A stretch of DNA of 64,000 nucleotides from Mesorhizobium sp. (GTDB lineage Bacteria > Pseudomonadota > Alphaproteobacteria > Rhizobiales > Rhizobiaceae): the NCBI GenBank assembly GCA_022833215.1, contig JAIPUZ010000092.1, forward strand, positions 1 to 64,000. The letters are read 5' to 3'. Of the stretch, positions 1-64,000 are shown one piece after another. The position numbers and the translations under genes were made by a program. Under the pieces are notes generated by a model. The model did no database searches. It worked only from the letters and a program-made list of their open reading frames with translations, and was not told where the DNA came from. Numbering within the stretch: the stretch's first letter is position 1; each line of letters starts with the position of its first letter.

Positions 1-112
1 TCAAGGACTGGCGGCGCGTCGCAACTCGTTACGACAAGCTGGCAACCAATTTCGCCGCTTCAGTCCTCATCGCTGCAATCATCACATGGTGGGCTGATTG
101 AGTCTCGACCTT
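1..112 (+). mobile_element. 3' end of an IS5-family insertion sequence (cut by window edge)
   Basis: The first 101 bases encode a transposase C-terminus, and the following short stretch (102-112) should hold the IS terminal repeat. The sequence then passes directly into a 102-bp intergenic repeat whose second copy lies at 42663. The exact IS boundary and any target duplication cannot be fixed because the left end lies outside the window. Confidence 0.6.
3..101 (+). CDS. IS5-family transposase, C-terminal fragment (partial)
   Basis: Reading from base 3, the frame gives KDWRRVATRYDKLATNF followed by a hydrophobic alanine-rich tail ending WWAD and a TGA stop. The block RYDKLATNF near the C-terminus, followed by about 20 mostly hydrophobic residues, is characteristic of IS5-type DDE transposases. 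There it follows the last catalytic acidic residue. Only 32 residues are in the window, so intactness and exact subgroup cannot be judged. Confidence 0.75.
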   Translation, partial: KDWRRVATRYDKLATNFAASVLIAAIITWWAD

Positions 113-214
113 AGATCATTTCCTCGTTTCACGGAATCGAGAAAATGATCTATCTGATTGTTTATACTGCATTTATGCGACGCAAAATGTTTCCATTCGG
201 CTGCAAAACGCTCT
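113..214. repeat. Intergenic repeat copy 1 with 14-nt stem (102 bp)
   Basis: This 102-bp stretch matches 42663-42764 at about 90 of 102 positions. It opens with an inverted repeat: AGATCATTTCCTCG at 113-126 pairs with CGAGAAAATGATCT at 138-151, with one mismatch. A conserved single-stranded half follows, containing TTTATACTGCATTT, a GCGACGC core and GTTTCCATT. Differences between copies preserve pairing in the stem. It lies between the IS end and the 3' end of the Lrp gene. It looks like a dispersed rhizobial intergenic element rather than a gene. Confidence 0.8.
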
Positions 215-222
215 GGCCGGCA

Positions 223-681
223 TCAGATGCGCCTCTCCTTGATGGTGCTCATGATGAAGCTGGTCTCGATCGAGGCGACGCATTTCAGGCGCGCGATCTT
301 CTCCTTGATGAAGCGCTCATATTCGCCAAGGTCGCGGGCGGCGACTTTCAGCATATAGTCGCGCGAGCCGGTGACGAGATGGCATTCCAGCACCTCGTCC
401 CAGCCGCGCACGGCCTGTTCGAACATGACGATGTCGTCCTCGTTCTGCTGGACGAGGCGTATGGTGGCGATCGCCGTCATGGTCCAGCCCCAGGCGGCCG
501 GATCGACCAATGCCGTGTAGCCACGGATGACGCCCGTTTCCTCCAGCCGCCGCACGCGGCGCAGGCAGGGCGACGGCGACAGGCCGATGCGTTCGGCCAG
601 CTCGATATTCGGCAGGCGTCCATCGGCCTGCAATTCGCTCAGGATCTTGCGATCGAAATCGTCGGCAATTTTCTGCGTCAT
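223..681 (-). CDS. Lrp/AsnC family transcriptional regulator
   Basis: This 152-residue protein has the Lrp/AsnC layout. An N-terminal winged helix-turn-helix (about residues 5-60, with IELAERIGLSPSPCLRRVRRL as the recognition region) is followed by a beta-alpha RAM ligand-binding domain (about 68-150, with HLVTGSRDYMLKV). Such proteins bind amino acids and act as octameric DNA-binding regulators. The gene is divergent from a methionine gamma-lyase-type enzyme at 817, with 135 bp between them holding a dyad at 758-775. It probably controls that enzyme in response to a sulfur amino acid. The target and ligand are inferred from position only. Confidence 0.9.
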   Translation of the reverse strand: MTQKIADDFDRKILSELQADGRLPNIELAERIGLSPSPCLRRVRRLEETGVIRGYTALVDPAAWGWTMTAIATIRLVQQNEDDIVMFEQAVRGWDEVLECHLVTGSRDYMLKVAARDLGEYERFIKEKIARLKCVASIETSFIMSTIKERRI

Positions 682-757
682 AAATGAATTTCTTTGGGTG
701 TGGATTGCGCCATATCAGCCATGAATGGTTGAAAATAGCAAGGATTGAGCCTCCCGC

Positions 758-775
758 TTGCGCTAGATTGCGCAA
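758..775. promoter_or_regulatory. Candidate Lrp-type operator (dyad)
   Basis: The 18-bp dyad TTGCGCTAGATTGCGCAA has perfect 6-bp arms around an AT-leaning centre. It sits 41 bp upstream of the 817 start and between divergent genes. This matches the general form of Lrp/AsnC operators, but binding is inferred. Confidence 0.45.
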
Positions 776-816
776 CAGACTGAAAAAGTGTCGCAAGGCC
801 ATTTCCGGGGATCGTC

Positions 817-2100
817 ATGACAGCGCCAAAACCCTCCAGAACACATATCGGCAACCACAAGCTCCATCCTGAAACCATGATGCTGAGCTACGGCTTCGAT
901 CCGCTGCTTTCGGAAGGGGCCGTGAAGCCGCCGGTGTTCCTGACCTCGACTTTCGTGTTTCGCTCGGCGGAGGAGGGACGCGATTTCTTCGACTACACCT
1001 CAGGCCGCAAGGAGCCGCCGCAAGGCACGGCCGCGGGACTGGTCTATTCGCGCTTCAACCACCCCAACAGCGAGATCGTGGAAGACCGGCTTGCCGTTTA
1101 CGAAAACACGGAAAGCTGCGTGCTGTTCTCGTCGGGCATGTCGGCCATCACCACGGCGATCCTGGCCTATGCGCGGCCCGGCGATGTGGTGCTGCATTCG
1201 CAGCCGCTCTATGGCGGGACGGAGGTGCTTCTGGCGCGCACGCTGGCAGGGCTCGATATCGGCGCCGAGGGCTTTTCGGACGGCGTGAACGGCGATGCAG
1301 TGCGCAAGGCGGCGAAGGCCGCTGCCGCGCGGGGCAGGGTTTCCGTCATTCTGGTGGAAACGCCGTCAAATCCGATCAACAGCGTCATCGATCTTGCCCT
1401 GATGAAGGCGGTTGCCGACGAGCTGGAGCAATCGCAGGGGCACCGACCGGTGGTGATGTGCGACAACACGCTGCTCGGCCCGGTGTTCCAGCGCCCGGTC
1501 GAACTCGGCGCGGATGTCTCGCTCTATTCGCTGACCAAATATGTCGGCGGCCATTCCGATCTGATTGCCGGCGCGGCGATGGGCCGGAAGGAGATCATCA
1601 GGCCGATCAAGGCCCTGCGCGGGGCAATCGGCACGCAACTCGATGCGCATTCGTGCTGGATGCTCGGCCGCTCGCTGGAAACGCTGGCGCTGCGCATGGA
1701 GAAGGCCGACGCCAATGCGAAGATCGTGGCGCAATTCCTGCGCGATCACGCCAAGGTCGAAAGAGTTCACTACCTGCCGTTTCTCGAGGCCGAAAGTCCT
1801 TCGGCGAAGGTGTTCCGGGCCCAGTGCACGGGCGCGGGATCGACCTTTTCCTTCGATATTCGCGGCGGGGAGCAGGCGGCTTTCGCCTTCCTCAATGCGC
1901 TGCAACTGTTCAAGCTGGCCGTCAGCCTCGGCGGCACGGAATCGCTGGCCAGCCACCCGGCGGCGATGACCCATTCGGGCGTTCCGCTGGAGGTGCGCCA
2001 GCGCATCGGCGTGCTGGACACCACCATCCGCCTGTCGATCGGGGTCGAGCATCCCGACGATCTGGTGGCCGATGTGGCGCAGGCGCTGGCGGCGGTTTGA
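817..2100 (+). CDS. Methionine gamma-lyase / cystathionine gamma-synthase-family PLP enzyme
   Basis: This 427-residue member of the Cys/Met-metabolism PLP family (fold type I) carries the family landmarks. These are [17 protein letters not shown] near the N-terminus, [11 protein letters not shown] and [10 protein letters not shown] for cofactor phosphate binding, VETPSNP, and [11 protein letters not shown] with the Schiff-base lysine at about residue 241. The C-terminal half has [13 protein letters not shown] and a terminal [12 protein letters not shown]. The family performs gamma- or beta-elimination or replacement on methionine, cystathionine or homoserine esters, and the exact reaction cannot be read from sequence. 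An insertion near residues 55-70 ([13 protein letters not shown]) is longer than in classical MetB. The gene ends at a strong terminator. The divergent Lrp regulator suggests amino-acid-controlled expression. Confidence 0.88.
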
Positions 2101-2106
2101 GCGCTG

Positions 2107-2139
2107 AAAAAGGCTCGCCGGTTTTTGGCGAGCCTTTTT
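2107..2139 (+). terminator. Rho-independent terminator after the PLP enzyme
   Basis: Perfect arms AAAAAGGCTCGCC (2107-2119) and GGCGAGCCTTTTT (2127-2139) flank a 7-base loop. The structure begins 6 bases after the stop codon and ends in a T run. Confidence 0.9.
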
Positions 2140-2301
2140 CCGGCTTCACGCTTCTCGCGAAGGCAGCAACCGCCGCGCAGGTGGAAGCCGGCGCGCGCTT
2201 CGGCTTTTGGTCCACGCTCCCGCGAGGGGAGCGATCCTCCCATGAAATGACGAACCTGACCTATCAGATGTTTCGATCCACGCTCCCGCCAAGGGAACGA
2301 C
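2138..2301 (-). CRISPR. Decayed three-repeat type I-C-like CRISPR array (no cas genes in window)
   Basis: Three related units have their TCCACGC-type cores at 2145, 2211 and 2277, an exact 66-bp pitch. That equals a 32-nt repeat plus a 34-nt spacer. The best unit, 2270-2301, starts GTTTCGATCCACGCTCCCGC and ends AACGAC. Read in reverse it closely resembles the classical type I-C repeat ending in GGATTGAAAC. The unit at 2204-2236 is moderately diverged and the one at 2138-2170 strongly diverged, fitting decay toward the trailer end if transcription is leftward. Translating the minus strand gives the VPLAGAWIET-like peptide typical of spurious genes called in I-C arrays. Spacer tracts are 2171-2203 and 2237-2269. 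No leader or cas gene is recognisable. Confidence 0.65.
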
Positions 2302-2417
2302 GCCTGCGGGCGACTTACTTCTGCCCGTGTGCATGAACATGAACTGAATGCGGGCTTCAGAACAGGTTCAAATGCCGCCGGGCATCCTTCCAGCATGTTC
2401 AACGGGAGGAATTGACA

Positions 2418-2693
2418 ATGACCATCAGAAACATCGCCAGGGCCGCTGTCGCATCTGCACTGCTTCTTGCACCGGTCTCCGGTGCCTACGCCTACTCGAT
2501 CCATGTTCTGAACGGCGTCTACACGATCAAGTGCGAGAACGGCGTGACATCGACCGGAACCACCTTGCAGGTGTCGCATGCCCAGGCAGCCTATTTCTGC
2601 AAGGTCCGGGGCAGCAGCATGACAACGGGCAAAGGTGACATTGCGCCGAAAGCGACGGCGGCGCCGACGAAGCAGATGGCGCCCGGCCGCTGA
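2418..2693 (+). CDS. Small secreted two-cysteine protein, paralogue of the 19163-19447 product
   Basis: This 91-residue protein has an N-terminal signal peptide (MTIRNIARAAVASALLLAP, likely cleaved near AYAYS). The short mature domain contains a YSIHVLNGVYTIKCENG block, then a VSHAQAAYFCKVRGSSM block and a Lys/Ala/Pro-rich tail. Two cysteines in the mature part could form a disulfide in the periplasm. The ATG at 2418 is preferred over TTG at 2412 because GGGAGGA ends 7 bases before it and because the paralogue also starts MTIR. A terminator follows. I do not recognise the family. The paralogue in this window shows it is a real, selected protein type. Confidence 0.8.
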   Translation: MTIRNIARAAVASALLLAPVSGAYAYSIHVLNGVYTIKCENGVTSTGTTLQVSHAQAAYFCKVRGSSMTTGKGDIAPKATAAPTKQMAPGR

Positions 2694-2714
2694 GCGACCA
2701 GCTTGCCCGCAATG

Positions 2715-2741
2715 AAAACCCCGTCTCAAGGCGGGGTTTTT
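2715..2741 (+). terminator. Rho-independent terminator of the small secreted protein gene
   Basis: AAAACCCCG (2715-2723) pairs with CGGGGTTTT (2732-2740) across an 8-base loop and runs into TT. It lies 22 bases after the stop codon. Confidence 0.88.
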
Positions 2742-2824
2742 CGCCTGTGGCGGACGGCAGGAGAAAGCAGCCGGCAATGTCACCATCCCGGGCGGCCGCT
2801 TTCCCCAACAAGGCACCTGAAACA

Positions 2825-2848
2825 GCGCCCGGCGAGATTTCCGGGCGC
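2825..2848 (-). terminator. Possible weak terminator downstream of the TPP enzyme
   Basis: GCGCCCGG and CCGGGCGC (8-bp perfect arms, 8-base loop) form a stem whose minus-strand 3' flank is TGTTTC. It lies about 75 bases beyond the stop codon of the minus-strand gene ending at 2922. The T tract is poor. Confidence 0.35.
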
Positions 2849-2885
2849 ACCGGCTCAGACGGTGATGCGAGGCAACAGCAGGAGC

Positions 2886-2917
2886 GTTTCGATCCACGCT
2901 CCGGTCAGGACAGGAGG
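2886..2917 (-). repeat. Isolated half-preserved CRISPR-like repeat
   Basis: The first 17 bases, GTTTCGATCCACGCTCC, are identical to the best repeat at 2270. The second half (GGTCAGGACAGG) has diverged from the palindromic part. It is 609 bp from that array and out of phase with its 66-bp pitch. It may therefore be a remnant separated by insertion of the small secreted protein gene or by rearrangement. Confidence 0.55.
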
Positions 2918-2921
2918 CCGG

Positions 2922-4571
2922 CTATCGCTTCTCGCGGATGTCGGTGAGCGTGCGGGCGGGGGTGATGGCTTCGGGATCGAGCCTGATCTCGATGATCGCC
3001 GGCTTGCCGCTCGCCCTTGCGCGCTCGAAGGCGGGCGCGAAGGCATCGGTGGTCTCCACCGTTTCGCCATGCCCGCCGAAGGCGCGCGCATAGGCGGCGA
3101 AATCCGGGTTCTTCAGGCTGGTGCCGGACACGCGGCCCGGATAGTCCCGCTCCTGATGCATGCGGATCGTGCCGTAGATGCCGTTGTTGAGAATGACGAC
3201 GATGACCGGCAGGTCGTATTGCACGGCCGTGGCAAATTCCTGCCCATGCATCAGGAAATCGCCGTCGCCGGCCCATACGATCACCTCGCGCTCCGGAAAC
3301 AGGCTTTTCGCGCCGACGCCGGCCGGCACGCCGTAGCCCATGGAGCCGGAGGTCGGCGCGGCCTGCGTGTTGTAGCGGCGGAAGCGATGGAAGCGGTGCA
3401 TCCATGTGGCGAAATTGCCCGCGCCGTTGCAGATGATCGCGTCTTCAGGGAGCTCGCCTTCCAGATAGTCCATGATCGGACCCATCTGCACGGCGCCGGG
3501 GCCGGTCCTGGGCGGGGTGGACCATGCAAGATAGTCGGCATGACGCTGCTTCGTCTCATCCGTCCACACAGGTGCCGCCTTCGGCTTGCGGCCGGAGAAT
3601 GCCTCCACGAAGGCGGCGGGCGAAGCATTGATAGCCAGTGTCGGCCGGTAGACGCGGCCCAGCTCGTTGGCGTCGACATGGACATGGACAAGCTTCTGGT
3701 CCGGGTAGGGGCTCTTCATCAGCGTGTAGTCGGATGAAGGCATCTCACCGAAGCGGCCGCCGACGAGCAGGATGAGGTCTGCCTGTTTGATGGCGTTGGC
3801 GAGTTTCGGGTTGAGGCCGATGCCGACGTCGCCGGCATAGTTCTCATGCAGATGGTCAAACAGCATCTGGCGGCGGAAGGAGACGCCGACCGGCAGCGCC
3901 CAGTTTTCCGAAATGCGCTGCATGCGGGCGACCGCTTCTTCGCCCCAGCGGGTGCCGCCGAGAATGACGAACGGGCGCTTTGCCTCACCCAGCAGCTTTT
4001 CCAGTTCGTCCAGTTCCGCGTCGCCCGGCCGCGTCTCCACCGGCGTGAAGGGCAGGGCAGCAGGGGCCTCGACCTCGGAAACCAGCATGTCCTCCGGCAG
4101 CGAAACGATGACGGGGCCGGGCCGGCCGGAGGTGGCTACGGCGAATGCGCGCGTCACCAGTTCGGGAATGCGGGCGGCGTCGTCGATCTCGACCACCCAT
4201 TTGGCGATGTCTCCGAAGAAGGCGTGGTAATCGACCTCCTGAAACGCCTCGCGATATTTCGCATGGCTGGCGATCTGGCCGATGAACAGGATCATCGGGA
4301 TCGAATCCTGCATGGCGATGTGGACGCCGGCCGAGGCATTGGTGGCGCCGGGGCCGCGCGTGACGAAGCAGATGCCCGGCCTGCCGGTGAGGCGGCCCTG
4401 ACAGTCAGCCATCATCGCCGCGCCGCCCTCCTGACGACAGACGATCGTGCCGATGCTGGAATCGTGCAGCGCATCGAGCACGGCGAGATAGGATTCGCCC
4501 GGAACGCAGAACACGCGGTCCGCGCCATTGGCCTCAAGCGCCTCGACAATCAGCTGTCCACCGGTTTTCAT
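2922..4571 (-). CDS. Thiamine-pyrophosphate-dependent enzyme of the acetolactate synthase family
   Basis: This 549-residue protein has the three-domain TPP fold. The N-terminal PYR domain carries the catalytic glutamate in CRQEGGAAMMA (about residue 48) and the FVTRGPGATNA motif. A central Rossmann-like domain follows (about 190-330, with LILLVGGRFGEMPSSDYTL). The C-terminal PP domain has the metal/TPP motif GDGDF through ILNNGIYG (about 434-465). Related enzymes decarboxylate 2-keto acids and ligate or release the product. The sequence does not settle whether this is a biosynthetic acetolactate synthase; no small regulatory subunit gene is adjacent. An alpha/beta hydrolase gene lies 18 bases upstream on the same strand, suggesting a two-gene unit. 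Confidence 0.85.
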   Translation of the reverse strand: MKTGGQLIVEALEANGADRVFCVPGESYLAVLDALHDSSIGTIVCRQEGGAAMMADCQGRLTGRPGICFVTRGPGATNASAGVHIAMQDSIPMILFIGQIASHAKYREAFQEVDYHAFFGDIAKWVVEIDDAARIPELVTRAFAVATSGRPGPVIVSLPEDMLVSEVEAPAALPFTPVETRPGDAELDELEKLLGEAKRPFVILGGTRWGEEAVARMQRISENWALPVGVSFRRQMLFDHLHENYAGDVGIGLNPKLANAIKQADLILLVGGRFGEMPSSDYTLMKSPYPDQKLVHVHVDANELGRVYRPTLAINASPAAFVEAFSGRKPKAAPVWTDETKQRHADYLAWSTPPRTGPGAVQMGPIMDYLEGELPEDAIICNGAGNFATWMHRFHRFRRYNTQAAPTSGSMGYGVPAGVGAKSLFPEREVIVWAGDGDFLMHGQEFATAVQYDLPVIVVILNNGIYGTIRMHQERDYPGRVSGTSLKNPDFAAYARAFGGHGETVETTDAFAPAFERARASGKPAIIEIRLDPEAITPARTLTDIREKR

Positions 4572-4589
4572 TGCGATTATTGCTCCAGT

Positions 4590-5552
4590 TCAGTCGGAAG
4601 TTTTCGTGTTTGCGGAAGGCTGTCGCGAGCAGACGCGATCCAGCCATGAAGCGAAATCGGCCATCACGACATCGCGGTTGATTTCGTTGAGGCTTTCGTG
4701 GCGGGTGCCGGCATGGGTGGTGGCCGTAACGCTGGAAAAGCCCATGGCCCGAAGGCGGGCGGCGAGCTTTCTCATGCTTTTGCCGCCATTGGTGGCCGGG
4801 TCTTTTTCTCCGCCCACCAGATAAAAGGGCAGCGTCCTGCGAATGTCGGAAAAGCCGGCGTCATCCGCGCCGTTTGCGGCAAGGCGGAACAGATCGAACC
4901 ACAGCGAGACCGACCCGTTCCAGCCGCAGAGCGGGTCCGCCATATAGGCGTCCACCTCGGCAGGATCGCGCGACAGCCAGTCGAAAAGCGTGCGATGATC
5001 GGGAACTGCCTTGCCCCATGCCTCGAAGGTGAGCTTCGGCAGCAGGCGCGAGGGCACGTCGGAGCCGAGGCGGAAGCGTTCCCAGGAAAGGATCGCCCTG
5101 GCGGCGAGCGCCGGCAGGCCGGACTGGAAGTTCGAGTTCCAGACGGATGCCGCGTGAATGCGGTTCGAATGGCGCAGCACGTAGTTCAGGGCAATCATGC
5201 CGCCCATCGAATGGCCGAAGACGATGACCGGCAGATCGGGATGCTCGCCGGCAATCAGGTCGTGTACGGCATCGACGTCCGAGATGACCTTGTCGACGCC
5301 ATCGCGTTCGGCAAAGCGGCCGATTGGCGCATCGGGCGCGCGGGTGAAGCCATGGCCGCGATGGTCCTGCGCATAGACGTGGAAGCCTCGCGCCGACAGG
5401 AATTTCGCGAACCCGGCGTAGCGGCCGGCATGCTCGGCAAGCCCGTGGTTGATCTGCACGACGCCGCGCGGCTGAGCGGAAGCCGGCTCGACATACAGGT
5501 TCAGCGCTGCGCCGCCTGGCGCAGAAAGGGTTCGCCGGCTGTTGAAGCTCAT
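4590..5552 (-). CDS. Alpha/beta hydrolase, lysophospholipase/monoglyceride lipase-like
   Basis: This 320-residue cytoplasmic-type hydrolase has the oxyanion loop NHGLAEHAGRY near residue 36 and HVYAQDHRGHG after it. The nucleophile elbow GHSMGG is at about 112-117, a late acid lies near VGGEKDPATNGG, and the catalytic histidine is likely in GTRHESLNE. These features match the Serine aminopeptidase S33 / PldB-like group that cleaves lysophospholipids or monoacylglycerols. No signal peptide is seen. It is the first gene of a probable pair with the TPP enzyme, ending 18 bases upstream of that gene. The substrate is unknown. Confidence 0.85.
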   Translation of the reverse strand: MSFNSRRTLSAPGGAALNLYVEPASAQPRGVVQINHGLAEHAGRYAGFAKFLSARGFHVYAQDHRGHGFTRAPDAPIGRFAERDGVDKVISDVDAVHDLIAGEHPDLPVIVFGHSMGGMIALNYVLRHSNRIHAASVWNSNFQSGLPALAARAILSWERFRLGSDVPSRLLPKLTFEAWGKAVPDHRTLFDWLSRDPAEVDAYMADPLCGWNGSVSLWFDLFRLAANGADDAGFSDIRRTLPFYLVGGEKDPATNGGKSMRKLAARLRAMGFSSVTATTHAGTRHESLNEINRDVVMADFASWLDRVCSRQPSANTKTSD

Positions 5553-5817
5553 TTCCGTCTTTGCCCGCCCTTATTGCACCATCTGCGGCGCTGCCCTGCC
5601 TGCGGCGGCAATCCGGCACAGCGCCTGTTGCGTGCATAAAAGCTTCTACGTGCAACAAGCGCAATCGGCTCATGATGAATTCGCATGGGGTCATGCGCGC
5701 GGGAGGATGACCGGCGCCGCCCGTGGCCGGGGAAGCCGCGGTGGGGCATTGCCCCGGAGGGGTCTTTCGCCTACATAGCGGCCAACCTCCGATCACGAAT
5801 TGTTCAAGGAAGAGCGC

Positions 5818-7467
<1,650 letters not shown>

Positions 7468-7478
7468 TTTCTGTCTTG

Positions 7479-7510
7479 AACGCCCCGCCCTGTGCGGGGC
7501 GTTTCGTTTC
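7479..7510 (+). terminator. Rho-independent terminator of ettA
   Basis: AACGCCCCGC (7479-7488) pairs with GCGGGGCGTT (7494-7503) over a 5-base loop and is followed by TCGTTTC. It lies between ettA and the next gene. Confidence 0.8.
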
Positions 7511-7526
7511 CGTACCGGAGGAATGC

Positions 7527-8297
7527 ATGAAGGACTGGTCCGCCGCGCAATATCTGAAGTTCGAGGACGAGCGCACGCGCCCCTCGCGCGACCTGCTGGC
7601 GCAGGTGCCGGCGGTCGAACCAGAACGCGTGGTGGACATTGGCTGCGGGCCGGGAAACTCGACCGAACTGCTGGCCGCGCGCTGGCCACAGGCCGAGGTC
7701 AGCGGCATCGACACCTCGCCCGACATGCTGGACAAGGCCCGCAAGCGCCTGCCGGGCCTTCGCTTCGATCTGGCCGACGCCGAAAGCTGGGTGCCTTCGC
7801 AGAAGGCGGACGTGCTGTTTGCCAATGCCGTGTTCCAGTGGCTGCCAAACCATCCACAGGTTCTGGTTCGGCTGATGGAGCAGCTTGCGCCGGGCGGCAC
7901 GCTGGCCGTGCAGATGCCGGACAATCTCGGCGAGCCATCGCACCGGCTGATGCGCGAGACGGCGGCGGAAATGCCTTTCGCGTCGAAGATCGCCGATGCG
8001 GCGCGCGATCCGCTGCCGCCGGTCCGGCATTACTACGACCTGCTGACGCCGCTGAGCGCGCGCCTCGATATCTGGCACACGTTCTACAACCACCCTCTGG
8101 CCGGGCCGGATGCGATCGTCGAATGGCTGAAATCGACCGGCCTGAAACCGTTCATCGACCCGCTGGAAGAGGATGAGCGGCAGGCGTTTCTTTCCCGCTA
8201 TCTGGAGAAGATCGCGACCGCCTATCCGCCAGCGGCGGACGGCAAGGTGCTGCTGCGCTTCCCGCGCCTGTTCATCGTGGCGGTGCGCAAGGGCTGA
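7527..8297 (+). CDS. tam: Trans-aconitate 2-methyltransferase-like SAM methyltransferase
   Basis: This 256-residue class I methyltransferase has the SAM-binding motif [16 protein letters not shown] (about 36-50) and motif [12 protein letters not shown]. The Tam hallmarks [18 protein letters not shown] and [22 protein letters not shown] are also present. Tam monomethylates trans-aconitate, disposing of a spontaneous isomer of cis-aconitate that inhibits aconitase. GGAGGA precedes the ATG by 4 bases. It sits alone between ettA and a convergent DUF2293-like gene. Confidence 0.88.
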
Positions 8298-8306
8298 TGC
8301 CGGAGC

Positions 8307-8627
8307 TCAAACGTCGTCGTCGTCCGGATCGAGCAACCGCGTGGCGCGCCATTTCGTCAACCAGGCGTTGATCTCGTCGATGACGAAGAAGCGCGCCGAA
8401 TCGCGATCGTAGCCTTCGGCCAGCAGTTTCTCGTAGTCCGTGTGGGCGTGGCGGATGTGGGCCACCGTTGCCAGCCAGACCGCGATGGAGGCGGGCAGGG
8501 CCTTCAGATGCGGCGCGCCGGCGTCTGTCCGGATCTTCTCGATATCGGCATAGGGCGCCATCGGCAGCAGCACGGTGAGCGCTTTGGCGATGGCCTTCCG
8601 CCGCCCGGTGGAACGGTTCACATTCAA
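8307..8627 (-). CDS. DUF2293-like protein of unknown function
   Basis: This 106-residue basic-to-acidic protein has a central block AHIRHAHTDYEKLLAEGYDRDSARFFVIDEINAWL that I recognise as the DUF2293 signature (RHxxTxYxxLLxxGxxRxxAR). The C-terminus is acidic (LLDPDDDD). The start is a TTG whose last two bases overlap the TGA of trmO (TTGA), with an alternative GTG at 8621, implying translational coupling to trmO. No catalytic motif is evident. It converges with tam, with 9 bases between the stop codons. Confidence 0.75.
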   Translation of the reverse strand: MNVNRSTGRRKAIAKALTVLLPMAPYADIEKIRTDAGAPHLKALPASIAVWLATVAHIRHAHTDYEKLLAEGYDRDSARFFVIDEINAWLTKWRATRLLDPDDDDV

Positions 8628-9124
8628 TCCTTCTGCGGGATGGCGGCGTCCGCGATTGCGTCGACCGACGGGAAATAAGGCTTGATGTCGAGCACCGGCG
8701 TGCCGTCGAGCACGTCGATGGCGTCGAGCTCTATCGTCCCGGCGCCCCGGTCGATACGGACGATCCTTGCCGTATGAAGGCCGACAGGGTTGGGGCGGGC
8801 GGGCGAGCGCAGCGCGAAAACGCCTTTGGCTTCAGGCGCATGGCGCGGTTTTTGTACAATCAGATTCCGCGGTGAATGATGCAGCCATGTCAATATGTGG
8901 ATGTGGCTGTAGTTCTCCAGTCCGGCCAGACCTTCCCGATAGGCAGGGTCGAGGGTGAGGCGGGCCGGGGCATTGCGCTCGCGCGCCTGCCGCATGTTTT
9001 TAGGGCAATCTTCTCTCTCCACCCATGGCGAAGAGATGTGGCCGATGAAGACGACATGTCCGTCCGGCGTCATTCCGGCAGGGTCGTCATCCAGTCCTCG
9101 CTCGCCGTCGCGCGGTTCAAACAT
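8624..9124 (-). CDS. trmO: tRNA (N6-threonylcarbamoyl-A37) N6-methyltransferase TrmO
   Basis: This 166-residue protein belongs to the TsaA/TrmO family. It has HVVFIGHISSPW near residue 29, the DCPKNMRQAR block, LENYSHIHILTWLHH, and the signature GVFALRSPARPNPVGLH. The family uses a beta-barrel SAM site to methylate t6A37 in threonine tRNAs. The ATG at 9122-9124 is chosen because the conserved domain begins shortly after it, and upstream in-frame sequence is not family-like. The DUF2293-like gene overlaps its stop. It is divergent from the ArsR-methyltransferase gene, sharing about 120 bp of upstream region. Confidence 0.85.
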   Translation of the reverse strand: MFEPRDGERGLDDDPAGMTPDGHVVFIGHISSPWVEREDCPKNMRQARERNAPARLTLDPAYREGLAGLENYSHIHILTWLHHSPRNLIVQKPRHAPEAKGVFALRSPARPNPVGLHTARIVRIDRGAGTIELDAIDVLDGTPVLDIKPYFPSVDAIADAAIPQKD

Positions 9125-9201
9125 GCGCGTGGTCCCCGTTCGTCCACAGGCCCGGCGTGCTGGAAATCGCCCATTGCAAATTTGACGAAAATGACATAAA
9201 C

Positions 9202-9217
9202 ATATCTTTATATCTTT
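9202..9217. promoter_or_regulatory. Tandem ATATCTTT operator candidate
   Basis: Two perfect head-to-tail copies of ATATCTTT lie 28 bp upstream of the ArsR-methyltransferase start, in an unusually AT-rich stretch with TTGACG at 9182. ArsR repressors often bind AT-rich repeated or dyad sites at their own promoters. Autoregulation is an inference. Confidence 0.45.
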
Positions 9218-9245
9218 CTTGTTATTGTTCGGAGAGAGCCAGGGC

Positions 9246-10259
9246 ATGAACGTCGCGCTCGATACGATGGTAGATACATTGAAGGCCGCTGCCGAATCCA
9301 GCCGGCTGCGCATTCTGGTTCTACTGTCACAGGGTGATCTCACGGTCTCCGACCTGACCGAAATCCTCGGCCAGTCGCAGCCGCGCGTGTCGCGGCACCT
9401 GAAGCTCCTGATGGAGGCCGATCTGATCGGCCGCTATCAGGAAGGCTCATGGGCCTTTTTCCGCCTTTCCGATCAGGACGCGGCACGCGGTTTCGTGCTG
9501 CGGCTGATTGCGGGTGTCGACCCTGCCGATCCGCAGATCGAGCGCGACATGGAGCGGCTCGCCACCGTCAAGCGCCGGCGGCAGGAGAGGGCGACGGAGT
9601 ATTTCTCCCGCAACGCCGCGAGCTGGGATGAAATCCGCTCGCTGCATGTGCCCGACAGGGCGGTCGAGGCGGCGCTGCTGGAACTGGTCGGCAAGCGGCC
9701 GTTCCAGTCCATGCTGGACCTCGGCACCGGCACCGGGCGTCTTCTGGAGATTCTCGCGCCGCTCTACCGGCGCGGCGTCGGCATCGACATGTCGCGCGAG
9801 ATGCTGGCGGTGGCGCGCGCCAATCTCGACCGTGCCGGCGTTACCAATGCGCAGGTGCGGCAGGGCGATATCTTCGCGCCGCCGGTGGAGCGCGACGCCT
9901 ATGACCTCGTGACCATCCATCAGGTGCTGCACTATCTCGACGATCCCGCCCGCGCCATCGCCGAGGCGGCGCGTCTGCTGCGTCCGTCAGGACGGCTGAT
10001 CATCGTCGACTTCGCGCCTCACACGCTGGAATTCCTGCGCGAAGAACATGCGCACCAGCGTCTCGGCTTTTCCGACCGCCAGATCGGGGAGTGGTTCACT
10101 GAGGCGGGGCTCGACCTCGAAAGCAGCCAGGAATTCGAGCCGAGCGGCAACAACGGCGCCCGGCTGACGGTAAAGCTCTGGCTCGGCCGCGACCGCCGCC
10201 TGCTGATCGCAGATCCCGTTGAAACATTGCAAACCGCCCAGTTCGGGGAAGTCGCCTGA
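9246..10259 (+). CDS. ArsR-family regulator fused to a SAM-dependent methyltransferase domain
   Basis: This 337-residue two-domain protein has an N-terminal ArsR winged helix (about residues 5-90, with DLTEILGQSQPRVSRHLKLL as recognition helix). A methyltransferase domain follows, with motif I MLDLGTGTGRLLEIL (about 157), acidic motif GIDMSREML and LRPSGRLIIVDFAPH. It lacks an obvious cysteine metal site in the HTH, arguing against metal sensing. Its stop codon overlaps the metF ATG by one base. The architecture and linkage suggest a repressor that senses SAM or S-adenosylhomocysteine and controls methionine/one-carbon genes, which is inference. ATG 9246 is chosen over an upstream TTG because it begins the conserved domain. 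Confidence 0.85.
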   Translation: MNVALDTMVDTLKAAAESSRLRILVLLSQGDLTVSDLTEILGQSQPRVSRHLKLLMEADLIGRYQEGSWAFFRLSDQDAARGFVLRLIAGVDPADPQIERDMERLATVKRRRQERATEYFSRNAASWDEIRSLHVPDRAVEAALLELVGKRPFQSMLDLGTGTGRLLEILAPLYRRGVGIDMSREMLAVARANLDRAGVTNAQVRQGDIFAPPVERDAYDLVTIHQVLHYLDDPARAIAEAARLLRPSGRLIIVDFAPHTLEFLREEHAHQRLGFSDRQIGEWFTEAGLDLESSQEFEPSGNNGARLTVKLWLGRDRRLLIADPVETLQTAQFGEVA

Positions 10260-11176
10260 TGAGTCAGTACCGTTTTTCGCGTCGTCCCGATATCGGCGAG
10301 GGCATTCGCGTTTCCTTCGAGTTCTTCCCCCCGAAGAGCGACGAGATGGAAACGCGGCTGTGGGATACGGTCACACGTCTCCAGCCCCTGCAGCCGGATT
10401 TCGTGTCGGTGACCTATGGGGCGGGCGGCTCCACCCGGGAGCGCACGGCGCGCACGGTGGCCCGCATCCTGCACCAGACAGACCTCTCGCCTGCCGCGCA
10501 CCTGACATGCATCGATGCCTCGCGCGACGAGGTCGACGCGGTGATCCGGCAGTTCGCGGAGCTCGGCGTGACGCGTTTCGTCGCGCTGCGCGGCGATCCG
10601 GCAACGGGGGTCGGCACCGGCTACCAGCCGCATCCCGACGGATATGCCAATGGCGCGGAAATGGTGGCGGCGCTGCGCCGGCAGGGCGATTTCGATATTT
10701 CCGTTTCTGCCTACCCGGAAAAGCACCCGGAGAGCCCGGATTTCGCCACCGATATCGACATGCTCAAGCGCAAGGTCGACAATGGCGCGACGCGGGCGAT
10801 CACCCAGTTCTTCTTCGACAACGACATCTATGAGCGCTACGTCGAGCGGGTGCGCCGGGCCGGCATCTATATCCCCATCGTTCCGGGCATATTGCCGGTT
10901 CACAACATCGTGCAGGTGGCCAATTTCTCGGCGCGCGCCGGCGCGCATGTGCCGGCTTGGCTGCGCGAGCGCTTCGCCGGGCTGGAGAACGATCCGCAGA
11001 CCCATGCGCTAGTCGCCGCCGCCGTCGCCGCAGAGCAGGTGCACGACCTGATCGAGCGTGGGGTGGGCGATTTCCACTTTTACACCATGAACAGGGCCGA
11101 TCTGGCCTATGCCGTGTGCCACATGATCGGCATTCGCCCCCGTTCGAACGGGGGCGAGACGTCGGCCGCGGCCTGA
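10259..11176 (+). CDS. metF: Methylenetetrahydrofolate reductase
   Basis: This 305-residue TIM-barrel flavoprotein begins with the family motif VSFEFFPPKSDEME, including the catalytic glutamate. It contains FVSVTYGAGGSTRERT, HLTCIDASRDEV, FVALRGDPATG and ATRAITQFFFDNDIYERYVERVR. MetF reduces 5,10-methylene-THF to 5-methyl-THF, supplying the methyl group for methionine synthesis. The ATG overlaps the stop of the ArsR-methyltransferase gene (TGATG), so the pair is translated together. A strong terminator follows. Confidence 0.95.
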   Translation: MSQYRFSRRPDIGEGIRVSFEFFPPKSDEMETRLWDTVTRLQPLQPDFVSVTYGAGGSTRERTARTVARILHQTDLSPAAHLTCIDASRDEVDAVIRQFAELGVTRFVALRGDPATGVGTGYQPHPDGYANGAEMVAALRRQGDFDISVSAYPEKHPESPDFATDIDMLKRKVDNGATRAITQFFFDNDIYERYVERVRRAGIYIPIVPGILPVHNIVQVANFSARAGAHVPAWLRERFAGLENDPQTHALVAAAVAAEQVHDLIERGVGDFHFYTMNRADLAYAVCHMIGIRPRSNGGETSAAA

Positions 11177-11204
11177 GCGCGGCGAAGCGCGAAACCGGAA
11201 GCGA

Positions 11205-11233
11205 AAAGGCCGGGCTTGAAGCCCGGCCTTTCT
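11205..11233 (+). terminator. Rho-independent terminator of the arsR-metF operon
   Basis: Arms AAAGGCCGGGC (11205-11215) and GCCCGGCCTTT (11221-11231) pair perfectly around TTGAA. Confidence 0.88.
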
Positions 11234-11288
11234 CGTAAACTCTGTTTTCAGATACTGGGTTTCGGTTACTGGCCTACCGCACATACGG

Positions 11289-11375
11289 TCAGGGCAGAAC
11301 GCCTATGATCAGGGCGCCAACGAATGCAAAAGCGGCGCAGAAGATCAACGCGTTGATCGGCCTTGTAAGTCCCAT
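11289..11375 (-). CDS. 28-residue membrane miniprotein
   Basis: A 28-codon frame starts ATG at 11373-11375 and encodes MGLTRPINALIF followed by a hydrophobic stretch ending GVLP. It forms a single predicted transmembrane helix (about residues 8-26). Support is a textbook AAGGAGG Shine-Dalgarno 6 bases before the ATG and a clean hydrophobic pattern. It stands alone between the metF terminator and a transglycosylase gene transcribed the same way. The function is unknown. Confidence 0.65.
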   Translation of the reverse strand: MGLTRPINALIFCAAFAFVGALIIGVLP

Positions 11376-11560
11376 GGATAGCCTCCTTCTGAAAAGCTAT
11401 TCCGGGAATCTAGAAATTATTGGCGCTGTGACAAGCGAAAATTTTGCTGCATTGCGGCGGATTTGTGGATCGCTTTGTGCTTCCGCGTTGAAATCGCAGG
11501 GTAAAATCCATTTAATCTTTGTGCATAAATTGTGACGGATCGGAGGCTCAGGCCGAGAAA

Positions 11561-11577
11561 CGCCCATGATGTGGGCG
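11561..11577 (-). terminator. Weak terminator candidate below the MltB-like gene
   Basis: CGCCCA and TGGGCG (6-bp arms, 5-base loop) are followed on the minus strand by TTTCTC. The stem is short and lies 67 bases past the stop. Confidence 0.3.
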
Positions 11578-11643
11578 CGCGGCTTTGGCTACCGCTTCCG
11601 GTGTATATGGCGCGCCGGCTAACGGGATTCGAAGCAGGCCGTC

Positions 11644-12819
11644 TCACAGGGAGGAAAGAAGTCCGGCTGTCGGCCATCCGTCGGCGGGGATGCCAAGGCG
11701 CAACTGCTCCTGTCGCACGGCCTCGCGCGTGTTGGTGCCGAGGATGCCGTCCACATTGCCGACGTCGTAGCCGTGGGCCTGAAGCTTGCGCTGCAATTCC
11801 TTCATCTGCTCCATGCCGAGGCCGGGCTCCGGAGAGCGGGGATCGTAGGCCGGCGCGCCGTCGAGACGGGTGGCGAGCACGGCCGCGGTCAGCGCGTAGG
11901 TGAAGGACTGGTTCCACTTCAGATAGACTTCGAAATTGTCGTAGGTGAGGAAGGCGGGACCCTTGCGGCCCATCGGCAGGGCGAGCCCGGCGGTCTGGCC
12001 GTTGTCAGCCAGCGGGCTGCCGTCGCGGCGGGTGACGCCCCAATTGTTCCACTGGGAAATGGGCAGCTTGTTGGTGCGGCTGGTCTCTTCCCATGGCAGG
12101 TTGTCGGGGATGCGGACCTCCTCGATCCAGGGATGGCCGGGAACCCAGCCGCGCGACTGAATCTTCTTGGCCGTGGTCATGATGGCGTCCGGGGCGCTGT
12201 TGCGCAGGTCCACGATGCCGTCATTGTCGCCGTCGACACCGTTGTTGAGATAGTCGGCCGGCAGGATCTGGGTCTGGCCGATCTCGCCCGCCCATGCGCC
12301 CTTAACGTCGGCGGGCAGGACGCCACGGTCGATCAGCGTCAGCAGCGGCACCAGATGCGGGCGGAAGAGCTGCGGACGGCGGCAGTCATGCGCCAGGGTC
12401 ACCAGCGCGTTCAGGGTGGGAAAATCGCCCTGCACCGCGCCGAAATCGGTTTCCAGCGCCCAGAAGGCGGTAATGACGGAGGCCGGTGCGCCATATTCCT
12501 GCTCGGCCCGGTCGAAGACGGAGGCGTATTTGCGCATGTTGGCGGCACCGTGCTTCAGCCGGTACTCCGAGATCATGCGTCCCGAAAATTCGATGAAGGT
12601 CTGCGAGAAAACGCCCTGCGAACGGTCGCGGGCGAGAACGCGCGTGTCGATGTCGGCGCCTTCCAGCGCGCGCAGCCCGGCCTCGCCGACACCGGCGGCG
12701 CGCGCCTCCGCGACCACACCCTGCTTCCACGCCTCGAAATCGATGCCGCATTCCTGGGCGACGGCGGCTCCGGGCAATGCCGCCAGCAGCGTGGCAATGG
12801 CAAGAATACGCGCTCGCAT
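11644..12819 (-). CDS. Lytic murein transglycosylase, MltB family, with peptidoglycan-binding domain
   Basis: This 391-residue exported protein has a signal peptide ending near AVAQECG, so it is periplasmic rather than a lipoprotein. The catalytic domain includes ITAFWALETDFGAVQGDFPTLNALVTLA with the catalytic glutamate at about residue 123. It also has GEIGQTQILPADYLNNGVDGDNDGIVDL, a family-wide block. A C-terminal peptidoglycan-binding domain (about 325-391, ELQRKLQAHGYDVGNVDGILGTNTREAVR) anchors it to the wall. It cleaves the MurNAc-GlcNAc bond, giving 1,6-anhydro products. A GH25 lysozyme gene lies upstream on the same strand. Confidence 0.92.
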   Translation of the reverse strand: MRARILAIATLLAALPGAAVAQECGIDFEAWKQGVVAEARAAGVGEAGLRALEGADIDTRVLARDRSQGVFSQTFIEFSGRMISEYRLKHGAANMRKYASVFDRAEQEYGAPASVITAFWALETDFGAVQGDFPTLNALVTLAHDCRRPQLFRPHLVPLLTLIDRGVLPADVKGAWAGEIGQTQILPADYLNNGVDGDNDGIVDLRNSAPDAIMTTAKKIQSRGWVPGHPWIEEVRIPDNLPWEETSRTNKLPISQWNNWGVTRRDGSPLADNGQTAGLALPMGRKGPAFLTYDNFEVYLKWNQSFTYALTAAVLATRLDGAPAYDPRSPEPGLGMEQMKELQRKLQAHGYDVGNVDGILGTNTREAVRQEQLRLGIPADGWPTAGLLSSL

Positions 12820-12944
12820 GGTGTCCTTCCAGCTTCGACGAGATTTTTTGGCTGCGCCTGTGATGAGCGCGCTATGGCCATCACTTATGTCGAAAACCGG
12901 GCAAGACCATAGCCACGTCCATCAATGCGATCGGCTTCAGCCTG

Positions 12945-13751
12945 TCAACGGGTGTTCTGCCGCAGCCAGTTGTGCCAGGCGGCCTGTGTTCCGTTGAACA
13001 CGTTTATGTCGGCCTTGCCCTTGATTCCGGGCACGATACCGGTGCCGGTATATTGCCAGAAGGTGAAGGGGTGCGGCCCGTAGCGGCTGGACGGATGGCC
13101 CGCGACCGAGCGCAGCCAGTACGGATATCCGTGGAACGTGGCCAGCTTGTTGTCGTCGAAGAAGTCGATCGACGTGTAGATGATCGGCTTCTTGCCATAG
13201 TGGTTTTCGATGGTCTTCAGGAAGATCGACATTTCCGTGCGCACCGTCTCCGGCGGCGGGCGCAGCTTGCAGGTCGGAGATTGGGGGTTCCACTCCATGT
13301 CGAGGACCGGTGGCAGCGCCGACGGATCCTTCGGAACGTTCTGGATGAACCAGCGCGCCTGCTCGACCGCCGGACGGCAGAAATAATAGAAATGATAAGC
13401 GCCGCGCGGCACGCCGGCAGCCCTGGCGCCGCGCCAGTGCTCGTGAAAATAATCGTCCACCCGGTCGCCGCCTTCCGTCGCCTTGATGAAGGCGAATGAG
13501 ATGCCGGACGCTTTGACCTGCGCCCAGTCGACCGACGTCTGGTATTTCGAGACGTCGGTGCCGTGCACCGCGTAGTGCCACGGGGCGGCGCCCTGCCAGT
13601 CGTGCGGATTGCTGTCGCCGAAGCGCGGCGCCTTGCCGGTGGCGCCGGAAGGCCCCGCTGAAGGGGACACGCCGGCAGGCACCATGTCTTCGAGCGTGGT
13701 GGAGCAGGCGCCGAGCAGAGCCAGTCCGAACAGGAATGCAAGTCGGCGCAT
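12945..13751 (-). CDS. GH25 lysozyme-like lipoprotein
   Basis: This 268-residue protein starts MRRLAFLFGLALLGACSTT, a lipoprotein signal with lipobox LGAC and Cys16. The GH25 domain follows, with GTDVSKYQTSVDW (catalytic Asp at about residue 66), FAFIKATEGG, GAYHFYYF and PVLDMEWN with the acidic pair. GH25 enzymes hydrolyse the beta-1,4 MurNAc-GlcNAc bond. The ATG at 13751 is chosen over longer in-frame starts because GGGAGA precedes it and the signal peptide begins there. It is upstream of the MltB-like gene on the same strand and divergent from a serine hydrolase gene. Confidence 0.9.
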   Translation of the reverse strand: MRRLAFLFGLALLGACSTTLEDMVPAGVSPSAGPSGATGKAPRFGDSNPHDWQGAAPWHYAVHGTDVSKYQTSVDWAQVKASGISFAFIKATEGGDRVDDYFHEHWRGARAAGVPRGAYHFYYFCRPAVEQARWFIQNVPKDPSALPPVLDMEWNPQSPTCKLRPPPETVRTEMSIFLKTIENHYGKKPIIYTSIDFFDDNKLATFHGYPYWLRSVAGHPSSRYGPHPFTFWQYTGTGIVPGIKGKADINVFNGTQAAWHNWLRQNTR

Positions 13752-13932
13752 TGTTCTCCCCAAAAACGCAGTCACGGCGGCGCGCATAGCGGGGCCGCCT
13801 CGGCAGCATTGCCGCTTTCCCGGAATGTGCTTATCCCCGGTGATTGCCGAACATGGTTTATATTCGGTTGATGGCCCCCCGCAGAACCGCAACTATGGAC
13901 GCAAATGCACGGCGAATCGAGGGGCGGGAGCG

Positions 13933-15330
13933 ATGCGGACAATCACAAGTCTGGCAATGGGGCTGGCAAAGGGGCTGGCCGCGCTGGTGGTGGTCGCCGG
14001 CCTTGCGCTGTTCGGCTGGCTCTATGCCGCGCCGCCGGAACTGATCCGCGTCGGCTCCGGCTATGCCGCCAAGATCGTCTGCTCCAATGTCTTCATTGCC
14101 GGCCGCGACGCGCAGCAGGTTCTTGAAGTGGATGTGCAGGCGCCGGGCCATCCGCTGCTGAAGCTGATGCGTGTTTCCGTGGACCGCGAAGAAAAACGGG
14201 TGCAGGCCGGCCTGCTCGGCATCCTCGGCCGGAGCACAGCCGTGGCGCGGGAAGGACTGGGCTGCGCGAATGTTCCCGATGGCGATACGGGCAGGGCACG
14301 GGCCGTGCAACTCGCCGATGCGCCGGCACCCGGCCAGTCTTCGCCGGCACTGTGGCCTCAGGGCGAAGGGGTGGACGCGGCGACGGCGGAGGTCGCTGCC
14401 GTGCTTGCCGACGACAACCTTGCCGGCCAGGGGATGCGCGCCATCGTGGTGGTGCGCGACGGGCGCATCGTCGGCGAGCGATACGGCGAGGGTTTTTCGC
14501 AAGCCACGCCGCTGCTCGGCTGGTCGATGTCCAAGACCGTGAATGCGGCCATCGTCGGCACGCTGGTGCGTGACGGCAGGATGTCGCTGGAGGATGCACA
14601 CCTGTTTCCCGCATGGGAGGGAGACGAGCGCGCCACCATCACCGTTGCCGACCTGATGGCCATGTCGAGCGGGCTCGCCTTCAACGAGGACTACGGCACG
14701 GTGGCGGATGTGACCCGCATGCTCTACCTTGAGCCCGACATGGTGGGCTTTGCCAGCTCCCTGCCGCTTGTCGGGCCGGTTGGAGGCAGCTTCTCCTATT
14801 CCAGCGGAACGTCGGTTTTGCTGGCGCGGTTGTGGCAGGATGCGCTGGGCGATCGGCAGCAGGCGCTGCCATGGCCGCGAAGCGCGCTGTTTTCTCCGCT
14901 GGGCATGGACAGCGCGGTGATGGAGGCGGATGCAAGCGGCACATTCGTCGGCTCGTCCTACATCTACGCCACGGCGCGCGACTGGGCGCGCTTCGGCCAG
15001 TTCTTGTTGCAGGACGGCGTCTGGAACGGCAAGCAGATCCTGCCGCCGGGCTTCGTGTCGTGGATGCGCGAGCCAGCCCCGGCATCGAACGGCATCTACG
15101 GCAAGGGCCAGCTTTGGCTGGAAGCTCCGGACGGCAACGGCCGCAGGATGGGCGTCCCCGCCGATGCCTTCTGGCTCAAGGGCCATGACGGACAGACCGT
15201 CGCGGTGATCCCGTCGCAGCGCATGGTGGTTGTGCGCATGGGGCTGACGCCAAGGGCTGTCGGCTACACGCCGGAACTTCTGGTCTCGGCGCTGGTTGCA
15301 ACGCTGAACCCACCCGGCGGGCAGGAGTGA
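13933..15330 (+). CDS. Membrane-anchored serine hydrolase of the beta-lactamase/NylB-like S12 family
   Basis: This 465-residue protein has an N-terminal hydrophobic anchor (about 10-32) and a 110-residue extracytoplasmic region. A serine hydrolase domain follows: SxxK motif GWSMSKTV (Ser at about 198, Lys 201), Tyr motif FSYSSGTSV (about 288), and GHDGQ in place of the KTG-type triad. The same combination occurs in 6-aminohexanoate-dimer hydrolases and class C beta-lactamase relatives. The true substrate is unknown. ATG 13933 follows GGGCGGGAG. It is divergent from the GH25 gene. Confidence 0.82.
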   Translation: MRTITSLAMGLAKGLAALVVVAGLALFGWLYAAPPELIRVGSGYAAKIVCSNVFIAGRDAQQVLEVDVQAPGHPLLKLMRVSVDREEKRVQAGLLGILGRSTAVAREGLGCANVPDGDTGRARAVQLADAPAPGQSSPALWPQGEGVDAATAEVAAVLADDNLAGQGMRAIVVVRDGRIVGERYGEGFSQATPLLGWSMSKTVNAAIVGTLVRDGRMSLEDAHLFPAWEGDERATITVADLMAMSSGLAFNEDYGTVADVTRMLYLEPDMVGFASSLPLVGPVGGSFSYSSGTSVLLARLWQDALGDRQQALPWPRSALFSPLGMDSAVMEADASGTFVGSSYIYATARDWARFGQFLLQDGVWNGKQILPPGFVSWMREPAPASNGIYGKGQLWLEAPDGNGRRMGVPADAFWLKGHDGQTVAVIPSQRMVVVRMGLTPRAVGYTPELLVSALVATLNPPGGQE

Positions 15331-15719
15331 GGCAATTCCGGATTCAGTACAGGGGATTGCGCCCTCTTTTGCAGGTTTCGATTCCGGAACTTCGCGTGGA
15401 GCCTCAATGCGACGCCCCCTTGCATTTTCCTCGTTGCCCGAGCCTCGCCGATACGGAAATCCTTCGACGGAGCGGTAGGCAGGCGGCGCGGGGAGTCCGG
15501 GCCGGTGGGCGAAAGTTGCCACCGAAGCCGTCCGGCGTATTGTCCGCGCTCCGCAGGTTTTCCGAACGCTGCCGGACCGGCACGCGGCATGATGCGCCCA
15601 TCGACATGGCGCTGCCCCTGTTCCAGAACGAAACGCAACGTTATGAAACAGATAGCGCTTTTCGGCATTACATTCACAACCGCCTGTAGAGGCGGGGGTG
15701 TTTGTAAGGAGACGAAAAT
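15331..15719. other. 389-bp stretch without a supported gene
   Basis: Both strands were read. An open plus-strand frame exists, but its product is arginine-rich, lacks recognisable motifs and has no good ribosome-binding site. A short hairpin (CCGCCT 15680-15685 with AGGCGG 15690-15695) stands immediately before the Shine-Dalgarno of the lipoprotein gene. It may be a long 5' leader of that gene. Nothing else is recognised. Confidence 0.5.
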
Positions 15720-15971
15720 ATGAAGAAGCTCGTTCTTGCCTCTCTTTCCGCTCTGGCCCTGCTGGGTGTTGCCGCATGCAGCGACAGCGGTTCCGATGCC
15801 ACCACCACCCAGAGCACGACGCCGCCGGCCGGCGAGCAGCCTATCACGCCTGACAGCACGGCTCCGGCAACTCCCCCGGCAACCGACGGCTCGACCACGC
15901 AGAGCATCACGCCCCTTCCGGAGGATGGCGGCTCGCAGACCGATCCTTCCATGCCCGCGCCTGCGGAATAA
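15720..15971 (+). CDS. Small Thr/Pro-rich lipoprotein
   Basis: This 83-residue protein has a lipoprotein signal (MKKLVLASLSALALLGVAACS, Cys20 as the lipidation site). The mature part is a low-complexity tail rich in Thr, Pro, Ser, Asp and Gly. No folded domain is apparent. AAGGAGA precedes the ATG. It resembles small surface or periplasmic lipoproteins of unknown role in rhizobia. A strong terminator follows, so the gene is monocistronic. Confidence 0.75.
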   Translation: MKKLVLASLSALALLGVAACSDSGSDATTTQSTTPPAGEQPITPDSTAPATPPATDGSTTQSITPLPEDGGSQTDPSMPAPAE

Positions 15972-15991
15972 GCTTTCTTCCCTGCTCCCCC

Positions 15992-16018
15992 AAAGGGCCG
16001 GCTCTGCCGGCCCTTTTT
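15992..16018 (+). terminator. Rho-independent terminator of the lipoprotein gene
   Basis: AAAGGGCCGGC (15992-16002) pairs with GCCGGCCCTTT (16006-16016) and is followed by TT. Confidence 0.9.
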
Positions 16019-16113
16019 GCTGCCCGCGTTTCGGGAGCCCTTTTTTCGTCCAGATCGGCTGACACGGGAACGGCATGCTTTCCTGTTCCCTCGAAAGATT
16101 CTAAACAGCGTTC

Positions 16114-16833
16114 ATGTCCATCTGGAACCGCATCGGCGATTTCATACAGCGCCTTTCCTCTTCCACCGCAGCCGGTGTCGCCGACATGGCGGAAGCGGTG
16201 CGCACCCTGTTCGCCGGAGACCCGGAGCTGCGCCGCAAGGTGGCGTTTTCGGTCGCCATGATCGCGCTGTCGGCCAAGATGGCCAAGGCCGACGGCGTCG
16301 TCACGCAGGACGAGGTGCGGGCCTTTCAGGCAATCTTCGAGGTTCCGCCGCAGGAGACGCGCAACGTCGCGCGCCTCTACGATCTCGCCAGGCGGGATAC
16401 GGCCGGGTTCGAGGTCTATGCCCGGCAAATGGCGAGCCTGTGCGGAAGTGGCGGCCCCAATTGCATGATGCTGGAGGACATACTCGACGGTCTGTTCCAT
16501 ATCGCGACGGCCGATGGCGTGCTGCACGAGCGCGAGGAGGGCTTCCTGCATCGCGTGGCCGAAATATTCAGCATCGAGGAAGACCATTACCAGACGATCC
16601 TTTCGCGCCATGTCGAGCTTGGAAGTGCCGATCCCTATATTGTGCTCGGCATCGAGAGGGGGCAGCCGCTGGCGGAGGTGAAGAGGCATTACCGCAAGCT
16701 GGTGGCGGAAAATCACCCGGACCGGCTGATCGGCAGGGGCCTGCCGCAGGAGTTCATCGCCATCGCCACCACGCGGCTGGCGGCGATCAATGCAGCCTAC
16801 GAAATCATCGAGCGGAGCCTGCAGGCGGCATGA
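16114..16833 (+). CDS. TerB/J-domain protein (DjlA-like)
   Basis: This 239-residue protein has an N-terminal TerB-like helical domain (about 30-150, with AFSVAMIALSAKMAKADGVVTQDEV and the second half FHIATADGVLHEREEGFLHRVAEIF). A C-terminal J domain (about 170-239) carries the invariant HPD in KLVAENHPDRL. DjlA proteins are DnaK co-chaperones, but the N-terminal membrane anchor of enterobacterial DjlA is absent, so this one is probably cytosolic. The stop overlaps the ATG of the amidase gene (ATGA). Confidence 0.85.
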   Translation: MSIWNRIGDFIQRLSSSTAAGVADMAEAVRTLFAGDPELRRKVAFSVAMIALSAKMAKADGVVTQDEVRAFQAIFEVPPQETRNVARLYDLARRDTAGFEVYARQMASLCGSGGPNCMMLEDILDGLFHIATADGVLHEREEGFLHRVAEIFSIEEDHYQTILSRHVELGSADPYIVLGIERGQPLAEVKRHYRKLVAENHPDRLIGRGLPQEFIAIATTRLAAINAAYEIIERSLQAA

Positions 16834-17594
16834 GCGGCTTCGCCCCCGACCATCCCGGAGCCGAGGTCAGGGTGTCGCCGAATTTCGGTCCGCGCCGCGA
16901 CCGGCTGCGCCCGGACATGATCATCCTGCATTACACGGGCATGGAAAGCGGCCATGCGGCGGAGGTGCGCCTGTGCGACGCCGAAAGCGAAGTGTCCTCG
17001 CATTACCTCGTGCATGAGGACGGCCATGTCGTGCAGATGGTGCGTGAAAGCGACCGTGCCTGGCATGCCGGGAAAAGCTCATGGCGCGGGCTCAACGACA
17101 TCAACTCCGGCTCCATCGGCATAGAGATCGTCAATCCCGGCCATGAACTCGGATACCGCGCCTTTCCGGGGCGGCAGATCGATGCCGTCATCGCCCTGTG
17201 CAGGGGGATAGCGGATCGCCACCGGGTGAGGCCCGAAAGGGTGCTCGCGCATTCCGATATCGCGCCCGGGCGCAAGGTCGATCCGGGCGAGAAATTTCCG
17301 TGGAAACGCCTGTTCGAGGCCGGTATCGGCCATCTTGTGCCCGCGTCGCCGGTGCGGCCGGGGCCGGTGCTCGGGGAGGGCGATGCGGGGCCGGATGTCG
17401 AGAAAATGCAGTCGATGCTGGCGCTCTACGGCTATGGAGTGGAGATCACCGGCGTCTACGACGCGCAGACGCGTATCGTCGTCGAAGCCTTCCAGCGCCA
17501 CTTCCGCCGCCGCATTGTTGACGGAATCGCGGATGGTTCCACTTTGCGGACCCTTGAGCGGCTTCTGGCTTCCGTGCCGCAAGGCTTTGAATAA
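16830..17594 (+). CDS. N-acetylmuramoyl-L-alanine amidase, AmpD/amidase_2 family, with PG-binding domain
   Basis: This 254-residue zinc amidase has MIILHYTGMES (zinc His34), SSHYLVHEDGHVVQMV, AWHAG, SGSIGIEIVNPGH and VLAHSDIAPGRKVDPG (second zinc His near 141 and Asp nearby). A C-terminal peptidoglycan-binding repeat occupies about 190-245. No signal peptide is visible, fitting a cytoplasmic AmpD-type role in recycling anhydro-muropeptides made by lytic transglycosylases. The extra PG-binding domain is more typical of AmiD-type proteins. It is translationally coupled to the TerB/J gene. Confidence 0.88.
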   Translation: MSGFAPDHPGAEVRVSPNFGPRRDRLRPDMIILHYTGMESGHAAEVRLCDAESEVSSHYLVHEDGHVVQMVRESDRAWHAGKSSWRGLNDINSGSIGIEIVNPGHELGYRAFPGRQIDAVIALCRGIADRHRVRPERVLAHSDIAPGRKVDPGEKFPWKRLFEAGIGHLVPASPVRPGPVLGEGDAGPDVEKMQSMLALYGYGVEITGVYDAQTRIVVEAFQRHFRRRIVDGIADGSTLRTLERLLASVPQGFE

Positions 17595-17777
17595 TATATA
17601 ATAAAATACTCTGCGTAATATAATGTAATTTTAATTGAACGGCTTCGCCATTTTTGGCCCGGCATCTGCATTCACAGGAATGCCCGAGCCGATCGGATCT
17701 CCTCCCAAGTAATACCCGGTCGCATCCAATCCCAGGCATGCGCTGTTCTTCGCGTGCCCGACACTGAACAGGACCAA

Positions 17778-18395
17778 ATGAAAAAGTTGACCGTTTTTAC
17801 GGCAGCCGTTGCTGTCGCTATGCTCACTGTTGCCACCGGAACCGCGAGGGCGGATCGTTTCGATCCGCAACTGGGTGGACGTGGCCTCGTCGTCAAGACG
17901 GAAGCGGAGGTCAGGAAGGCTGCCGCAAAGCCGGAAAAGACGGCTTCCGCAAAGACATCGGGCAAGAAGGGAAAAAAGCGTCCGTCCAAAAAAGCCGCGG
18001 CTGCTTCGGGAACGCAATATTCCACGCTGATCAGCCGGTATGCGGCAAGCTACGGTGTGCCGGTTTCGCTGGCGCATGCCGTGATCAAGATCGAGAGCAA
18101 CTACCGTCCGAACGTGGTCGGCAGCGCGGGCGAAATCGGGCTGATGCAGATCAAGCCGTCCACCGCGCGCATGATGGGTTACAGCGGTTCGGCAAAGGGG
18201 CTGTTTCATCCCGAGACCAACATCAAATACGGCATGAAGTATCTGGCAAAGGCCCACAACCTGGGCGGCGGCACCACCTGCGGCACGATTCTCAAATACA
18301 ATGCCGGGCATGCCGCAAAGCGCATGAACCCGGTCTCTTCAGCCTATTGCAGCAAGGTGAAGGTGCACATGGCTTCGCTGACGCCGGCCAGTTGA
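17778..18395 (+). CDS. SLT-domain lytic transglycosylase with basic linker
   Basis: This 205-residue exported protein has a signal peptide ending near TARADRF, then a lysine/alanine-rich linker (about 47-80, GKKGKKRPSKK). The C-terminal lysozyme-like SLT domain contains AVIKIESNYRPN (catalytic Glu106), GEIGLMQIKPSTARMMGY and ILKYNAGH. The basic linker may hold it to teichoic or nucleic polyanions, or simply act as a spacer. The region upstream (17595-17777) begins with a strikingly AT-rich 40 bp. rnpB starts shortly downstream. Confidence 0.88.
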   Translation: MKKLTVFTAAVAVAMLTVATGTARADRFDPQLGGRGLVVKTEAEVRKAAAKPEKTASAKTSGKKGKKRPSKKAAAASGTQYSTLISRYAASYGVPVSLAHAVIKIESNYRPNVVGSAGEIGLMQIKPSTARMMGYSGSAKGLFHPETNIKYGMKYLAKAHNLGGGTTCGTILKYNAGHAAKRMNPVSSAYCSKVKVHMASLTPAS

Positions 18396-18448
18396 TGAGG
18401 AGGCGGGCGCTTTTCTGTTGCGTTTTGCCTGCGGAACACCTTTATACG

Positions 18449-18853
18449 CTCTGCCAGCCGGCCGGGCGGCCGCACCAGCATCAAGCCGAAAGGCTGCGGG
18501 TGAGGAAAGTCCGGGCTCCATGGAAACACGGTGCCGGCTAACAGCCGGCGGGGGCGACCCCAGGGAAAGTGCCACAGAAAGCAAACCGCCGCACTTCATG
18601 TGCGGCAAGGGTGAAAGGGTGGGGTAAGAGCCCACCGCGCGACCGGTAACGGAAGCGGCACGGTAAACCCCACCGGGAGCAAAACCGAATAGGGGCGGTA
18701 CAGAGGGGAAACCCTCGGGGCTGTTTCCGGCCCACCGCCCGGGTAGGTTGCGTGAGGCGTCTGGCAACAGGCGCCCAAGATGAATGGCCGCCACGTTTCC
18801 GCGCCGCAAGGTGCGGAGGCCATACAGAACCCGGCTTACAGGCCGGCTGGCAC
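18449..18853 (+). ncRNA. rnpB: RNase P RNA, bacterial class A
   Basis: Conserved blocks appear in the correct order: GAGGAAAGTCCGGGCTCC near 18501, CACAGAAAGCAAACCG near 18573, GGTAAGAGCCCACCG near 18624, GATGAATGGCCGCC near 18779 and ACAGAACCCGGCTTACAGG near 18824. The ends pair: GCCAGCCGGCC at 18453-18463 matches GGCCGGCTGGC at 18841-18851, giving P1. TATACG at 18443 is a plausible -10 element just before the 5' end. This RNA is the catalytic subunit of RNase P, which trims tRNA 5' leaders. Ends are approximate to a few bases. Confidence 0.95.
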
Positions 18854-18918
18854 TCTCGGCCTCCCGGCCATTCCGGATCTGGATCATCGCCTTTGCGGGG
18901 CATGTCGATGCCTGTTGC

Positions 18919-19065
18919 TCAGACGAACACCATCACTCCCAGCGCCCCTATGACAATCAGGACAAGTCCGGCGACAAGCATCGGCATCAGCGTGCTGCCT
19001 TCGGCATCCCTGCCGCTTGCGTCCTCGCCGGACAATTCGACATGCCGGTGATCGCGGTTCGTCAT
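18919..19065 (-). CDS. 48-residue single-pass membrane protein
   Basis: This 48-codon frame begins MTNRDHRHVELSGEDA and ends in one hydrophobic helix (about 27-47, with LVAGLVLIVIGALG). The polar N-terminus with HRHVELS followed by a lone transmembrane helix is a pattern I recall from rhizobial small proteins. GGAGAAGG lies 2 bases before the ATG; an in-frame ATG 12 bases upstream is part of that Shine-Dalgarno and is less likely. A 35-bp palindrome sits immediately upstream. The function is unknown. Confidence 0.72.
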   Translation of the reverse strand: MTNRDHRHVELSGEDASGRDAEGSTLMPMLVAGLVLIVIGALGVMVFV

Positions 19066-19073
19066 GGCCTTCT

Positions 19074-19108
19074 CCATTAAAGCGGTAAATTATTTACCAC
19101 TTTAATGG
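19074..19108. promoter_or_regulatory. 35-bp near-perfect palindrome at the promoter of the 48-residue protein gene
   Basis: Seventeen-base arms, CCATTAAAGCGGTAAAT (19074-19090) and ATTTACCACTTTAATGG (19092-19108), surround a central T with one mismatch. On the minus strand a TTGTCG box (19122-19127) and TAAAGT (19099-19104), 17 bp apart, suggest a promoter whose -10 lies inside the palindrome. An operator for a dimeric repressor is the simplest reading. A 5'-UTR hairpin next to the Shine-Dalgarno is the alternative. Confidence 0.6.
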
Positions 19109-19125
19109 CGCGGCATCCATGCGAC

Positions 19126-19152
19126 AAAGAAAACCCCGCCGAAGCGGGGTTT
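19126..19152 (-). terminator. Rho-independent terminator of the 94-residue secreted protein gene
   Basis: On the minus strand GAAACCCCGC loops through TTCG to GCGGGGTTTTCTTTG. The T-rich tail is clear. It lies 11 bases past the stop codon. Confidence 0.88.
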
Positions 19153-19162
19153 CGGGGAAGGC

Positions 19163-19447
19163 TCAGTTCAGCTTCTGGAAACCCGATACGGCCTTCATCG
19201 GCTTTTTTGGATTGTTGCCGGAACCGGAACTGTCGATGATGCTGCTGCCGCGCTTGGCGCAGATATTGGCGGCGTCCGCATGGGTGATCTGCTGGGTGCC
19301 ATTGCCGCGTGTCCAGCGGTCGCCATTTTCACAGGTGACGCTGTATCTGCCGTCCTTGTAGTGGATCGTATAGGCATAGACGCTCGACATCGAGGCGGCG
19401 AGCGCGCCGGTGACGATGGCCAGTTTCGCGAATGTCCTGATGGTCAT
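19163..19447 (-). CDS. Small secreted two-cysteine protein, paralogue of the 2418-2693 product
   Basis: This 94-residue protein begins MTIRTFAKLAIVTGALAAS, with likely cleavage near VYAYT. It shares with the protein at 2418 the same N-terminus, YAY at the cleavage region, an IH...G.Y...CENG block, and a QITHADAANICAKRGSS block. The spacing of the two cysteines is similar. The tail differs, with a Gly/Ser/Asn-rich region here. GGAGGATC precedes the ATG. The family is unrecognised. The mature part is under 80 residues, so a periplasmic structural or binding role is possible but unsupported. Confidence 0.8.
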   Translation of the reverse strand: MTIRTFAKLAIVTGALAASMSSVYAYTIHYKDGRYSVTCENGDRWTRGNGTQQITHADAANICAKRGSSIIDSSGSGNNPKKPMKAVSGFQKLN

Positions 19448-19677
19448 GATGTGATCCTCCGTTCGATGACATCGCGACCATGTCCTCCTGCACCTGAAAC
19501 CCCTGTGAATGCCCGGTTCATCCGATCTTCAGCCTGCCTTTCCGGGGCGGGGCCGCATGGCCGCCGGGCTTGGGCGGACTGCGGCCGGGTAAGGTTTCGT
19601 TAGGCTTAATGGAAGATAAAGGAGGATACCGCACGAGCGCCTTTACGGGTGAGTTGGGCGGTGATCATGCAGCCCGT
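19448..19677. other. Non-coding stretch upstream of the secreted protein gene and the mraZ operator
   Basis: No frame with start signal and protein-like composition was found. A good Shine-Dalgarno-like AAAGGAGG at 19618 is not followed by a usable start codon. This stretch should contain the promoter of the minus-strand secreted protein gene. Confidence 0.5.
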
Positions 19678-19712
19678 TCCCGTTGACGCCCATAAACCCC
19701 CATGTTATCCCA
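19678..19712 (-). promoter_or_regulatory. Candidate MraZ operator: four TGGG-type repeats at 10-bp pitch
   Basis: Read on the minus strand there are TGGGA (19708-19712), TGGGG (19698-19702), TGGGC (19688-19692) and CGGGA (19678-19682), each separated by exactly five bases. MraZ is known to bind TGGGN direct repeats with 5-bp spacers at its own promoter. A TTGACG box at 19683 with TATCCC 17 bp later would place a dcw promoter within the repeats, giving an mraZ leader of about 180 nt. Confidence 0.65.
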
Positions 19713-19900
19713 TTCACAGATTCAAGCTTTCGTTTCGTATCAGGGTGAAGCGTATGCCGGACGGGCGGCCGCGGCGGCTGTTCGTGCGATGGCGCGCGCC
19801 TTTGCGAAGCGGGGTGTGAATGTGAACGAGGGACCGCACCGCGGCGGCGCGTGTGCGAAGATGGAAAGGGGTGCGGCGGCAAAAGCGGCCGGAGCGCGTC

Positions 19901-20356
19901 ATGGACCGTTTTCTGTCAAGCTCTGTAAACCGGATCGACGCCAAGGGCAGGGTGTCGGTGCCGGCCCATTTTCGCTCCGTGGTCCAGAAGCGGGGCTATA
20001 CGGAACTCTATGCGTTGCGGTGTCTGGATCAGCCGGCCATGGATGTCGGTGGCCTCGATCTGCTCGACCGCTACGAGCAGCGCATCGCACAGGAAGACCC
20101 TTTCCTGCAGACGGCGGACGACATGTCCTTCTTCTGCCATGGCGATGGTGCGTTCCTGAAGCTGGATCAGGACGGGCGCATCACGATGACGGATTTCATC
20201 CGCGAGCATACAGGCATCGGACAGGAAGTGGCTTTCGTGGGGCGTGGTCAGTTCTTCCAGATCTGGGAGCCGGGCCGGCTGGCCGAGCATGGCGCGAAGG
20301 TGCGCGAGCGGCTTTTGAAGCTCATGCAGGCTGCAAGCGGAGGGCCGGCGCAATGA
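19901..20356 (+). CDS. mraZ: Transcriptional regulator MraZ
   Basis: This 151-residue protein has two AbrB-like MraZ domains. The first starts [25 protein letters not shown] with the hallmark DxKGR loop, and the second has [19 protein letters not shown]. MraZ forms ring oligomers that repress the dcw operon through TGGGN repeats, which are found upstream here. Start 19901 is fixed by the conserved MDRFLS and the GGAG upstream. The stop overlaps the rsmH ATG (ATGA). Confidence 0.95.
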
Positions 20357-21342
20357 CTGTCGGTTCCGACGCCGCGGCTCCTCACATTCCGGTTCTTCTC
20401 GACGAGGTGATCGAGGCTCTGGCCCCGCAGCCGGGCGAGGTGATCGTCGATGGCACGTTCGGAGCCGGCGGCTACACGCGCGCCATTCTCGGCACCGGCG
20501 CCTCCGTCGTCGCCATCGACCGCGACCCCGACGCCATCGCGGCCGGCAGGGCGCTGGAGGCCCAGCATGAGGGCCGCCTGCGGCTGGTTCACGCGCCGTT
20601 CTCCTCGCTGGACGCGCATGTGGAGCAGGTTGACGGCGTGGTGCTCGACATCGGCGTTTCCTCCATGCAGCTCGATCAGGCGGAGCGCGGCTTTTCCTTC
20701 CGGGCCGACGGGCCGCTGGACATGCGCATGGCGCAGGCGGGCCTGAGCGCCGCCGATGTCGTCAACAGCTACAAGGTGTCGGATCTAACCCGCATCTTCG
20801 GATTGCTGGGCGAGGAGCGCCATGCCGGGCGCATCGCCCGCATGATCGAGGCGCGGCGCGAGAAGCGGCCCTTCGCCCGCACGCTGGAACTGGCGGACGC
20901 CATCGAGACGCTGGTCGGGCGCGCGCCCAGGGACAAGATCCATCCCGCCACGCGCGTGTTTCAGGCGCTGCGCATCTATGTCAACGACGAACTGGGGGAG
21001 CTTTCCCGGGCGCTGGTCGCTGCCGAGCGCGCGCTGAAGCCCGGCGGGCGGCTGGTGGTGGTGACTTTCCATTCGCTGGAAGACCGCATCGTCAAGCGCT
21101 TCCTCGCCGACCGCGACGAGACGGTTGCGGGATCACGCCATCTGCCGCAGGTCGCCGAGAAGGTGGCGACCTTCAGGCGCAAGGGCGGCGGCGTCACCGC
21201 AGGCGATGCGGAAGTGGAGCGCAATCCGCGCGCCCGCTCGGCAAGGCTGCGGGCCGCGGTGCGCACCGATGCGCCGCCGCGCGGCGACGATCCTTCGGTT
21301 TTCGGGCTTCCAAGGCTTCCCGCCATTTCGGGAGAGAGGTGA
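20353..21342 (+). CDS. rsmH: 16S rRNA (cytosine-1402-N4)-methyltransferase RsmH
   Basis: This 329-residue SAM methyltransferase has the N-terminal [13 protein letters not shown] and motif [16 protein letters not shown] (about 36-50). It also has [34 protein letters not shown] and [14 protein letters not shown]. It methylates C1402 at the ribosomal P site. An in-frame open region extends far upstream through mraZ, but the family start is the ATG overlapping the mraZ stop. Confidence 0.95.
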
Positions 21343-21346
21343 GATC

Positions 21347-21709
21347 ATGTTCCGCACCAGCGATATCGTCCTGATAGGCGTCATGGTGGCCGCGGCTGCC
21401 ATGACCTACACGATCAAGCGCGATGCCGGCGAGCAGCTCGCCACTGTGCGCAAGTTGCAGACGCAGATCCGCACCGAGGAAGAAACCATCGATCTCCTGA
21501 AAGCCGACTGGAGCCTGCTGACCCAGCCGGCGCGGTTGCAGAGGCTGGTGGAGCGCTATCAGGACCAGCTCGGGCTGGAGCCGGCCAATCCGCACCAGTT
21601 CGCGCGCATAGACAGCCTGCCCGAGCGGCCGCTGACCATCGAGGACATCACCGCCGCCGATGCCGCCGGCAAGCTGATCGACCCCACCCGGACAGGAGCA
21701 GTCGAATGA
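21347..21709 (+). CDS. ftsL: Cell-division protein FtsL
   Basis: This 120-residue bitopic protein has a short cytoplasmic N-terminus, one transmembrane helix (about 6-22, VLIGVMVAAAAMTYTI) and a periplasmic coiled coil (about 30-75, with EEETIDLLKADWSLLTQPARLQRL). FtsL forms the FtsQLB scaffold that activates septal synthesis by FtsW/FtsI. It is recognised mainly from position and layout, since FtsL is weakly conserved. The start is 4 bases after the rsmH stop with GAGAGGTGAG upstream. The stop overlaps ftsI. Confidence 0.88.
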   Translation: MFRTSDIVLIGVMVAAAAMTYTIKRDAGEQLATVRKLQTQIRTEEETIDLLKADWSLLTQPARLQRLVERYQDQLGLEPANPHQFARIDSLPERPLTIEDITAADAAGKLIDPTRTGAVE

Positions 21710-23418
21710 TCGGCAAGCTCAATCCCTTCCGGCGCAACAGGCGGCCTGCCGACGACACGTCCATCGTCATGGATTCGGCCCGCAAGTCGACCGGCGGACG
21801 CACGCGAAACCGCATCGTCATGACGATGGCGGTTTTCTTCGGAATCTACGCCACCATCGGCGGCAGGCTGATCTATCTGGGTTTTCAGGACCCGATGCCT
21901 TCCGGCGCGCCGGCAAGCCGGGTAACGGCATCGCGGCCCGACATCGTGGATCGCAACGGCGAGGTTCTGGCGACCGACATCAAGACGTCTTCGCTGTTTG
22001 CCGAGCCGCGCCACATCGTCGATGCGGACGAGGCCATCGAGAAGCTGTCCACGGTGCTGCCGAACCTCGACTACGAGCAGACCTACAACAAGCTGAAGAG
22101 CGGTGCGGGCTTCGTCTGGCTGCAGCGCCAGCTTACGCCGCGCCAGCAGTCCGCGATCATGCAACTCGGCGTTCCCGGCATCGGTTTCCGCACCGAGACC
22201 CGGCGGTTCTATCCGGCCGGCCCGACGACCGCCTATATCGTGGGTCTTACCAACATCGACAACCAGGGCATTTCGGGTCTGGAGAAATACATAGACGGCC
22301 AGGGGCTCGCCGATCTTCAGCAGAGCGGGCTCGCACTGCCGAAGGATCTCGCCCCGGTGCGCCTGTCGGTCGACCTGCGCGTGCAGCATATCGTGCATGA
22401 CGAAATCACCTCGGCCATGGAACGCTACAAGGCGATCGCCGCCGGTGCCGTGGTGCTCAACGCCAGGACCGGCGAGGTCGTGGCGATGGCCTCGGTGCCG
22501 GATTTCGATCCCAACAATCCGGTCAACGCGCAGGACAAGGATCGCCTCAACCGCATGTCGGCGGGGCTTTACGAGATGGGCTCGACGGTGAAGAGCTTCA
22601 CCACCGCCATGGCGCTGGATTCCGGCAAGGCGACGCTGAACTCGACGTTCGACGCCACGCGGCCGATCACCATCGGCCGCCAGACCATCCGCGACTTCCA
22701 CGGCAAGGGCCGGGTGCTGACGCTGCCCGAGGTGTTCATCTACTCCTCCAACATCGGCTCGGCCCGCGAGGCCGACATCGTCGGCATCGAAGGCCATCGC
22801 GAGTTCCTGCACCGTCTCGGCATCCTGGAGCGGATGCAGACCGAACTGCCGGAAGTGGCGCGGCCGGTGGAGCCGAAAGTCTGGAAGAAGGTTCACTCCA
22901 TAACCGCTTCCTTCGGTCACGGTTTCACCACCACGCCGTTGCAGACGGCGGTGGGCGCGGCCGCGCTGATGAACGGCGGCTATCTGATGAACCCGACGTT
23001 CCTGGCGCGCAGTGCGGAAGAGGCGATGGCGGGCGCCACACGCGTCATCAACGAGAAGACCAGCGCCGACATGCGCTATCTCTACCGCCTCAATGCCGAG
23101 AAGGGTTCGGGCAGGCGCGCCGAGGTGCCCGGCTATCGTGTCGGCGGCAAGACCGGAACGGCTGAAAAGGTGGTGAACGGCCGCTATGTCAGCGGCAAGC
23201 GCTTCAACGCCTTCCTCGCCGCGTTTCCGATGGACGACCCGCAATACATCGTCCTGTCGGTCATCGACGAGCCGCAGCCGGAAAAACCCGGCATGGGCGC
23301 GACCGCGGGTCTGAATGCGGCGCCCATCGTCGCCAACATCATTCGCCGCTCGGCTGCCATGCTTGGCGTCGAGCCGGATTTCGGCCATGAAAATGCGGCA
23401 ACGCTCGCGTCCTATTAA
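21706..23418 (+). CDS. ftsI: Division transpeptidase FtsI (PBP3)
   Basis: This 570-residue class B penicillin-binding protein has a cytoplasmic basic tail, a single transmembrane anchor (about 42-60) and a dimerisation domain beginning [18 protein letters not shown]. The transpeptidase domain follows, with SxxK in GSTVKSFT (Ser about 293), SxN in YSSNIGS (about 346) and KTG in GGKTGTAEK (about 481). It cross-links septal peptidoglycan together with FtsW. It overlaps ftsL by four bases, and 47 bases separate it from murE. Confidence 0.95.
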
Positions 23419-23465
23419 GTGATTCTGCCACATGTCCGGCAGCTTGCAGGGGTAATCAAAATCAG

Positions 23466-24920
23466 ATGAGAGTCGACGATCTGACCGGCATAGTGCCTCT
23501 TCACGAGGCGTTTCCCTCCGATACGGAGATCGCCGGCCTGTCGTCGGATTCGCGCGCCATCCAGCCCGGAATGCTGTTCTTCGCGCTCGCAGGCGCGAAG
23601 GCCGACGGTGCAGCCTTCGCAGCCGATGCCGCCAGTCGCGGCGCGCTCGCCGTGGTGATGGCAAAGGGGCGCGCGAACGGCGCGCTGTCCGTGCCGGCGG
23701 TCGAGGTGGACGATCCGCGCCGCGTGCTCGCGCTGGCCGCCGCGAAGTTCTATGCCGCCCAGCCGAAGACGATGGTGGCGGTGACCGGAACCAGCGGCAA
23801 GACTTCCGTCGCGGCCTTCACGCGCCAGATCTGGGAGCAGGCGGGCTACGCCGCCGCTTCCATCGGCACCACGGGCGTGGATGCGCCCGGCCGCAGCGAA
23901 TACGGCTCGCTGACGACGCCCGATCCGGTGGCGCTGCACAAGCTGCTGGCCGAACTGGCCGATGCCGGCGTGACCCATGCCTCGATGGAAGCTTCCAGCC
24001 ACGGCCTCGACCAGCACCGGCTGGACGGTGTGCGGCTGTCGGCGGGCGCCTTCACCAATCTTGGCCGCGACCATATGGACTATCACCCCACGGTCGAGGA
24101 ATACCATGCGGCGAAGCTGCGCCTGTTCCGCGACCTGCTGCCGAAGGGCGCGCCGGCCGTCGTCTTCGCCGACGATCCATGGTCGCAGGCGACCGTCGAC
24201 GCCGCGAAGGCGGCTGGCCTCGAAGTGCTGACCGTCGGGCGCAAGGGCGATTTTCTCAGGCTCAACCGCGTCGAGCACGAACGAGCCAGGCAGCGCGCCG
24301 AGATCGTCCATGACGGCGGGATTTTCGAGATCGACCTGCCGCTGGCGGGCGATTTCCAGATCGCCAATGCGTTGGTTGCGGCCGGCCTCGCCATTTTGAC
24401 CGGAACGCCTGCCGCGAAGGCGATGTCCGCGCTGGAAAAGCTGAAGGGCGCGCCGGGACGGCTCGATCTGGTCGGCTTCACCTCTGCCGGCGCGCCGGTC
24501 TATGTGGACTATGCCCACAAGCCCGATGCGCTCGAGAATGTGCTGGCTTCGGTCCGGCCCTTCACCACAGGGCGCGTCGTCGTCGTGTTCGGTTGCGGCG
24601 GCGACCGCGATCGCGGCAAACGACCGATCATGGGCGAGATCGCCACGCGGCTCGCCGATGTGACAATCGTTACCGACGACAATCCGCGCACGGAAGTTCC
24701 GGGCGAAATCCGCGCCGCTATTCTTGCCGCGGCTCCGGGAGCCATCGAGGTCGGTGATCGCCGCAGGGCGATCCATGAGGCGGTGGCCATGCTGCGGGCC
24801 GGCGACACGCTGATCGTGGCCGGCAAGGGCCATGAGGAAGGCCAGACCATCGGCGCCGAGACGTTCCCCTTCTCCGATCATGAGGAGGTGCGCGCGGCGC
24901 TGAAGGAGGTGGCCGGATGA
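23466..24920 (+). CDS. murE: UDP-MurNAc-tripeptide ligase MurE (meso-DAP adding)
   Basis: This 484-residue Mur ligase has an N-terminal uridine-binding domain with [18 protein letters not shown]. The central ATPase domain has [13 protein letters not shown] (about 105), and a C-terminal domain includes [15 protein letters not shown] and [12 protein letters not shown]. The motif DNPRTE (about 406) is the specificity signature for meso-diaminopimelate. It adds DAP to UDP-MurNAc-L-Ala-D-Glu in the cytoplasm. It overlaps murF by four bases. Confidence 0.96.
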
Positions 24921-26338
24921 GCTGGCTCTGGACAATCGAGGCGCTGGTCGAGGCTATGGGCGGACGCCCGCTCGGCCAGATGCCGGCCGGCGTGCACGGC
25001 ATTTCCATCGACACCCGCACCCTTGAGCCGGGCGATGCCTTCTTCGCCATCAAGGGCGAGACCATGGACGGGCACGACTTCGCCACCGCTGCCGTCAAGG
25101 CGGGAGCGGCGGTGCTGGTCGTCGCCGAGGGCAAGCTGCCGGCGCTGGGGCGCCTGACCGCGCCGATGATCGTCGTGCCGGACGTTCTGGCGGCCATGGA
25201 AAAGCTGGCCGTCGCCGCGCGGGCGCGGGCGAAGGGCCGGGTGATCGCCGTGACCGGTTCGGCCGGCAAGACGACCACCAAGGAAGCTCTGCGCCATGCG
25301 CTTGGCTCGGTCGGCTCGGTGCATGCTTCCGACAAGTCGTTCAACAACCACTGGGGCGTGCCGCTGACGCTGGCGCGCCTGCCGGAAGACACCGAATATT
25401 CGGTGTTCGAGATCGGCATGAACCATCCGGGCGAGATTCGTCCGCTGGTGAAGATGGTGCGCCCGCATGTGGCCATCGTCACGCTGGTGGCCGCTGCCCA
25501 TCTCGGCTTCTTCCGCGACCTCGACGAGATCGCGGCGGCGAAGGCAGAGATCTTCGAGGGCATCGAGCCGGGCGGGGCCGCGCTGATCAACCGCGACGAT
25601 CCGCGCGCCAACCTGCTCGGGAAAATGGCGCGGGAGGTTGGCGTCGAGCATGTGCTCGGCTTCGGCGAGCACCAGCGTTCAACCTACCGGCTCATCAACT
25701 GCGTTCTCAATGCAGACCATTCGACCATGACCGCCCGCATCGGGCGGCGCGAGGTGGTGGCGCGCATCGGCGCGCCCGGCCGCCATATGGTGCAGAACGC
25801 GCTGGCCGTCATGGGGGCCGCCGATCTGGTTGGCGCCGACATCGACCGCGTGGCGCTGGCGCTGGGCGACCTGCCGGCGCAGCAGGGGCGCGGCCGCCGG
25901 CATGTCCTTGTCCATGGCGGCGGGTCCTTCACGCTGATCGACGAAAGCTACAATGCCAATCCGGCCTCGATGAAGGCGGCGCTCGACCTGCTCGACGCCA
26001 CGCCGGTGGAGGGCGAGGGCCGCCGCATCGCGGTGCTCGGCGACATGCTGGAACTCGGCGAACAGTCCGAACAGCTTCACGCGGGGATCGCCGAACTCGT
26101 CGTCGGTACCGGCATCAGCCATGTGCTGCTTGGCGGAGCGCATATGAAGGCGCTGGCCGAGGTGTTGCCGAGCGATATCGCCGTCGTCCATCGCGACGAG
26201 GCTGACGATCTCGCGCGGCTGCTTATCGAGACGGTGCAGCCGGGCGATGTGGTCATGGTGAAGTCGTCGAAGGGGATCGGCTTCTCAAGGATCGTCGAGG
26301 CGCTGCTCAACAGGTTTCCGGCCCACGCCGGGAATTGA
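24917..26338 (+). CDS. murF: UDP-MurNAc-tripeptide-D-Ala-D-Ala ligase MurF
   Basis: This 473-residue Mur ligase has [18 protein letters not shown] in the first domain and [18 protein letters not shown] as P-loop (about 110). It also has [15 protein letters not shown] and [16 protein letters not shown] in the C-terminal part, all MurF hallmarks. It completes the cytoplasmic pentapeptide precursor with the product of Ddl, encoded 9 kb downstream in the same cluster. mraY begins 36 bases after its stop. Confidence 0.96.
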
Positions 26339-26373
26339 ACAACGGGCCACGCGGCCCAGGGGACGAAAAACGC

Positions 26374-27456
26374 ATGCTGACGCTGCTCGTGGAATTCGCC
26401 GACCGGATCACGGTCTTCAACGTGTTCCGGTACATCACCTTCCGCACGGGCGGCGCGCTGATCACCTCGGCGCTGATCGTGTTCATCTTCGGGCCGGCGA
26501 TCATCGACTCGCTGCGCCTGCGGCAGGGCAAGGGCCAGCCGATCCGCGCCGACGGACCGCAGACCCATTTCAAGAAGGCCGGTACGCCCACAATGGGCGG
26601 GCTGATGATCATGACCGGCATCATCGTTTCTTCCCTGCTGTGGGCCAATCTCTCCAGCGTCTATGTCTGGGTCGTGCTGCTGGTGACGCTGGGCTTCGGC
26701 GCAATCGGCTTCTACGACGATTATCTGAAGGTGACGAAGCAGTCGCATCTTGGCTTTTCCGGCAAGGCGCGGCTGGCCTTCGAATTCCTGATTGCGGGCA
26801 TCGCTGCATGGGTCATCATGCATAACGGGCAGGAGCCGTTCTCTTCGTCGCTGACATTCCCGTTCGCCAAGGAATTCATCATCAATCTGGGCTGGTTCTT
26901 CATCCCCTTCGCCGCCTTCGTGGTGGTGGGCGCAGGCAATGCTGTCAACATCACCGACGGTCTGGATGGCCTCGCCATCGTGCCGATCATGATCGCGGCG
27001 GCGTCCTTCGGCGTCATCGCCTATCTGTCGGGCAACGCCATCTTCGCGGATTACCTGCAAATCCACTTCGTGCCCGGAACGGGCGAGCTCGCCGTCATCC
27101 TCGGCGCGGTGATCGGGGCAGGGCTCGGCTTCCTGTGGTTCAACGCGCCGCCTGCCGCCATCTTCATGGGCGACACCGGCTCGCTTGCCATGGGCGGGCT
27201 GATCGGCACCATCGCGGTGGCCACCAAGCACGAGATCGTGCTGGCCATCATCGGCGGGCTGTTCGTGGTCGAGATCCTGTCGGTCATCATTCAGGTCGGC
27301 TATTTCAAGATGACCGGCAAGCGCGTCTTCCTGATGGCCCCGATCCACCATCATTTCGAGAAGCTCGGCTGGACCGAGAGCCAGGTGGTGATTCGCTTCT
27401 GGATCATCGCCGTGATCCTCGCCCTGATCGGGCTTTCCACCCTGAAGCTGCGGTAG
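26374..27456 (+). CDS. mraY: Phospho-MurNAc-pentapeptide translocase MraY
   Basis: This 360-residue polytopic membrane enzyme (about ten helices) has [22 protein letters not shown] with the catalytic aspartates, [25 protein letters not shown] and the HHH motif [13 protein letters not shown]. It transfers phospho-MurNAc-pentapeptide to undecaprenyl phosphate, forming lipid I. ATG 26374 is chosen because the conserved N-terminus begins [10 protein letters not shown]; the in-frame upstream codons are not family-like. Confidence 0.96.
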
Positions 27457-27463
27457 GCGCCAG

Positions 27464-28864
27464 ATGATCCCGGCCAGTTCCCTCGCAGGCAGACAGGTGG
27501 CGCTCTTCGGGCTCGGCGGTTCCGGGCTGGCGACGGCGCACGCGCTGGTGGCCGGCGGGGCCGTGGTGCTGGCGTGGGACGACAATCCGCAAAGCGTGGA
27601 GAAGGCACAGGCGGAAGGCATCGTCACCGGCGACCTGCGCGGCGCCGACTGGTCGCGCTTCGCCGCCTTCGTGCTTTCGCCCGGCGTGCCGCTGACCCAT
27701 CCCAAGCCGCACTGGAGCGTGGAACTGGCGCGCGCGGCCGGCGTCGAGGTGATCGGCGATGTCGAGCTGTTCGTGCGCGAACGCAACGCCCGCGCTCCCG
27801 AGGCTCCCTTCATCGCCATCACCGGAACCAACGGCAAGTCCACGACCACGGCGCTGATCGCGCATATCCTTCAGGCGGCCGGGCGCGACACCCAGATGGG
27901 CGGCAATATCGGCCGTGCGGTGATGACGCTCGATCCGCCCGCGCCGCAGCGCCACTATGTGGTGGAGTGCTCGTCCTACCAGATCGACATCGCGCCCTCG
28001 ATCAATCCGACAGCCGGCGTCCTGCTCAATCTGACGCCCGATCACCTCGACCGCCACGGCACCATGCAGCACTATGCCGGGATCAAGGAGCGGCTGGTGG
28101 CGGGGTCCGATACGGCCATCATCGGCGTGGACGACAGCTTCTGCGTGCAGATCGCCGAGCGGCTGGAGCGCGCCGGAAGCAAGGTGGTGCGCATCTCCAG
28201 ACGCCTGCCGCTCAAGGACGGCTATTTCGCGGAAGGAAGCGAGCTTTTCAGCGCGGTCGACGGCCGCCGCACCCGCATCGCTTCGCTTGAAGGCATCGGC
28301 TCGCTGCGCGGCCAGCACAATGCGCAGAACGCGCTTGCGGCGCTTGCCGCCTGCCTCGGCGTCGGCCTGACGGCCGGGGAGATTCAGGCCGGGTTCGAGA
28401 CCTTCCCCGGACTGGAGCACCGCATGGAGCAGGTTGGCCGCAAGGGGCATGTGCTGTTCGTCAACGATTCCAAGGCGACCAATGCCGATGCGGCGGCACC
28501 CGCCCTGTCGAGCTTCGAGCGCATCTACTGGATCGCCGGCGGACTGCCCAAGGAAGGCGGCATCGAGCCGCTGCGCGGATTGTTCCCGCGCATCGCCAGA
28601 GCCTATCTGATCGGCGAGGGCGCGCCGGCCTTTTCGGTGACGCTTGGCGAGGCGGTGCCTTACGAGATTTCCGGCACGCTGGCGGCCGCGGTCGAGCACG
28701 CCGCCGCCGACGCGGCGCGCGATGGCGGCGGGGAAGCGGTGGTGCTTCTGTCGCCGGCCTGCGCCAGCTTCGACCAGTTCAGGAATTTCGAGCTGCGCGG
28801 CGAAGCCTTCAGGCAAGCCGTATATGCCATTGATGGGATCGAACCCGTCGGAGGGACACGATAA
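27464..28864 (+). CDS. murD: UDP-MurNAc-L-alanine:D-glutamate ligase MurD
   Basis: This 466-residue Mur ligase has a Rossmann-like domain starting [17 protein letters not shown] and a P-loop [17 protein letters not shown] (about 122). [16 protein letters not shown] and [17 protein letters not shown] are typical MurD blocks. It adds D-glutamate to UDP-MurNAc-L-Ala. The stop TAA shares its last A with the ftsW ATG. Confidence 0.96.
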
Positions 28865-30015
28865 TGCAGAGCCGTCTCGATACCAGCCCCATTTCCAACT
28901 GGTGGTGGACCATCGACCGCTGGTTCCTGGCAGCGTTCCTGTCGCTGCTCGGCCTCGGCATCGTGCTGTCCTTCGCCGCGAGTCCCGCCGTGGCGGAGCG
29001 CATCGGCCTCGATTCCTTCCACTTCGCCACGCGGCAGATCATCTTCAGTATCCCCGCGCTCGGCGTGATGCTGGCGGTGTCCTTCTTCAGCCCGCGCCAG
29101 ATCAGGCGTCTGGCGCTGGTCATGCTGTGCGCGATGCTGGTGCTGATGGTGGCCGTGCTCTATGTCGGCGTCGAGGTGAAGGGCGCGCGGCGCTGGCTGT
29201 CGCTGGCCGGCATGTCGATCCAGCCTTCGGAGTTCCTCAAGCCGGCCTTCGTGGTCATCTGCGCGTGGCTGTTCGCCGAACATAAGCGCCAGCCGGAAAT
29301 TCCCGGCAACCTGTTCGCCATGCTGCTGCTCGGCGTCGTTCTGGCGCTGCTGCTCGCCCAGCCGGACATGGGCCAGACCCTGCTGGTGGTCGGCACATGG
29401 GGCGTGATGTTCTTCATGGCCGGACTGTCGTGGGTCTGGATCATCGCGCTCGGCATCATCGGCGTTGTCGGCCTGTTCGCCGCTTACGAAATCTTTCCCC
29501 ACGTCGCGGGCCGCATCGACCGCTTCCTGACCGGCGAGGGCGACACGTTCCAGGTCGATATGGGGCATGAAGCGCTGGTCAACGGCGGCTGGCTCGGTCT
29601 CGGGCCGGGCGAAGGCACCATCAAGCGCCTGATCCCCGACAGCCATGCCGACTTCGTGTTCGCCGTGGCGGGCGAGGAGTTCGGGCTCATCACCTGCATG
29701 GTGATCGCGGCGATCTTCGCCTTCATCGTGCTGCGCGGGCTTTCGGTGGCCCTGAAGGAGCATGACGATTTCACCCGCTATGCCATTGGCGGGCTGGTCA
29801 CCGTGTTCGGCTTCCAGTCGGTCATCAACATGTGCGTGAACCTCCAGCTCATGCCTGCCAAGGGCATGACGCTGCCCTTCATCTCCTATGGCGGCTCCTC
29901 GCAGATCGCCATCGCCATCTCGATGGGCATGGTGCTGGCGCTGACCCGGCGCAAGCCGCAGAAGCGCAAGCCGCTCGCCTACGGTTTCTCCAGCTCGATC
30001 CTGCCGGCGGAATAA
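28864..30015 (+). CDS. ftsW: SEDS peptidoglycan polymerase FtsW
   Basis: This 383-residue SEDS-family protein with about ten transmembrane helices has GARRWLSLAGMSIQPSEFLKP, LAQPDMGQTLL (conserved Asp), GLGPGEGTIKRLIPDSHADFVFAVAGEEFG and FISYGGSSQIA near the C-terminus. FtsW polymerises lipid II at the septum with FtsI as cognate transpeptidase. The gene is packed without gaps: it overlaps the murD stop by one base and murG starts immediately after its stop. Confidence 0.96.
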   Translation: MQSRLDTSPISNWWWTIDRWFLAAFLSLLGLGIVLSFAASPAVAERIGLDSFHFATRQIIFSIPALGVMLAVSFFSPRQIRRLALVMLCAMLVLMVAVLYVGVEVKGARRWLSLAGMSIQPSEFLKPAFVVICAWLFAEHKRQPEIPGNLFAMLLLGVVLALLLAQPDMGQTLLVVGTWGVMFFMAGLSWVWIIALGIIGVVGLFAAYEIFPHVAGRIDRFLTGEGDTFQVDMGHEALVNGGWLGLGPGEGTIKRLIPDSHADFVFAVAGEEFGLITCMVIAAIFAFIVLRGLSVALKEHDDFTRYAIGGLVTVFGFQSVINMCVNLQLMPAKGMTLPFISYGGSSQIAIAISMGMVLALTRRKPQKRKPLAYGFSSSILPAE

Positions 30016-31143
30016 ATGGCGAAGGGCACCATTCTTCTGGCCGCCGGCGGAACCGGCGGCCATCTGTTTCCGGCCGAGGCGCTTGCGCATGAGCTGAAGG
30101 CGCGCGGCTGGAGCGTGCATCTGGCCACCGACGACCGGGCCGAACGCTTTGCCGGACAGTTTCCGGCCGACACTATCCACCCGATCCCGTCCGCCACCAT
30201 CGGGTCGAAGAACCCGCTGGCGCTGGCCAGGACCTTCTGGAAGCTGTGGCGCGGCGTGCGCGTGGCTTCGACGGTGATTGCACGGATCAGGCCGGCGGCG
30301 GTCGTCGGCTTTGGCGGCTATCCGACCCTGCCGCCGCTCTATGCGGCGACCCGGCGCGGCCGCCCGACGCTGATCCATGAGCAGAACGCGGTGATGGGCC
30401 GCGCCAACCGTGCGCTGGCTGCAAGGGTGACGGCGATCGCAGGCGGCTTCCTGCCCGAAGATGCAAGCGTGGCCGGGCGCAAGACGATCACCACCGGCAA
30501 TCCGGTGCGCCCGGCGGTGATCGAAGCCGCCGCGCAGCCCTACACGGTTTCGCAGGAGGGGGAACCTTTCCACCTGCTGGTGTTCGGCGGCAGCCAGGGC
30601 GCGCAGTTCTTCTCCGACGCGGTGCCAGCGGCGGTTGCCTTGCTGCCCGACGATCTGCGCAAGCGCCTTGTCGTGACCCAGCAGGCGCGCAAGGACGATG
30701 TGGAGCGGGTGACGAGGGCTTACGCGAAGCTTGGCATCCCGGCTGAAATTTCGCCCTTCTTCACCGATATGGCGGCGCGCATGGCGCGTGCGCAGTTCGT
30801 TATCTCGCGCTCCGGCGCGTCCACCGTCTCGGAGATCGCTGTGATTGGCCGGCCGGCGCTGCTGGTGCCTTATCCGCACGCTCTGGATCACGATCAGGCG
30901 GCCAATGCCGCGGCGCTCGCGGCCGCCGGCGGCGGCGAGGTGCATGCACAGGCTTTGCTCGATGCGGAAAAGCTTGCGGGGCTGATCGGCGCGCTGATGG
31001 CCGGGCCGGAACGGTTGCGGAAAATGGCCGAAGCGGCGCGCTCCGTCGGCCGCCCCAATGCGGCCAGCTTGCTCGCCGATCTGACAGAGGCTATTGCGTC
31101 GGGCCAGTCACCGGACGGATTCAGGAAGGAACACAACGCATGA
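30016..31143 (+). CDS. murG: Lipid II synthase MurG
   Basis: This 375-residue GT28 glycosyltransferase has a first G-loop [16 protein letters not shown] near residue 8, [25 protein letters not shown] and a second loop [42 protein letters not shown] forms the UDP-GlcNAc site. It acts on the inner face of the membrane, converting lipid I to lipid II. It has no gap from ftsW and a four-base overlap with murC. Confidence 0.96.
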
Positions 31144-32552
31144 AAATGCCGCAGACGATAGGGCTTGTGCACTTCATCGGCATAGGCGGCATCGGCATGA
31201 GCGGCATCGCCGAAGCCCTGCACAATCTCGGCTACAAGGTGCAGGGCTCGGATCAGAACGACAGCGCCAATGTGCAGCGCCTGCGCGACAAGGGCATCGA
31301 GTGTTTCGTCGGCCACCGCGCCGAGAATCTTGGCGATGCCGAAGTTGTGGTGGTCTCGACGGCGATCCGCAACACCAACCCCGAGATCGTGGCGGCGCGC
31401 GAGAAGCTGCTGCCCGTGGTGCGCCGTGCCGAGATGCTGGCCGAGCTGATGCGCTTCCGCAATGCCATCGCCATCGGCGGCACGCATGGCAAGACCACGA
31501 CCACCTCCATGGTGGCGACGCTGCTGGAAGCGGGCGGGCTCGACCCGACCGTCATCAATGGCGGCATCATCAATGCCTATGGCACCAATGCGCGCATGGG
31601 CGACGGCGAGTGGATGGTGGTGGAGGCGGACGAGAGCGACGGCACCTTCCTCAAGCTGCCGGCCGATATCGCCGTCATCACCAATATCGACCCGGAACAT
31701 CTCGATCACTACGGATCGTTCGACAAGGTGCGCGACGCCTTCCGCCAGTTCGTCGAGAATGTGCCGTTCTACGGCTTTGGCGTCATGTGCATCGACCACC
31801 CGGAAGTGCAGGCGCTGGTCAGCCGCATCGGCGACCGCCGCGTCATCACCTATGGCGAGAACGCACAGGCCGACGTGCGCTTCGCCAACCACCGCATGGA
31901 CGGCGCGGTCTCGGTATTCGACGTCATCATCCACAACCGCAAGACAGGTCAGGATACGGCGATTTCCGACCTGCGCCTGCCGATGCCCGGCCGCCACAAT
32001 GTCTCGAACGCCACGGCGGCGATTGCCGTTGCCAACGAGCTGGGCCTTTCCGGAGAGGCGATCCGCAAGGGCCTGTCCGCCTTCGGCGGCGTGAAGCGGC
32101 GCTTCACCCACACCGGCACGTGGAACGGCGTCGAGATCTTCGACGACTACGGCCACCATCCGGTGGAGATCAGGGCCGTGCTCAAGGCGGCGCGCGACGC
32201 CACGAAGGGGCGTGTCATCGCCGTGGCGCAGCCGCATCGCTTCACCCGGCTGCGCGACCTGTTCGACGATTTCGCGGTCTGCTTCAACGATGCCGACACG
32301 GTCATGGTGGCGCCGGTCTATGCGGCGGGCGAGGACCCGATCGACGGCGTCTCCAGCGACACGCTGGTGTCGCGCATGCGCGCCGCCGGCCATCGCGATG
32401 CCCGCCACATCGCAGACGCGTCGGCGGTAGCTCCGCTGGTGCGCGAACTGGCAAAGCCGGGCGATTTCATCGTCTTCCTCGGCGCGGGCAACATCACCCA
32501 ATGGGCCTACGCGCTGCCGAAGGAGCTGAACGGGGCGGGAGGCGCAAATTGA
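31140..32552 (+). CDS. murC: UDP-MurNAc:L-alanine ligase MurC
   Basis: This 470-residue Mur ligase has the N-terminal [17 protein letters not shown], a P-loop [18 protein letters not shown] (about 118), [21 protein letters not shown] and [18 protein letters not shown]. It adds the first amino acid to UDP-MurNAc. It begins within the last codon of murG and ends in a TTGA overlap that supplies the TTG start of murB. Confidence 0.96.
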
Positions 32553-33514
32553 GCCGGGGGCAGGCGCTTCTCGACAGTCTTGGCGACAGGCTTTCGGGTC
32601 TGCGCGGGCGTCTCACGCCCGATGCGGAGATGGACAAGATCACCTGGTTCCGCGCCGGCGGCCTTGCCGCTGCGCTTTTCCAGCCCGCGGATGAGGAAGA
32701 CCTCGCAGCCTTCCTGAAGGCGGTGCCGGAGGACGTGCCTGTCATGGTGGTCGGCATCGGATCCAACCTCCTGGTACGCGACGGCGGCATTGAAGGTTTC
32801 GTGGTGCGGCTTTCCGCCAGGGGATTTGGCGCGGTCGAGGCGATTTCCGAAACGCGCCTGCGTGCCGGCACGGCCGTGCCGGACAAACGCGTCGCCGCCG
32901 CAGCCCTGGAGGCGGGTATCGGCGGTTTCCATTTCTATCACGGCATTCCCGGCGCCATCGGCGGCGCGCTGCGCATGAACGCGGGCGCCAACGGCGTGGA
33001 AACGCGCGAGCGGGTCGTCGAGGTGCGGGCGCTGGACCGCAAGGGCGATCTTCATGTGCTCTCCAATGCCGACATGGGCTATGCCTATCGCCACAGTTCC
33101 GCGCCGAAGGACCTGATCTTCACCTCGGCCGTGTTCGAGGGCTATGGCGAGGACAAGGAGACGATCAGGGCGGCGATGGATGAAGTGCAGCACCATCGCG
33201 AGACAGTCCAGCCGATCCGGGAAAAGACCGGCGGCTCGACTTTCAAGAACCCGGAGGGCACATCGGCCTGGAAGGAGATCGACAAGGCTGGCTGCCGGGG
33301 CCTGATGATCGGCGGCGCGCAGATGTCGCCCATGCATTGCAACTTCATGATCAACACGGGTTCGGCCTCCGGCTACGATCTCGAACATCTCGGCGAGACG
33401 GTGCGCGCGCGCGTGCTCGAAAATTCCGGCATCCGCCTGCATTGGGAAATCCGGCGCATCGGCGAATTTCGCCCCGGCCGTGAGGTGCAGGAGTTCCTCG
33501 GGCAGTTGCTCTGA
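32549..33514 (+). CDS. murB: UDP-N-acetylenolpyruvoylglucosamine reductase MurB
   Basis: This 321-residue FAD enzyme has [16 protein letters not shown], the PP-loop block [40 protein letters not shown], and the catalytic region [18 protein letters not shown]. It reduces the enolpyruvyl group to the lactyl of MurNAc. The start is a TTG overlapping the murC stop (TTGA). No ATG fits before the conserved N-terminus, so coupling to murC is likely. It is the last gene before the 222-bp GANTC-rich gap. Confidence 0.93.
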
Positions 33515-33515
33515 G

Positions 33516-33695
33516 GACTCACAAAGGTAAAATTTCATTCAAATTCGCAGAAAGTGAATCTCCCGGAATCCTGAGGGCTTGCCACGGAATCAACTCTCTG
33601 ATTCTTTGGGGTTAAGGCGTTTCCTGATTTGAGTCGTTCGGCGCGTAGGTCGCGGTTCCCGACGGGGCTGCAACCACAGACTCGGATTCTGACTC
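33516..33695 (+). promoter_or_regulatory. Cluster of nine GANTC (CcrM) sites upstream of ddl-ftsQAZ
   Basis: GANTC occurs at 33516, 33556, 33566, 33587, 33600, 33631, 33679, 33685 and 33691. All nine lie inside the 222-bp gap between murB and ddl. GANTC is the target of the cell-cycle methyltransferase CcrM in alphaproteobacteria, whose methylation state is read by GcrA at division-gene promoters. The density is far above chance. It probably marks a cell-cycle-controlled promoter for ddl-ftsQ-ftsA-ftsZ; the exact -10/-35 is not obvious. Confidence 0.7.
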
Positions 33696-33736
33696 AGGAA
33701 ACAAGGATTGAGTGCCCGCCGAGGGGATGACGGGAT

Positions 33737-34663
33737 ATGACCAGCAAGCATGTTGCCGTATTGATGGGGGGTGTCTCAAGCGAGCGCCCTGTTTCCCTCT
33801 CTTCCGGCAATGCCTGTGCTGATGCGCTCGAAGCCGAGGGCTACAGGGTCACCCGTGTCGATGTCGATCGCAATGTGAGCGCCGTTCTTTCCGGGCTGAA
33901 GCCGGATGTCGCCTTCAATGCGCTGCATGGACCGTTCGGTGAGGATGGCGTCATTCAGGGCGTTCTCGAATATCTGGAGATTCCCTACACGCATTCGGGC
34001 GTGCTGGCCTCGGCTCTGGCCATGAACAAGGAGCAGGCCAAGAAGGTCGCGCGCGCGGCCGGCGTTCCGGTGGCGGAATCGAAGGTCGTCAACCGGTTCG
34101 GGATTGGCAACGCGCACCCCATGGCGCCGCCCTATGTGGTGAAGCCTGTCGCCGAGGGGTCCAGCTTCGGCGTGGTCATTGTCGGCGAAGATCAGTCTCA
34201 CCCGCCGCAGATCGTCTCTTCGCCCGACTGGAACTATGGCGAGAGCGTCATGGTCGAGCGCTATGTGGCCGGGCGCGAGCTTACCTGCGCGGTGATGGGC
34301 GATGTCGCGCTCGGGGTGTGCGAGATCATTCCGACCGGCCATTCCTTCTACGATTACGATTCGAAATATGTCGCGGGCGGATCAAAACACGAAACGCCTG
34401 CGAAACTTTCACCGAATATTTACCAAAAAATACAGACACTGGCGCTCAAGGCTCATCAAGCAATCGGCTGCCGGGGCGTGTCCCGGTCTGACTTCCGTTA
34501 CGACGATCGTCATTCCGAAAATGGCGAGATCGTCTGGCTCGAGGTCAATACCCAGCCGGGCATGACGCCGACGTCCCTGGTGCCCGAGATCGCCGCGCAT
34601 GCAGGGCATTCCTTCGGCGATCTTTTGAGCTGGATGGTGGAGGACGCTTCGTGTCTTCGTTGA
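33737..34663 (+). CDS. ddl: D-alanine-D-alanine ligase
   Basis: This 308-residue ATP-grasp enzyme starts [19 protein letters not shown] and contains [47 protein letters not shown] and [17 protein letters not shown] with the metal-binding Glu and Asn. It makes the D-Ala-D-Ala dipeptide used by MurF. It opens the second half of the dcw cluster behind the GANTC-rich region, with GAGGGG upstream of the ATG. ftsQ overlaps its end by 13 bases if the GTG start is used. Confidence 0.96.
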
Positions 34664-35562
34664 GGTCGGGACGTATGGGTCATGGTGGGCTGGCTGGCCT
34701 GGCGCCTGTCGTGCGTCCTGTCATGCCGCGCTGGCTGCGCCGTCCGCTGCGTGTGTTTTCGAGGCTGGGCGAGGGTGCCTATGCGGCACCTCCCTTTGCC
34801 GCCACCATTCTTTCCGTCGCGCTGCTGTCGTCGAGCGCGACCTACGGCGCCTATCTCGGCGGCCAGCTCGAGGATTTCGTGCAGGGCGTCACGGCCCGCA
34901 CCGGATTTGCCGTCGATCAGATCAGGGTCGTCGGCAATCAGTATACGTCCGAGATCGACATCCTCGACCGGCTGGAGCTGAACGGGTGGACGGCGCTGGT
35001 CGGGCTCGATGTCGTCGATGCGCGCGACAGGATCGCGTCGTTACCCTGGGTCCAGCATGCGACGGTTCGCAAGGTCTACCCCAACACGCTGGAAGTGCGG
35101 ATAGAGGAGCGCGAGCCGTTCGCCATCTGGCAGCAGGGGCGGGCGCTTAACGTGATCGAAGAGAGCGGGCGGGTCATCGCGCCGTTCTCCGGCGGCCGGC
35201 TGGCTTCGTTGCCGCTGATCGTCGGCAGCGGTGCGCCCGAACATGCGCCGAAGCTCATCGCGCGCATTGCGGACGTGCCGGAGCTTGCCGGTCGCGTGAA
35301 GGGCTATGTGCGCGTCGGCGAGCGGCGCTGGAACCTGCATCTGGACAATGGCGTCACCGTCAAGCTGCCGGAGCACGGCGTCCGTGCCGCGCTGGAAAGG
35401 CTGGCGCAGCTCGACCGCGAGCAGGGGCTGCTCGGACGTGACATCGTGGCGGTCGATCTGAGGATTCCCGATCGGGTTGCGGTGGCGCTTTCGCCCGATG
35501 CCTCCGCGGCGCGTCTGGCGGCGCTCAAGGGCGCGGCGCGCAAGTCGGGGAGCCGCATATGA
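34651..35562 (+). CDS. ftsQ: Cell-division protein FtsQ
   Basis: This 303-residue bitopic protein has a cytoplasmic N-terminal region, a transmembrane helix (about 50-68, [17 protein letters not shown]) and a POTRA domain (about 85-155, [18 protein letters not shown]). The FtsQ beta domain with [25 protein letters not shown] follows. It scaffolds FtsB/FtsL. The GTG at 34651 overlaps ddl by 13 bases; ATG 34675 is an alternative that would remove eight residues from the cytoplasmic tail. Confidence 0.92.
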
Positions 35563-36866
35563 ACTGGTTGCGCAAGAGTGGCGATGCCTCGGCCCGGCGT
35601 TCAGGCGTTCTCACGGTGCTCGACGTGGGGTCGAGCAAGGTCTGCTGCGTGGTGGCGAAACTCAAGCCCTGCGAAGACGGCAACCTGCTGCGCGGGCGCA
35701 CGCACCGCATCCAGGTGATCGGCATCGGCCACCAGAAATCGCAGGGCATGAAGTCCGGTGTGGTGGTGGATCTGGAGCGCGCCGAGCATGCCATACGGCT
35801 GGCCGTGGACTCGGCCGAGCGCATGGCCGGGCTGACCGTCGACTCGCTGATCGTCAACATGACGGCGGGCCGCCTGAAGAGCGAGACCTTCTCCGCCACC
35901 GTCAATCTCGGCGGCCACGAGGTGGACGAAAGTGACATCAGGCGCGTGCTGGCTGCCGGTGCGCGTCAGGCGCTGAAATCCGAGCGCGAGGTGATCCACT
36001 CGCTGCCGGTGGGCTTCTCGCTCGACGCCGAGCGCGGCGTTCGCGATCCCCGCGGCATGGTGGGCGACACGCTGGGCGTCGACATGCACGTTCTGACCGG
36101 CGATGCGGCACCGCTGCGCAACATCGAGCTGGCCATCAACCGCTCGCATCTTTCGGTCGAGCGTATGGTGGCGACCCCTTACGCCAGCGGTCTCGCCGCA
36201 CTGGTGGACGACGAACTGGAAATGGGGGCGGCCTGCATCGACATGGGTGGCGGCACGACCACCATCTCCATCTTCTCCGAAGGCAATTTCGTGCATGGCG
36301 ACGCGATTCCCGTCGGCGGCAACCATGTGACGCTGGACCTCGCAAAGGGGCTTTCCACCACCATCGAGGCGGCGGAGCGGCTGAAGGTCATGCATGGTTC
36401 GGCTCTGCCCGGCAGCGCCGACGACCGCGACCTCGTCACCATTCATCCCATCGGCGACGACCATGGCGCGCCGATGCAGATTCCGCGTTCGGTCATGACC
36501 CGCATCATTCGCGCCCGCGTCGAGGAGACGCTGGAAATGCTGCGCGACCGTATCAGCAAATCAGGTTATGCCAGCGCGATCGGCAAGCGAATCGTGCTGA
36601 CAGGCGGCGCCAGCCAGCTTGCCGGTCTCCCGGAAGCGGCTCGTCGCATTCTTGGGCGCAACGTGCGCACCGGACGCCCGCTGGGCGTTGCGGGGCTGCC
36701 CGAAGCGGCCAAGGGGCCGGCATTCTCGACGGTGGTCGGGCTCCTCATCTATCCGCAGGTGGCGAATTTCGAGAGTCGTCCTGCCAGGGGTGGGGCCGTG
36801 TTCAGGATGACCGGGACGGACGGGCGACTGTATCGCGTAAGTCAGTGGTTGAAAGACAGTTTCTAG
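35559..36866 (+). CDS. ftsA: Cell-division actin-like protein FtsA
   Basis: This 435-residue actin-fold ATPase has phosphate-1 block [14 protein letters not shown] near residue 22, the SHS2/1C domain, and phosphate-2 block [16 protein letters not shown] (about 225). The adenosine motif is [13 protein letters not shown] (about 347). The C-terminal residues [11 protein letters not shown] form the amphipathic membrane-targeting helix. FtsA tethers FtsZ to the membrane. It overlaps ftsQ by four bases. Confidence 0.96.
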
Positions 36867-36933
36867 AGTTAACGGGGACAGCCCCCAGGCGGCCGCTATG
36901 GCGAAGCGGCGGGAAAGGCAAAGGACGAGGACA

Positions 36934-38643
36934 ATGGCAATCAATCTTCAGAAGCCGGACATCACCGAGCTGAAGCCGCGCATCACCGTTTTCGGTGTCG
37001 GCGGGGGCGGCGGCAACGCAGTCAACAACATGATCACCGCCGGTCTGCGCGGCGTCGAGTTCGTTGTGGCGAACACCGACGCCCAGGCGCTGACCATGTC
37101 GAAGGCCGAGCGGCTCATCCAGCTCGGCGCACATGTCACCGAGGGGCTGGGCGCCGGTTCGCAGCCGGAAGTGGGACGCGCCGCCGCTGAAGAATGCATC
37201 GACGAGATCAACGATCACCTGTCCAATACGCATATGTGCTTCGTCACCGCCGGCATGGGCGGCGGCACCGGCACGGGTGCCGCCCCGGTCGTCGCACGCG
37301 CGGCCCGTGAAAAGGGGATCCTGACGGTCGGCGTCGTCACCAAGCCGTTCCATTTCGAGGGCCAGCGCCGCATGAAGACGGCCGACCTCGGCATCGAGGA
37401 GCTGCAGAAGTCGGTCGACACGCTCATCGTCATCCCGAACCAGAACCTGTTCCGCCTGGCCAACGACAAGACCACCTTCGCCGATGCCTTCGCCATGGCC
37501 GATCAGGTGCTCTATTCGGGCGTTGCCTGCATCACCGACCTGATGGTCAAGGAGGGTCTGATCAACCTCGACTTCGCCGACGTGCGTTCGGTGATGCGCG
37601 AGATGGGCAAGGCCATGATGGGTACGGGCGAAGCTTCCGGCGAGGGTCGCGCGATGGCCGCTGCCGAGGCCGCCATTGCCAACCCGCTGCTCGACGAGAC
37701 CTCGATGCGTGGCGCCAAGGGCCTGCTGATCTCGATCACCGGTGGCCGCGATCTTACCCTGTTCGAGGTGGACGAGGCGGCGACCCGCATCCGCGAGGAA
37801 GTCGACCAGGACGCCAACATCATTCTCGGCGCCACCTTCGACGAGGAACTGGAAGGCGTCATCCGGGTGTCGGTCGTTGCCACCGGCATCGACAAGTCGG
37901 CCGAAGAAATCGCGGCGACCCCGATCGCCATCCGCCCCCCGCAGGCCAAGCCCGTTGCCCGCCCTGCCGCCCCGGTGGCTGAGGCCCGTCCGGTTATCCA
38001 GCCCGCGCCGCAGCCTGCGCCGGTTCATGAGCCGCGCGCTGCCGATCCGGTCGCCGAAGCCTTCCAGATGGCCGAGCAGAACGCCGCTGCCATGGCGCAG
38101 CGCCCGGTGCAGGCATCGGATGACTTTCGCCCCCAGAGCAAGCTCTTCCAGCAGGCTCAGCCGCACCAGCCCGTGCAGCAGTTCCAGCAGCCCGTGGTGA
38201 CGCAGCAGGCGGCGCTTCAGATGCAGCCGGCTCCGCAGCCGGTCCATCCCGCTCCGCAGCCGCGCGAGATGCATCAGCCGGCAGCGCCGCAGCGCATGCC
38301 GCGCGTGGAGGATTTCCCGCCGGTCGTGCGTGCCGAGGTCGAGGCCAAGAACAACCCGGTCAGCCATGAGGAACGCGGCCCGATGGGGCTGCTCAAGCGC
38401 CTCACCAACGGCCTGACCCGCCGCGAGGAAGAGCCGGCGCGTCTCCAGCCTGCCCAGCCGCGCGAGCCGAAGCTGCGCCAGGCTCAGCCGGAAGTGCGCC
38501 GCGCGCCTTCGCAGGACTCGCAGCTTTACGCACCGCGCCGTGGCCAGCTCGACGATCAGGGCCGCCTGGTCGCCCGGCCGCATGCCGCTCACGACGACGA
38601 TCAGCTCGAGATTCCCGCTTTCCTGCGCCGTCAGGCAAACTGA
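36934..38643 (+). CDS. ftsZ: Cell-division GTPase FtsZ
   Basis: This 569-residue protein has a tubulin-like N-terminal domain (1-320) with [14 protein letters not shown] and the signature [13 protein letters not shown] (about 108). A Pro/Gln-rich disordered linker of about 220 residues, unusually long as in other rhizobia, precedes the conserved C-terminal peptide [12 protein letters not shown] that binds FtsA and partners. ATG 36934 follows AGGACGAGG; 12 in-frame upstream codons lack family similarity. A strong terminator ends the operon. Confidence 0.96.
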
Positions 38644-38668
38644 TCGCCGCACAGGCGTCACAATTGCG

Positions 38669-38701
38669 AAGGGGCGACCGGCAAACCGGTCGCCCCTTTT
38701 T
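38669..38701 (+). terminator. Strong rho-independent terminator of the dcw operon after ftsZ
   Basis: AAGGGGCGACCGG (38669-38681) pairs perfectly with CCGGTCGCCCCTT (38686-38698) around CAAA, followed by TTT. It separates ftsZ from lpxC. Confidence 0.93.
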
Positions 38702-38925
38702 GCTGAAGTCTCTGGAAAACAAGGACTAAAGGCACCTGTTCTGGTGACGGCCGGGGTTACATGAGGTAAAAAAGCGTGATTTGGAGGAAGTCCGACGCGT
38801 TACTATCTTCGCCGGCAGCATATCGAAGCGGCCTGCAGGTTGGGGGAGATGCCTTCTTGCCGTAGCTGGACAGCCGGGTTGACCGGCACGGGAAGCGACG
38901 AACGAGCGGGCATACGGGGATCGTT

Positions 38926-39864
38926 TTGAACGATTATCAGACGACGATAAAATCGCGCGTGACACTGGCCGGAACCGGCGTGCACAGCGGAAAGCCCGTT
39001 TCGGTGACGTTCGCGCCTTCCGATGTGGACACGGGCATTGTCTTTCATTTCATCGGTGGAGCGGAACCGGGCAGGGAAATCCGCGCCCTCGTCTCCGAAG
39101 TCGGGGCGACCGATCTTTCCACCCTGCTTGGCGATCCGGCCGGGGTGCATGTCTCGACCGTCGAACATCTCATGGCGGCGATTCTGGGTGTCGGCATCGA
39201 CAATCTCGTCATCGAGATCGAGGGCAATGAAATCCCGATCCTCGACGGCAGCGCCGCCCTGTTCGTGGAGGCGATCGATCAGGCCGGGCTCGACACCCAG
39301 CCGGTCAAGCGCCGTTTCATCCGGGTTCTCAAGGATGTACGCATCGAGAGCGGGGCTTCCTGGGCCGAGTTCAGGCCGTACTCCGGCACACGGTTCGAGA
39401 TCGGGATCGATTTCGAGAGCCGTGCCATCGGCCGCCAGCAGTTCGCCATCGACCTGACCGGCGATTCGTTCCGCAACGAGGTGGCGCGGGCACGCACCTT
39501 CGGCTTCCTGAAGGATGTCGAGCGCCTTTGGGCCGCTGGCTATGCGCTGGGGTCCTCGCTGGAGAATTCCGTCGTCATCGGCTACGACAACCGCGTCATC
39601 AATATGGGCGGCCTGCGCTACCCGGACGAATTCGTGCGCCACAAGACGCTCGACGCCATGGGCGATCTGGCTCTGGCGGGCGCGCGTTTCATCGGCTGCT
39701 TCCGCTCCTATCGCGGTGGTCACAGGCTCAATGCGGCAGCACTTCGCCGCCTGCTGTCGGACCGCAGCGCCTTCGAGATCGTGGAAACGACGCGCCGCGA
39801 CCACGGCCGCATCGCCGAGATCAGCGCCGTCAGCGGCCCGGTCTTCGCGCCCTGGGCGATCTGA
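38926..39864 (+). CDS. lpxC: UDP-3-O-acyl-GlcNAc deacetylase LpxC
   Basis: This 312-residue zinc deacetylase has VTLAGTGVHSGKPV, STVEHLMAAILGVGIDN (zinc His about 80), EIPILDGSA, the LRYPDEFVRHKTLDAMGDLALAG block (zinc His and Asp near 238-242) and a late catalytic His in YRGGHRLN. It catalyses the committed step of lipid A synthesis. The start is a TTG (LNDYQTTIKSRVTL), since no ATG precedes the conserved region. It follows the ftsZ terminator by about 220 bp and must have its own promoter. Confidence 0.94.
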   Translation: MNDYQTTIKSRVTLAGTGVHSGKPVSVTFAPSDVDTGIVFHFIGGAEPGREIRALVSEVGATDLSTLLGDPAGVHVSTVEHLMAAILGVGIDNLVIEIEGNEIPILDGSAALFVEAIDQAGLDTQPVKRRFIRVLKDVRIESGASWAEFRPYSGTRFEIGIDFESRAIGRQQFAIDLTGDSFRNEVARARTFGFLKDVERLWAAGYALGSSLENSVVIGYDNRVINMGGLRYPDEFVRHKTLDAMGDLALAGARFIGCFRSYRGGHRLNAAALRRLLSDRSAFEIVETTRRDHGRIAEISAVSGPVFAPWAI

Positions 39865-40031
39865 GCGCTTGAGACGGCGGCGTCCGTCATTTTCCGGTGG
39901 ACGGATATGCAAACGCCACGTTTGCCACAAAAATGTGCGATTGCCGGACGATAGCGTTGCCGCGCGTGCCGGTTATGGTCTATGGCTGCACGCTGACCGA
40001 CGAAACGGTGCCGAAAGGGCGAAACCCAACC

Positions 40032-40913
40032 ATGTTGTTCAAACGGGCTGATCGATCGATGGCAACAGTGAAGGGCCCGATGGGGCGGGTTGTCGCGGCC
40101 TTGTCCGTTGCCGTGGTGCCATTGGCGCTCGCAGGCTGCATGTCCTCGTCGGACAAGGATCTCGATCTGTCCACCTATGTCGAGCAGACCGAGCCCGCGG
40201 ACGTGCTTTACAATCAGGGGCTCGCCAATCTGAATGCCGGCCGTCTCGGCGAGGCGGCGAAGAAGTTCGCGGCCGTGGATCGCCAGCACCCCTATTCGGA
40301 ATATGCCCGCAAGGCGATGGTGATGGGCGCCTTCACCAATTACCGGCAGGGCAATTACGACGACGCCATCCAGATGTCGCAGCGGTTCCTGAACCTTTAT
40401 CCGACCTCTGAAGATGCCGACTACGCAGTTTACATCGCCGGCCTCAGCTATTTCCGCCAGATCCGTGACGTGACGCAGGACCAGAAGGAAGCGCGCCTGA
40501 CCGCGCAGACCATGCAGGAACTGGTCAACCGCTGGCCGGATTCGCAATATGCCGAGGATGCGCGCACCAAGATCCGCTACGCCAACGACCAGCTCGCCGG
40601 CAAGGAAATGCAGGTCGGTCGCTACTATCTCGAGCGGCGCGAGTATCTGGCGTCGATCAAGCGGTTCCGCACCGTGGTCGAGCAGTATTCCAATACCCGC
40701 CATATCGAGGAGGCGCTGGCGCGTCTCGTGGAAGCCTACTATGCGATGGGCCTGACGGATGAGGCGCAGACGGCTGCCGCGGTGCTCGGCCAGAACTACC
40801 CCAGCAGCCAGTGGTACAAGGATTCCTACAAGCTGCTGCAAAGCGGCGGGCTGACGCCGCGTGAGAATGCCGGCTCGTGGATATCCAAGGCCGGGAAGCT
40901 GATTACCGGCTGA
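40032..40913 (+). CDS. bamD: Outer-membrane assembly lipoprotein BamD (ComL)
   Basis: This 293-residue lipoprotein has a signal with lipobox LALAGC, then five tetratricopeptide-like repeats beginning [24 protein letters not shown] and [27 protein letters not shown]. BamD is the essential periplasmic partner of BamA in beta-barrel insertion. The ATG at 40032 is the first consistent with the signal; ATG 40059 is also possible. recN starts 9 bases after its stop, so the two are probably cotranscribed. Confidence 0.93.
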
Positions 40914-40921
40914 CGGCTGCC

Positions 40922-42601
40922 ATGCTCTCCAGGCTGTCGATCCGCGACATCGTTCTGATCGAGAAGCTGGACATAGACTTTGCTCCGGGTCTTTCGGTGC
41001 TGACCGGCGAGACCGGGGCGGGCAAGTCGATCCTGCTCGATTCGCTTTCCCTTGCTCTGGGCGCGCGCGGCGATGCTTCGCTGGTGCGCCATGGCGCTGC
41101 GCAGGGGCAGGTGACGGCGGTGTTCGACGTGCCGCGAAATCATCCCGCGCGCGACATTCTTTCCGAAAACGCCATAGACGATGACGGCGACATCATTTTG
41201 CGCCGTGTTCAGACGGCGGACGGCCGCACGCGCGTTTTCGTCAACGACCAGCCAGCCAGCGTGGCGCTGATGCGCACCATCGGCCATGCGCTGGTGGAAA
41301 TCCACGGCCAGCACGACGAGCGGGCGCTTGTCGATGCCAGCGCCCATCGCGAGGTTCTGGATGCGTTTGGCGGCCATGCCAGCGCCGTGCGCGAGACGGC
41401 GGAAGCATGGCGTATCTGGCGCAGCGCCGAGCAGGAGCTTTCGCGCCACAAGGCCCGGGTGGAAGCGGCGGCGCGCGAGGCGGACTATTTGAGGGCCGCC
41501 GTCGCGGAACTCGTGCAACTCGACCCGCAGCCCGGCGAGGAAAGCGAGCTGGCAGCCTTGCGCACGGATATGATGCGGGCGGAAAAGATCGCTTCCGAGA
41601 TCAGCGACGCGCAGGACGTGCTGTCCGGCCCGTCCTCGCCCTTGCCGCAACTGGCAAGCCTGCTCAGGCGATTGCAGCGCAAGGCGGCCGAGGTTCCGGG
41701 CCTGCTCGACGATGTGGTGACGTCGCTCGACGAGGCGATGCTTTCTCTCGATGCCGCGCAATCCGGCGTCTCGGCTGCCCTGCGCGCCACGGAATATGAC
41801 CCGCAGCGTCTGGAGCAGGCGGAGGAGCGCCTGTTCGCGCTGCGTGCCGCTGGCCGCAAGCACAATGTGCAGGTCGACGATCTTGCCCGCCTGCGCGACA
41901 CCATGGCGGCCGATCTGGCCGATCTCGATGCCGGTGAGGAGCGGCTGGCGGTGCTGGAACAGCATGCACGGCAGGCGCGCGACCTTTATGATCAGAGCGC
42001 CGCGCATCTTTCCGAGCTGCGGAAGGCGGCAGCCAAAGGGCTGCGCAACGCCGTGATGGCCGAACTGCCCGAACTCAGGCTGGAGCGGGCCGAATTCATC
42101 GTGGAAATGTCGAGCGAGCCCGACAGCCGCATGGAGGAGGGCATCGATCAGGTCGAGTTCTGGGTGCGCACCAACCCCGGCACCCGCCCCGGCCCGATGA
42201 TGAAGGTGGCTTCTGGGGGCGAGCTGTCGCGCTTCCTGCTGGCGCTGAAGGTGGCGCTGGCCGACCGGGGTTCGGCCCCGACGCTGGTTTTCGACGAGAT
42301 CGATACGGGGGTCGGCGGCGCTGTGGCCGATGCCATCGGCCAGCGCCTTGCCCGTCTGGCGAAGGGCGGCGTGCAGGTGCTTTCCGTCACCCACGCGCCG
42401 CAGGTGGCGGCGCGCGCCTCCACCCATTTCCTGATCTCCAAGTCGGGTGGTGCGGACCGTGTCGCCACCGGCATCGTCGCCATGGACATCGATGCAAGGC
42501 AGGAGGAGATCGCCCGCATGCTGGCCGGCGCGACGATAACCGACGAGGCAAGGGCGGCGGCCGAGCGGCTCCTGCGCGAGAACATCGCTGCGGCGACCTG
42601 A
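40922..42601 (+). CDS. recN: DNA repair ATPase RecN
   Basis: This 559-residue SMC-like protein has an N-terminal LSRLSIRDIVLIEKLDIDF and Walker A TGETGAGKSILLDSL (about 35). A shortened coiled coil (about 150-360, many EQA/RARE heptads) precedes the C-terminal SGGELSRFLLALKVAL signature and Walker B LVFDEIDTGVGG. RecN acts early in double-strand break repair. The start is ATG 40922; an in-frame extension upstream lies inside bamD. A hairpin repeat begins about ten bases after the stop. Confidence 0.94.
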   Translation: MLSRLSIRDIVLIEKLDIDFAPGLSVLTGETGAGKSILLDSLSLALGARGDASLVRHGAAQGQVTAVFDVPRNHPARDILSENAIDDDGDIILRRVQTADGRTRVFVNDQPASVALMRTIGHALVEIHGQHDERALVDASAHREVLDAFGGHASAVRETAEAWRIWRSAEQELSRHKARVEAAAREADYLRAAVAELVQLDPQPGEESELAALRTDMMRAEKIASEISDAQDVLSGPSSPLPQLASLLRRLQRKAAEVPGLLDDVVTSLDEAMLSLDAAQSGVSAALRATEYDPQRLEQAEERLFALRAAGRKHNVQVDDLARLRDTMAADLADLDAGEERLAVLEQHARQARDLYDQSAAHLSELRKAAAKGLRNAVMAELPELRLERAEFIVEMSSEPDSRMEEGIDQVEFWVRTNPGTRPGPMMKVASGGELSRFLLALKVALADRGSAPTLVFDEIDTGVGGAVADAIGQRLARLAKGGVQVLSVTHAPQVAARASTHFLISKSGGADRVATGIVAMDIDARQEEIARMLAGATITDEARAAAERLLRENIAAAT

Positions 42602-42611
42602 ATTATTGATA

Positions 42612-42660
42612 GAGCATGGGAGCAGCCGGAAACCGGATTCCAGTTTTCGGTCCGATGCTC
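42612..42660. repeat. Rhizobial REP-like hairpin after recN
   Basis: GAGCAT (42613-42618) pairs with ATGCTC (42655-42660), and inside them CCGGAAAC pairs with GTTTTCGG. The pattern of terminal GAGCAT/ATGCTC with an inner CCGGAAA/TTTTCGG hairpin resembles a widespread palindromic element of rhizobial genomes, from memory. It may end recN transcription. Confidence 0.6.
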
Positions 42661-42662
42661 TT

Positions 42663-42764
42663 GGATCATTTCATCGCTTCGCGGAATCGATGAAATGATC
42701 TAACTGTTTGTTTATACTGCATTTGTGCGACGCTAAATGTTTCCATTTGGCTGCAAAATGCTCT
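42663..42764. repeat. Intergenic repeat copy 2 with 14-nt stem (102 bp)
   Basis: This is the second copy of the element at 113-214, about 88% identical. Stem arms are GGATCATTTCATCG (42663-42676) and CGATGAAATGATCT (42688-42701). Relative to copy 1, a C-G pair has become A-T and a C-A mismatch has become C-G, so the hairpin is preserved or improved by the differences. It adjoins the REP-like hairpin directly, forming a compound element of about 155 bp between recN and ligA. The rest of the gap up to ligA holds nothing recognised. Confidence 0.82.
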
Positions 42765-42790
42765 TAGCCTGCCTGTCTGTCCACAACTGA

Positions 42791-45037
<2,247 letters not shown>

Positions 45038-45196
45038 AGAAGCGGGCGTTCTGACCGGCGCTGCTTCCGCTGCTCTGGTTTCTTTCCCCGCCGGATTTCT
45101 GCCCTCCATCCGTTTCGCTGAACGGCTGGCTCAAGCGAATTCATGTGACAGGGCCCGGCCGGCTGAATAGATAAAAGCTTTTTCCGGGAGTGATCC

Positions 45197-45964
45197 ATGG
45201 CAGGACAGGCAGCGGATTCGCGCTCGTCCACGAGCAAATCATCCATGAGCGAATTCTGGCACGGCGCGCGGTTCGGGCTTCCGGTCTGCATTGCCGTATC
45301 CCCTTTCGGCCTGCTGTTCGGCACGCTTGCCATGGAAAACGGCCTGTCGGTTATCGAAGCGATTTCCATGAGCGCGTTCGTGTTCGGCGGGGCCAGCCAG
45401 ATGGTCGGTATCGAGCTGTTCGGCCAGAAGGTCGCGCCGTGGATGATCGCTCTTTCCATCTTCGCGGTGAACTTTCGCCATGTGCTCTATTCGGCGGCAA
45501 TCGGCCGCTATCTTTCCGGATGGCCGCTTGCGCGGCAAGCTGTCGCCTTCTTCCTGCTGACCGACGCACAATATGCGCTCGCTGAAAGCCAGATTCAGAG
45601 CGGACGCAAGCTCACTTTCGCCCGCTATATGGGGGCCGCGGTTACCAGCTATCTGACATGGGTGGCGACGACGGTGATTGGCGCCATCTTCGGCAAGCTT
45701 ATTCCCGACACCAGTGCCATCGGAGTGGATTTCCTGCTGCCGATCTATTTTCTGGGGCTGGTGATGGATTTCCGCAGGCGCCCGCTCTGGCTGCCGATTG
45801 TGGCCGTGAGCGCGGTGGCCTCGATTCTTGCCTACAGGTTTGTCGGCTCGCCGTGGCATGTCTTGCTGGGGGCGCTGGCTGGCGTTGCGCTGGCCGTCAT
45901 CCTGCCGCCGTCGCGCAGCGGCATCGGCGCCGCTCCGGCACAGGCCGTGGAGAGCCGGGCATGA
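45197..45964 (+). CDS. azlC: AzlC family branched-chain amino-acid exporter, large subunit
   Basis: This 255-residue membrane protein with about six to eight helices has GLPVCIAVSPFGLLFGTLA, MSAFVFGGASQMVGIELF, NFRHVLYSAAIGRYL and FFLLTDAQYAL, all typical AzlC blocks. With AzlD it forms an exporter for branched-chain amino acids and analogues. GGGAG precedes ATG 45197; ATG 45245 is a second option. The stop overlaps azlD (ATGA). Confidence 0.92.
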   Translation: MAGQAADSRSSTSKSSMSEFWHGARFGLPVCIAVSPFGLLFGTLAMENGLSVIEAISMSAFVFGGASQMVGIELFGQKVAPWMIALSIFAVNFRHVLYSAAIGRYLSGWPLARQAVAFFLLTDAQYALAESQIQSGRKLTFARYMGAAVTSYLTWVATTVIGAIFGKLIPDTSAIGVDFLLPIYFLGLVMDFRRRPLWLPIVAVSAVASILAYRFVGSPWHVLLGALAGVALAVILPPSRSGIGAAPAQAVESRA

Positions 45965-46257
45965 GCAGCACCTTCTGGGTCATCCTTGCCGGCGCTCTCG
46001 CCACCTATCTGACGCGCATTGGCGGGCATCTGGTGATTTCGCGGCTGGAACGAATCCCGCCACGCGTCGAGGCCGGGCTCAACGCCGTTCCGGCAGCGGT
46101 GCTGACGACGCTGGTGGCGCCTGCCGTGCTGACGGCAGGCCCGGCGGAATGGCTGGCGCTGATCGTGGCGGGCCTGGTGGCCCTGCGCGGCGGCCTGCTC
46201 AGCATGTTCATAGCGGGCGCTGTGGTGCTCCTCATCGCCCGCCAGTTCATGGCCTGA
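45961..46257 (+). CDS. azlD: AzlD family exporter, small subunit
   Basis: This 98-residue protein has three to four hydrophobic helices and the AzlD pattern LATYLTRIGGHLV, PAAVLTTLVAPAVL and ALRGGLLSMFIAGAVV. It is translationally coupled to azlC by a four-base overlap. The stop codon lies five bases from that of the convergent aminopeptidase gene. Confidence 0.9.
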   Translation: MSSTFWVILAGALATYLTRIGGHLVISRLERIPPRVEAGLNAVPAAVLTTLVAPAVLTAGPAEWLALIVAGLVALRGGLLSMFIAGAVVLLIARQFMA

Positions 46258-46262
46258 TCGGC

Positions 46263-48095
46263 TTACGCGCCAAGCGGCGCGCAGGCTCGTTCGAGCCACG
46301 CCAGCGCTTCACCGTCGACCATCGGGCCGATCTCGGCCAGCACGCGGGCGTGATAGGCGTCGAGCCAGTTCAGTTCGTCGGGTGACAGCAGATCGGAAAG
46401 GATCATGCGCCGGTCGAAGGGGGCAAGCGTCAGCGTCTCGAAGCTGTGCATGGCGATATCGCCGCCTTCGATCCGTGCTGCCTTTTCGACCACGATCAGG
46501 TTTTCAAGACGGATGCCATAGGCGCCTTCCTTGTAGTAACCGGGTTCGTTGGAGAGGATCATGCCTTCCAGCATCTTCTCCATGCCGGTTTTGGCGATGC
46601 GCTGCGGCCCCTCATGCACGGCAAGATAGGAGCCGACGCCATGACCGGTGCCGTGGGCGTAGTCGAGCCCGTGCGTCCATAGCGCGACACGGGCGATGGC
46701 ATCGATATCCGCGCCGCGCGTGCCAGCCGGAAAGCGCAGGGTGGAAATGCCGATCAGACCCTTCAGCACCAGCGTATAGCGCTGGCGCATTTCTTCCGTG
46801 GGGCGACCGATCGGAATGGTGCGGGTGATGTCGGTGGTGCCGTCCTGATACTGCGCGCCCGAATCGAGCAGGAACAGTTCACCGTCACCGAGCTTGCGGT
46901 TGGTGGCGCGCGATACGCGGTAGTGGATGACCGCGCCGTTGGGGCCGGAGCCGGAAATGGTCTCGAATGAAACGTCGCGCAGCGGCATCTGGGTTTCCTC
47001 GCCTGCCTGCCGGCGAAAATTCTCCAATGCCTCGACCGCCCCGATCTCGTCGGTCGCGCCGGGCTTCTGCCGGTCCAGCCAGCACAGCATGCGCACGACG
47101 GCCGCGCCGTCGCGGCGGTGGGCGGCGCGGCTGCCTTCCAGCTCAGCGCCGTTCTTGGTGGCGCGCGGAATGCGGGCCGGATCGGCGGCCGCGACCACCG
47201 TGCCGCCATTGGCCTCGGCCAGCATGCGCAGCTTCTCGGCCGCCAGAACCGGATCGAGCGCGATGCGCGCGCCCTTGCCGGCAAGCTCCGCAATGGCGGG
47301 CTCGAACTCCCCGGGCTGGTGTGGCTCTGCAAGCTGGGTGAGATAGGCTTCGACCTCGCGCGAGAATTTCGCCTTGTCCATGAACAGCCGATGCGAGCCG
47401 TCGGCTGCCAGAATGGCGAAGCCGAGCGCCAGCGGCGTATGTGGCACGTCGTTGCCGCGAATGTTGAAGGCCCAGGCGATGGAGGAGGGGTCGGTGAGAA
47501 CGGCATGGGTTGCGCCGTCGGACCCGATCGCGGCCGCCAGCCGGGCCAGCTTGTCCTTCGCCAGTTCACCCGCGAACGCGATGGGCTGGATTTCCACCGG
47601 GGTGACGGGCGCTTCCGGCTGGTCGTCCCAGACGGCATCGACCGGGTTCTCCTCCAGCGGCACGAGCTCGACGCCTGCCTTTTTTGCCGCCGCCTTCAGC
47701 GTGTCGATCTCGCCGGTTGTGTGCAGCCACGGGTCGAAGCCGAGGCGGGTGCCGGATCTCAGGTTCTGGCCGATCCATTTCGCCGGCGGATTGTCGACGA
47801 GGCTGTCATAGCTGAAGATGGCGGGGTCTGTTTCCTTGCGAACCTGCAAGGTGTAACGGCCGTCGACGAAGATGACGGCGCTGTCGGCCAGCACCAAGGC
47901 CACGCCGGCCGAACCGGAAAAGCCGGTCAGCCATTTCAGCCGGGCGGCGCGGGCCGGCACATATTCGCCCTGATGCTCGTCGGCGCGGGGCACGAGGAAG
48001 CCATCGATGCCATTGGCCGCCAGCCATGTGCGAAGGGCGGCAACGCGCGGCGAGGCAAGCGAGGGATCGCTGGACGAATCGAACGACTGGAACAT
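46263..48095 (-). CDS. Xaa-Pro aminopeptidase, M24B family
   Basis: This 610-residue metallopeptidase has two N-terminal creatinase-like domains (about 1-310, beginning RVAALRTWLAANGIDGFLVPRADEHQGEY). The C-terminal pita-bread domain has the metal ligands in LLDSGAQYQDGTTDITRTI, HGTGHGVGSYLAVHEGP, LSNEPGYYKEGAYGIRLEN and the terminal ENL region. It removes N-terminal residues preceding proline. The architecture matches eukaryote-like aminopeptidase P of about 600 residues. A perfect 10-bp dyad stands 9 bases before the ATG. The preceding gene is prmA. Confidence 0.93.
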   Translation of the reverse strand: MFQSFDSSSDPSLASPRVAALRTWLAANGIDGFLVPRADEHQGEYVPARAARLKWLTGFSGSAGVALVLADSAVIFVDGRYTLQVRKETDPAIFSYDSLVDNPPAKWIGQNLRSGTRLGFDPWLHTTGEIDTLKAAAKKAGVELVPLEENPVDAVWDDQPEAPVTPVEIQPIAFAGELAKDKLARLAAAIGSDGATHAVLTDPSSIAWAFNIRGNDVPHTPLALGFAILAADGSHRLFMDKAKFSREVEAYLTQLAEPHQPGEFEPAIAELAGKGARIALDPVLAAEKLRMLAEANGGTVVAAADPARIPRATKNGAELEGSRAAHRRDGAAVVRMLCWLDRQKPGATDEIGAVEALENFRRQAGEETQMPLRDVSFETISGSGPNGAVIHYRVSRATNRKLGDGELFLLDSGAQYQDGTTDITRTIPIGRPTEEMRQRYTLVLKGLIGISTLRFPAGTRGADIDAIARVALWTHGLDYAHGTGHGVGSYLAVHEGPQRIAKTGMEKMLEGMILSNEPGYYKEGAYGIRLENLIVVEKAARIEGGDIAMHSFETLTLAPFDRRMILSDLLSPDELNWLDAYHARVLAEIGPMVDGEALAWLERACAPLGA

Positions 48096-48103
48096 GTCAG
48101 GAT

Positions 48104-48128
48104 TTCCCGGAAGTGAATCTTCCGGGAA
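48104..48128. promoter_or_regulatory. Perfect 10-bp dyad before the aminopeptidase start
   Basis: TTCCCGGAAG (48104-48113) and CTTCCGGGAA (48119-48128) pair perfectly across TGAAT. On the minus strand it lies between prmA and the aminopeptidase, and its 3' arm contains the only purine-rich stretch (GGGAA) that could serve as Shine-Dalgarno. It could be an operator, an RNA hairpin controlling translation, or a terminator without a T run. Confidence 0.45.
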
Positions 48129-48181
48129 CCTAGCCCTCCCGCGTCATGCTGACAATGCGCCAGCGGGCAGGGCAGGCCCGG

Positions 48182-49060
48182 TCAGGCGGCAGGCTTGAGA
48201 TGGATGGTGACCCAGCCTTCGCGGTGCAACGTGGTGATGTGGGCAAAGCCCTGCGCGACATAGGCTTCCACCACGGCATCGTGCTGGCGGTCGAGAATAC
48301 CGGACAGGACCAGCGATCCGCCGGGCCTGACATGGGCCGCCATCTGCGGGGCGATCTCGATGAGCGGGCCAGCCAGAATGTTGGCGACGATAAGTGCGAA
48401 GGGGCCGTGCCCGGCAAAAGCCGGATGATCGAAGCCCGTTGCGGTAACCGTCTCGACATGATCGGCAACGCCGTTGAGTTTCACATTGGCGGCGGCAACT
48501 TCCGTGGCGACCGGATCGATGTCGGTGGCGAGAACCGGGATGGCGGACAGCTTTGCCAGAGCGATGGCCAGAACCGCGCTTCCCGTCCCCAGATCGAGCG
48601 CGTTGGTGGGTTGCTCGGCGGCGACCACCTGTTCCAGCATTTCGAGGCAGCCGGCGGTGGTGCCGTGGTGGCCGGTGCCGAAGGCGAGGCCGGCCTCGAT
48701 CTCGATGGCGATGTCCCCGTCGCGGCGCTCGTCCCGGTCATGGGCGCCATGGACGAAAAAGCGGCCGGCGCGCACGGGCTGCAACCCTTCCAGCGAGCGG
48801 GAGACCCAGTCGATGTCGGGCAGTTCCTCGCGCCCGATGGCCAGATCGGCGGAAAGGGAGGAAAGCGCGTCACGCAGGCGGGCCTCGGCCGCGTCGATAT
48901 CGCCATCGGCGTAGAGCGAGACCTCGTGGATGTCGCGATCCTCATCCACCTCCAGCACGGCAATCGGCCAGCCATCGTCTTCGAAGGCCGTTTCGAGGCT
49001 GGCAAAGATGCGCTCGGCCTCGTCCTTCGAGGTGGTGAAGTGGAGGCGCGTCTGGGTCAT
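48182..49060 (-). CDS. prmA: Ribosomal protein L11 methyltransferase
   Basis: This 292-residue SAM methyltransferase has an N-terminal substrate-recognition domain and motif [19 protein letters not shown] (about 155). [23 protein letters not shown] and the catalytic-loop block [31 protein letters not shown], split here by a hydrophobic segment, follow. It trimethylates ribosomal protein L11. The SCO gene lies 21 bases upstream and the aminopeptidase gene 86 bases downstream, all on the minus strand. Confidence 0.92.
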
Positions 49061-49081
49061 GAGGTCGGGAACCTGTTGGTT

Positions 49082-49657
49082 TCAGCCGCCCGCAGCCAGC
49101 CGCTTCAGCTTGGCCGTGGCAGCGTCGGGGCTCTCGCCATAGGCGATGGTGCCGAAAAAGTCACCCTGCGAATTGAGCAGCAGGACCGATGCGGTGTGGT
49201 CGAGGGTGTAATCGCCATCGTCGGTCGGCACCTTCTTCCAGTAGATGCCGAAGGACTTGGCCATGGCGAAGACCTTTTCCGGATCGCCGGTGATGCCGGT
49301 GATGCGGTCGGAGAAGTTGCTGATATAGGTGTTCATGATCTCGGGCGTGTCGCGTTCGGGATCGACGGAAACGAAGTAGGCACGGATGTCCTTGCCCTCG
49401 TCGCCCAGGGCATTCAGGTAACCGGCGAGCTCAAACAGCGTGGTCGGGCACACTTCCGGGCAATGCGTGAAGCCGAAGAATACGGCGGTGGGCTGGCCAC
49501 GAAAAGCGCGCTCGGTGATCGGCTCGCCCCTCTGGTCGGTTAGCGTGAACGGCGCGCCGAAAGGCTCGCCGCTGTGGCGCTGGCTGTACCAGTTGAAGAT
49601 CAGGAAACCGATGCCGACAGCGATGAGAACGAGAAGGCCGACGAGAATCTTGCGCAT
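49082..49657 (-). CDS. SCO1/SenC-family copper chaperone
   Basis: This 191-residue membrane-anchored thioredoxin-fold protein has an N-terminal helix (about 3-22), then FGFTHCPEVCPTTL with the copper-binding CxxxC, FVSVDPERDTPE, and DHTASVLLL with the third ligand histidine. SCO proteins deliver copper to or reduce the CuA site of cytochrome oxidase. ATG 49657 starts the anchor; longer in-frame starts add unrelated sequence. No oxidase gene is in the window. Confidence 0.9.
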   Translation of the reverse strand: MRKILVGLLVLIAVGIGFLIFNWYSQRHSGEPFGAPFTLTDQRGEPITERAFRGQPTAVFFGFTHCPEVCPTTLFELAGYLNALGDEGKDIRAYFVSVDPERDTPEIMNTYISNFSDRITGITGDPEKVFAMAKSFGIYWKKVPTDDGDYTLDHTASVLLLNSQGDFFGTIAYGESPDAATAKLKRLAAGG

Positions 49658-49849
49658 GGGAGGGCAGTCCGCTTTCAGGCGGCCTTGAGGCCGCATCGAT
49701 CCAACAGATGGGCCTGTTCTAATCGCCCGGCGGAAACTGTCAAAGTGGGCCCATTGCCGCAAGGGCTGTCCGGTCACATCATCGTGCTTGCAACCGGGCG
49801 GCCGTCACCCCAACTTGCAGGACAGATCCCGACGCAGACGGAGAACATC

Positions 49850-50341
49850 GTGCGCAAGACCCTGGCCAGCCTGACAGCGGCGGCGACCATCGCCGCAACC
49901 CTCGCTTCCGCTCATGCCGAGCAGGTGGGCAAGATCGGTGTCGACTGGTTCGGCAACGACATCAAGATCGAGGCGGTGAGCGATCCCAAGGTGGAGGGCG
50001 TAACCTGCCATCTGGCCTATTTCGACCGTGGCGTCATCGACCGTCTCCAGAAAGGCAACTGGTTCGAGGACCCGTCCAACGCCGCCATCTCCTGCCAGCA
50101 GACGGGGCCGATCAGGATCGGCGACATCGATCTCGGCAGGAGCGGGGAAGAGGTGTTCCGGCAGTCGATCAGCCTGATCTGGAAAAAGCAGGTGGTGAAG
50201 CGGATCTACGACAAGGCCAACGATACGCTGATCTATCTGGCGCACTCGCAGCAGATTCAGGACGGCTCGGCCAAGATGGCCATTGCCACCATTCCCCTTT
50301 TCGGCCAGCAGGTCGACTGGGAGAAGGGCAAGCCGCAATAA
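49850..50341 (+). CDS. creA: CreA family periplasmic protein
   Basis: This 163-residue protein has a signal peptide (about 1-22, ending SAHAEQ), then VGKIGVDWFGNDIKIEAVSDPKVEGVTCHLAYFDRG and SNAAISCQQTGPIRIGDI, the CreA family blocks. FRQSISLIWKKQVVKRIYDKANDTLIYL follows. Two cysteines are present in the mature protein. The biochemical role of CreA is unknown. GTG 49850 with GGAG upstream gives the signal peptide directly. Earlier in-frame codons are in the SCO upstream region. Confidence 0.88.
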   Translation: MRKTLASLTAAATIAATLASAHAEQVGKIGVDWFGNDIKIEAVSDPKVEGVTCHLAYFDRGVIDRLQKGNWFEDPSNAAISCQQTGPIRIGDIDLGRSGEEVFRQSISLIWKKQVVKRIYDKANDTLIYLAHSQQIQDGSAKMAIATIPLFGQQVDWEKGKPQ

Positions 50342-50396
50342 CTCCCCCGCAGGCAGGAGGCTTGCCCAAGGGCAGGCAGCGTCGTACAGCCACCCG

Positions 50397-51038
50397 ATGG
50401 ACGAACGTCAACAGCCAGAGCCGCGCGATGCACAGCCGCGCATCCATCCGACTGCGGAGCTGAAGGGCTGCCGGCTGGAACCTTACGTGGCTATCGCAGA
50501 GCGGGTTGTGCTGCGCGAGGTGACGGTCGGAGCCTTCACCTATTTCGAGCGTCATGCCGAAGCCATCTACACGACGTTGGGCAAGTTCTGCTCAGTGGCC
50601 GCCAATACGCGCATCAACGCGCTGGAGCATCCGATCGAGCGCATCACCCAGCACAAGGTGAGCTACCGCCCCAACGAATATTTCCGCTATCTCGGCGTCG
50701 ATTCCGCCTTTCGGGAACGCCGGCGGGCCGGGCACGTCACCATCGGCCATGACGTGTGGATCGGGCATGGCGCGGTGATCCTGCCTGGCGTGAGCGTGGG
50801 CAATGGCGCGGTGATCGGCGCCAACGCCGTGGTGACGCGCGATGTGGAGCCCTATGCGATCATGGCCGGAGCGCCGGCGCGCCTGCTTCGCTACCGTTTT
50901 GCCGCCGGCATTGCCGCGCGCATCGAAAGGCTGGCGTGGTGGGACTGGCCTGCCGAGAAGATCGGCCGCGCGGTTCCAGACATGCAGGCCATGTCTATCG
51001 AAGACTTTCTCAGACGCTGGGAAGATCCGCAGAGCTGA
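50397..51038 (+). CDS. Left-handed beta-helix acyltransferase, phosphonate-cluster type
   Basis: This 213-residue protein with hexapeptide repeats has an early RLEPYVAIAERVVLREVTVG stretch, then GKFCSVAANTRINALEHP, HVTIGHDVWIGHGAVILPGVSVGNGAVIGANAVVTRDVEPYAIMAGAPARLLRYRF and a C-terminal LAWWDWPAEKI. This arrangement matches the xenobiotic/CatB-like acetyltransferases often found in phosphonate (phn) gene clusters. No phn genes are in the window, so the substrate is open. It follows creA by 55 bases. Confidence 0.82.
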   Translation: MDERQQPEPRDAQPRIHPTAELKGCRLEPYVAIAERVVLREVTVGAFTYFERHAEAIYTTLGKFCSVAANTRINALEHPIERITQHKVSYRPNEYFRYLGVDSAFRERRRAGHVTIGHDVWIGHGAVILPGVSVGNGAVIGANAVVTRDVEPYAIMAGAPARLLRYRFAAGIAARIERLAWWDWPAEKIGRAVPDMQAMSIEDFLRRWEDPQS

Positions 51039-51065
51039 CGTCGCATCTGCGCCGGTAACCATGTC

Positions 51066-51092
51066 TCTTAACGTAAAACATTAGCGTTAAGA
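51066..51092. promoter_or_regulatory. Dyad TCTTAACG...CGTTAAGA upstream of the secreted protein gene
   Basis: Perfect 8-bp arms (51066-51073 and 51085-51092) are separated by 11 AT-rich bases. The dyad is 129 bp upstream of the gene at 51221 and just after the acyltransferase stop. It could be an operator for that gene. The protein that binds it is unknown. Confidence 0.35.
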
Positions 51093-51220
51093 TTCGGTTT
51101 ACAGGTTGTTTTCTGAAATACTGGCAATCTCCAGTTGTGTTTCTTTGCGGAACTCATATCCTGACATCGGAGGTATTCATCTGAGGCGCAAGGACAAACG
51201 GAACAACAGAGGAGAGTGTC

Positions 51221-51607
51221 ATGAACAAGTTCACCGTTATTCTTGCAACCGCAGCCGTTTCTTTCACCGCAGTCAGCGCCCATGCCGGCGGATGGGGTTC
51301 CAAAGGCAACAGCAACAATTCCAGCGGCGGTCTGATCAATGTGGCGCCGGCCGTGGCGCTCGGAGACATCAAGGTTCTGAACGGCCTTTCGATCCTCAAC
51401 AAGTCGCCTATCCTGTCCGGCAACAACACCGTGCTCGGCAATGGCATCCTGAGCGGTATCGGGCTCGGCATTCTGGGCGTCGGGGCAGGCTCCGCCAACT
51501 CGCCGGTGGGCATTTCCGGCGGCGGCAATAGCTATACCGACAACAGCGGCAACAACTTCAACAGCGGCAACGGCAACTCGTCCTACTCCGTGAAGAAGCG
51601 TCGCTAG
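51221..51607 (+). CDS. Gly/Asn/Ser-rich secreted protein of unknown function
   Basis: This 128-residue protein has a signal peptide (MNKFTVILATAAVSFTAVSAHA). The mature region is rich in Gly, Asn and Ser, with a hydrophobic central segment (VLGNGILSGIGLGILGVGAG) and a tail of short Asn/Gly/Ser repeats ending SVKKRR. GAGGAG precedes the ATG. No domain is recognised. Composition suggests an extracellular or surface low-complexity protein. A 180-bp AT-leaning upstream region probably holds its promoter. Confidence 0.72.
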   Translation: MNKFTVILATAAVSFTAVSAHAGGWGSKGNSNNSSGGLINVAPAVALGDIKVLNGLSILNKSPILSGNNTVLGNGILSGIGLGILGVGAGSANSPVGISGGGNSYTDNSGNNFNSGNGNSSYSVKKRR

Positions 51608-51637
51608 ACCAATAAGTCGGATGTCCGGGTCCGGCGG

Positions 51638-51668
51638 CGGGCAGGAGGGTTCGCGTCCTTCCTGCCCG
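51638..51668. terminator. Stem-loop between convergent genes
   Basis: CGGGCAGGA (51638-51646) pairs with TCCTGCCCG (51660-51668). It lies between the stop codons of the Gly/Asn-rich gene and the minus-strand barrel gene. There is no T run on either side, so termination is uncertain. Confidence 0.4.
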
Positions 51669-51722
51669 CATCCGTTCAGGGGAACGGGGAGGGGATGCCA
51701 CGCATTGCCTTGTGGCCGGGCC

Positions 51723-52928
51723 TCATATCTGCGCCCGCAAGCCAATGAAGACATCGGTGGTGCGCTCGCGGATGTCGAGGATGGTCTTGAAGGTCTTCGA
51801 GACATCGACCCGGAATACAGCGCTGAGCGGCGTGGCGAACGCATAGGTCGCCTGTGCATAGAAGCCCCGTCCGCGCTTTTCGTTCTCCATGAGCAGGTTC
51901 TGCTTTACCTCGCGATAGACGCCGGCCGACAGGGCGAGGCGTTCGGTTGCCTTCCAGCCCAGTTCGACTTCGGCGCGGTCGAGCCAGGACGCGAGAGGAT
52001 CGTCGCTGTCGCCGGTCTCGTACCGGCCGAACCATGCGCCGCGCAGTTCGAAATCCTTCAGCAGCGGCATGGAAGCTTTCACATGCCATGCGGGCCTGAT
52101 TTCCGAATAGATGCCCTGCGCACCGCGCAAAGCTTCGGCGCCGAAAGCCATTCCAACCGACAATCCGGCCTCGCTGCGCATCTCCAGCTCGCCCTGTGCG
52201 CCGTAGAGCGCATAGGACAGCGACACGGGCGGTGAGCCGAGCTTCTCGACGGAGGCAAACAGCGCCGAAAGCGATCCTCCGGCCGCCAGCGGCCCGATGG
52301 TGCGCATGACACGCGCCGCGAGCCGGAACTTGTTCACGTCGGGGTCGAGACGGACCGGCAGGATCACATCTTCCTCAAAGCGCGTGCGGCCGGTGGTTTC
52401 GAAGACGTTGGAGGCGTCGAGGACGAGAGCTGTGGCCTCGTCCACGGCGATGCCCATCTGCACCTGCGCCGCCAGGACCTGCTTGAGGGCGCGCGAGCCG
52501 ATCACGAGCGGGCCGAACTCCAGATGATCGCCTTTGCTGATTGCCGACCAGGTCAGCGTGCCGCGCAGTTCCAGCGCGGGCGAAATGCGGCGGAAAGCAT
52601 GCGCCGAGACGGCAATGCTGCGATCGTCCTCAATGGCGATGCGGTCGTGGCGCGTCATCTGGAATTCGGCCGCGATGCCGACATTGGCCTCATCGTTCCC
52701 GATGTCCTGACGCAGCGATCCGCGCAACAGCGTATACCAGTCCGCCACCGCAAATTCGCTGTCCAGCGCATTGCTGGTCCAGTGGCGTTCCAGCGAAGCC
52801 GAGATTTTCGGGCCCGGCTGCTCGGCCAGTGCGGGATCGGCAAGGAAAAGGGCCGGAAAGGCAAGCGCCAGCGTGGGGATCGAAGCCGTAAGTGTCAGTT
52901 GCCGCCTCCGCTTCGGCCTTGTCGCCAT
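51723..52928 (-). CDS. Predicted outer-membrane beta-barrel protein
   Basis: This 401-residue protein has a long basic signal region (MATRPKRRRQLTLTAS) with likely cleavage near ALAEQ. About 370 residues of alternating polar/hydrophobic strands follow, for example RLAARVMRTIGPLAAGGSLSALF and TDVFIGLRAQI at the end. The aromatic and glycine pattern fits a barrel, though the final residue is Ile rather than the usual Phe. No family is recognised. GGGAGAGG precedes ATG 52928. It is divergent from an iron-permease-family gene across about 240 bp. Confidence 0.65.
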   Translation of the reverse strand: MATRPKRRRQLTLTASIPTLALAFPALFLADPALAEQPGPKISASLERHWTSNALDSEFAVADWYTLLRGSLRQDIGNDEANVGIAAEFQMTRHDRIAIEDDRSIAVSAHAFRRISPALELRGTLTWSAISKGDHLEFGPLVIGSRALKQVLAAQVQMGIAVDEATALVLDASNVFETTGRTRFEEDVILPVRLDPDVNKFRLAARVMRTIGPLAAGGSLSALFASVEKLGSPPVSLSYALYGAQGELEMRSEAGLSVGMAFGAEALRGAQGIYSEIRPAWHVKASMPLLKDFELRGAWFGRYETGDSDDPLASWLDRAEVELGWKATERLALSAGVYREVKQNLLMENEKRGRGFYAQATYAFATPLSAVFRVDVSKTFKTILDIRERTTDVFIGLRAQI

Positions 52929-53165
52929 CTTGCCTCTCCCGGTTCCGGGACCCCTTCCGCCGTGCGGGGGTGGCGAGGCGGAAGGGGCCGGAGGTTCCGC
53001 TGAAGCGGAAGGAACAGGCACCATTGCCTGCATGGACGATGATGCGACTGCGTGTCTAAGATGTAGTTTTCATTATTTTCATCTATAAGTTGCATCTGGT
53101 TGTGTTCTGCGCAGTGTGGAACCTATAGCCATGCGCGACGGTTGTTCCGGTGTCGAGGAAACAGC

Positions 53166-53579
53166 ATGCTGGAGAAACCCTTCACCAGAGCCGCCAATGC
53201 GGTCGCCTATGTCACCGGCTTGCCGGTGGCTTTCATCGCCTGCCTTGCGCTCGTGCTCGGATGGGCGGTCAGCGGGCCGTTGTTCGGCTTTTCCGACACA
53301 TGGCAGCTGATCATCAACACCGGGACCACCATCGTTACCTTTCTGATGGTGTTTCTTATCCAGAACACGCAGAATCGCGACGGTGCCGCAATGCAGGCAA
53401 AGCTGGACGAACTGATCCGCATCAGCAATGCGAACAACCGCTTCATCGGCATCGAGCATCTGACCGAGACGGAGGTCGAGGAAATTCGCCGGGCCTGTGA
53501 ACGGGCGGTAAGACGCAAGCCCTCCAGGACCAACGCTTCCCGGCCGGCGACCGGAAAGTCCCGACCGGCCGCCGATTGA
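53166..53579 (+). CDS. Low-affinity iron permease family (FTR-like DUF, PF04120-type) membrane protein
   Basis: This 137-residue protein has two transmembrane helices (about 18-38 and 48-66), with TGLPVAFIACLALVLGWAVSGPLFGFSDTWQLIINTGTTIVTFLMVFLIQNTQNRDGAAMQAKLDELI. This is the signature of the bacterial half-size relatives of yeast Fet4. A basic tail follows. Transport of iron by these small proteins is not established. ATG 53166 follows GAGGAAAC. The AT-rich divergent promoter contains TTTTCATTATTTTCAT, which could be a metal-regulator site. Confidence 0.8.
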   Translation: MLEKPFTRAANAVAYVTGLPVAFIACLALVLGWAVSGPLFGFSDTWQLIINTGTTIVTFLMVFLIQNTQNRDGAAMQAKLDELIRISNANNRFIGIEHLTETEVEEIRRACERAVRRKPSRTNASRPATGKSRPAAD

Positions 53580-53627
53580 CCTTTGCGTTCAGGCAGGCAT
53601 GCTTGGGCAGTCGAACAAGAGGATGTC

Positions 53628-53915
53628 GTGGCGGACTGGATCGAAATCCTGCGCAAGCAGACCGAAACGGGCGAGAAGATGGCGCGCGAGGTGCCCGTGA
53701 TCCTTGAAAATCCGCATGTGACGGAAGCGCAGGTGCGGGCCCTGTTCGACGAACTCGACCGGCAGGCGGAATTCGTCGAGAGCTTGCGCGAGACTCTGGA
53801 GAAGTTCGACCATGATTTTTCGGTGATCGAGGCGGCCGAAAAACTGGAAGAGCGTTTCGGCGATCTCGCCGCAGCGGCTGGCGAAAAGCTGAAAGCCATG
53901 CGTTCAGGCGGATAA
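53628..53915 (+). CDS. Small coiled-coil protein of unknown function
   Basis: This 95-residue acidic protein begins MADWIEILRKQTETGEKMAREV, with two predicted amphipathic helices (about 30-60 and 62-90, EAAEKLEERFGDLAAAAGEKLKAM). GTG 53628 is chosen because AAGAGG lies 5 bases upstream; a TTG 45 bases earlier would add an unlike N-terminus. It converges with uvrD, 13 bases apart. No known domain is recognised. Confidence 0.65.
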   Translation: MADWIEILRKQTETGEKMAREVPVILENPHVTEAQVRALFDELDRQAEFVESLRETLEKFDHDFSVIEAAEKLEERFGDLAAAAGEKLKAMRSGG

Positions 53916-53928
53916 AGCCAGCCGGCCG

Positions 53929-56559
53929 TCAGGCGGCGGTCACGAAACTGTCCAGCACCTTTTTCTGGCCGGCGCGGTCGAAATCGATGGTCAGCTTGTT
54001 GCCGTCGATGGCGGAGACGTTGCCGTTGCCGAACTTCATGTGGAAGACCCGGTCGCCGATCCTGAAGGCGGCCGGCGCGTCGGCCACCGATTTCGCGACC
54101 AGTTCGCCGTCGATGGTGCGGCCCTTGACCGAACCTCTGCCGGCGCCATAGCCGGAATCGGCCTCGCCATAGCCTATGCGTTCGACCGCATGGCCGGAAC
54201 GCGTGCCCCAGTTGCGGCTGGTGGCCTCGGTGCGGTTCTGGCGCGCGCGCTGCCAGCCGGGTGTGGCGTAGGTGCTGGAGAACGCCTGATTGCCCTGATC
54301 GCCCCGTTTGGCATAGCCGCCGGAGGGGGAGCCCACGCTGTCGAAGCGCGATGCGCCGTAAGGGTTGCCGTAGCCGCCGAAGCCCGACCCGCTTTCGTTC
54401 ACCTCGACATGCGCTTCCGGAAGCTCGTCGAGGAAACGGGAAGGGATGGTCGACTGCCACAGGCCGTGGATGCGGCGGTTGGAAACGAACCATATGTGCA
54501 GGTTCTTCTTGGCCCGCGTCAGCCCGACATAGGCGAGGCGGCGCTCTTCCTCGAGGCCGGAGCGGCCACCTTCATCGAGCGCACGCTGATGCGGGAAAAG
54601 ACCTTCCTCCCAGCCGGGCAGGAACACGGTCTCGAATTCAAGTCCCTTGGCCGAATGCAGCGTCATCAGCGAAACGGCGTCGAGGTCCTCGTTCTTGTCG
54701 GCGTCCATGACCAGCGCGACATGTTCGAGGAAGGCGCGCAGGGATTCGTAATCCTCCATGGAGCGGATCAGCTCCTTGAGGTTGTCGAGCCGCGTCGGCG
54801 CATCGGCCGCACGGTCATTCTTCCACATGTCGGTGTAGCCGCTTTCCTCAAGAATTGTTTCGGCCAGCTCCGTATGCGGCGTGGTTTCCAGAAGGTTCTG
54901 CCAGCGGGCGAAATTGGCGGCGACCTCGCGCAACGCTGCCCGCGGTTTCGGCTTCAGCTCGTCGCTTTCCGCCAGAGTCGCGGCGGCCTGCAACATCGGC
55001 ACACCCAGCGCGCGGGCCGTGTCATGCACCTGACGGATGGCGGCTTCGCCGAGACCGCGCTTCGGCACGTTGACGATGCGCTCGAAGGCGAGATCGTCGC
55101 CCGGATTGGCCACGACGCGCAGATAGGCCATCGCGTCGCGGATTTCCTGCCGCTCATAGAAGCGCGGGCCGCCGATGACGCGGTAGTTCAGGCCGATCTC
55201 GATGAAGCGGTCCTCGAAGGAGCGCATCTGGAAGGATGCACGCACCAGAATTGCGATGTCGTTGAGCGCATGCCTGTTGCGCTGCAACGCCTCGATTTCC
55301 TCACCGACCGCGCGGGCTTCCTCGTCGGAATCCCATGCCGCATGGACATTCACCTTCGGATCGTCCGGGTCCGGCTGGTCGGTGAACAGCGTTTTGCCGA
55401 GCCGCCCCTCGTTGTGGGCGATGAGATGGGCGGCGGCGCCGAGAATATGGGCGGTGGAGCGGTAGTTGCGCTCCAGCCGGATCACGGTCGCGCCCGGAAA
55501 ATCCTTCTCGAAGCGCAGGATGTTGTCGACCTCCGCGCCGCGCCAGCCATAGATCGACTGGTCGTCGTCGCCCACACAACAGATATTTATCTGTTGTGTG
55601 GGCTTGTCTTCGCTCACGGGCCGCATCGCCGCCTGCGGCGGCTGGCCCAGCGCCGGCGCGCCGTCGCGCGCTCGGCCTTCGGCCGGTTGGGCGGAGCCGG
55701 TGCGCGGGCGCTGGGCCAGCAGGCGCAGCCACATATATTGCGCGGTGTTGGTGTCCTGATACTCGTCCACCAGAATGTAGCGGAAACGCCTGTGGTACTC
55801 GGCCAGAATATCATGATGGGCGCGGAAGATGCGGATCGGATGCAGGAGCAGGTCGCCGAAATCGCAGGCGTTCAGCGTCGTCAGCCGCGCCTGATAGGCG
55901 CGGTAGAGCTCGCGCCCGCGACCATTGCCGAAGGAGCGGGCGTCGCCCTCGGGAATTTCTTCGGGGCCAAGACCCTTGTTCTTCCAGCCATCGATCATCT
56001 GCGCGAAGGTGCGCGGCGTCCAGCGCTTGTCGTCCAGCCCTTCGGCCTGAATGAGCTGCTTGATCAGGCGGATGACGTCGTCGGTGTCGAGAATGCTGAA
56101 ATCGGAACGCAGGCCGGCGAGCTCCGCGTGACGGCGCAGAAGCTTGACGCCGATGGAGTGGAAGGTGCCGAGCCACGGCATGCCCTCGACCGCTTCGGGA
56201 ACCAGCAGGGCGATGCGCTGCTTCATCTCGCGCGCGGCCTTGTTGGTGAAGGTCACGGCAAGGATCTGCGAGGGAAAGGCGCGGCCGGTGGCGAGGATAT
56301 GGGCGATGCGGGTGGTGAGCACACGCGTCTTGCCGGTGCCCGCGCCCGCCAGAACCAGAACCGGGCCTTCCGTGGTCTCGACAGCCTGCCGCTGTTCGGG
56401 GTTTAGACCGCTCAGATAATCCGGCGGGGCGTTCTGCGCCTGGCGCGCGGCTATGGCGCGCGCGGCGATACCGGAAGGCGCGCCTGCGCTGCCGGAGGCG
56501 GCCGGTGGCCTTGCGCCCGGTTCATCGAAGAAGGGCATATCGTCGGAAAAGCCGGACAT
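53929..56559 (-). CDS. uvrD: UvrD/PcrA-type DNA helicase with an in-frame hairpin-bounded insertion
   Basis: This 876-residue superfamily 1A helicase has Q motif LSGLNPEQRQAV, Walker A LAGAGTGKTRVL (about 71-78), motif Ia AVTFTNKAAREMK, motif II LVDEYQDTN, motif III GDDDQSIYGWRG, RNYRST and the late motif VSLMTLHSAKGLEFETVFLPG. It unwinds DNA in nucleotide-excision and mismatch repair. Between motifs II and III about 35-40 extra residues (about 281-322, Pro/Ala/Arg/Gln-rich) replace the usual two or three. That DNA is bounded by two inverted repeats. The C-terminal Gly/Ser/Tyr-rich linker and Tudor-like tail are normal for rhizobial UvrD. Confidence 0.93.
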   Translation of the reverse strand: MSGFSDDMPFFDEPGARPPAASGSAGAPSGIAARAIAARQAQNAPPDYLSGLNPEQRQAVETTEGPVLVLAGAGTGKTRVLTTRIAHILATGRAFPSQILAVTFTNKAAREMKQRIALLVPEAVEGMPWLGTFHSIGVKLLRRHAELAGLRSDFSILDTDDVIRLIKQLIQAEGLDDKRWTPRTFAQMIDGWKNKGLGPEEIPEGDARSFGNGRGRELYRAYQARLTTLNACDFGDLLLHPIRIFRAHHDILAEYHRRFRYILVDEYQDTNTAQYMWLRLLAQRPRTGSAQPAEGRARDGAPALGQPPQAAMRPVSEDKPTQQINICCVGDDDQSIYGWRGAEVDNILRFEKDFPGATVIRLERNYRSTAHILGAAAHLIAHNEGRLGKTLFTDQPDPDDPKVNVHAAWDSDEEARAVGEEIEALQRNRHALNDIAILVRASFQMRSFEDRFIEIGLNYRVIGGPRFYERQEIRDAMAYLRVVANPGDDLAFERIVNVPKRGLGEAAIRQVHDTARALGVPMLQAAATLAESDELKPKPRAALREVAANFARWQNLLETTPHTELAETILEESGYTDMWKNDRAADAPTRLDNLKELIRSMEDYESLRAFLEHVALVMDADKNEDLDAVSLMTLHSAKGLEFETVFLPGWEEGLFPHQRALDEGGRSGLEEERRLAYVGLTRAKKNLHIWFVSNRRIHGLWQSTIPSRFLDELPEAHVEVNESGSGFGGYGNPYGASRFDSVGSPSGGYAKRGDQGNQAFSSTYATPGWQRARQNRTEATSRNWGTRSGHAVERIGYGEADSGYGAGRGSVKGRTIDGELVAKSVADAPAAFRIGDRVFHMKFGNGNVSAIDGNKLTIDFDRAGQKKVLDSFVTAA
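55571..55602. repeat. Perfect 14-bp hairpin inside uvrD
   Basis: CCCACACAACAGAT (55571-55584) and ATCTGTTGTGTGGG (55589-55602) pair perfectly across ATTT. One arm encodes the conserved ICCVG residues before motif III. The other is the end of the inserted segment, coding PTQQ. Confidence 0.9.
55641..55720. repeat. 14-bp inverted repeat bounding the other side of the uvrD insertion
   Basis: GCTGGCCCAGCGCC (55641-55654) and GGCGCTGGGCCAGC (55707-55720) are perfect inverted copies 52 bp apart. The right arm encodes native LLAQR, and the left arm encodes ALGQ within the insertion. Confidence 0.85.
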
Positions 56560-56744
56560 CGTTCCTGAATGTAGTGATTCGATCCCGAAAGACCAGAAGT
56601 GTAGCCGTTTTGTTCTGTTTTCAGGCTTCGCTTATCCTTCCCGGCGCGCGGCTGCAAGGAAAGCCTGCGACGGACGGAACATTACGCGCCTGGCATCATT
56701 ATCCCTGATTACTCATTCTGGCACTCGAAGTTGGGGGATCAGCT

Positions 56745-59063
56745 TTGGCCATTTTCATCACATGTCTGGTGTTTGCCGTGTCCGGCGCCTGGCTCGGCAT
56801 AGGCGGCATATGGCTCATAACGCTTGGGGGGAGCTGGTATTATGCCATCGTCGGCGCCGTTTTCCTGGTCGTGGCGTGGCTGCTTTACCGGCGGCGCACG
56901 GAAGCGCTGTGGCTGTATGCGTTTTTCGTGCTGGCGACCCTCGTCTGGGCCGTATGGGAGGCCGGCTTCGACTGGTGGTCTCTCGGTGCGCGCGGCGGCA
57001 TCCTCGTGCTGCTTGCCATCTGGTTGCTGATGCCGTTCGTGTTGCGGAAGCTTTCGGGTACCGATGGCCGGGCACCGCTGATATTCGCCGTTCTGGCCTC
57101 GCTCGGCGTGGCGGGATATTCGATGACGACCGACCCGTACGACATCGTGGGAACCCTCCCGGCGGAGAAAGTTACGCCCGAGGGCGCCCTCGGCGCAAAT
57201 TTCCCGGCCGGAGAATGGCACTTCTACGGGCGCAGCCCTTACGGCCAGCGCTATTCGCCGCTGGACCAGATCACGGTCGATAACGTCGACAAGCTCGAGC
57301 TGGCCTGGACCTACCAGACGGGCGATGTGCGCCTGCCAAGCGATGTCACCGAAACGACCTATCAGGTGACGCCGCTCAAGATCGGTGACAATCTCTACAT
57401 CTGCACGCCGCACAACCTCGCCATTGCCGTGGATGCGGCGACGGGCGAGGAGAAGTGGCGCTTCGACCCGCAGATCGGGCCGGAGAACCAGCGGCAGCAC
57501 CAGACCTGCCGTGGTGTTTCCTATTACAGGGATGCGTCGATCGCTGCCGGCGAAGCCTGTGCGGAGCGGGTCTACCTGCCGACCTCCGATGCGCGCCTCA
57601 TCGCCCTCGATGCGGCCACCGGCCAGATCTGCCGCTCCTTCGGCAATGCCGGCATCGTAGACCTGATGGAGCATATGCCGCACCCGAAGGCTGGCTATTA
57701 TTATTCGACCTCGGCTCCGCTGATCGCGCGCGACAAGATCATCGTGGGCGGTGCGGTCAACGACAACTACTCCACGGAAGAGCCGTCCGGGGTCATCCGC
57801 GCCTTCGACGCACGAACGGGCAACGTCGTCTGGGCGTGGGATTCCGGCAATCCCGAGCGCACAGAACCGCTCGGCGATGGCGAGATCTATACGCCGAACT
57901 CACCCAACATGTGGTCGACGGCCAGCGCAGACGAGGAGCTCGGGCTGGTTTACGTGCCGCTCGGCAACCAGACCCCGGACCAGCTCGGCATGGGCCGCAG
58001 CGAGCATGTGGAAAAATACTCGTCCTCGATCACCGCCCTCGACCTCGACACAGGCGAAGTGCGCTGGGTGCGCCAGACGGTGCATCACGACCTGTGGGAC
58101 ATGGATGTGCCGGCGCAGCCCTCGCTGATCGATCTGACGACGGATTCCGGGACGGTCAAGGCGCTGGTCGGCCCGACCAAGCAGGGCGATATCTACGTTC
58201 TGAACCGGGAAACGGGCGAGCCTGTCATTCCCGTCAACGAGGTGCCAGCTCCCGGCGGTGCGATCGAAGGCGACTTCACCGCGCCGACGCAGCCCGTGTC
58301 GGACCTGACCTTCATGCCGAAGCCGCTGACGGGCGCAGACATGTGGGGCGTGAGTCCGTTCGACCAGCTGGCCTGCCGGATCGAGTTCGCCAGACTGCGC
58401 TATGAGGGGCGCTACACGCCGCCTTCCGTACAGGGAACGCTGGTCTATCCCGGCAATTTCGGCACCTTCAACTGGGGCGGCGTGGCGGTCGATCCGGTGC
58501 GGCAGGTCATGTTCGGCATGCCGACCTATCTGGCCTTCAAGTCGCAGCTCGTTCCGCGCGATCAGGTGCCGCCTGCCGATGCGGAAGCGCGCGGCAGCGA
58601 GCAGGGACTCAACCGCAACGAGGGTGCCCCCTATGCCGTGATCATGGGGCCTTTCCTGTCGCCGCTCGGCATACCGTGCCAGTCGCCGCCGTGGGGATAT
58701 GTTGCGGGCGCCGATCTTCGCACCGGCAAGATCGCATACAGGCATCGTAACGGCACGGTCTACGACATGACGCCGCTGCCGCTGCCCTTCAGGGTGGGTG
58801 TTCCGGGCATTGGCGGGCCGATCGTCACAGCCGGTGGGGTCGCATTCCTCGGCGCGGCCGTAGACGATTATCTGCGCGCCTATGACCTCACCAGCGGAAA
58901 GCAGCTCTGGAAGGCGCGTTTGCCGGCGGGCGGCCAGTCCACGCCCATGACCTATACGGCAGGCGACGGCAGCCAGTTCGTCGTCATCGTTGCCGGCGGG
59001 CACGGCTCGGTCGGCACGAAGGCTGGCGACTATGTGCTGGCCTGGAGGTTGCCGAAACAGTAG
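56745..59063 (+). CDS. gcd: Membrane-bound PQQ-dependent glucose dehydrogenase
   Basis: This 772-residue quinoprotein has an N-terminal membrane domain of five helices (about 1-130). An eight-bladed propeller dehydrogenase domain follows, with WHFYGRSPYGQRYSPLDQI, GEEKWRFDPQIG, NMWSTASADEELGLVYVPLGNQTPDQ, HHDLWDMDVPAQPSLIDL and FNWGGVAVDPVRQVMFG. It oxidises glucose to gluconolactone in the periplasm and passes electrons to ubiquinone. The start is a TTG with GGGGGA upstream. No pqq biosynthesis genes are in the window, so cofactor supply is from elsewhere. Confidence 0.94.
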   Translation: MAIFITCLVFAVSGAWLGIGGIWLITLGGSWYYAIVGAVFLVVAWLLYRRRTEALWLYAFFVLATLVWAVWEAGFDWWSLGARGGILVLLAIWLLMPFVLRKLSGTDGRAPLIFAVLASLGVAGYSMTTDPYDIVGTLPAEKVTPEGALGANFPAGEWHFYGRSPYGQRYSPLDQITVDNVDKLELAWTYQTGDVRLPSDVTETTYQVTPLKIGDNLYICTPHNLAIAVDAATGEEKWRFDPQIGPENQRQHQTCRGVSYYRDASIAAGEACAERVYLPTSDARLIALDAATGQICRSFGNAGIVDLMEHMPHPKAGYYYSTSAPLIARDKIIVGGAVNDNYSTEEPSGVIRAFDARTGNVVWAWDSGNPERTEPLGDGEIYTPNSPNMWSTASADEELGLVYVPLGNQTPDQLGMGRSEHVEKYSSSITALDLDTGEVRWVRQTVHHDLWDMDVPAQPSLIDLTTDSGTVKALVGPTKQGDIYVLNRETGEPVIPVNEVPAPGGAIEGDFTAPTQPVSDLTFMPKPLTGADMWGVSPFDQLACRIEFARLRYEGRYTPPSVQGTLVYPGNFGTFNWGGVAVDPVRQVMFGMPTYLAFKSQLVPRDQVPPADAEARGSEQGLNRNEGAPYAVIMGPFLSPLGIPCQSPPWGYVAGADLRTGKIAYRHRNGTVYDMTPLPLPFRVGVPGIGGPIVTAGGVAFLGAAVDDYLRAYDLTSGKQLWKARLPAGGQSTPMTYTAGDGSQFVVIVAGGHGSVGTKAGDYVLAWRLPKQ

Positions 59064-59243
59064 GAACCGGCAAGCCGGCAGGGGATCGGCGGACAAACCG
59101 TCTCCATAAATCCACACCTGCGGGCTTCTCGCGGAGAGCGGGGTCAGTTTGGCCTTGCCCCTCGCGCACGCTCGGTTAAGTCTGTGGGCAATGCCCGTTC
59201 CGGAATCGTCCCGGGGAGTACGGGCGGGTGCAAGGAATGAGGC

Positions 59244-59492
59244 ATGGACGATAATTTCGACAAGGCCGGCATCGCAGTCATCATCGTGTTTGGCGCATTG
59301 TGTCTCGGCGGACTGATGGCGGCCAATCTTGTGGTGGGCGACCGCAACGGCTTCCTGCTGGCGCTGGCAGGTTCCCTGACCGCCTATATCGCGGGTTATG
59401 CGGTGCTGTTCGATCTGCCGCGCGTCTATGCGATCCTGATCGCAATCGCGCTCATATTCGGCATCGCCTCCACCATCGCCTACGCATTCTAG
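59244..59492 (+). CDS. Small three-helix membrane protein of unknown function
   Basis: This 82-residue protein starts MDDNFDKAGIAVIIVFGALCLGG with hydrophobic helices at about 8-28, 38-56 and 60-80. AAGGAATGAGG precedes the ATG. It contains a single cysteine and no recognisable motif. It is probably an inner-membrane protein. It stands alone downstream of gcd. Confidence 0.7.
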   Translation: MDDNFDKAGIAVIIVFGALCLGGLMAANLVVGDRNGFLLALAGSLTAYIAGYAVLFDLPRVYAILIAIALIFGIASTIAYAF

Positions 59493-59613
59493 ACCTGGAC
59501 GGGCGGGGAAAACATGCGCTGCGCGACGAACTCGCCGCGCGCGGATGCTCATGGGTCGATTCCGGATTTTTTCTTAACTCATTGATCTGAAATGGTGTTC
59601 GGGATAAGTCGCG

Positions 59614-59856
59614 TCAGGCGTGCCCGCGTCGCGAGCGCGCCTGCTTGAGGATGGCGCGCCAGCGCACCATGTCGAAGGGGATGGGATCGCCCCTCGCTGA
59701 AATCTCGAAGATGCGATTGTCGACATTCCTGAGCGAGCGCCAGAAATCATAGTCGGACACGCGCGGATCGGCGGCCAGCCTCTCGGCTTCCATCGTCACG
59801 CTGCGTATCGGGCCGGCCATCGCGGGGGATGGCGGCAGGTCGTTCTGCGTAGCCAT
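59614..59856 (-). CDS. Hypothetical basic 80-residue protein
   Basis: This 80-residue soluble protein has a mid-region VSDYDFWRSLRNVDNRIFEI and a basic C-terminus ILKQARSRRGHA. It is cytosolic by composition. No convincing Shine-Dalgarno is visible, which lowers confidence, but the composition is protein-like and no better gene fits the region. No family is recognised. Confidence 0.55.
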   Translation of the reverse strand: MATQNDLPPSPAMAGPIRSVTMEAERLAADPRVSDYDFWRSLRNVDNRIFEISARGDPIPFDMVRWRAILKQARSRRGHA

Positions 59857-59954
59857 GCGAATGGATTGGCCGGCGCCGCGATTCGTTGCAACGGCTCCGG
59901 TCCGGCTATCCCCCGTTTATGACCGGTCAGGGTTAACAGGGCGGCGCGAGCCCG

Positions 59955-60440
59955 TCAGCCGGTCTTGCGGCGAATGCCGATGGACCTGCCGGCGCGTTCG
60001 GGAAACGGCAGGCCGGCATGCGCCTTGCGCATCGATTCGAGGTTGGCGGCAACATCCGGGGGGAAGGCCGCGACCTTCGGACCGGCCATATCGACATGCA
60101 GGGACAGGGTTTCCGCCGTCGCCGCCAGCCAGCCGTCGGCATGACGGATTTCCTGATAGGAGCGCAGGCGTTTGTCGTCGCTGTCGAGCACCTGGAAGCT
60201 CACCGTCACGCGGTCGTCCAGATGCAGTTCGCGGACATAGCAGACATGTATTTCCGCGGTGTAGATGGTGAGCTTGCGCTCCTGCGCATAGGCCGCACCC
60301 ATGCCGAGCAGGTCCAGAACCTCGTCAGAGCCGCGATCGAACAGCACGTTGTAATAGGCCATGTTCATGTGGCCGTTGTAGTCGATCCAGTCCTTTTCGA
60401 CTTCCATGACACGAGAGACAAAGGGCAGGGAAACGCTCAT
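59955..60440 (-). CDS. 4-hydroxybenzoyl-CoA thioesterase-like acyl-CoA thioesterase
   Basis: This 161-residue hot-dog-fold protein has EKDWIDYNGHMNMAYYNVLFDRG (the catalytic-loop Asp/His region), YTAEIHVCYVRELHLDDRVTV and SYQEIRHADGWLAATAETLSLHVD. Such enzymes cleave acyl- or aryl-CoA. ATG 60440 follows GGAGC; upstream in-frame sequence is not family-like. It is divergent from the dehydrogenase gene at 60558. Confidence 0.85.
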   Translation of the reverse strand: MSVSLPFVSRVMEVEKDWIDYNGHMNMAYYNVLFDRGSDEVLDLLGMGAAYAQERKLTIYTAEIHVCYVRELHLDDRVTVSFQVLDSDDKRLRSYQEIRHADGWLAATAETLSLHVDMAGPKVAAFPPDVAANLESMRKAHAGLPFPERAGRSIGIRRKTG

Positions 60441-60557
60441 GAAAGCTCCATCTGAAGCTGGACAAAATCGTCGGAAAGGCAGATCAAGTATACACATATT
60501 CGCGGGCCAAACCTAATCGCAACCACCGGGCCCGTCTGTTCTGCCAGCGGAGGATTA

Positions 60558-61967
60558 ATGGCTCTCAGCGACCTGATTGCAGTGCAACGCAACGACGAAG
60601 GCATCGCGAAGGTGCTGGAAATCCTGCGCAACGAGTTTGGAGACCGCTTGCAGACGGGCCATTCGATTCGAGAGCAGCACGGCCATACCACCACCTATCT
60701 GCCGAACCAGATCCCGGATGGCGTGGTGTTCCCCGAAAACACCGAAGAAGTGCAGAAGATCGTACGCGCCTGCGCGGCGCATCGCGTGCCGCTGATCCCG
60801 TTCGGCACGGGCACCTCGCTGGAAGGCCATGTGAACGCGCCGGGCGGCGGCATTTCGCTGGATACCTCGCGCATGAACCGGATCCTCGCCGTTAACGCCG
60901 AGGATCTAGACTGCACCGTCGAACCGGGGGTGACGCGCGAGGAGCTCAACCGGCATCTGCGCGATACGGGCCTGTTCTTTCCGATCGATCCCGGCGCAAA
61001 CGCGTCGCTGGGCGGCATGGCGTCCACGCGGGCGTCGGGCACCAATGCGGTGCGCTACGGCACCATGCGCGAGGCCGTACTGTCGCTGACGGCGGTGATG
61101 GCCGACGGCGAGGTGGTGAAGACCGGAGCGCGGGCGAAGAAGAGCGCCGCCGGCTACGATCTTACGCGCCTGCTGGTCGGTGCGGAGGGTACGCTGGGTG
61201 TCATCACCAGCCTGACCTTGCGCTTGCAGGGCATTCCGCAGGCGATCTCGGGAGGGGTGTGTCCGTTCCCGACGCTGGAGGCGGCCAGCCGGGCGGTGAT
61301 CGCGACCATCCAGATGGGCATTCCGGTGGCGCGCATCGAACTGGTCAATGCGCTGCAAATGAAGGCTATCAACACCTATTCCAGGCTCGACTATCCCGAA
61401 AGCCCGTGCCTGTTCCTTGAATTCCATGGCAGCGACGCCGGCGTGGCCGAGCAGGCGGAACTGTTCGGCATGATCGCCGAGGAGCAGGGCGGCGGACCTT
61501 TCCTGTGGACCACCGTGGCGGAGGAGCGCAACAGGCTGTGGAAGGCGCGGCACGATGCCTACTGGGCATCGTTCTCGCTTCGGCCGGGAGCCAAGGGGCT
61601 TTCCACGGATGTGTGCGTGCCGATTTCGCGACTGGCCGAATGCGTGGCCGAAACCGAGGCGGACATAGCCGAAAACGGGCTTCTGGCGCCTGTCGTAGGC
61701 CATGCCGGCGATGGCAATTTCCATACGCTTGTGCTGATGGACCCGGACGATCCGGCCGAAGTCACCAGGGTGGAGGCGTTCGTCGCCCGTCTCAACAGGC
61801 GCGCAATCGCCATGGACGGCACCTGCACCGGCGAGCATGGCATCGGACAGGGCAAGTCCGGTTTCCTGCGTCATGAGCTCGGTCATGGCGTCGATGTCAT
61901 GCGCCTCATCAAGCAGGCCCTCGATCCGCACGGCATTTTCAATCCCGGCAAGACGATCACCGGGTAG
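60558..61967 (+). CDS. FAD-linked D-lactate/glycolate dehydrogenase (GlcD/Dld family)
   Basis: This 469-residue PCMH-type flavoprotein has VPLIPFGTGTSLEGHVNAPGGGISLDTSRMNRIL (FAD pyrophosphate loop), TVEPGVTREELNRHL, ASLGGMASTRASGTNAVRYG and KKSAAGYDLTRLLVGAEGTLGVIT. The C-terminal HAGDGNFHTLVLMDPDDPAEV and GTCTGEHGIGQGKSGF supply metal ligands. It oxidises D-lactate or a related 2-hydroxyacid, probably passing electrons to cytochrome or quinone. GGAGG precedes the ATG. Confidence 0.92.
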   Translation: MALSDLIAVQRNDEGIAKVLEILRNEFGDRLQTGHSIREQHGHTTTYLPNQIPDGVVFPENTEEVQKIVRACAAHRVPLIPFGTGTSLEGHVNAPGGGISLDTSRMNRILAVNAEDLDCTVEPGVTREELNRHLRDTGLFFPIDPGANASLGGMASTRASGTNAVRYGTMREAVLSLTAVMADGEVVKTGARAKKSAAGYDLTRLLVGAEGTLGVITSLTLRLQGIPQAISGGVCPFPTLEAASRAVIATIQMGIPVARIELVNALQMKAINTYSRLDYPESPCLFLEFHGSDAGVAEQAELFGMIAEEQGGGPFLWTTVAEERNRLWKARHDAYWASFSLRPGAKGLSTDVCVPISRLAECVAETEADIAENGLLAPVVGHAGDGNFHTLVLMDPDDPAEVTRVEAFVARLNRRAIAMDGTCTGEHGIGQGKSGFLRHELGHGVDVMRLIKQALDPHGIFNPGKTITG

Positions 61968-62056
61968 GAATTTGCGGTGGGGCAGCCTGTATTGCCTCTT
62001 TATCGTCATCGATATCCGGGTAGGATCGGCAAGCCTTCAGGATTTGCAGTGAGGAC

Positions 62057-64000
62057 ATGCTCGCACGCCTGTTCGTAATCGTCGGCGGATTGCTGGTGCT
62101 GGTGCTGCTTGCGGCGCTGGCGGTGCCGCCGTTCATCGACTGGACGGGCTACCGGGCCGGGTTCGAGCGCGAGGCCAGCGCCATTCTGGGCCGCAAGGTC
62201 ACCGTGCGTGGCGATGCCAGAGCGCGGCTGCTGCCGTTCCCTTCGGTCACATTCACGGATGTGGCGGTGTCCGGGGGCGCGGCGGGGCAGCCTTCCATGA
62301 CCGTGGACACGTTTTCCATGGATGCGGAACTCGCGCCATTCCTGCGTGGCGAGGTGCTCATCTTCGATATGCGGCTGGAACGGCCGCGCGCGGTCATCGG
62401 CGTGGGCGAGGACGGCAAGGTCGACTGGGCCGTGCGGCCTTCCTCGCCTTTCGATGCGGCCCAGATCGCCATCGAGAAGCTGACCATCACCGACGGCGAG
62501 GTGGAACTGCGGCACGGTATCGGCGGACGCACGCATTCGCTGACGAACATCAATGCCGCCGTTTCGGCAAAATCACTGCTGGGGCCGTGGCGGGTCGACG
62601 GCTCCATGCTCTTCGACGGGGAATACAGCGATATTTCCGCATCCACCGGCCGGGTCGTGGAGGACGGCCAGATGCGCGTGCGGCTGCGCATTCGCCCGGA
62701 CAGCTATGCGGCCACTGTCGAGAGCGACGGCAACGCCAGCATCGAAAAGGGCGTGCTGACCTATGCGGGCCAGTTCAGGCTGGCGGAGGACATTCAGGGG
62801 CCCCTGGAACTGCGCGACGGCGAAGGCGAGGCGGTTTCGGTCCGTCCGGCAAAAGTCGCACCCGGATATCGGGCCAGCGGCAAATTCCGGTTCGACCATC
62901 AAAGGCTGGTTCTCGACGAGTTCCGTTTCGAGACCGGCCCGCTCGACAATCCATACGCGGCGGACGGTACTGCCTTCCTCGATCTCGGCCAGGAACCGCG
63001 TTTCCGGATCGAGGCGGCGGGCGCGCAGGTACAGTTCGACGAGGCGGTTTCGGGCGAGCGCGGACCCGTGCTCAGCGCCGGGGAGCGCATTGCCGCACTT
63101 GAAAAGGCGTTGCGCCGCCTGCCGCGCCCGACCATCCCCGGCTCCGTCGACGTGAAGCTTCCCGCCGTGGTGGCCGGGGACACCACCATCCGCGACGTCC
63201 ACCTTTCGGCCGAACCGGTGCAGGACGGCTGGCTGGTGCATTCGCTGGGCGCGACATTGCCGGGGCGGACCACGCTGGAAGCCGACGGCCTGCTCGCCAC
63301 CGGCGATGCATCCGGCTTCCGGGGCAAGATGCTGCTCGCGGTGGCGCAGCCTTCCGGATTCGCTGCATGGCTGGCGAAAGATGTGGATGAGGCGGTACGC
63401 CGGCTGCCGGGCGCGGGGTTCAGCGCCGAGGTCGATCTTGCGGCCACGCGCCAGCAGTTCAGCAATCTGGAACTGATGCTGGGCAGTGCGAAGTTCACCG
63501 GCCGCGCCGAGGCTGTGCAGGAAGGCGATGCGCGCCCCTCAGCGACGCTTGTGCTGGATGGCGGGGCGCTCGATCTCGAAGGTCTTTCCGCCTTCGCATC
63601 GATCTTCGTCAGCAGCGAGGGCGTGAACCGGTTCGCAGGGCAGGATCTCGATCTCGAAATCAGGGCGGGACCGGTGAGTGCATGGGGGCTGTCGGCGGAT
63701 CGGGTGGATACGGCGCTGCGGTTGCGCGACGGCGTGCTGGAGGTCGACCGTCTCGCCCTGAGCGAGCTGGCCGGAGCTTCCGTAAGCGCCACGGGCCGCA
63801 TTTCGAATTTTCCGGAAAGCCCTGCGGGCCGTCTCGACGCCTCGCTCGTCGCCGTCGATCTCGCGCCGCTGGTGGATGCGCTGGAGAGCCAGTACGCAAC
63901 GAATGCCATGATTGCGGGGCTCGCCCGGCGCGTCCACGCCTGGCCGGGCCTGCTGGAGGATGCGCGCATCGATGCGGTGATGAGCGTCGTCGCCGGGGAT
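62057..64000 (+). CDS. AsmA family protein (N-terminal part, runs off the window)
   Basis: The open frame of 648 codons has no stop before the end of the window. It begins MLARLFVIVGGLLVLVLLAAL, an N-terminal membrane helix, followed at once by PPFIDWTGYRAGFEREASAILGRKVTVRGDA and FTDVAVSGGAAGQ, the AsmA-domain opening. Long stretches of beta-rich bridge-like sequence follow. AsmA-like proteins span or sit in the periplasm and are implicated in lipid transport to the outer membrane. The end of the gene lies outside. Confidence 0.88.
   Translation, partial: MLARLFVIVGGLLVLVLLAALAVPPFIDWTGYRAGFEREASAILGRKVTVRGDARARLLPFPSVTFTDVAVSGGAAGQPSMTVDTFSMDAELAPFLRGEVLIFDMRLERPRAVIGVGEDGKVDWAVRPSSPFDAAQIAIEKLTITDGEVELRHGIGGRTHSLTNINAAVSAKSLLGPWRVDGSMLFDGEYSDISASTGRVVEDGQMRVRLRIRPDSYAATVESDGNASIEKGVLTYAGQFRLAEDIQGPLELRDGEGEAVSVRPAKVAPGYRASGKFRFDHQRLVLDEFRFETGPLDNPYAADGTAFLDLGQEPRFRIEAAGAQVQFDEAVSGERGPVLSAGERIAALEKALRRLPRPTIPGSVDVKLPAVVAGDTTIRDVHLSAEPVQDGWLVHSLGATLPGRTTLEADGLLATGDASGFRGKMLLAVAQPSGFAAWLAKDVDEAVRRLPGAGFSAEVDLAATRQQFSNLELMLGSAKFTGRAEAVQEGDARPSATLVLDGGALDLEGLSAFASIFVSSEGVNRFAGQDLDLEIRAGPVSAWGLSADRVDTALRLRDGVLEVDRLALSELAGASVSATGRISNFPESPAGRLDASLVAVDLAPLVDALESQYATNAMIAGLARRVHAWPGLLEDARIDAVMSVVAGD

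Follow-up and report, generated by a model that had tools for sequence, protein, structure and literature searches.

Methylation control of ftsZ in C. crescentus and a GANTC cluster at the gcrA promoter of A. tumefaciens are already known. C. crescentus ftsZ was reported to need a methylated CGACTC sequence (PMC3708114). The same 2013 study stated that GANTC is not frequent in the ftsZ and mipZ promoter regions of Rhizobiales and, because ftsZ promoters there seldom carry the site, dropped ftsZ as CcrM's essential target in this order; where CcrM was tested in Rhizobiales, it proved essential under the conditions of those tests (PMC3708114). In A. tumefaciens, the gcrA promoter holds six GANTC sites in 250 bp and is repressed by methylation, and ftsZ is hardly affected by CcrM depletion (PMC11514494).

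Active GcrA promoters of C. crescentus carry the motif YGAKTCG (Haakonsen 2015, quoted in PMC7987155), given as YGAKTCK in PMC8725594; GcrA ChIP in B. subvibrioides yielded no extended motif, according to the account in PMC7987155. The GcrA proteins of S. meliloti and Brucella have been tested as methylation-dependent orthologues (PMC3667746). Among 96 C. crescentus cell-cycle start sites with GANTC no more than 50 bp upstream, 11 have more than one (PMC4287350). It is also known that GANTC is depleted in genomes of alphaproteobacteria and in excess between genes (PMC3973325). No report of an array before ddl-ftsQAZ was found in the literature searched, which took in only a minority of the subscription journals.

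A nine-site GANTC array before ddl

The window, that is, the whole 64-kb stretch of Mesorhizobium sp. DNA analysed here, was searched by exact motif matching. Nine GANTC sites lie within 180 bp (33516..33695), starting at 33516, 33556, 33566, 33587, 33600, 33631, 33679, 33685 and 33691, all inside the 222-bp gap (53% G+C) between murB, which ends at 33514, and ddl, which starts at 33737. This bears out the sequence-only reading, which had counted nine sites in 180 bp before ddl-ftsQ-ftsA-ftsZ. That reading had estimated well under one expected site; 0.68 sites per 180 bp are expected from the composition of the gap (Poisson P(>=9) = 5e-8) and 0.27 at the density of 1.5 GANTC per kb found over the first 376 kb sampled (P = 2e-11), both P values applying to a single stretch selected after the fact. 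A chance origin of the array was rejected on the Poisson expectation. When the 16 palindromic pentamers of the form XYNY'X' were counted in the gap, GANTC ranked top with nine occurrences, the next three having three each. The density seen at A. tumefaciens gcrA (about six GANTC per 250 bp) is reached at ddl, with nine in 222 bp. The window as a whole is GANTC-poor (102 sites against a shuffle mean of 305).

The array was then set against a genome sample made up of the window and 60 further stretches, two of which had been chosen for holding gcrA and ccrM (1,088,692 of 4,548,661 bases, 24%; 1611 GANTC). Counted as non-overlapping clusters per 180 bp, this sample contained the ddl array with nine sites, one cluster with six, two with five and eight with four, making the array the densest cluster in the sampled 1.09 Mb. 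The view that such dense clusters are unusual stands for the array itself, nine being unmatched in the sample, but smaller clusters are present at ctrA and gcrA. Five GANTC in 166 bp precede ctrA (contig C80, L193 4391-4556), a chance find whose offsets are mostly kept in relatives. Four in 145 bp precede gcrA (contig C111, L197 13375-13519), largely in register in 15 relatives; this stretch entered the sample because gcrA had been placed there. Together with the cluster at A. tumefaciens gcrA (PMC11514494), they show that GANTC clusters are a recurrent feature of cell-cycle promoters in the family.

Elsewhere in the sample, the second densest cluster, with six sites, belongs to a pair of clusters of six and four GANTC (contig C76, L231 15877-16024 and 17065-17178) flanking putative methionine ABC transporter genes (a MetQ-like ORF, recognised by eye); a tie between methionine supply and methylation, if true, would be odd. 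Five GANTC in 83 bp occupy the gap past a putative histone-deacetylase-like ORF, also assigned by eye (contig C12, L207 1748-1830).

Both CcrM and GcrA, on whose presence the sequence-only reading depended, are encoded in the genome. A single GcrA match was found (Pfam, 198-202 bits), together with a single RAMA match, situated on a methylase with N6_N4_Mtase whose best NCBIfam name is CcrM; these matches exceed the Pfam cut-offs, and the best NCBIfam scores fall below theirs (CcrM 647, cut-off 830; GcrA 161, cut-off 280). A GANTC cluster at ccrM was sought and rejected, the 400 bp upstream of the gene holding only one site.

The gene before the gap, murB, was matched above the NCBIfam cut-off. 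The genes following it are:

33737..34663, + strand: ddl, D-alanine--D-alanine ligase, first gene past the array; above the NCBIfam cut-off
34651..35562, + strand: ftsQ, overlapping the end of ddl; weak match, 37 bits, below the NCBIfam cut-off
35559..36866, + strand: ftsA, overlapping the end of ftsQ; above the NCBIfam cut-off
36934..38643, + strand: ftsZ, 3.2 kb past the ddl start; above the NCBIfam cut-off

The end of ddl overlaps the start of ftsQ and the end of ftsQ that of ftsA, with ftsZ about 67 bp further on, so that the four genes likely form a single operon. An array proximal to ftsZ was rejected. The ftsA-ftsZ gap of about 67 bp is free of GANTC. For 30 loci given, ftsZ could be located in 29 relatives, and 22 of these have a single GANTC within 250 bp before the gene, usually around -98 and within ftsA. 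The window itself has a lone GAGTC inside ftsA at 36773, at offset -164 from ftsZ.

Conservation of a three-site core

Searching with the Ddl sequence of the window yielded 80 named relatives. An alignment of 35 rows was made from the window plus 34 of these loci, picked as the Mesorhizobium side after their GANTC counts were known (locus L027, which lacks a murB match, was retained). A profile of 33578-33636, the 58-bp core, was made from sequence only (R1); R1 and A2 were built on 26 rows, including 25 loci found through a pattern that already required TTG, GATTC and GAGTCG. Separately, 60 further upstreams were pooled with those of the window and of the 80 named loci (141; 133 after removal of eight duplicates). 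The 60 had been hand-picked, about one per genus, from 56 genera with listed ddl coordinates, and more distant genera are missing. An anchor, TTG-N15..17-YTGATTC, which includes the site at 33600 and the T preceding it, occurs in 92 of the 133 ddl upstreams. The features of the array, with their conservation in these samples, are:

33516..33520, + strand: GANTC site 1 (GACTC), distal; GANTC in register in 20 of 92 anchored upstreams
33556..33560, + strand: GANTC site 2 (GAATC), upstream of the -35-like element; 45 of 92
33566..33570, + strand: GANTC site 3 (GAATC), 10 bp past site 2; 48 of 92
33578..33636, + strand: core CTTGCC-N3-GANTC-N8-GATTC-N26-GAGTCG (profile R1), putative promoter; 156 of 394 family genomes
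33578..33583, + strand: putative -35-like element CTTGCC; CTTG in 35 of 35 rows
33587..33591, + strand: GANTC site 4, core, 5 bp past CTTG; 34 of 35 rows, 70 of 92 anchored upstreams
33600..33604, + strand: GANTC site 5 (TGATTCT), core, where a -10 would be expected; 35 of 35 rows, 92 of 92 by construction of the anchor
33631..33635, + strand: GANTC site 6, core, within TGAGTCG (33630-33636), GcrA-type YGAKTCG; 35 of 35 rows, 92 of 92
33679..33683, + strand: GANTC site 7 (GACTC), opening a triplet with 6-bp steps; a GANTC 70-100 bp past the anchor in 60 of 92
33685..33689, + strand: GANTC site 8 (GATTC); exact match, 35-row alignment
33691..33695, + strand: GANTC site 9 (GACTC), nearly window-specific; columns unconserved in 35 rows

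R1 matched once in the window's own genome and in 156 of 394 family genomes, spread over 50 of 109 genera; in the same genus all eight genomes matched, the window's own included. Each matching family genome had a single match, save an assembly with a pair, of which one member sits at the extreme start of a contig. The remaining 238 family genomes gave no match, and an order-wide draw gave 12 in 397 (nine from the same genus, one from the same family and two from other families, these last weak at 20.8 and 18.7 bits); the family and order scans used stricter filters, at which weak matches are lost. To judge from these profile matches, the core seems to be a trait of the family, which the 238 family genomes without a match either lack or carry in too diverged a form. 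The array is thus no curiosity of the window as far as the core is concerned; for the site at 33691 that description was upheld.

The 92 anchored upstreams (260 bp each) contained 541 GANTC, 92 of them required by the anchor, against 140 in shuffles. This ratio (3.86) was the highest for 16 like motifs, the next being 1.71. Each anchored upstream holds three to nine GANTC (median six), and the 41 upstreams lacking the anchor hold zero to four each; relatedness among the genomes inflates these conservation counts. Outside the core, sites turn over: those at 33556 and 33566 are retained in most of the 35 rows, an extra GANTC appears at +13 in 11 anchored upstreams, and other positions also come and go. 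It was also considered whether the array is a chance cluster or an RNA leader element. The part from 33637 onward does give a weak consensus hairpin when the window is folded with 12 relatives (33637-33740; -1.56 kcal/mol), but the sole Rfam match in 33400-33850 is a chance one inside ddl (E 0.59), and an RNA element was rejected on these grounds. The Poisson figures, the spread of R1 and the tally of the 92 upstreams also speak against this pair of explanations, which we regard as highly improbable.

The third core site begins 28-33 bp past the start of the anchor GATTC in 92 of 92 upstreams. Its context, which the anchor does not demand, corresponds to the YGAKTCG of GcrA promoters: the base before the site is Y in 92 (T 90, C 2), the N is K in 91 (69 G and 22 T, with a single A) and the base after it is G in 86 (T 5, A 1). 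In the window it reads TGAGTCG (33630-33636), and the GAGTCG at 33631 becomes CGACTC on the minus strand. At 33587 the N is A in 62 anchored upstreams, T in four, G in three and C in one; in the 35 rows all four bases likewise occur as N, and the G, A, T and C of the motif are held bar one loss.

The sequence-only reading had proposed asking whether relatives conserve the sites rather than the surrounding bases. The core sites are indeed kept while the N at 33587 varies, but the flanking bases are conserved too (CTCTGATTC, CTGATTTGAGTCG), which points to a promoter-like block and not to sites alone. As for relatives retaining the sites at all, the three core sites are kept and the outer ones are less conserved, 33691 being nearly specific to the window. 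Part of the array is under selection, as read from the alignments, and since the outer sites vary among relatives, the three core sites seem to carry the basic role.

The conserved flanks, the N held invariant across 35 rows at two core sites (33600 and 33631) and the want of an ordinary -10 at the expected place (see below) would also fit a conserved promoter or operator of some other regulator, GANTC being there by happenstance and methylation incidental. Nevertheless, neither the letters nor the spacing of the nine sites are uniform, so that no single other motif accounts for them all; the N is variable at 33587, and at the third site it switches between G and T; and the GANTC ratio lies far above those of the 15 other like motifs. 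We think this explanation rather unlikely.

A candidate promoter and its proposed control

The regions upstream of ctrA and gcrA were compared in 15 relatives from 12 genera (250 bp each). They hold one to six GANTC at ctrA (offsets -231, -222, -171 and -159) and four to six at gcrA (near -180, -162, -149 and -38), mostly at shared offsets. CTTG-N5-GANTC, the spacing that separates CTTGCC from the site at 33587, is present in 15 of 15 gcrA upstreams, and CTTG/TTTG-N5-GANTC in 69 of 133 ddl upstreams; YTTG-N5-GANTC was rejected as a feature of ctrA (0 of 15). Background occurrence of YTTG-N5-GANTC is 16 in 1.09 Mb, both strands, two of these being the genome's own ddl and gcrA copies. In the gcrA upstreams NTANNT follows TTGTCA at 16-17 bp in 15 of 15, supporting the reading of CTTG as a -35 element. 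At ddl, NTANNT at this distance from the -35-like hexamer was found in none of the 92 anchored upstreams, and an ordinary -10 was therefore rejected. Thus, either an activator is required at the ddl promoter or its placement here is wrong.

Given these data, we give about an even chance to the reading that the array is the CcrM/GcrA-responsive promoter region of the ddl-ftsQAZ operon, activated through GcrA and sigma-70 when methylated. CTTGCC at 33578 would be the -35 element and transcription would start near 33614, so that the site at 33587 would fall between -35 and -10, at -27 to -23, that at 33600 at -14 to -10 and that at 33631 at about +18. The poor -10 place would suit an activator-dependent promoter. 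CcrM would methylate the array late in the cell cycle; methylated TGATTCT (33600) and TGAGTCG (33631), both of GcrA-type context, would recruit GcrA with sigma-70 RNA polymerase; passage of the replication fork would leave the array hemimethylated, and the output of the operon would track replication and CcrM activity. The outer sites may add GcrA contacts or buffer the signal, and a counting role of the nine sites, or the graded one suggested by the sequence-only reading, is a guess. In favour of this reading are the number and density of the sites, the spread and register of the core, the GcrA-type third site, the presence of both proteins, the clusters at ctrA and gcrA, the methylated CGACTC needed by C. 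crescentus ftsZ and the GcrA orthologues tested from S. meliloti and Brucella. Against it, the third core site would lie downstream of the proposed start, outside the usual GcrA position, and no ordinary -10 follows the -35-like hexamer. The weak response of A. tumefaciens ftsZ to CcrM depletion, the repression of gcrA there, the B. subvibrioides ChIP result, the 41 upstreams lacking the anchor, the 238 genomes lacking R1 and the NCBIfam scores below cut-off also count against it. In C. crescentus, GANTC between -35 and -10 goes with activation at 40-60 min (PMC4287350). By analogy with C. crescentus ftsZ, activation by methylation is the likely net sign, although this is the least certain step.

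The sign could also be the opposite: full methylation beside the -35 and near the -10 would hinder RNA polymerase, and hemimethylation by the fork would release the operon, a mechanism proposed for A. tumefaciens gcrA. The (C/T)TTG-N5-GANTC arrangement shared by ddl and gcrA upstreams, so rare in the background (see above), fits such direct hindrance, as does the finding that methylation lowers the activity of the A. tumefaciens gcrA promoter region, even with E. coli as host (PMC11514494). Hindrance leaves the GcrA-type context of the third site unexplained, however; the -10 of the gcrA type, seen at gcrA in relatives, is missing at ddl, and C. crescentus ftsZ behaves contrariwise. We hold this possible but unlikely. 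Activation and direct hindrance alike make the operon answer to CcrM. A further alternative is that MucR or another protein shields some of the sites from CcrM, local hypomethylation then being a mark of the division promoter. MucR does so at target promoters of C. crescentus and S. meliloti, but neither "ftsz" nor "ddl" occurs in the main text of the paper concerned (PMC5172544), and we consider shielding very improbable.

Diverging lineages and comparison with described systems

A different picture was obtained on the Rhizobium and Sinorhizobium side. Rhizobium, Sinorhizobium, Neorhizobium, Ciceribacter and others mostly carry GTTAAYNAARGTAAAC before ddl, at -180 to -108 (median -133), which we take to be a CtrA-box-like element, also because TTAACCA is present in 15 of 15 ctrA upstreams. 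In most loci of this side (L040-L081), GTTAAYNAARGTAAAC is highly conserved about 110-180 bp before ddl and is usually followed by TTAACCAT or TTAACCTT. Of the 41 unanchored upstreams 35 have the element (38 with a looser pattern), and of the 92 anchored ones 16 (16 with either pattern); it is absent from the window and its 34 clade rows; some rows with neither element miss the CtrA-like pattern by a single letter. In S. meliloti, CtrA reportedly affects division by way of minCD; by word count, "ddl" is absent from the text of that report (PMC4433202).

A quick single-gene ddl tree of 81 rows, for which no root was inferred, placed 35 rows on the window's side (support 88, not starred), where the core is present in 35 of 35 and the CtrA-like element in 0 of 35. 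The other 46 rows have the CtrA-like element in 42 and the core in 10, these 10 being scattered (Shinella-like, R. giardinii-like, S. medicae/saheli, Ectorhizobium). Overall, 35 rows carry the core only, 32 the CtrA-like element only, 10 both and four neither. Changes along the tree number at least five for the core and four for the CtrA-like element, with two independent pairs on starred branches; with only these two pairs, no statistical claim of mutual exclusion is made. The distribution suits an old GANTC core, gain of the CtrA-like element and repeated loss of the core, gains and losses being indistinguishable on an unrooted one-gene tree.

As the core pattern is kept across many related genera, the comparison suggests that DNA methylation helps to time division in these bacteria. 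A promoter before ddl would be overlooked both by the 2013 statement on ftsZ and mipZ promoters (PMC3708114) and by a count confined to the 200 bp ahead of ftsZ (PMC11514494). Whether methylation is tied to division in these bacteria can now be tested directly, with core-bearing and core-less lineages as the contrast. More tentatively, and with doubt outweighing confidence, one may picture division on the Mesorhizobium-Phyllobacterium side as wired to methylation via the multi-site ddl-ftsQAZ promoter which, with the smaller arrays at ctrA and gcrA, would make up a circuit that counts methylation; among the Rhizobium-Sinorhizobium lineages the array would have been joined, and then often replaced, by a CtrA-type element. 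If true, this picture would help to account for CcrM being essential in Rhizobiales and, should A. tumefaciens fall among the latter lineages, for its ftsZ not following CcrM.

The array resembles the CcrM-activated ftsZ and mipZ promoters of C. crescentus in that a division gene, a GANTC in CGACTC context and a genome encoding GcrA and CcrM come together (PMC3708114). In C. crescentus, however, the promoter adjoins ftsZ, and the GANTC within CGACTC was identified as the source of the effect (PMC3708114), whereas the array comprises nine sites before ddl, 3.2 kb upstream of ftsZ. Its third core site, which reads TGAGTCG or TGATTCG, and its second, TGATTCT, are points in common with GcrA-sigma70 promoters (compare YGAKTCG in PMC7987155 and YGAKTCK in PMC8725594); the array has more sites than is usual for them, multi-site starts being few in C. 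crescentus (PMC4287350). A. tumefaciens gcrA is alike in that GANTC sites are densely clustered at a promoter of the cell cycle, in a related bacterium (PMC11514494). CTTG-N5-GANTC is common to the array and to gcrA of the relatives examined, but the gene is another one and ddl is without the -10 seen at gcrA in relatives. In enterobacteria, GATC clusters at oriC are read by SeqA; we know of no SeqA-like reader of GANTC. Although enzyme and motif differ, and the array sits at a promoter and not at an origin, it has in common with those clusters the packing of adenine-methylation sites at a cell-cycle control point.
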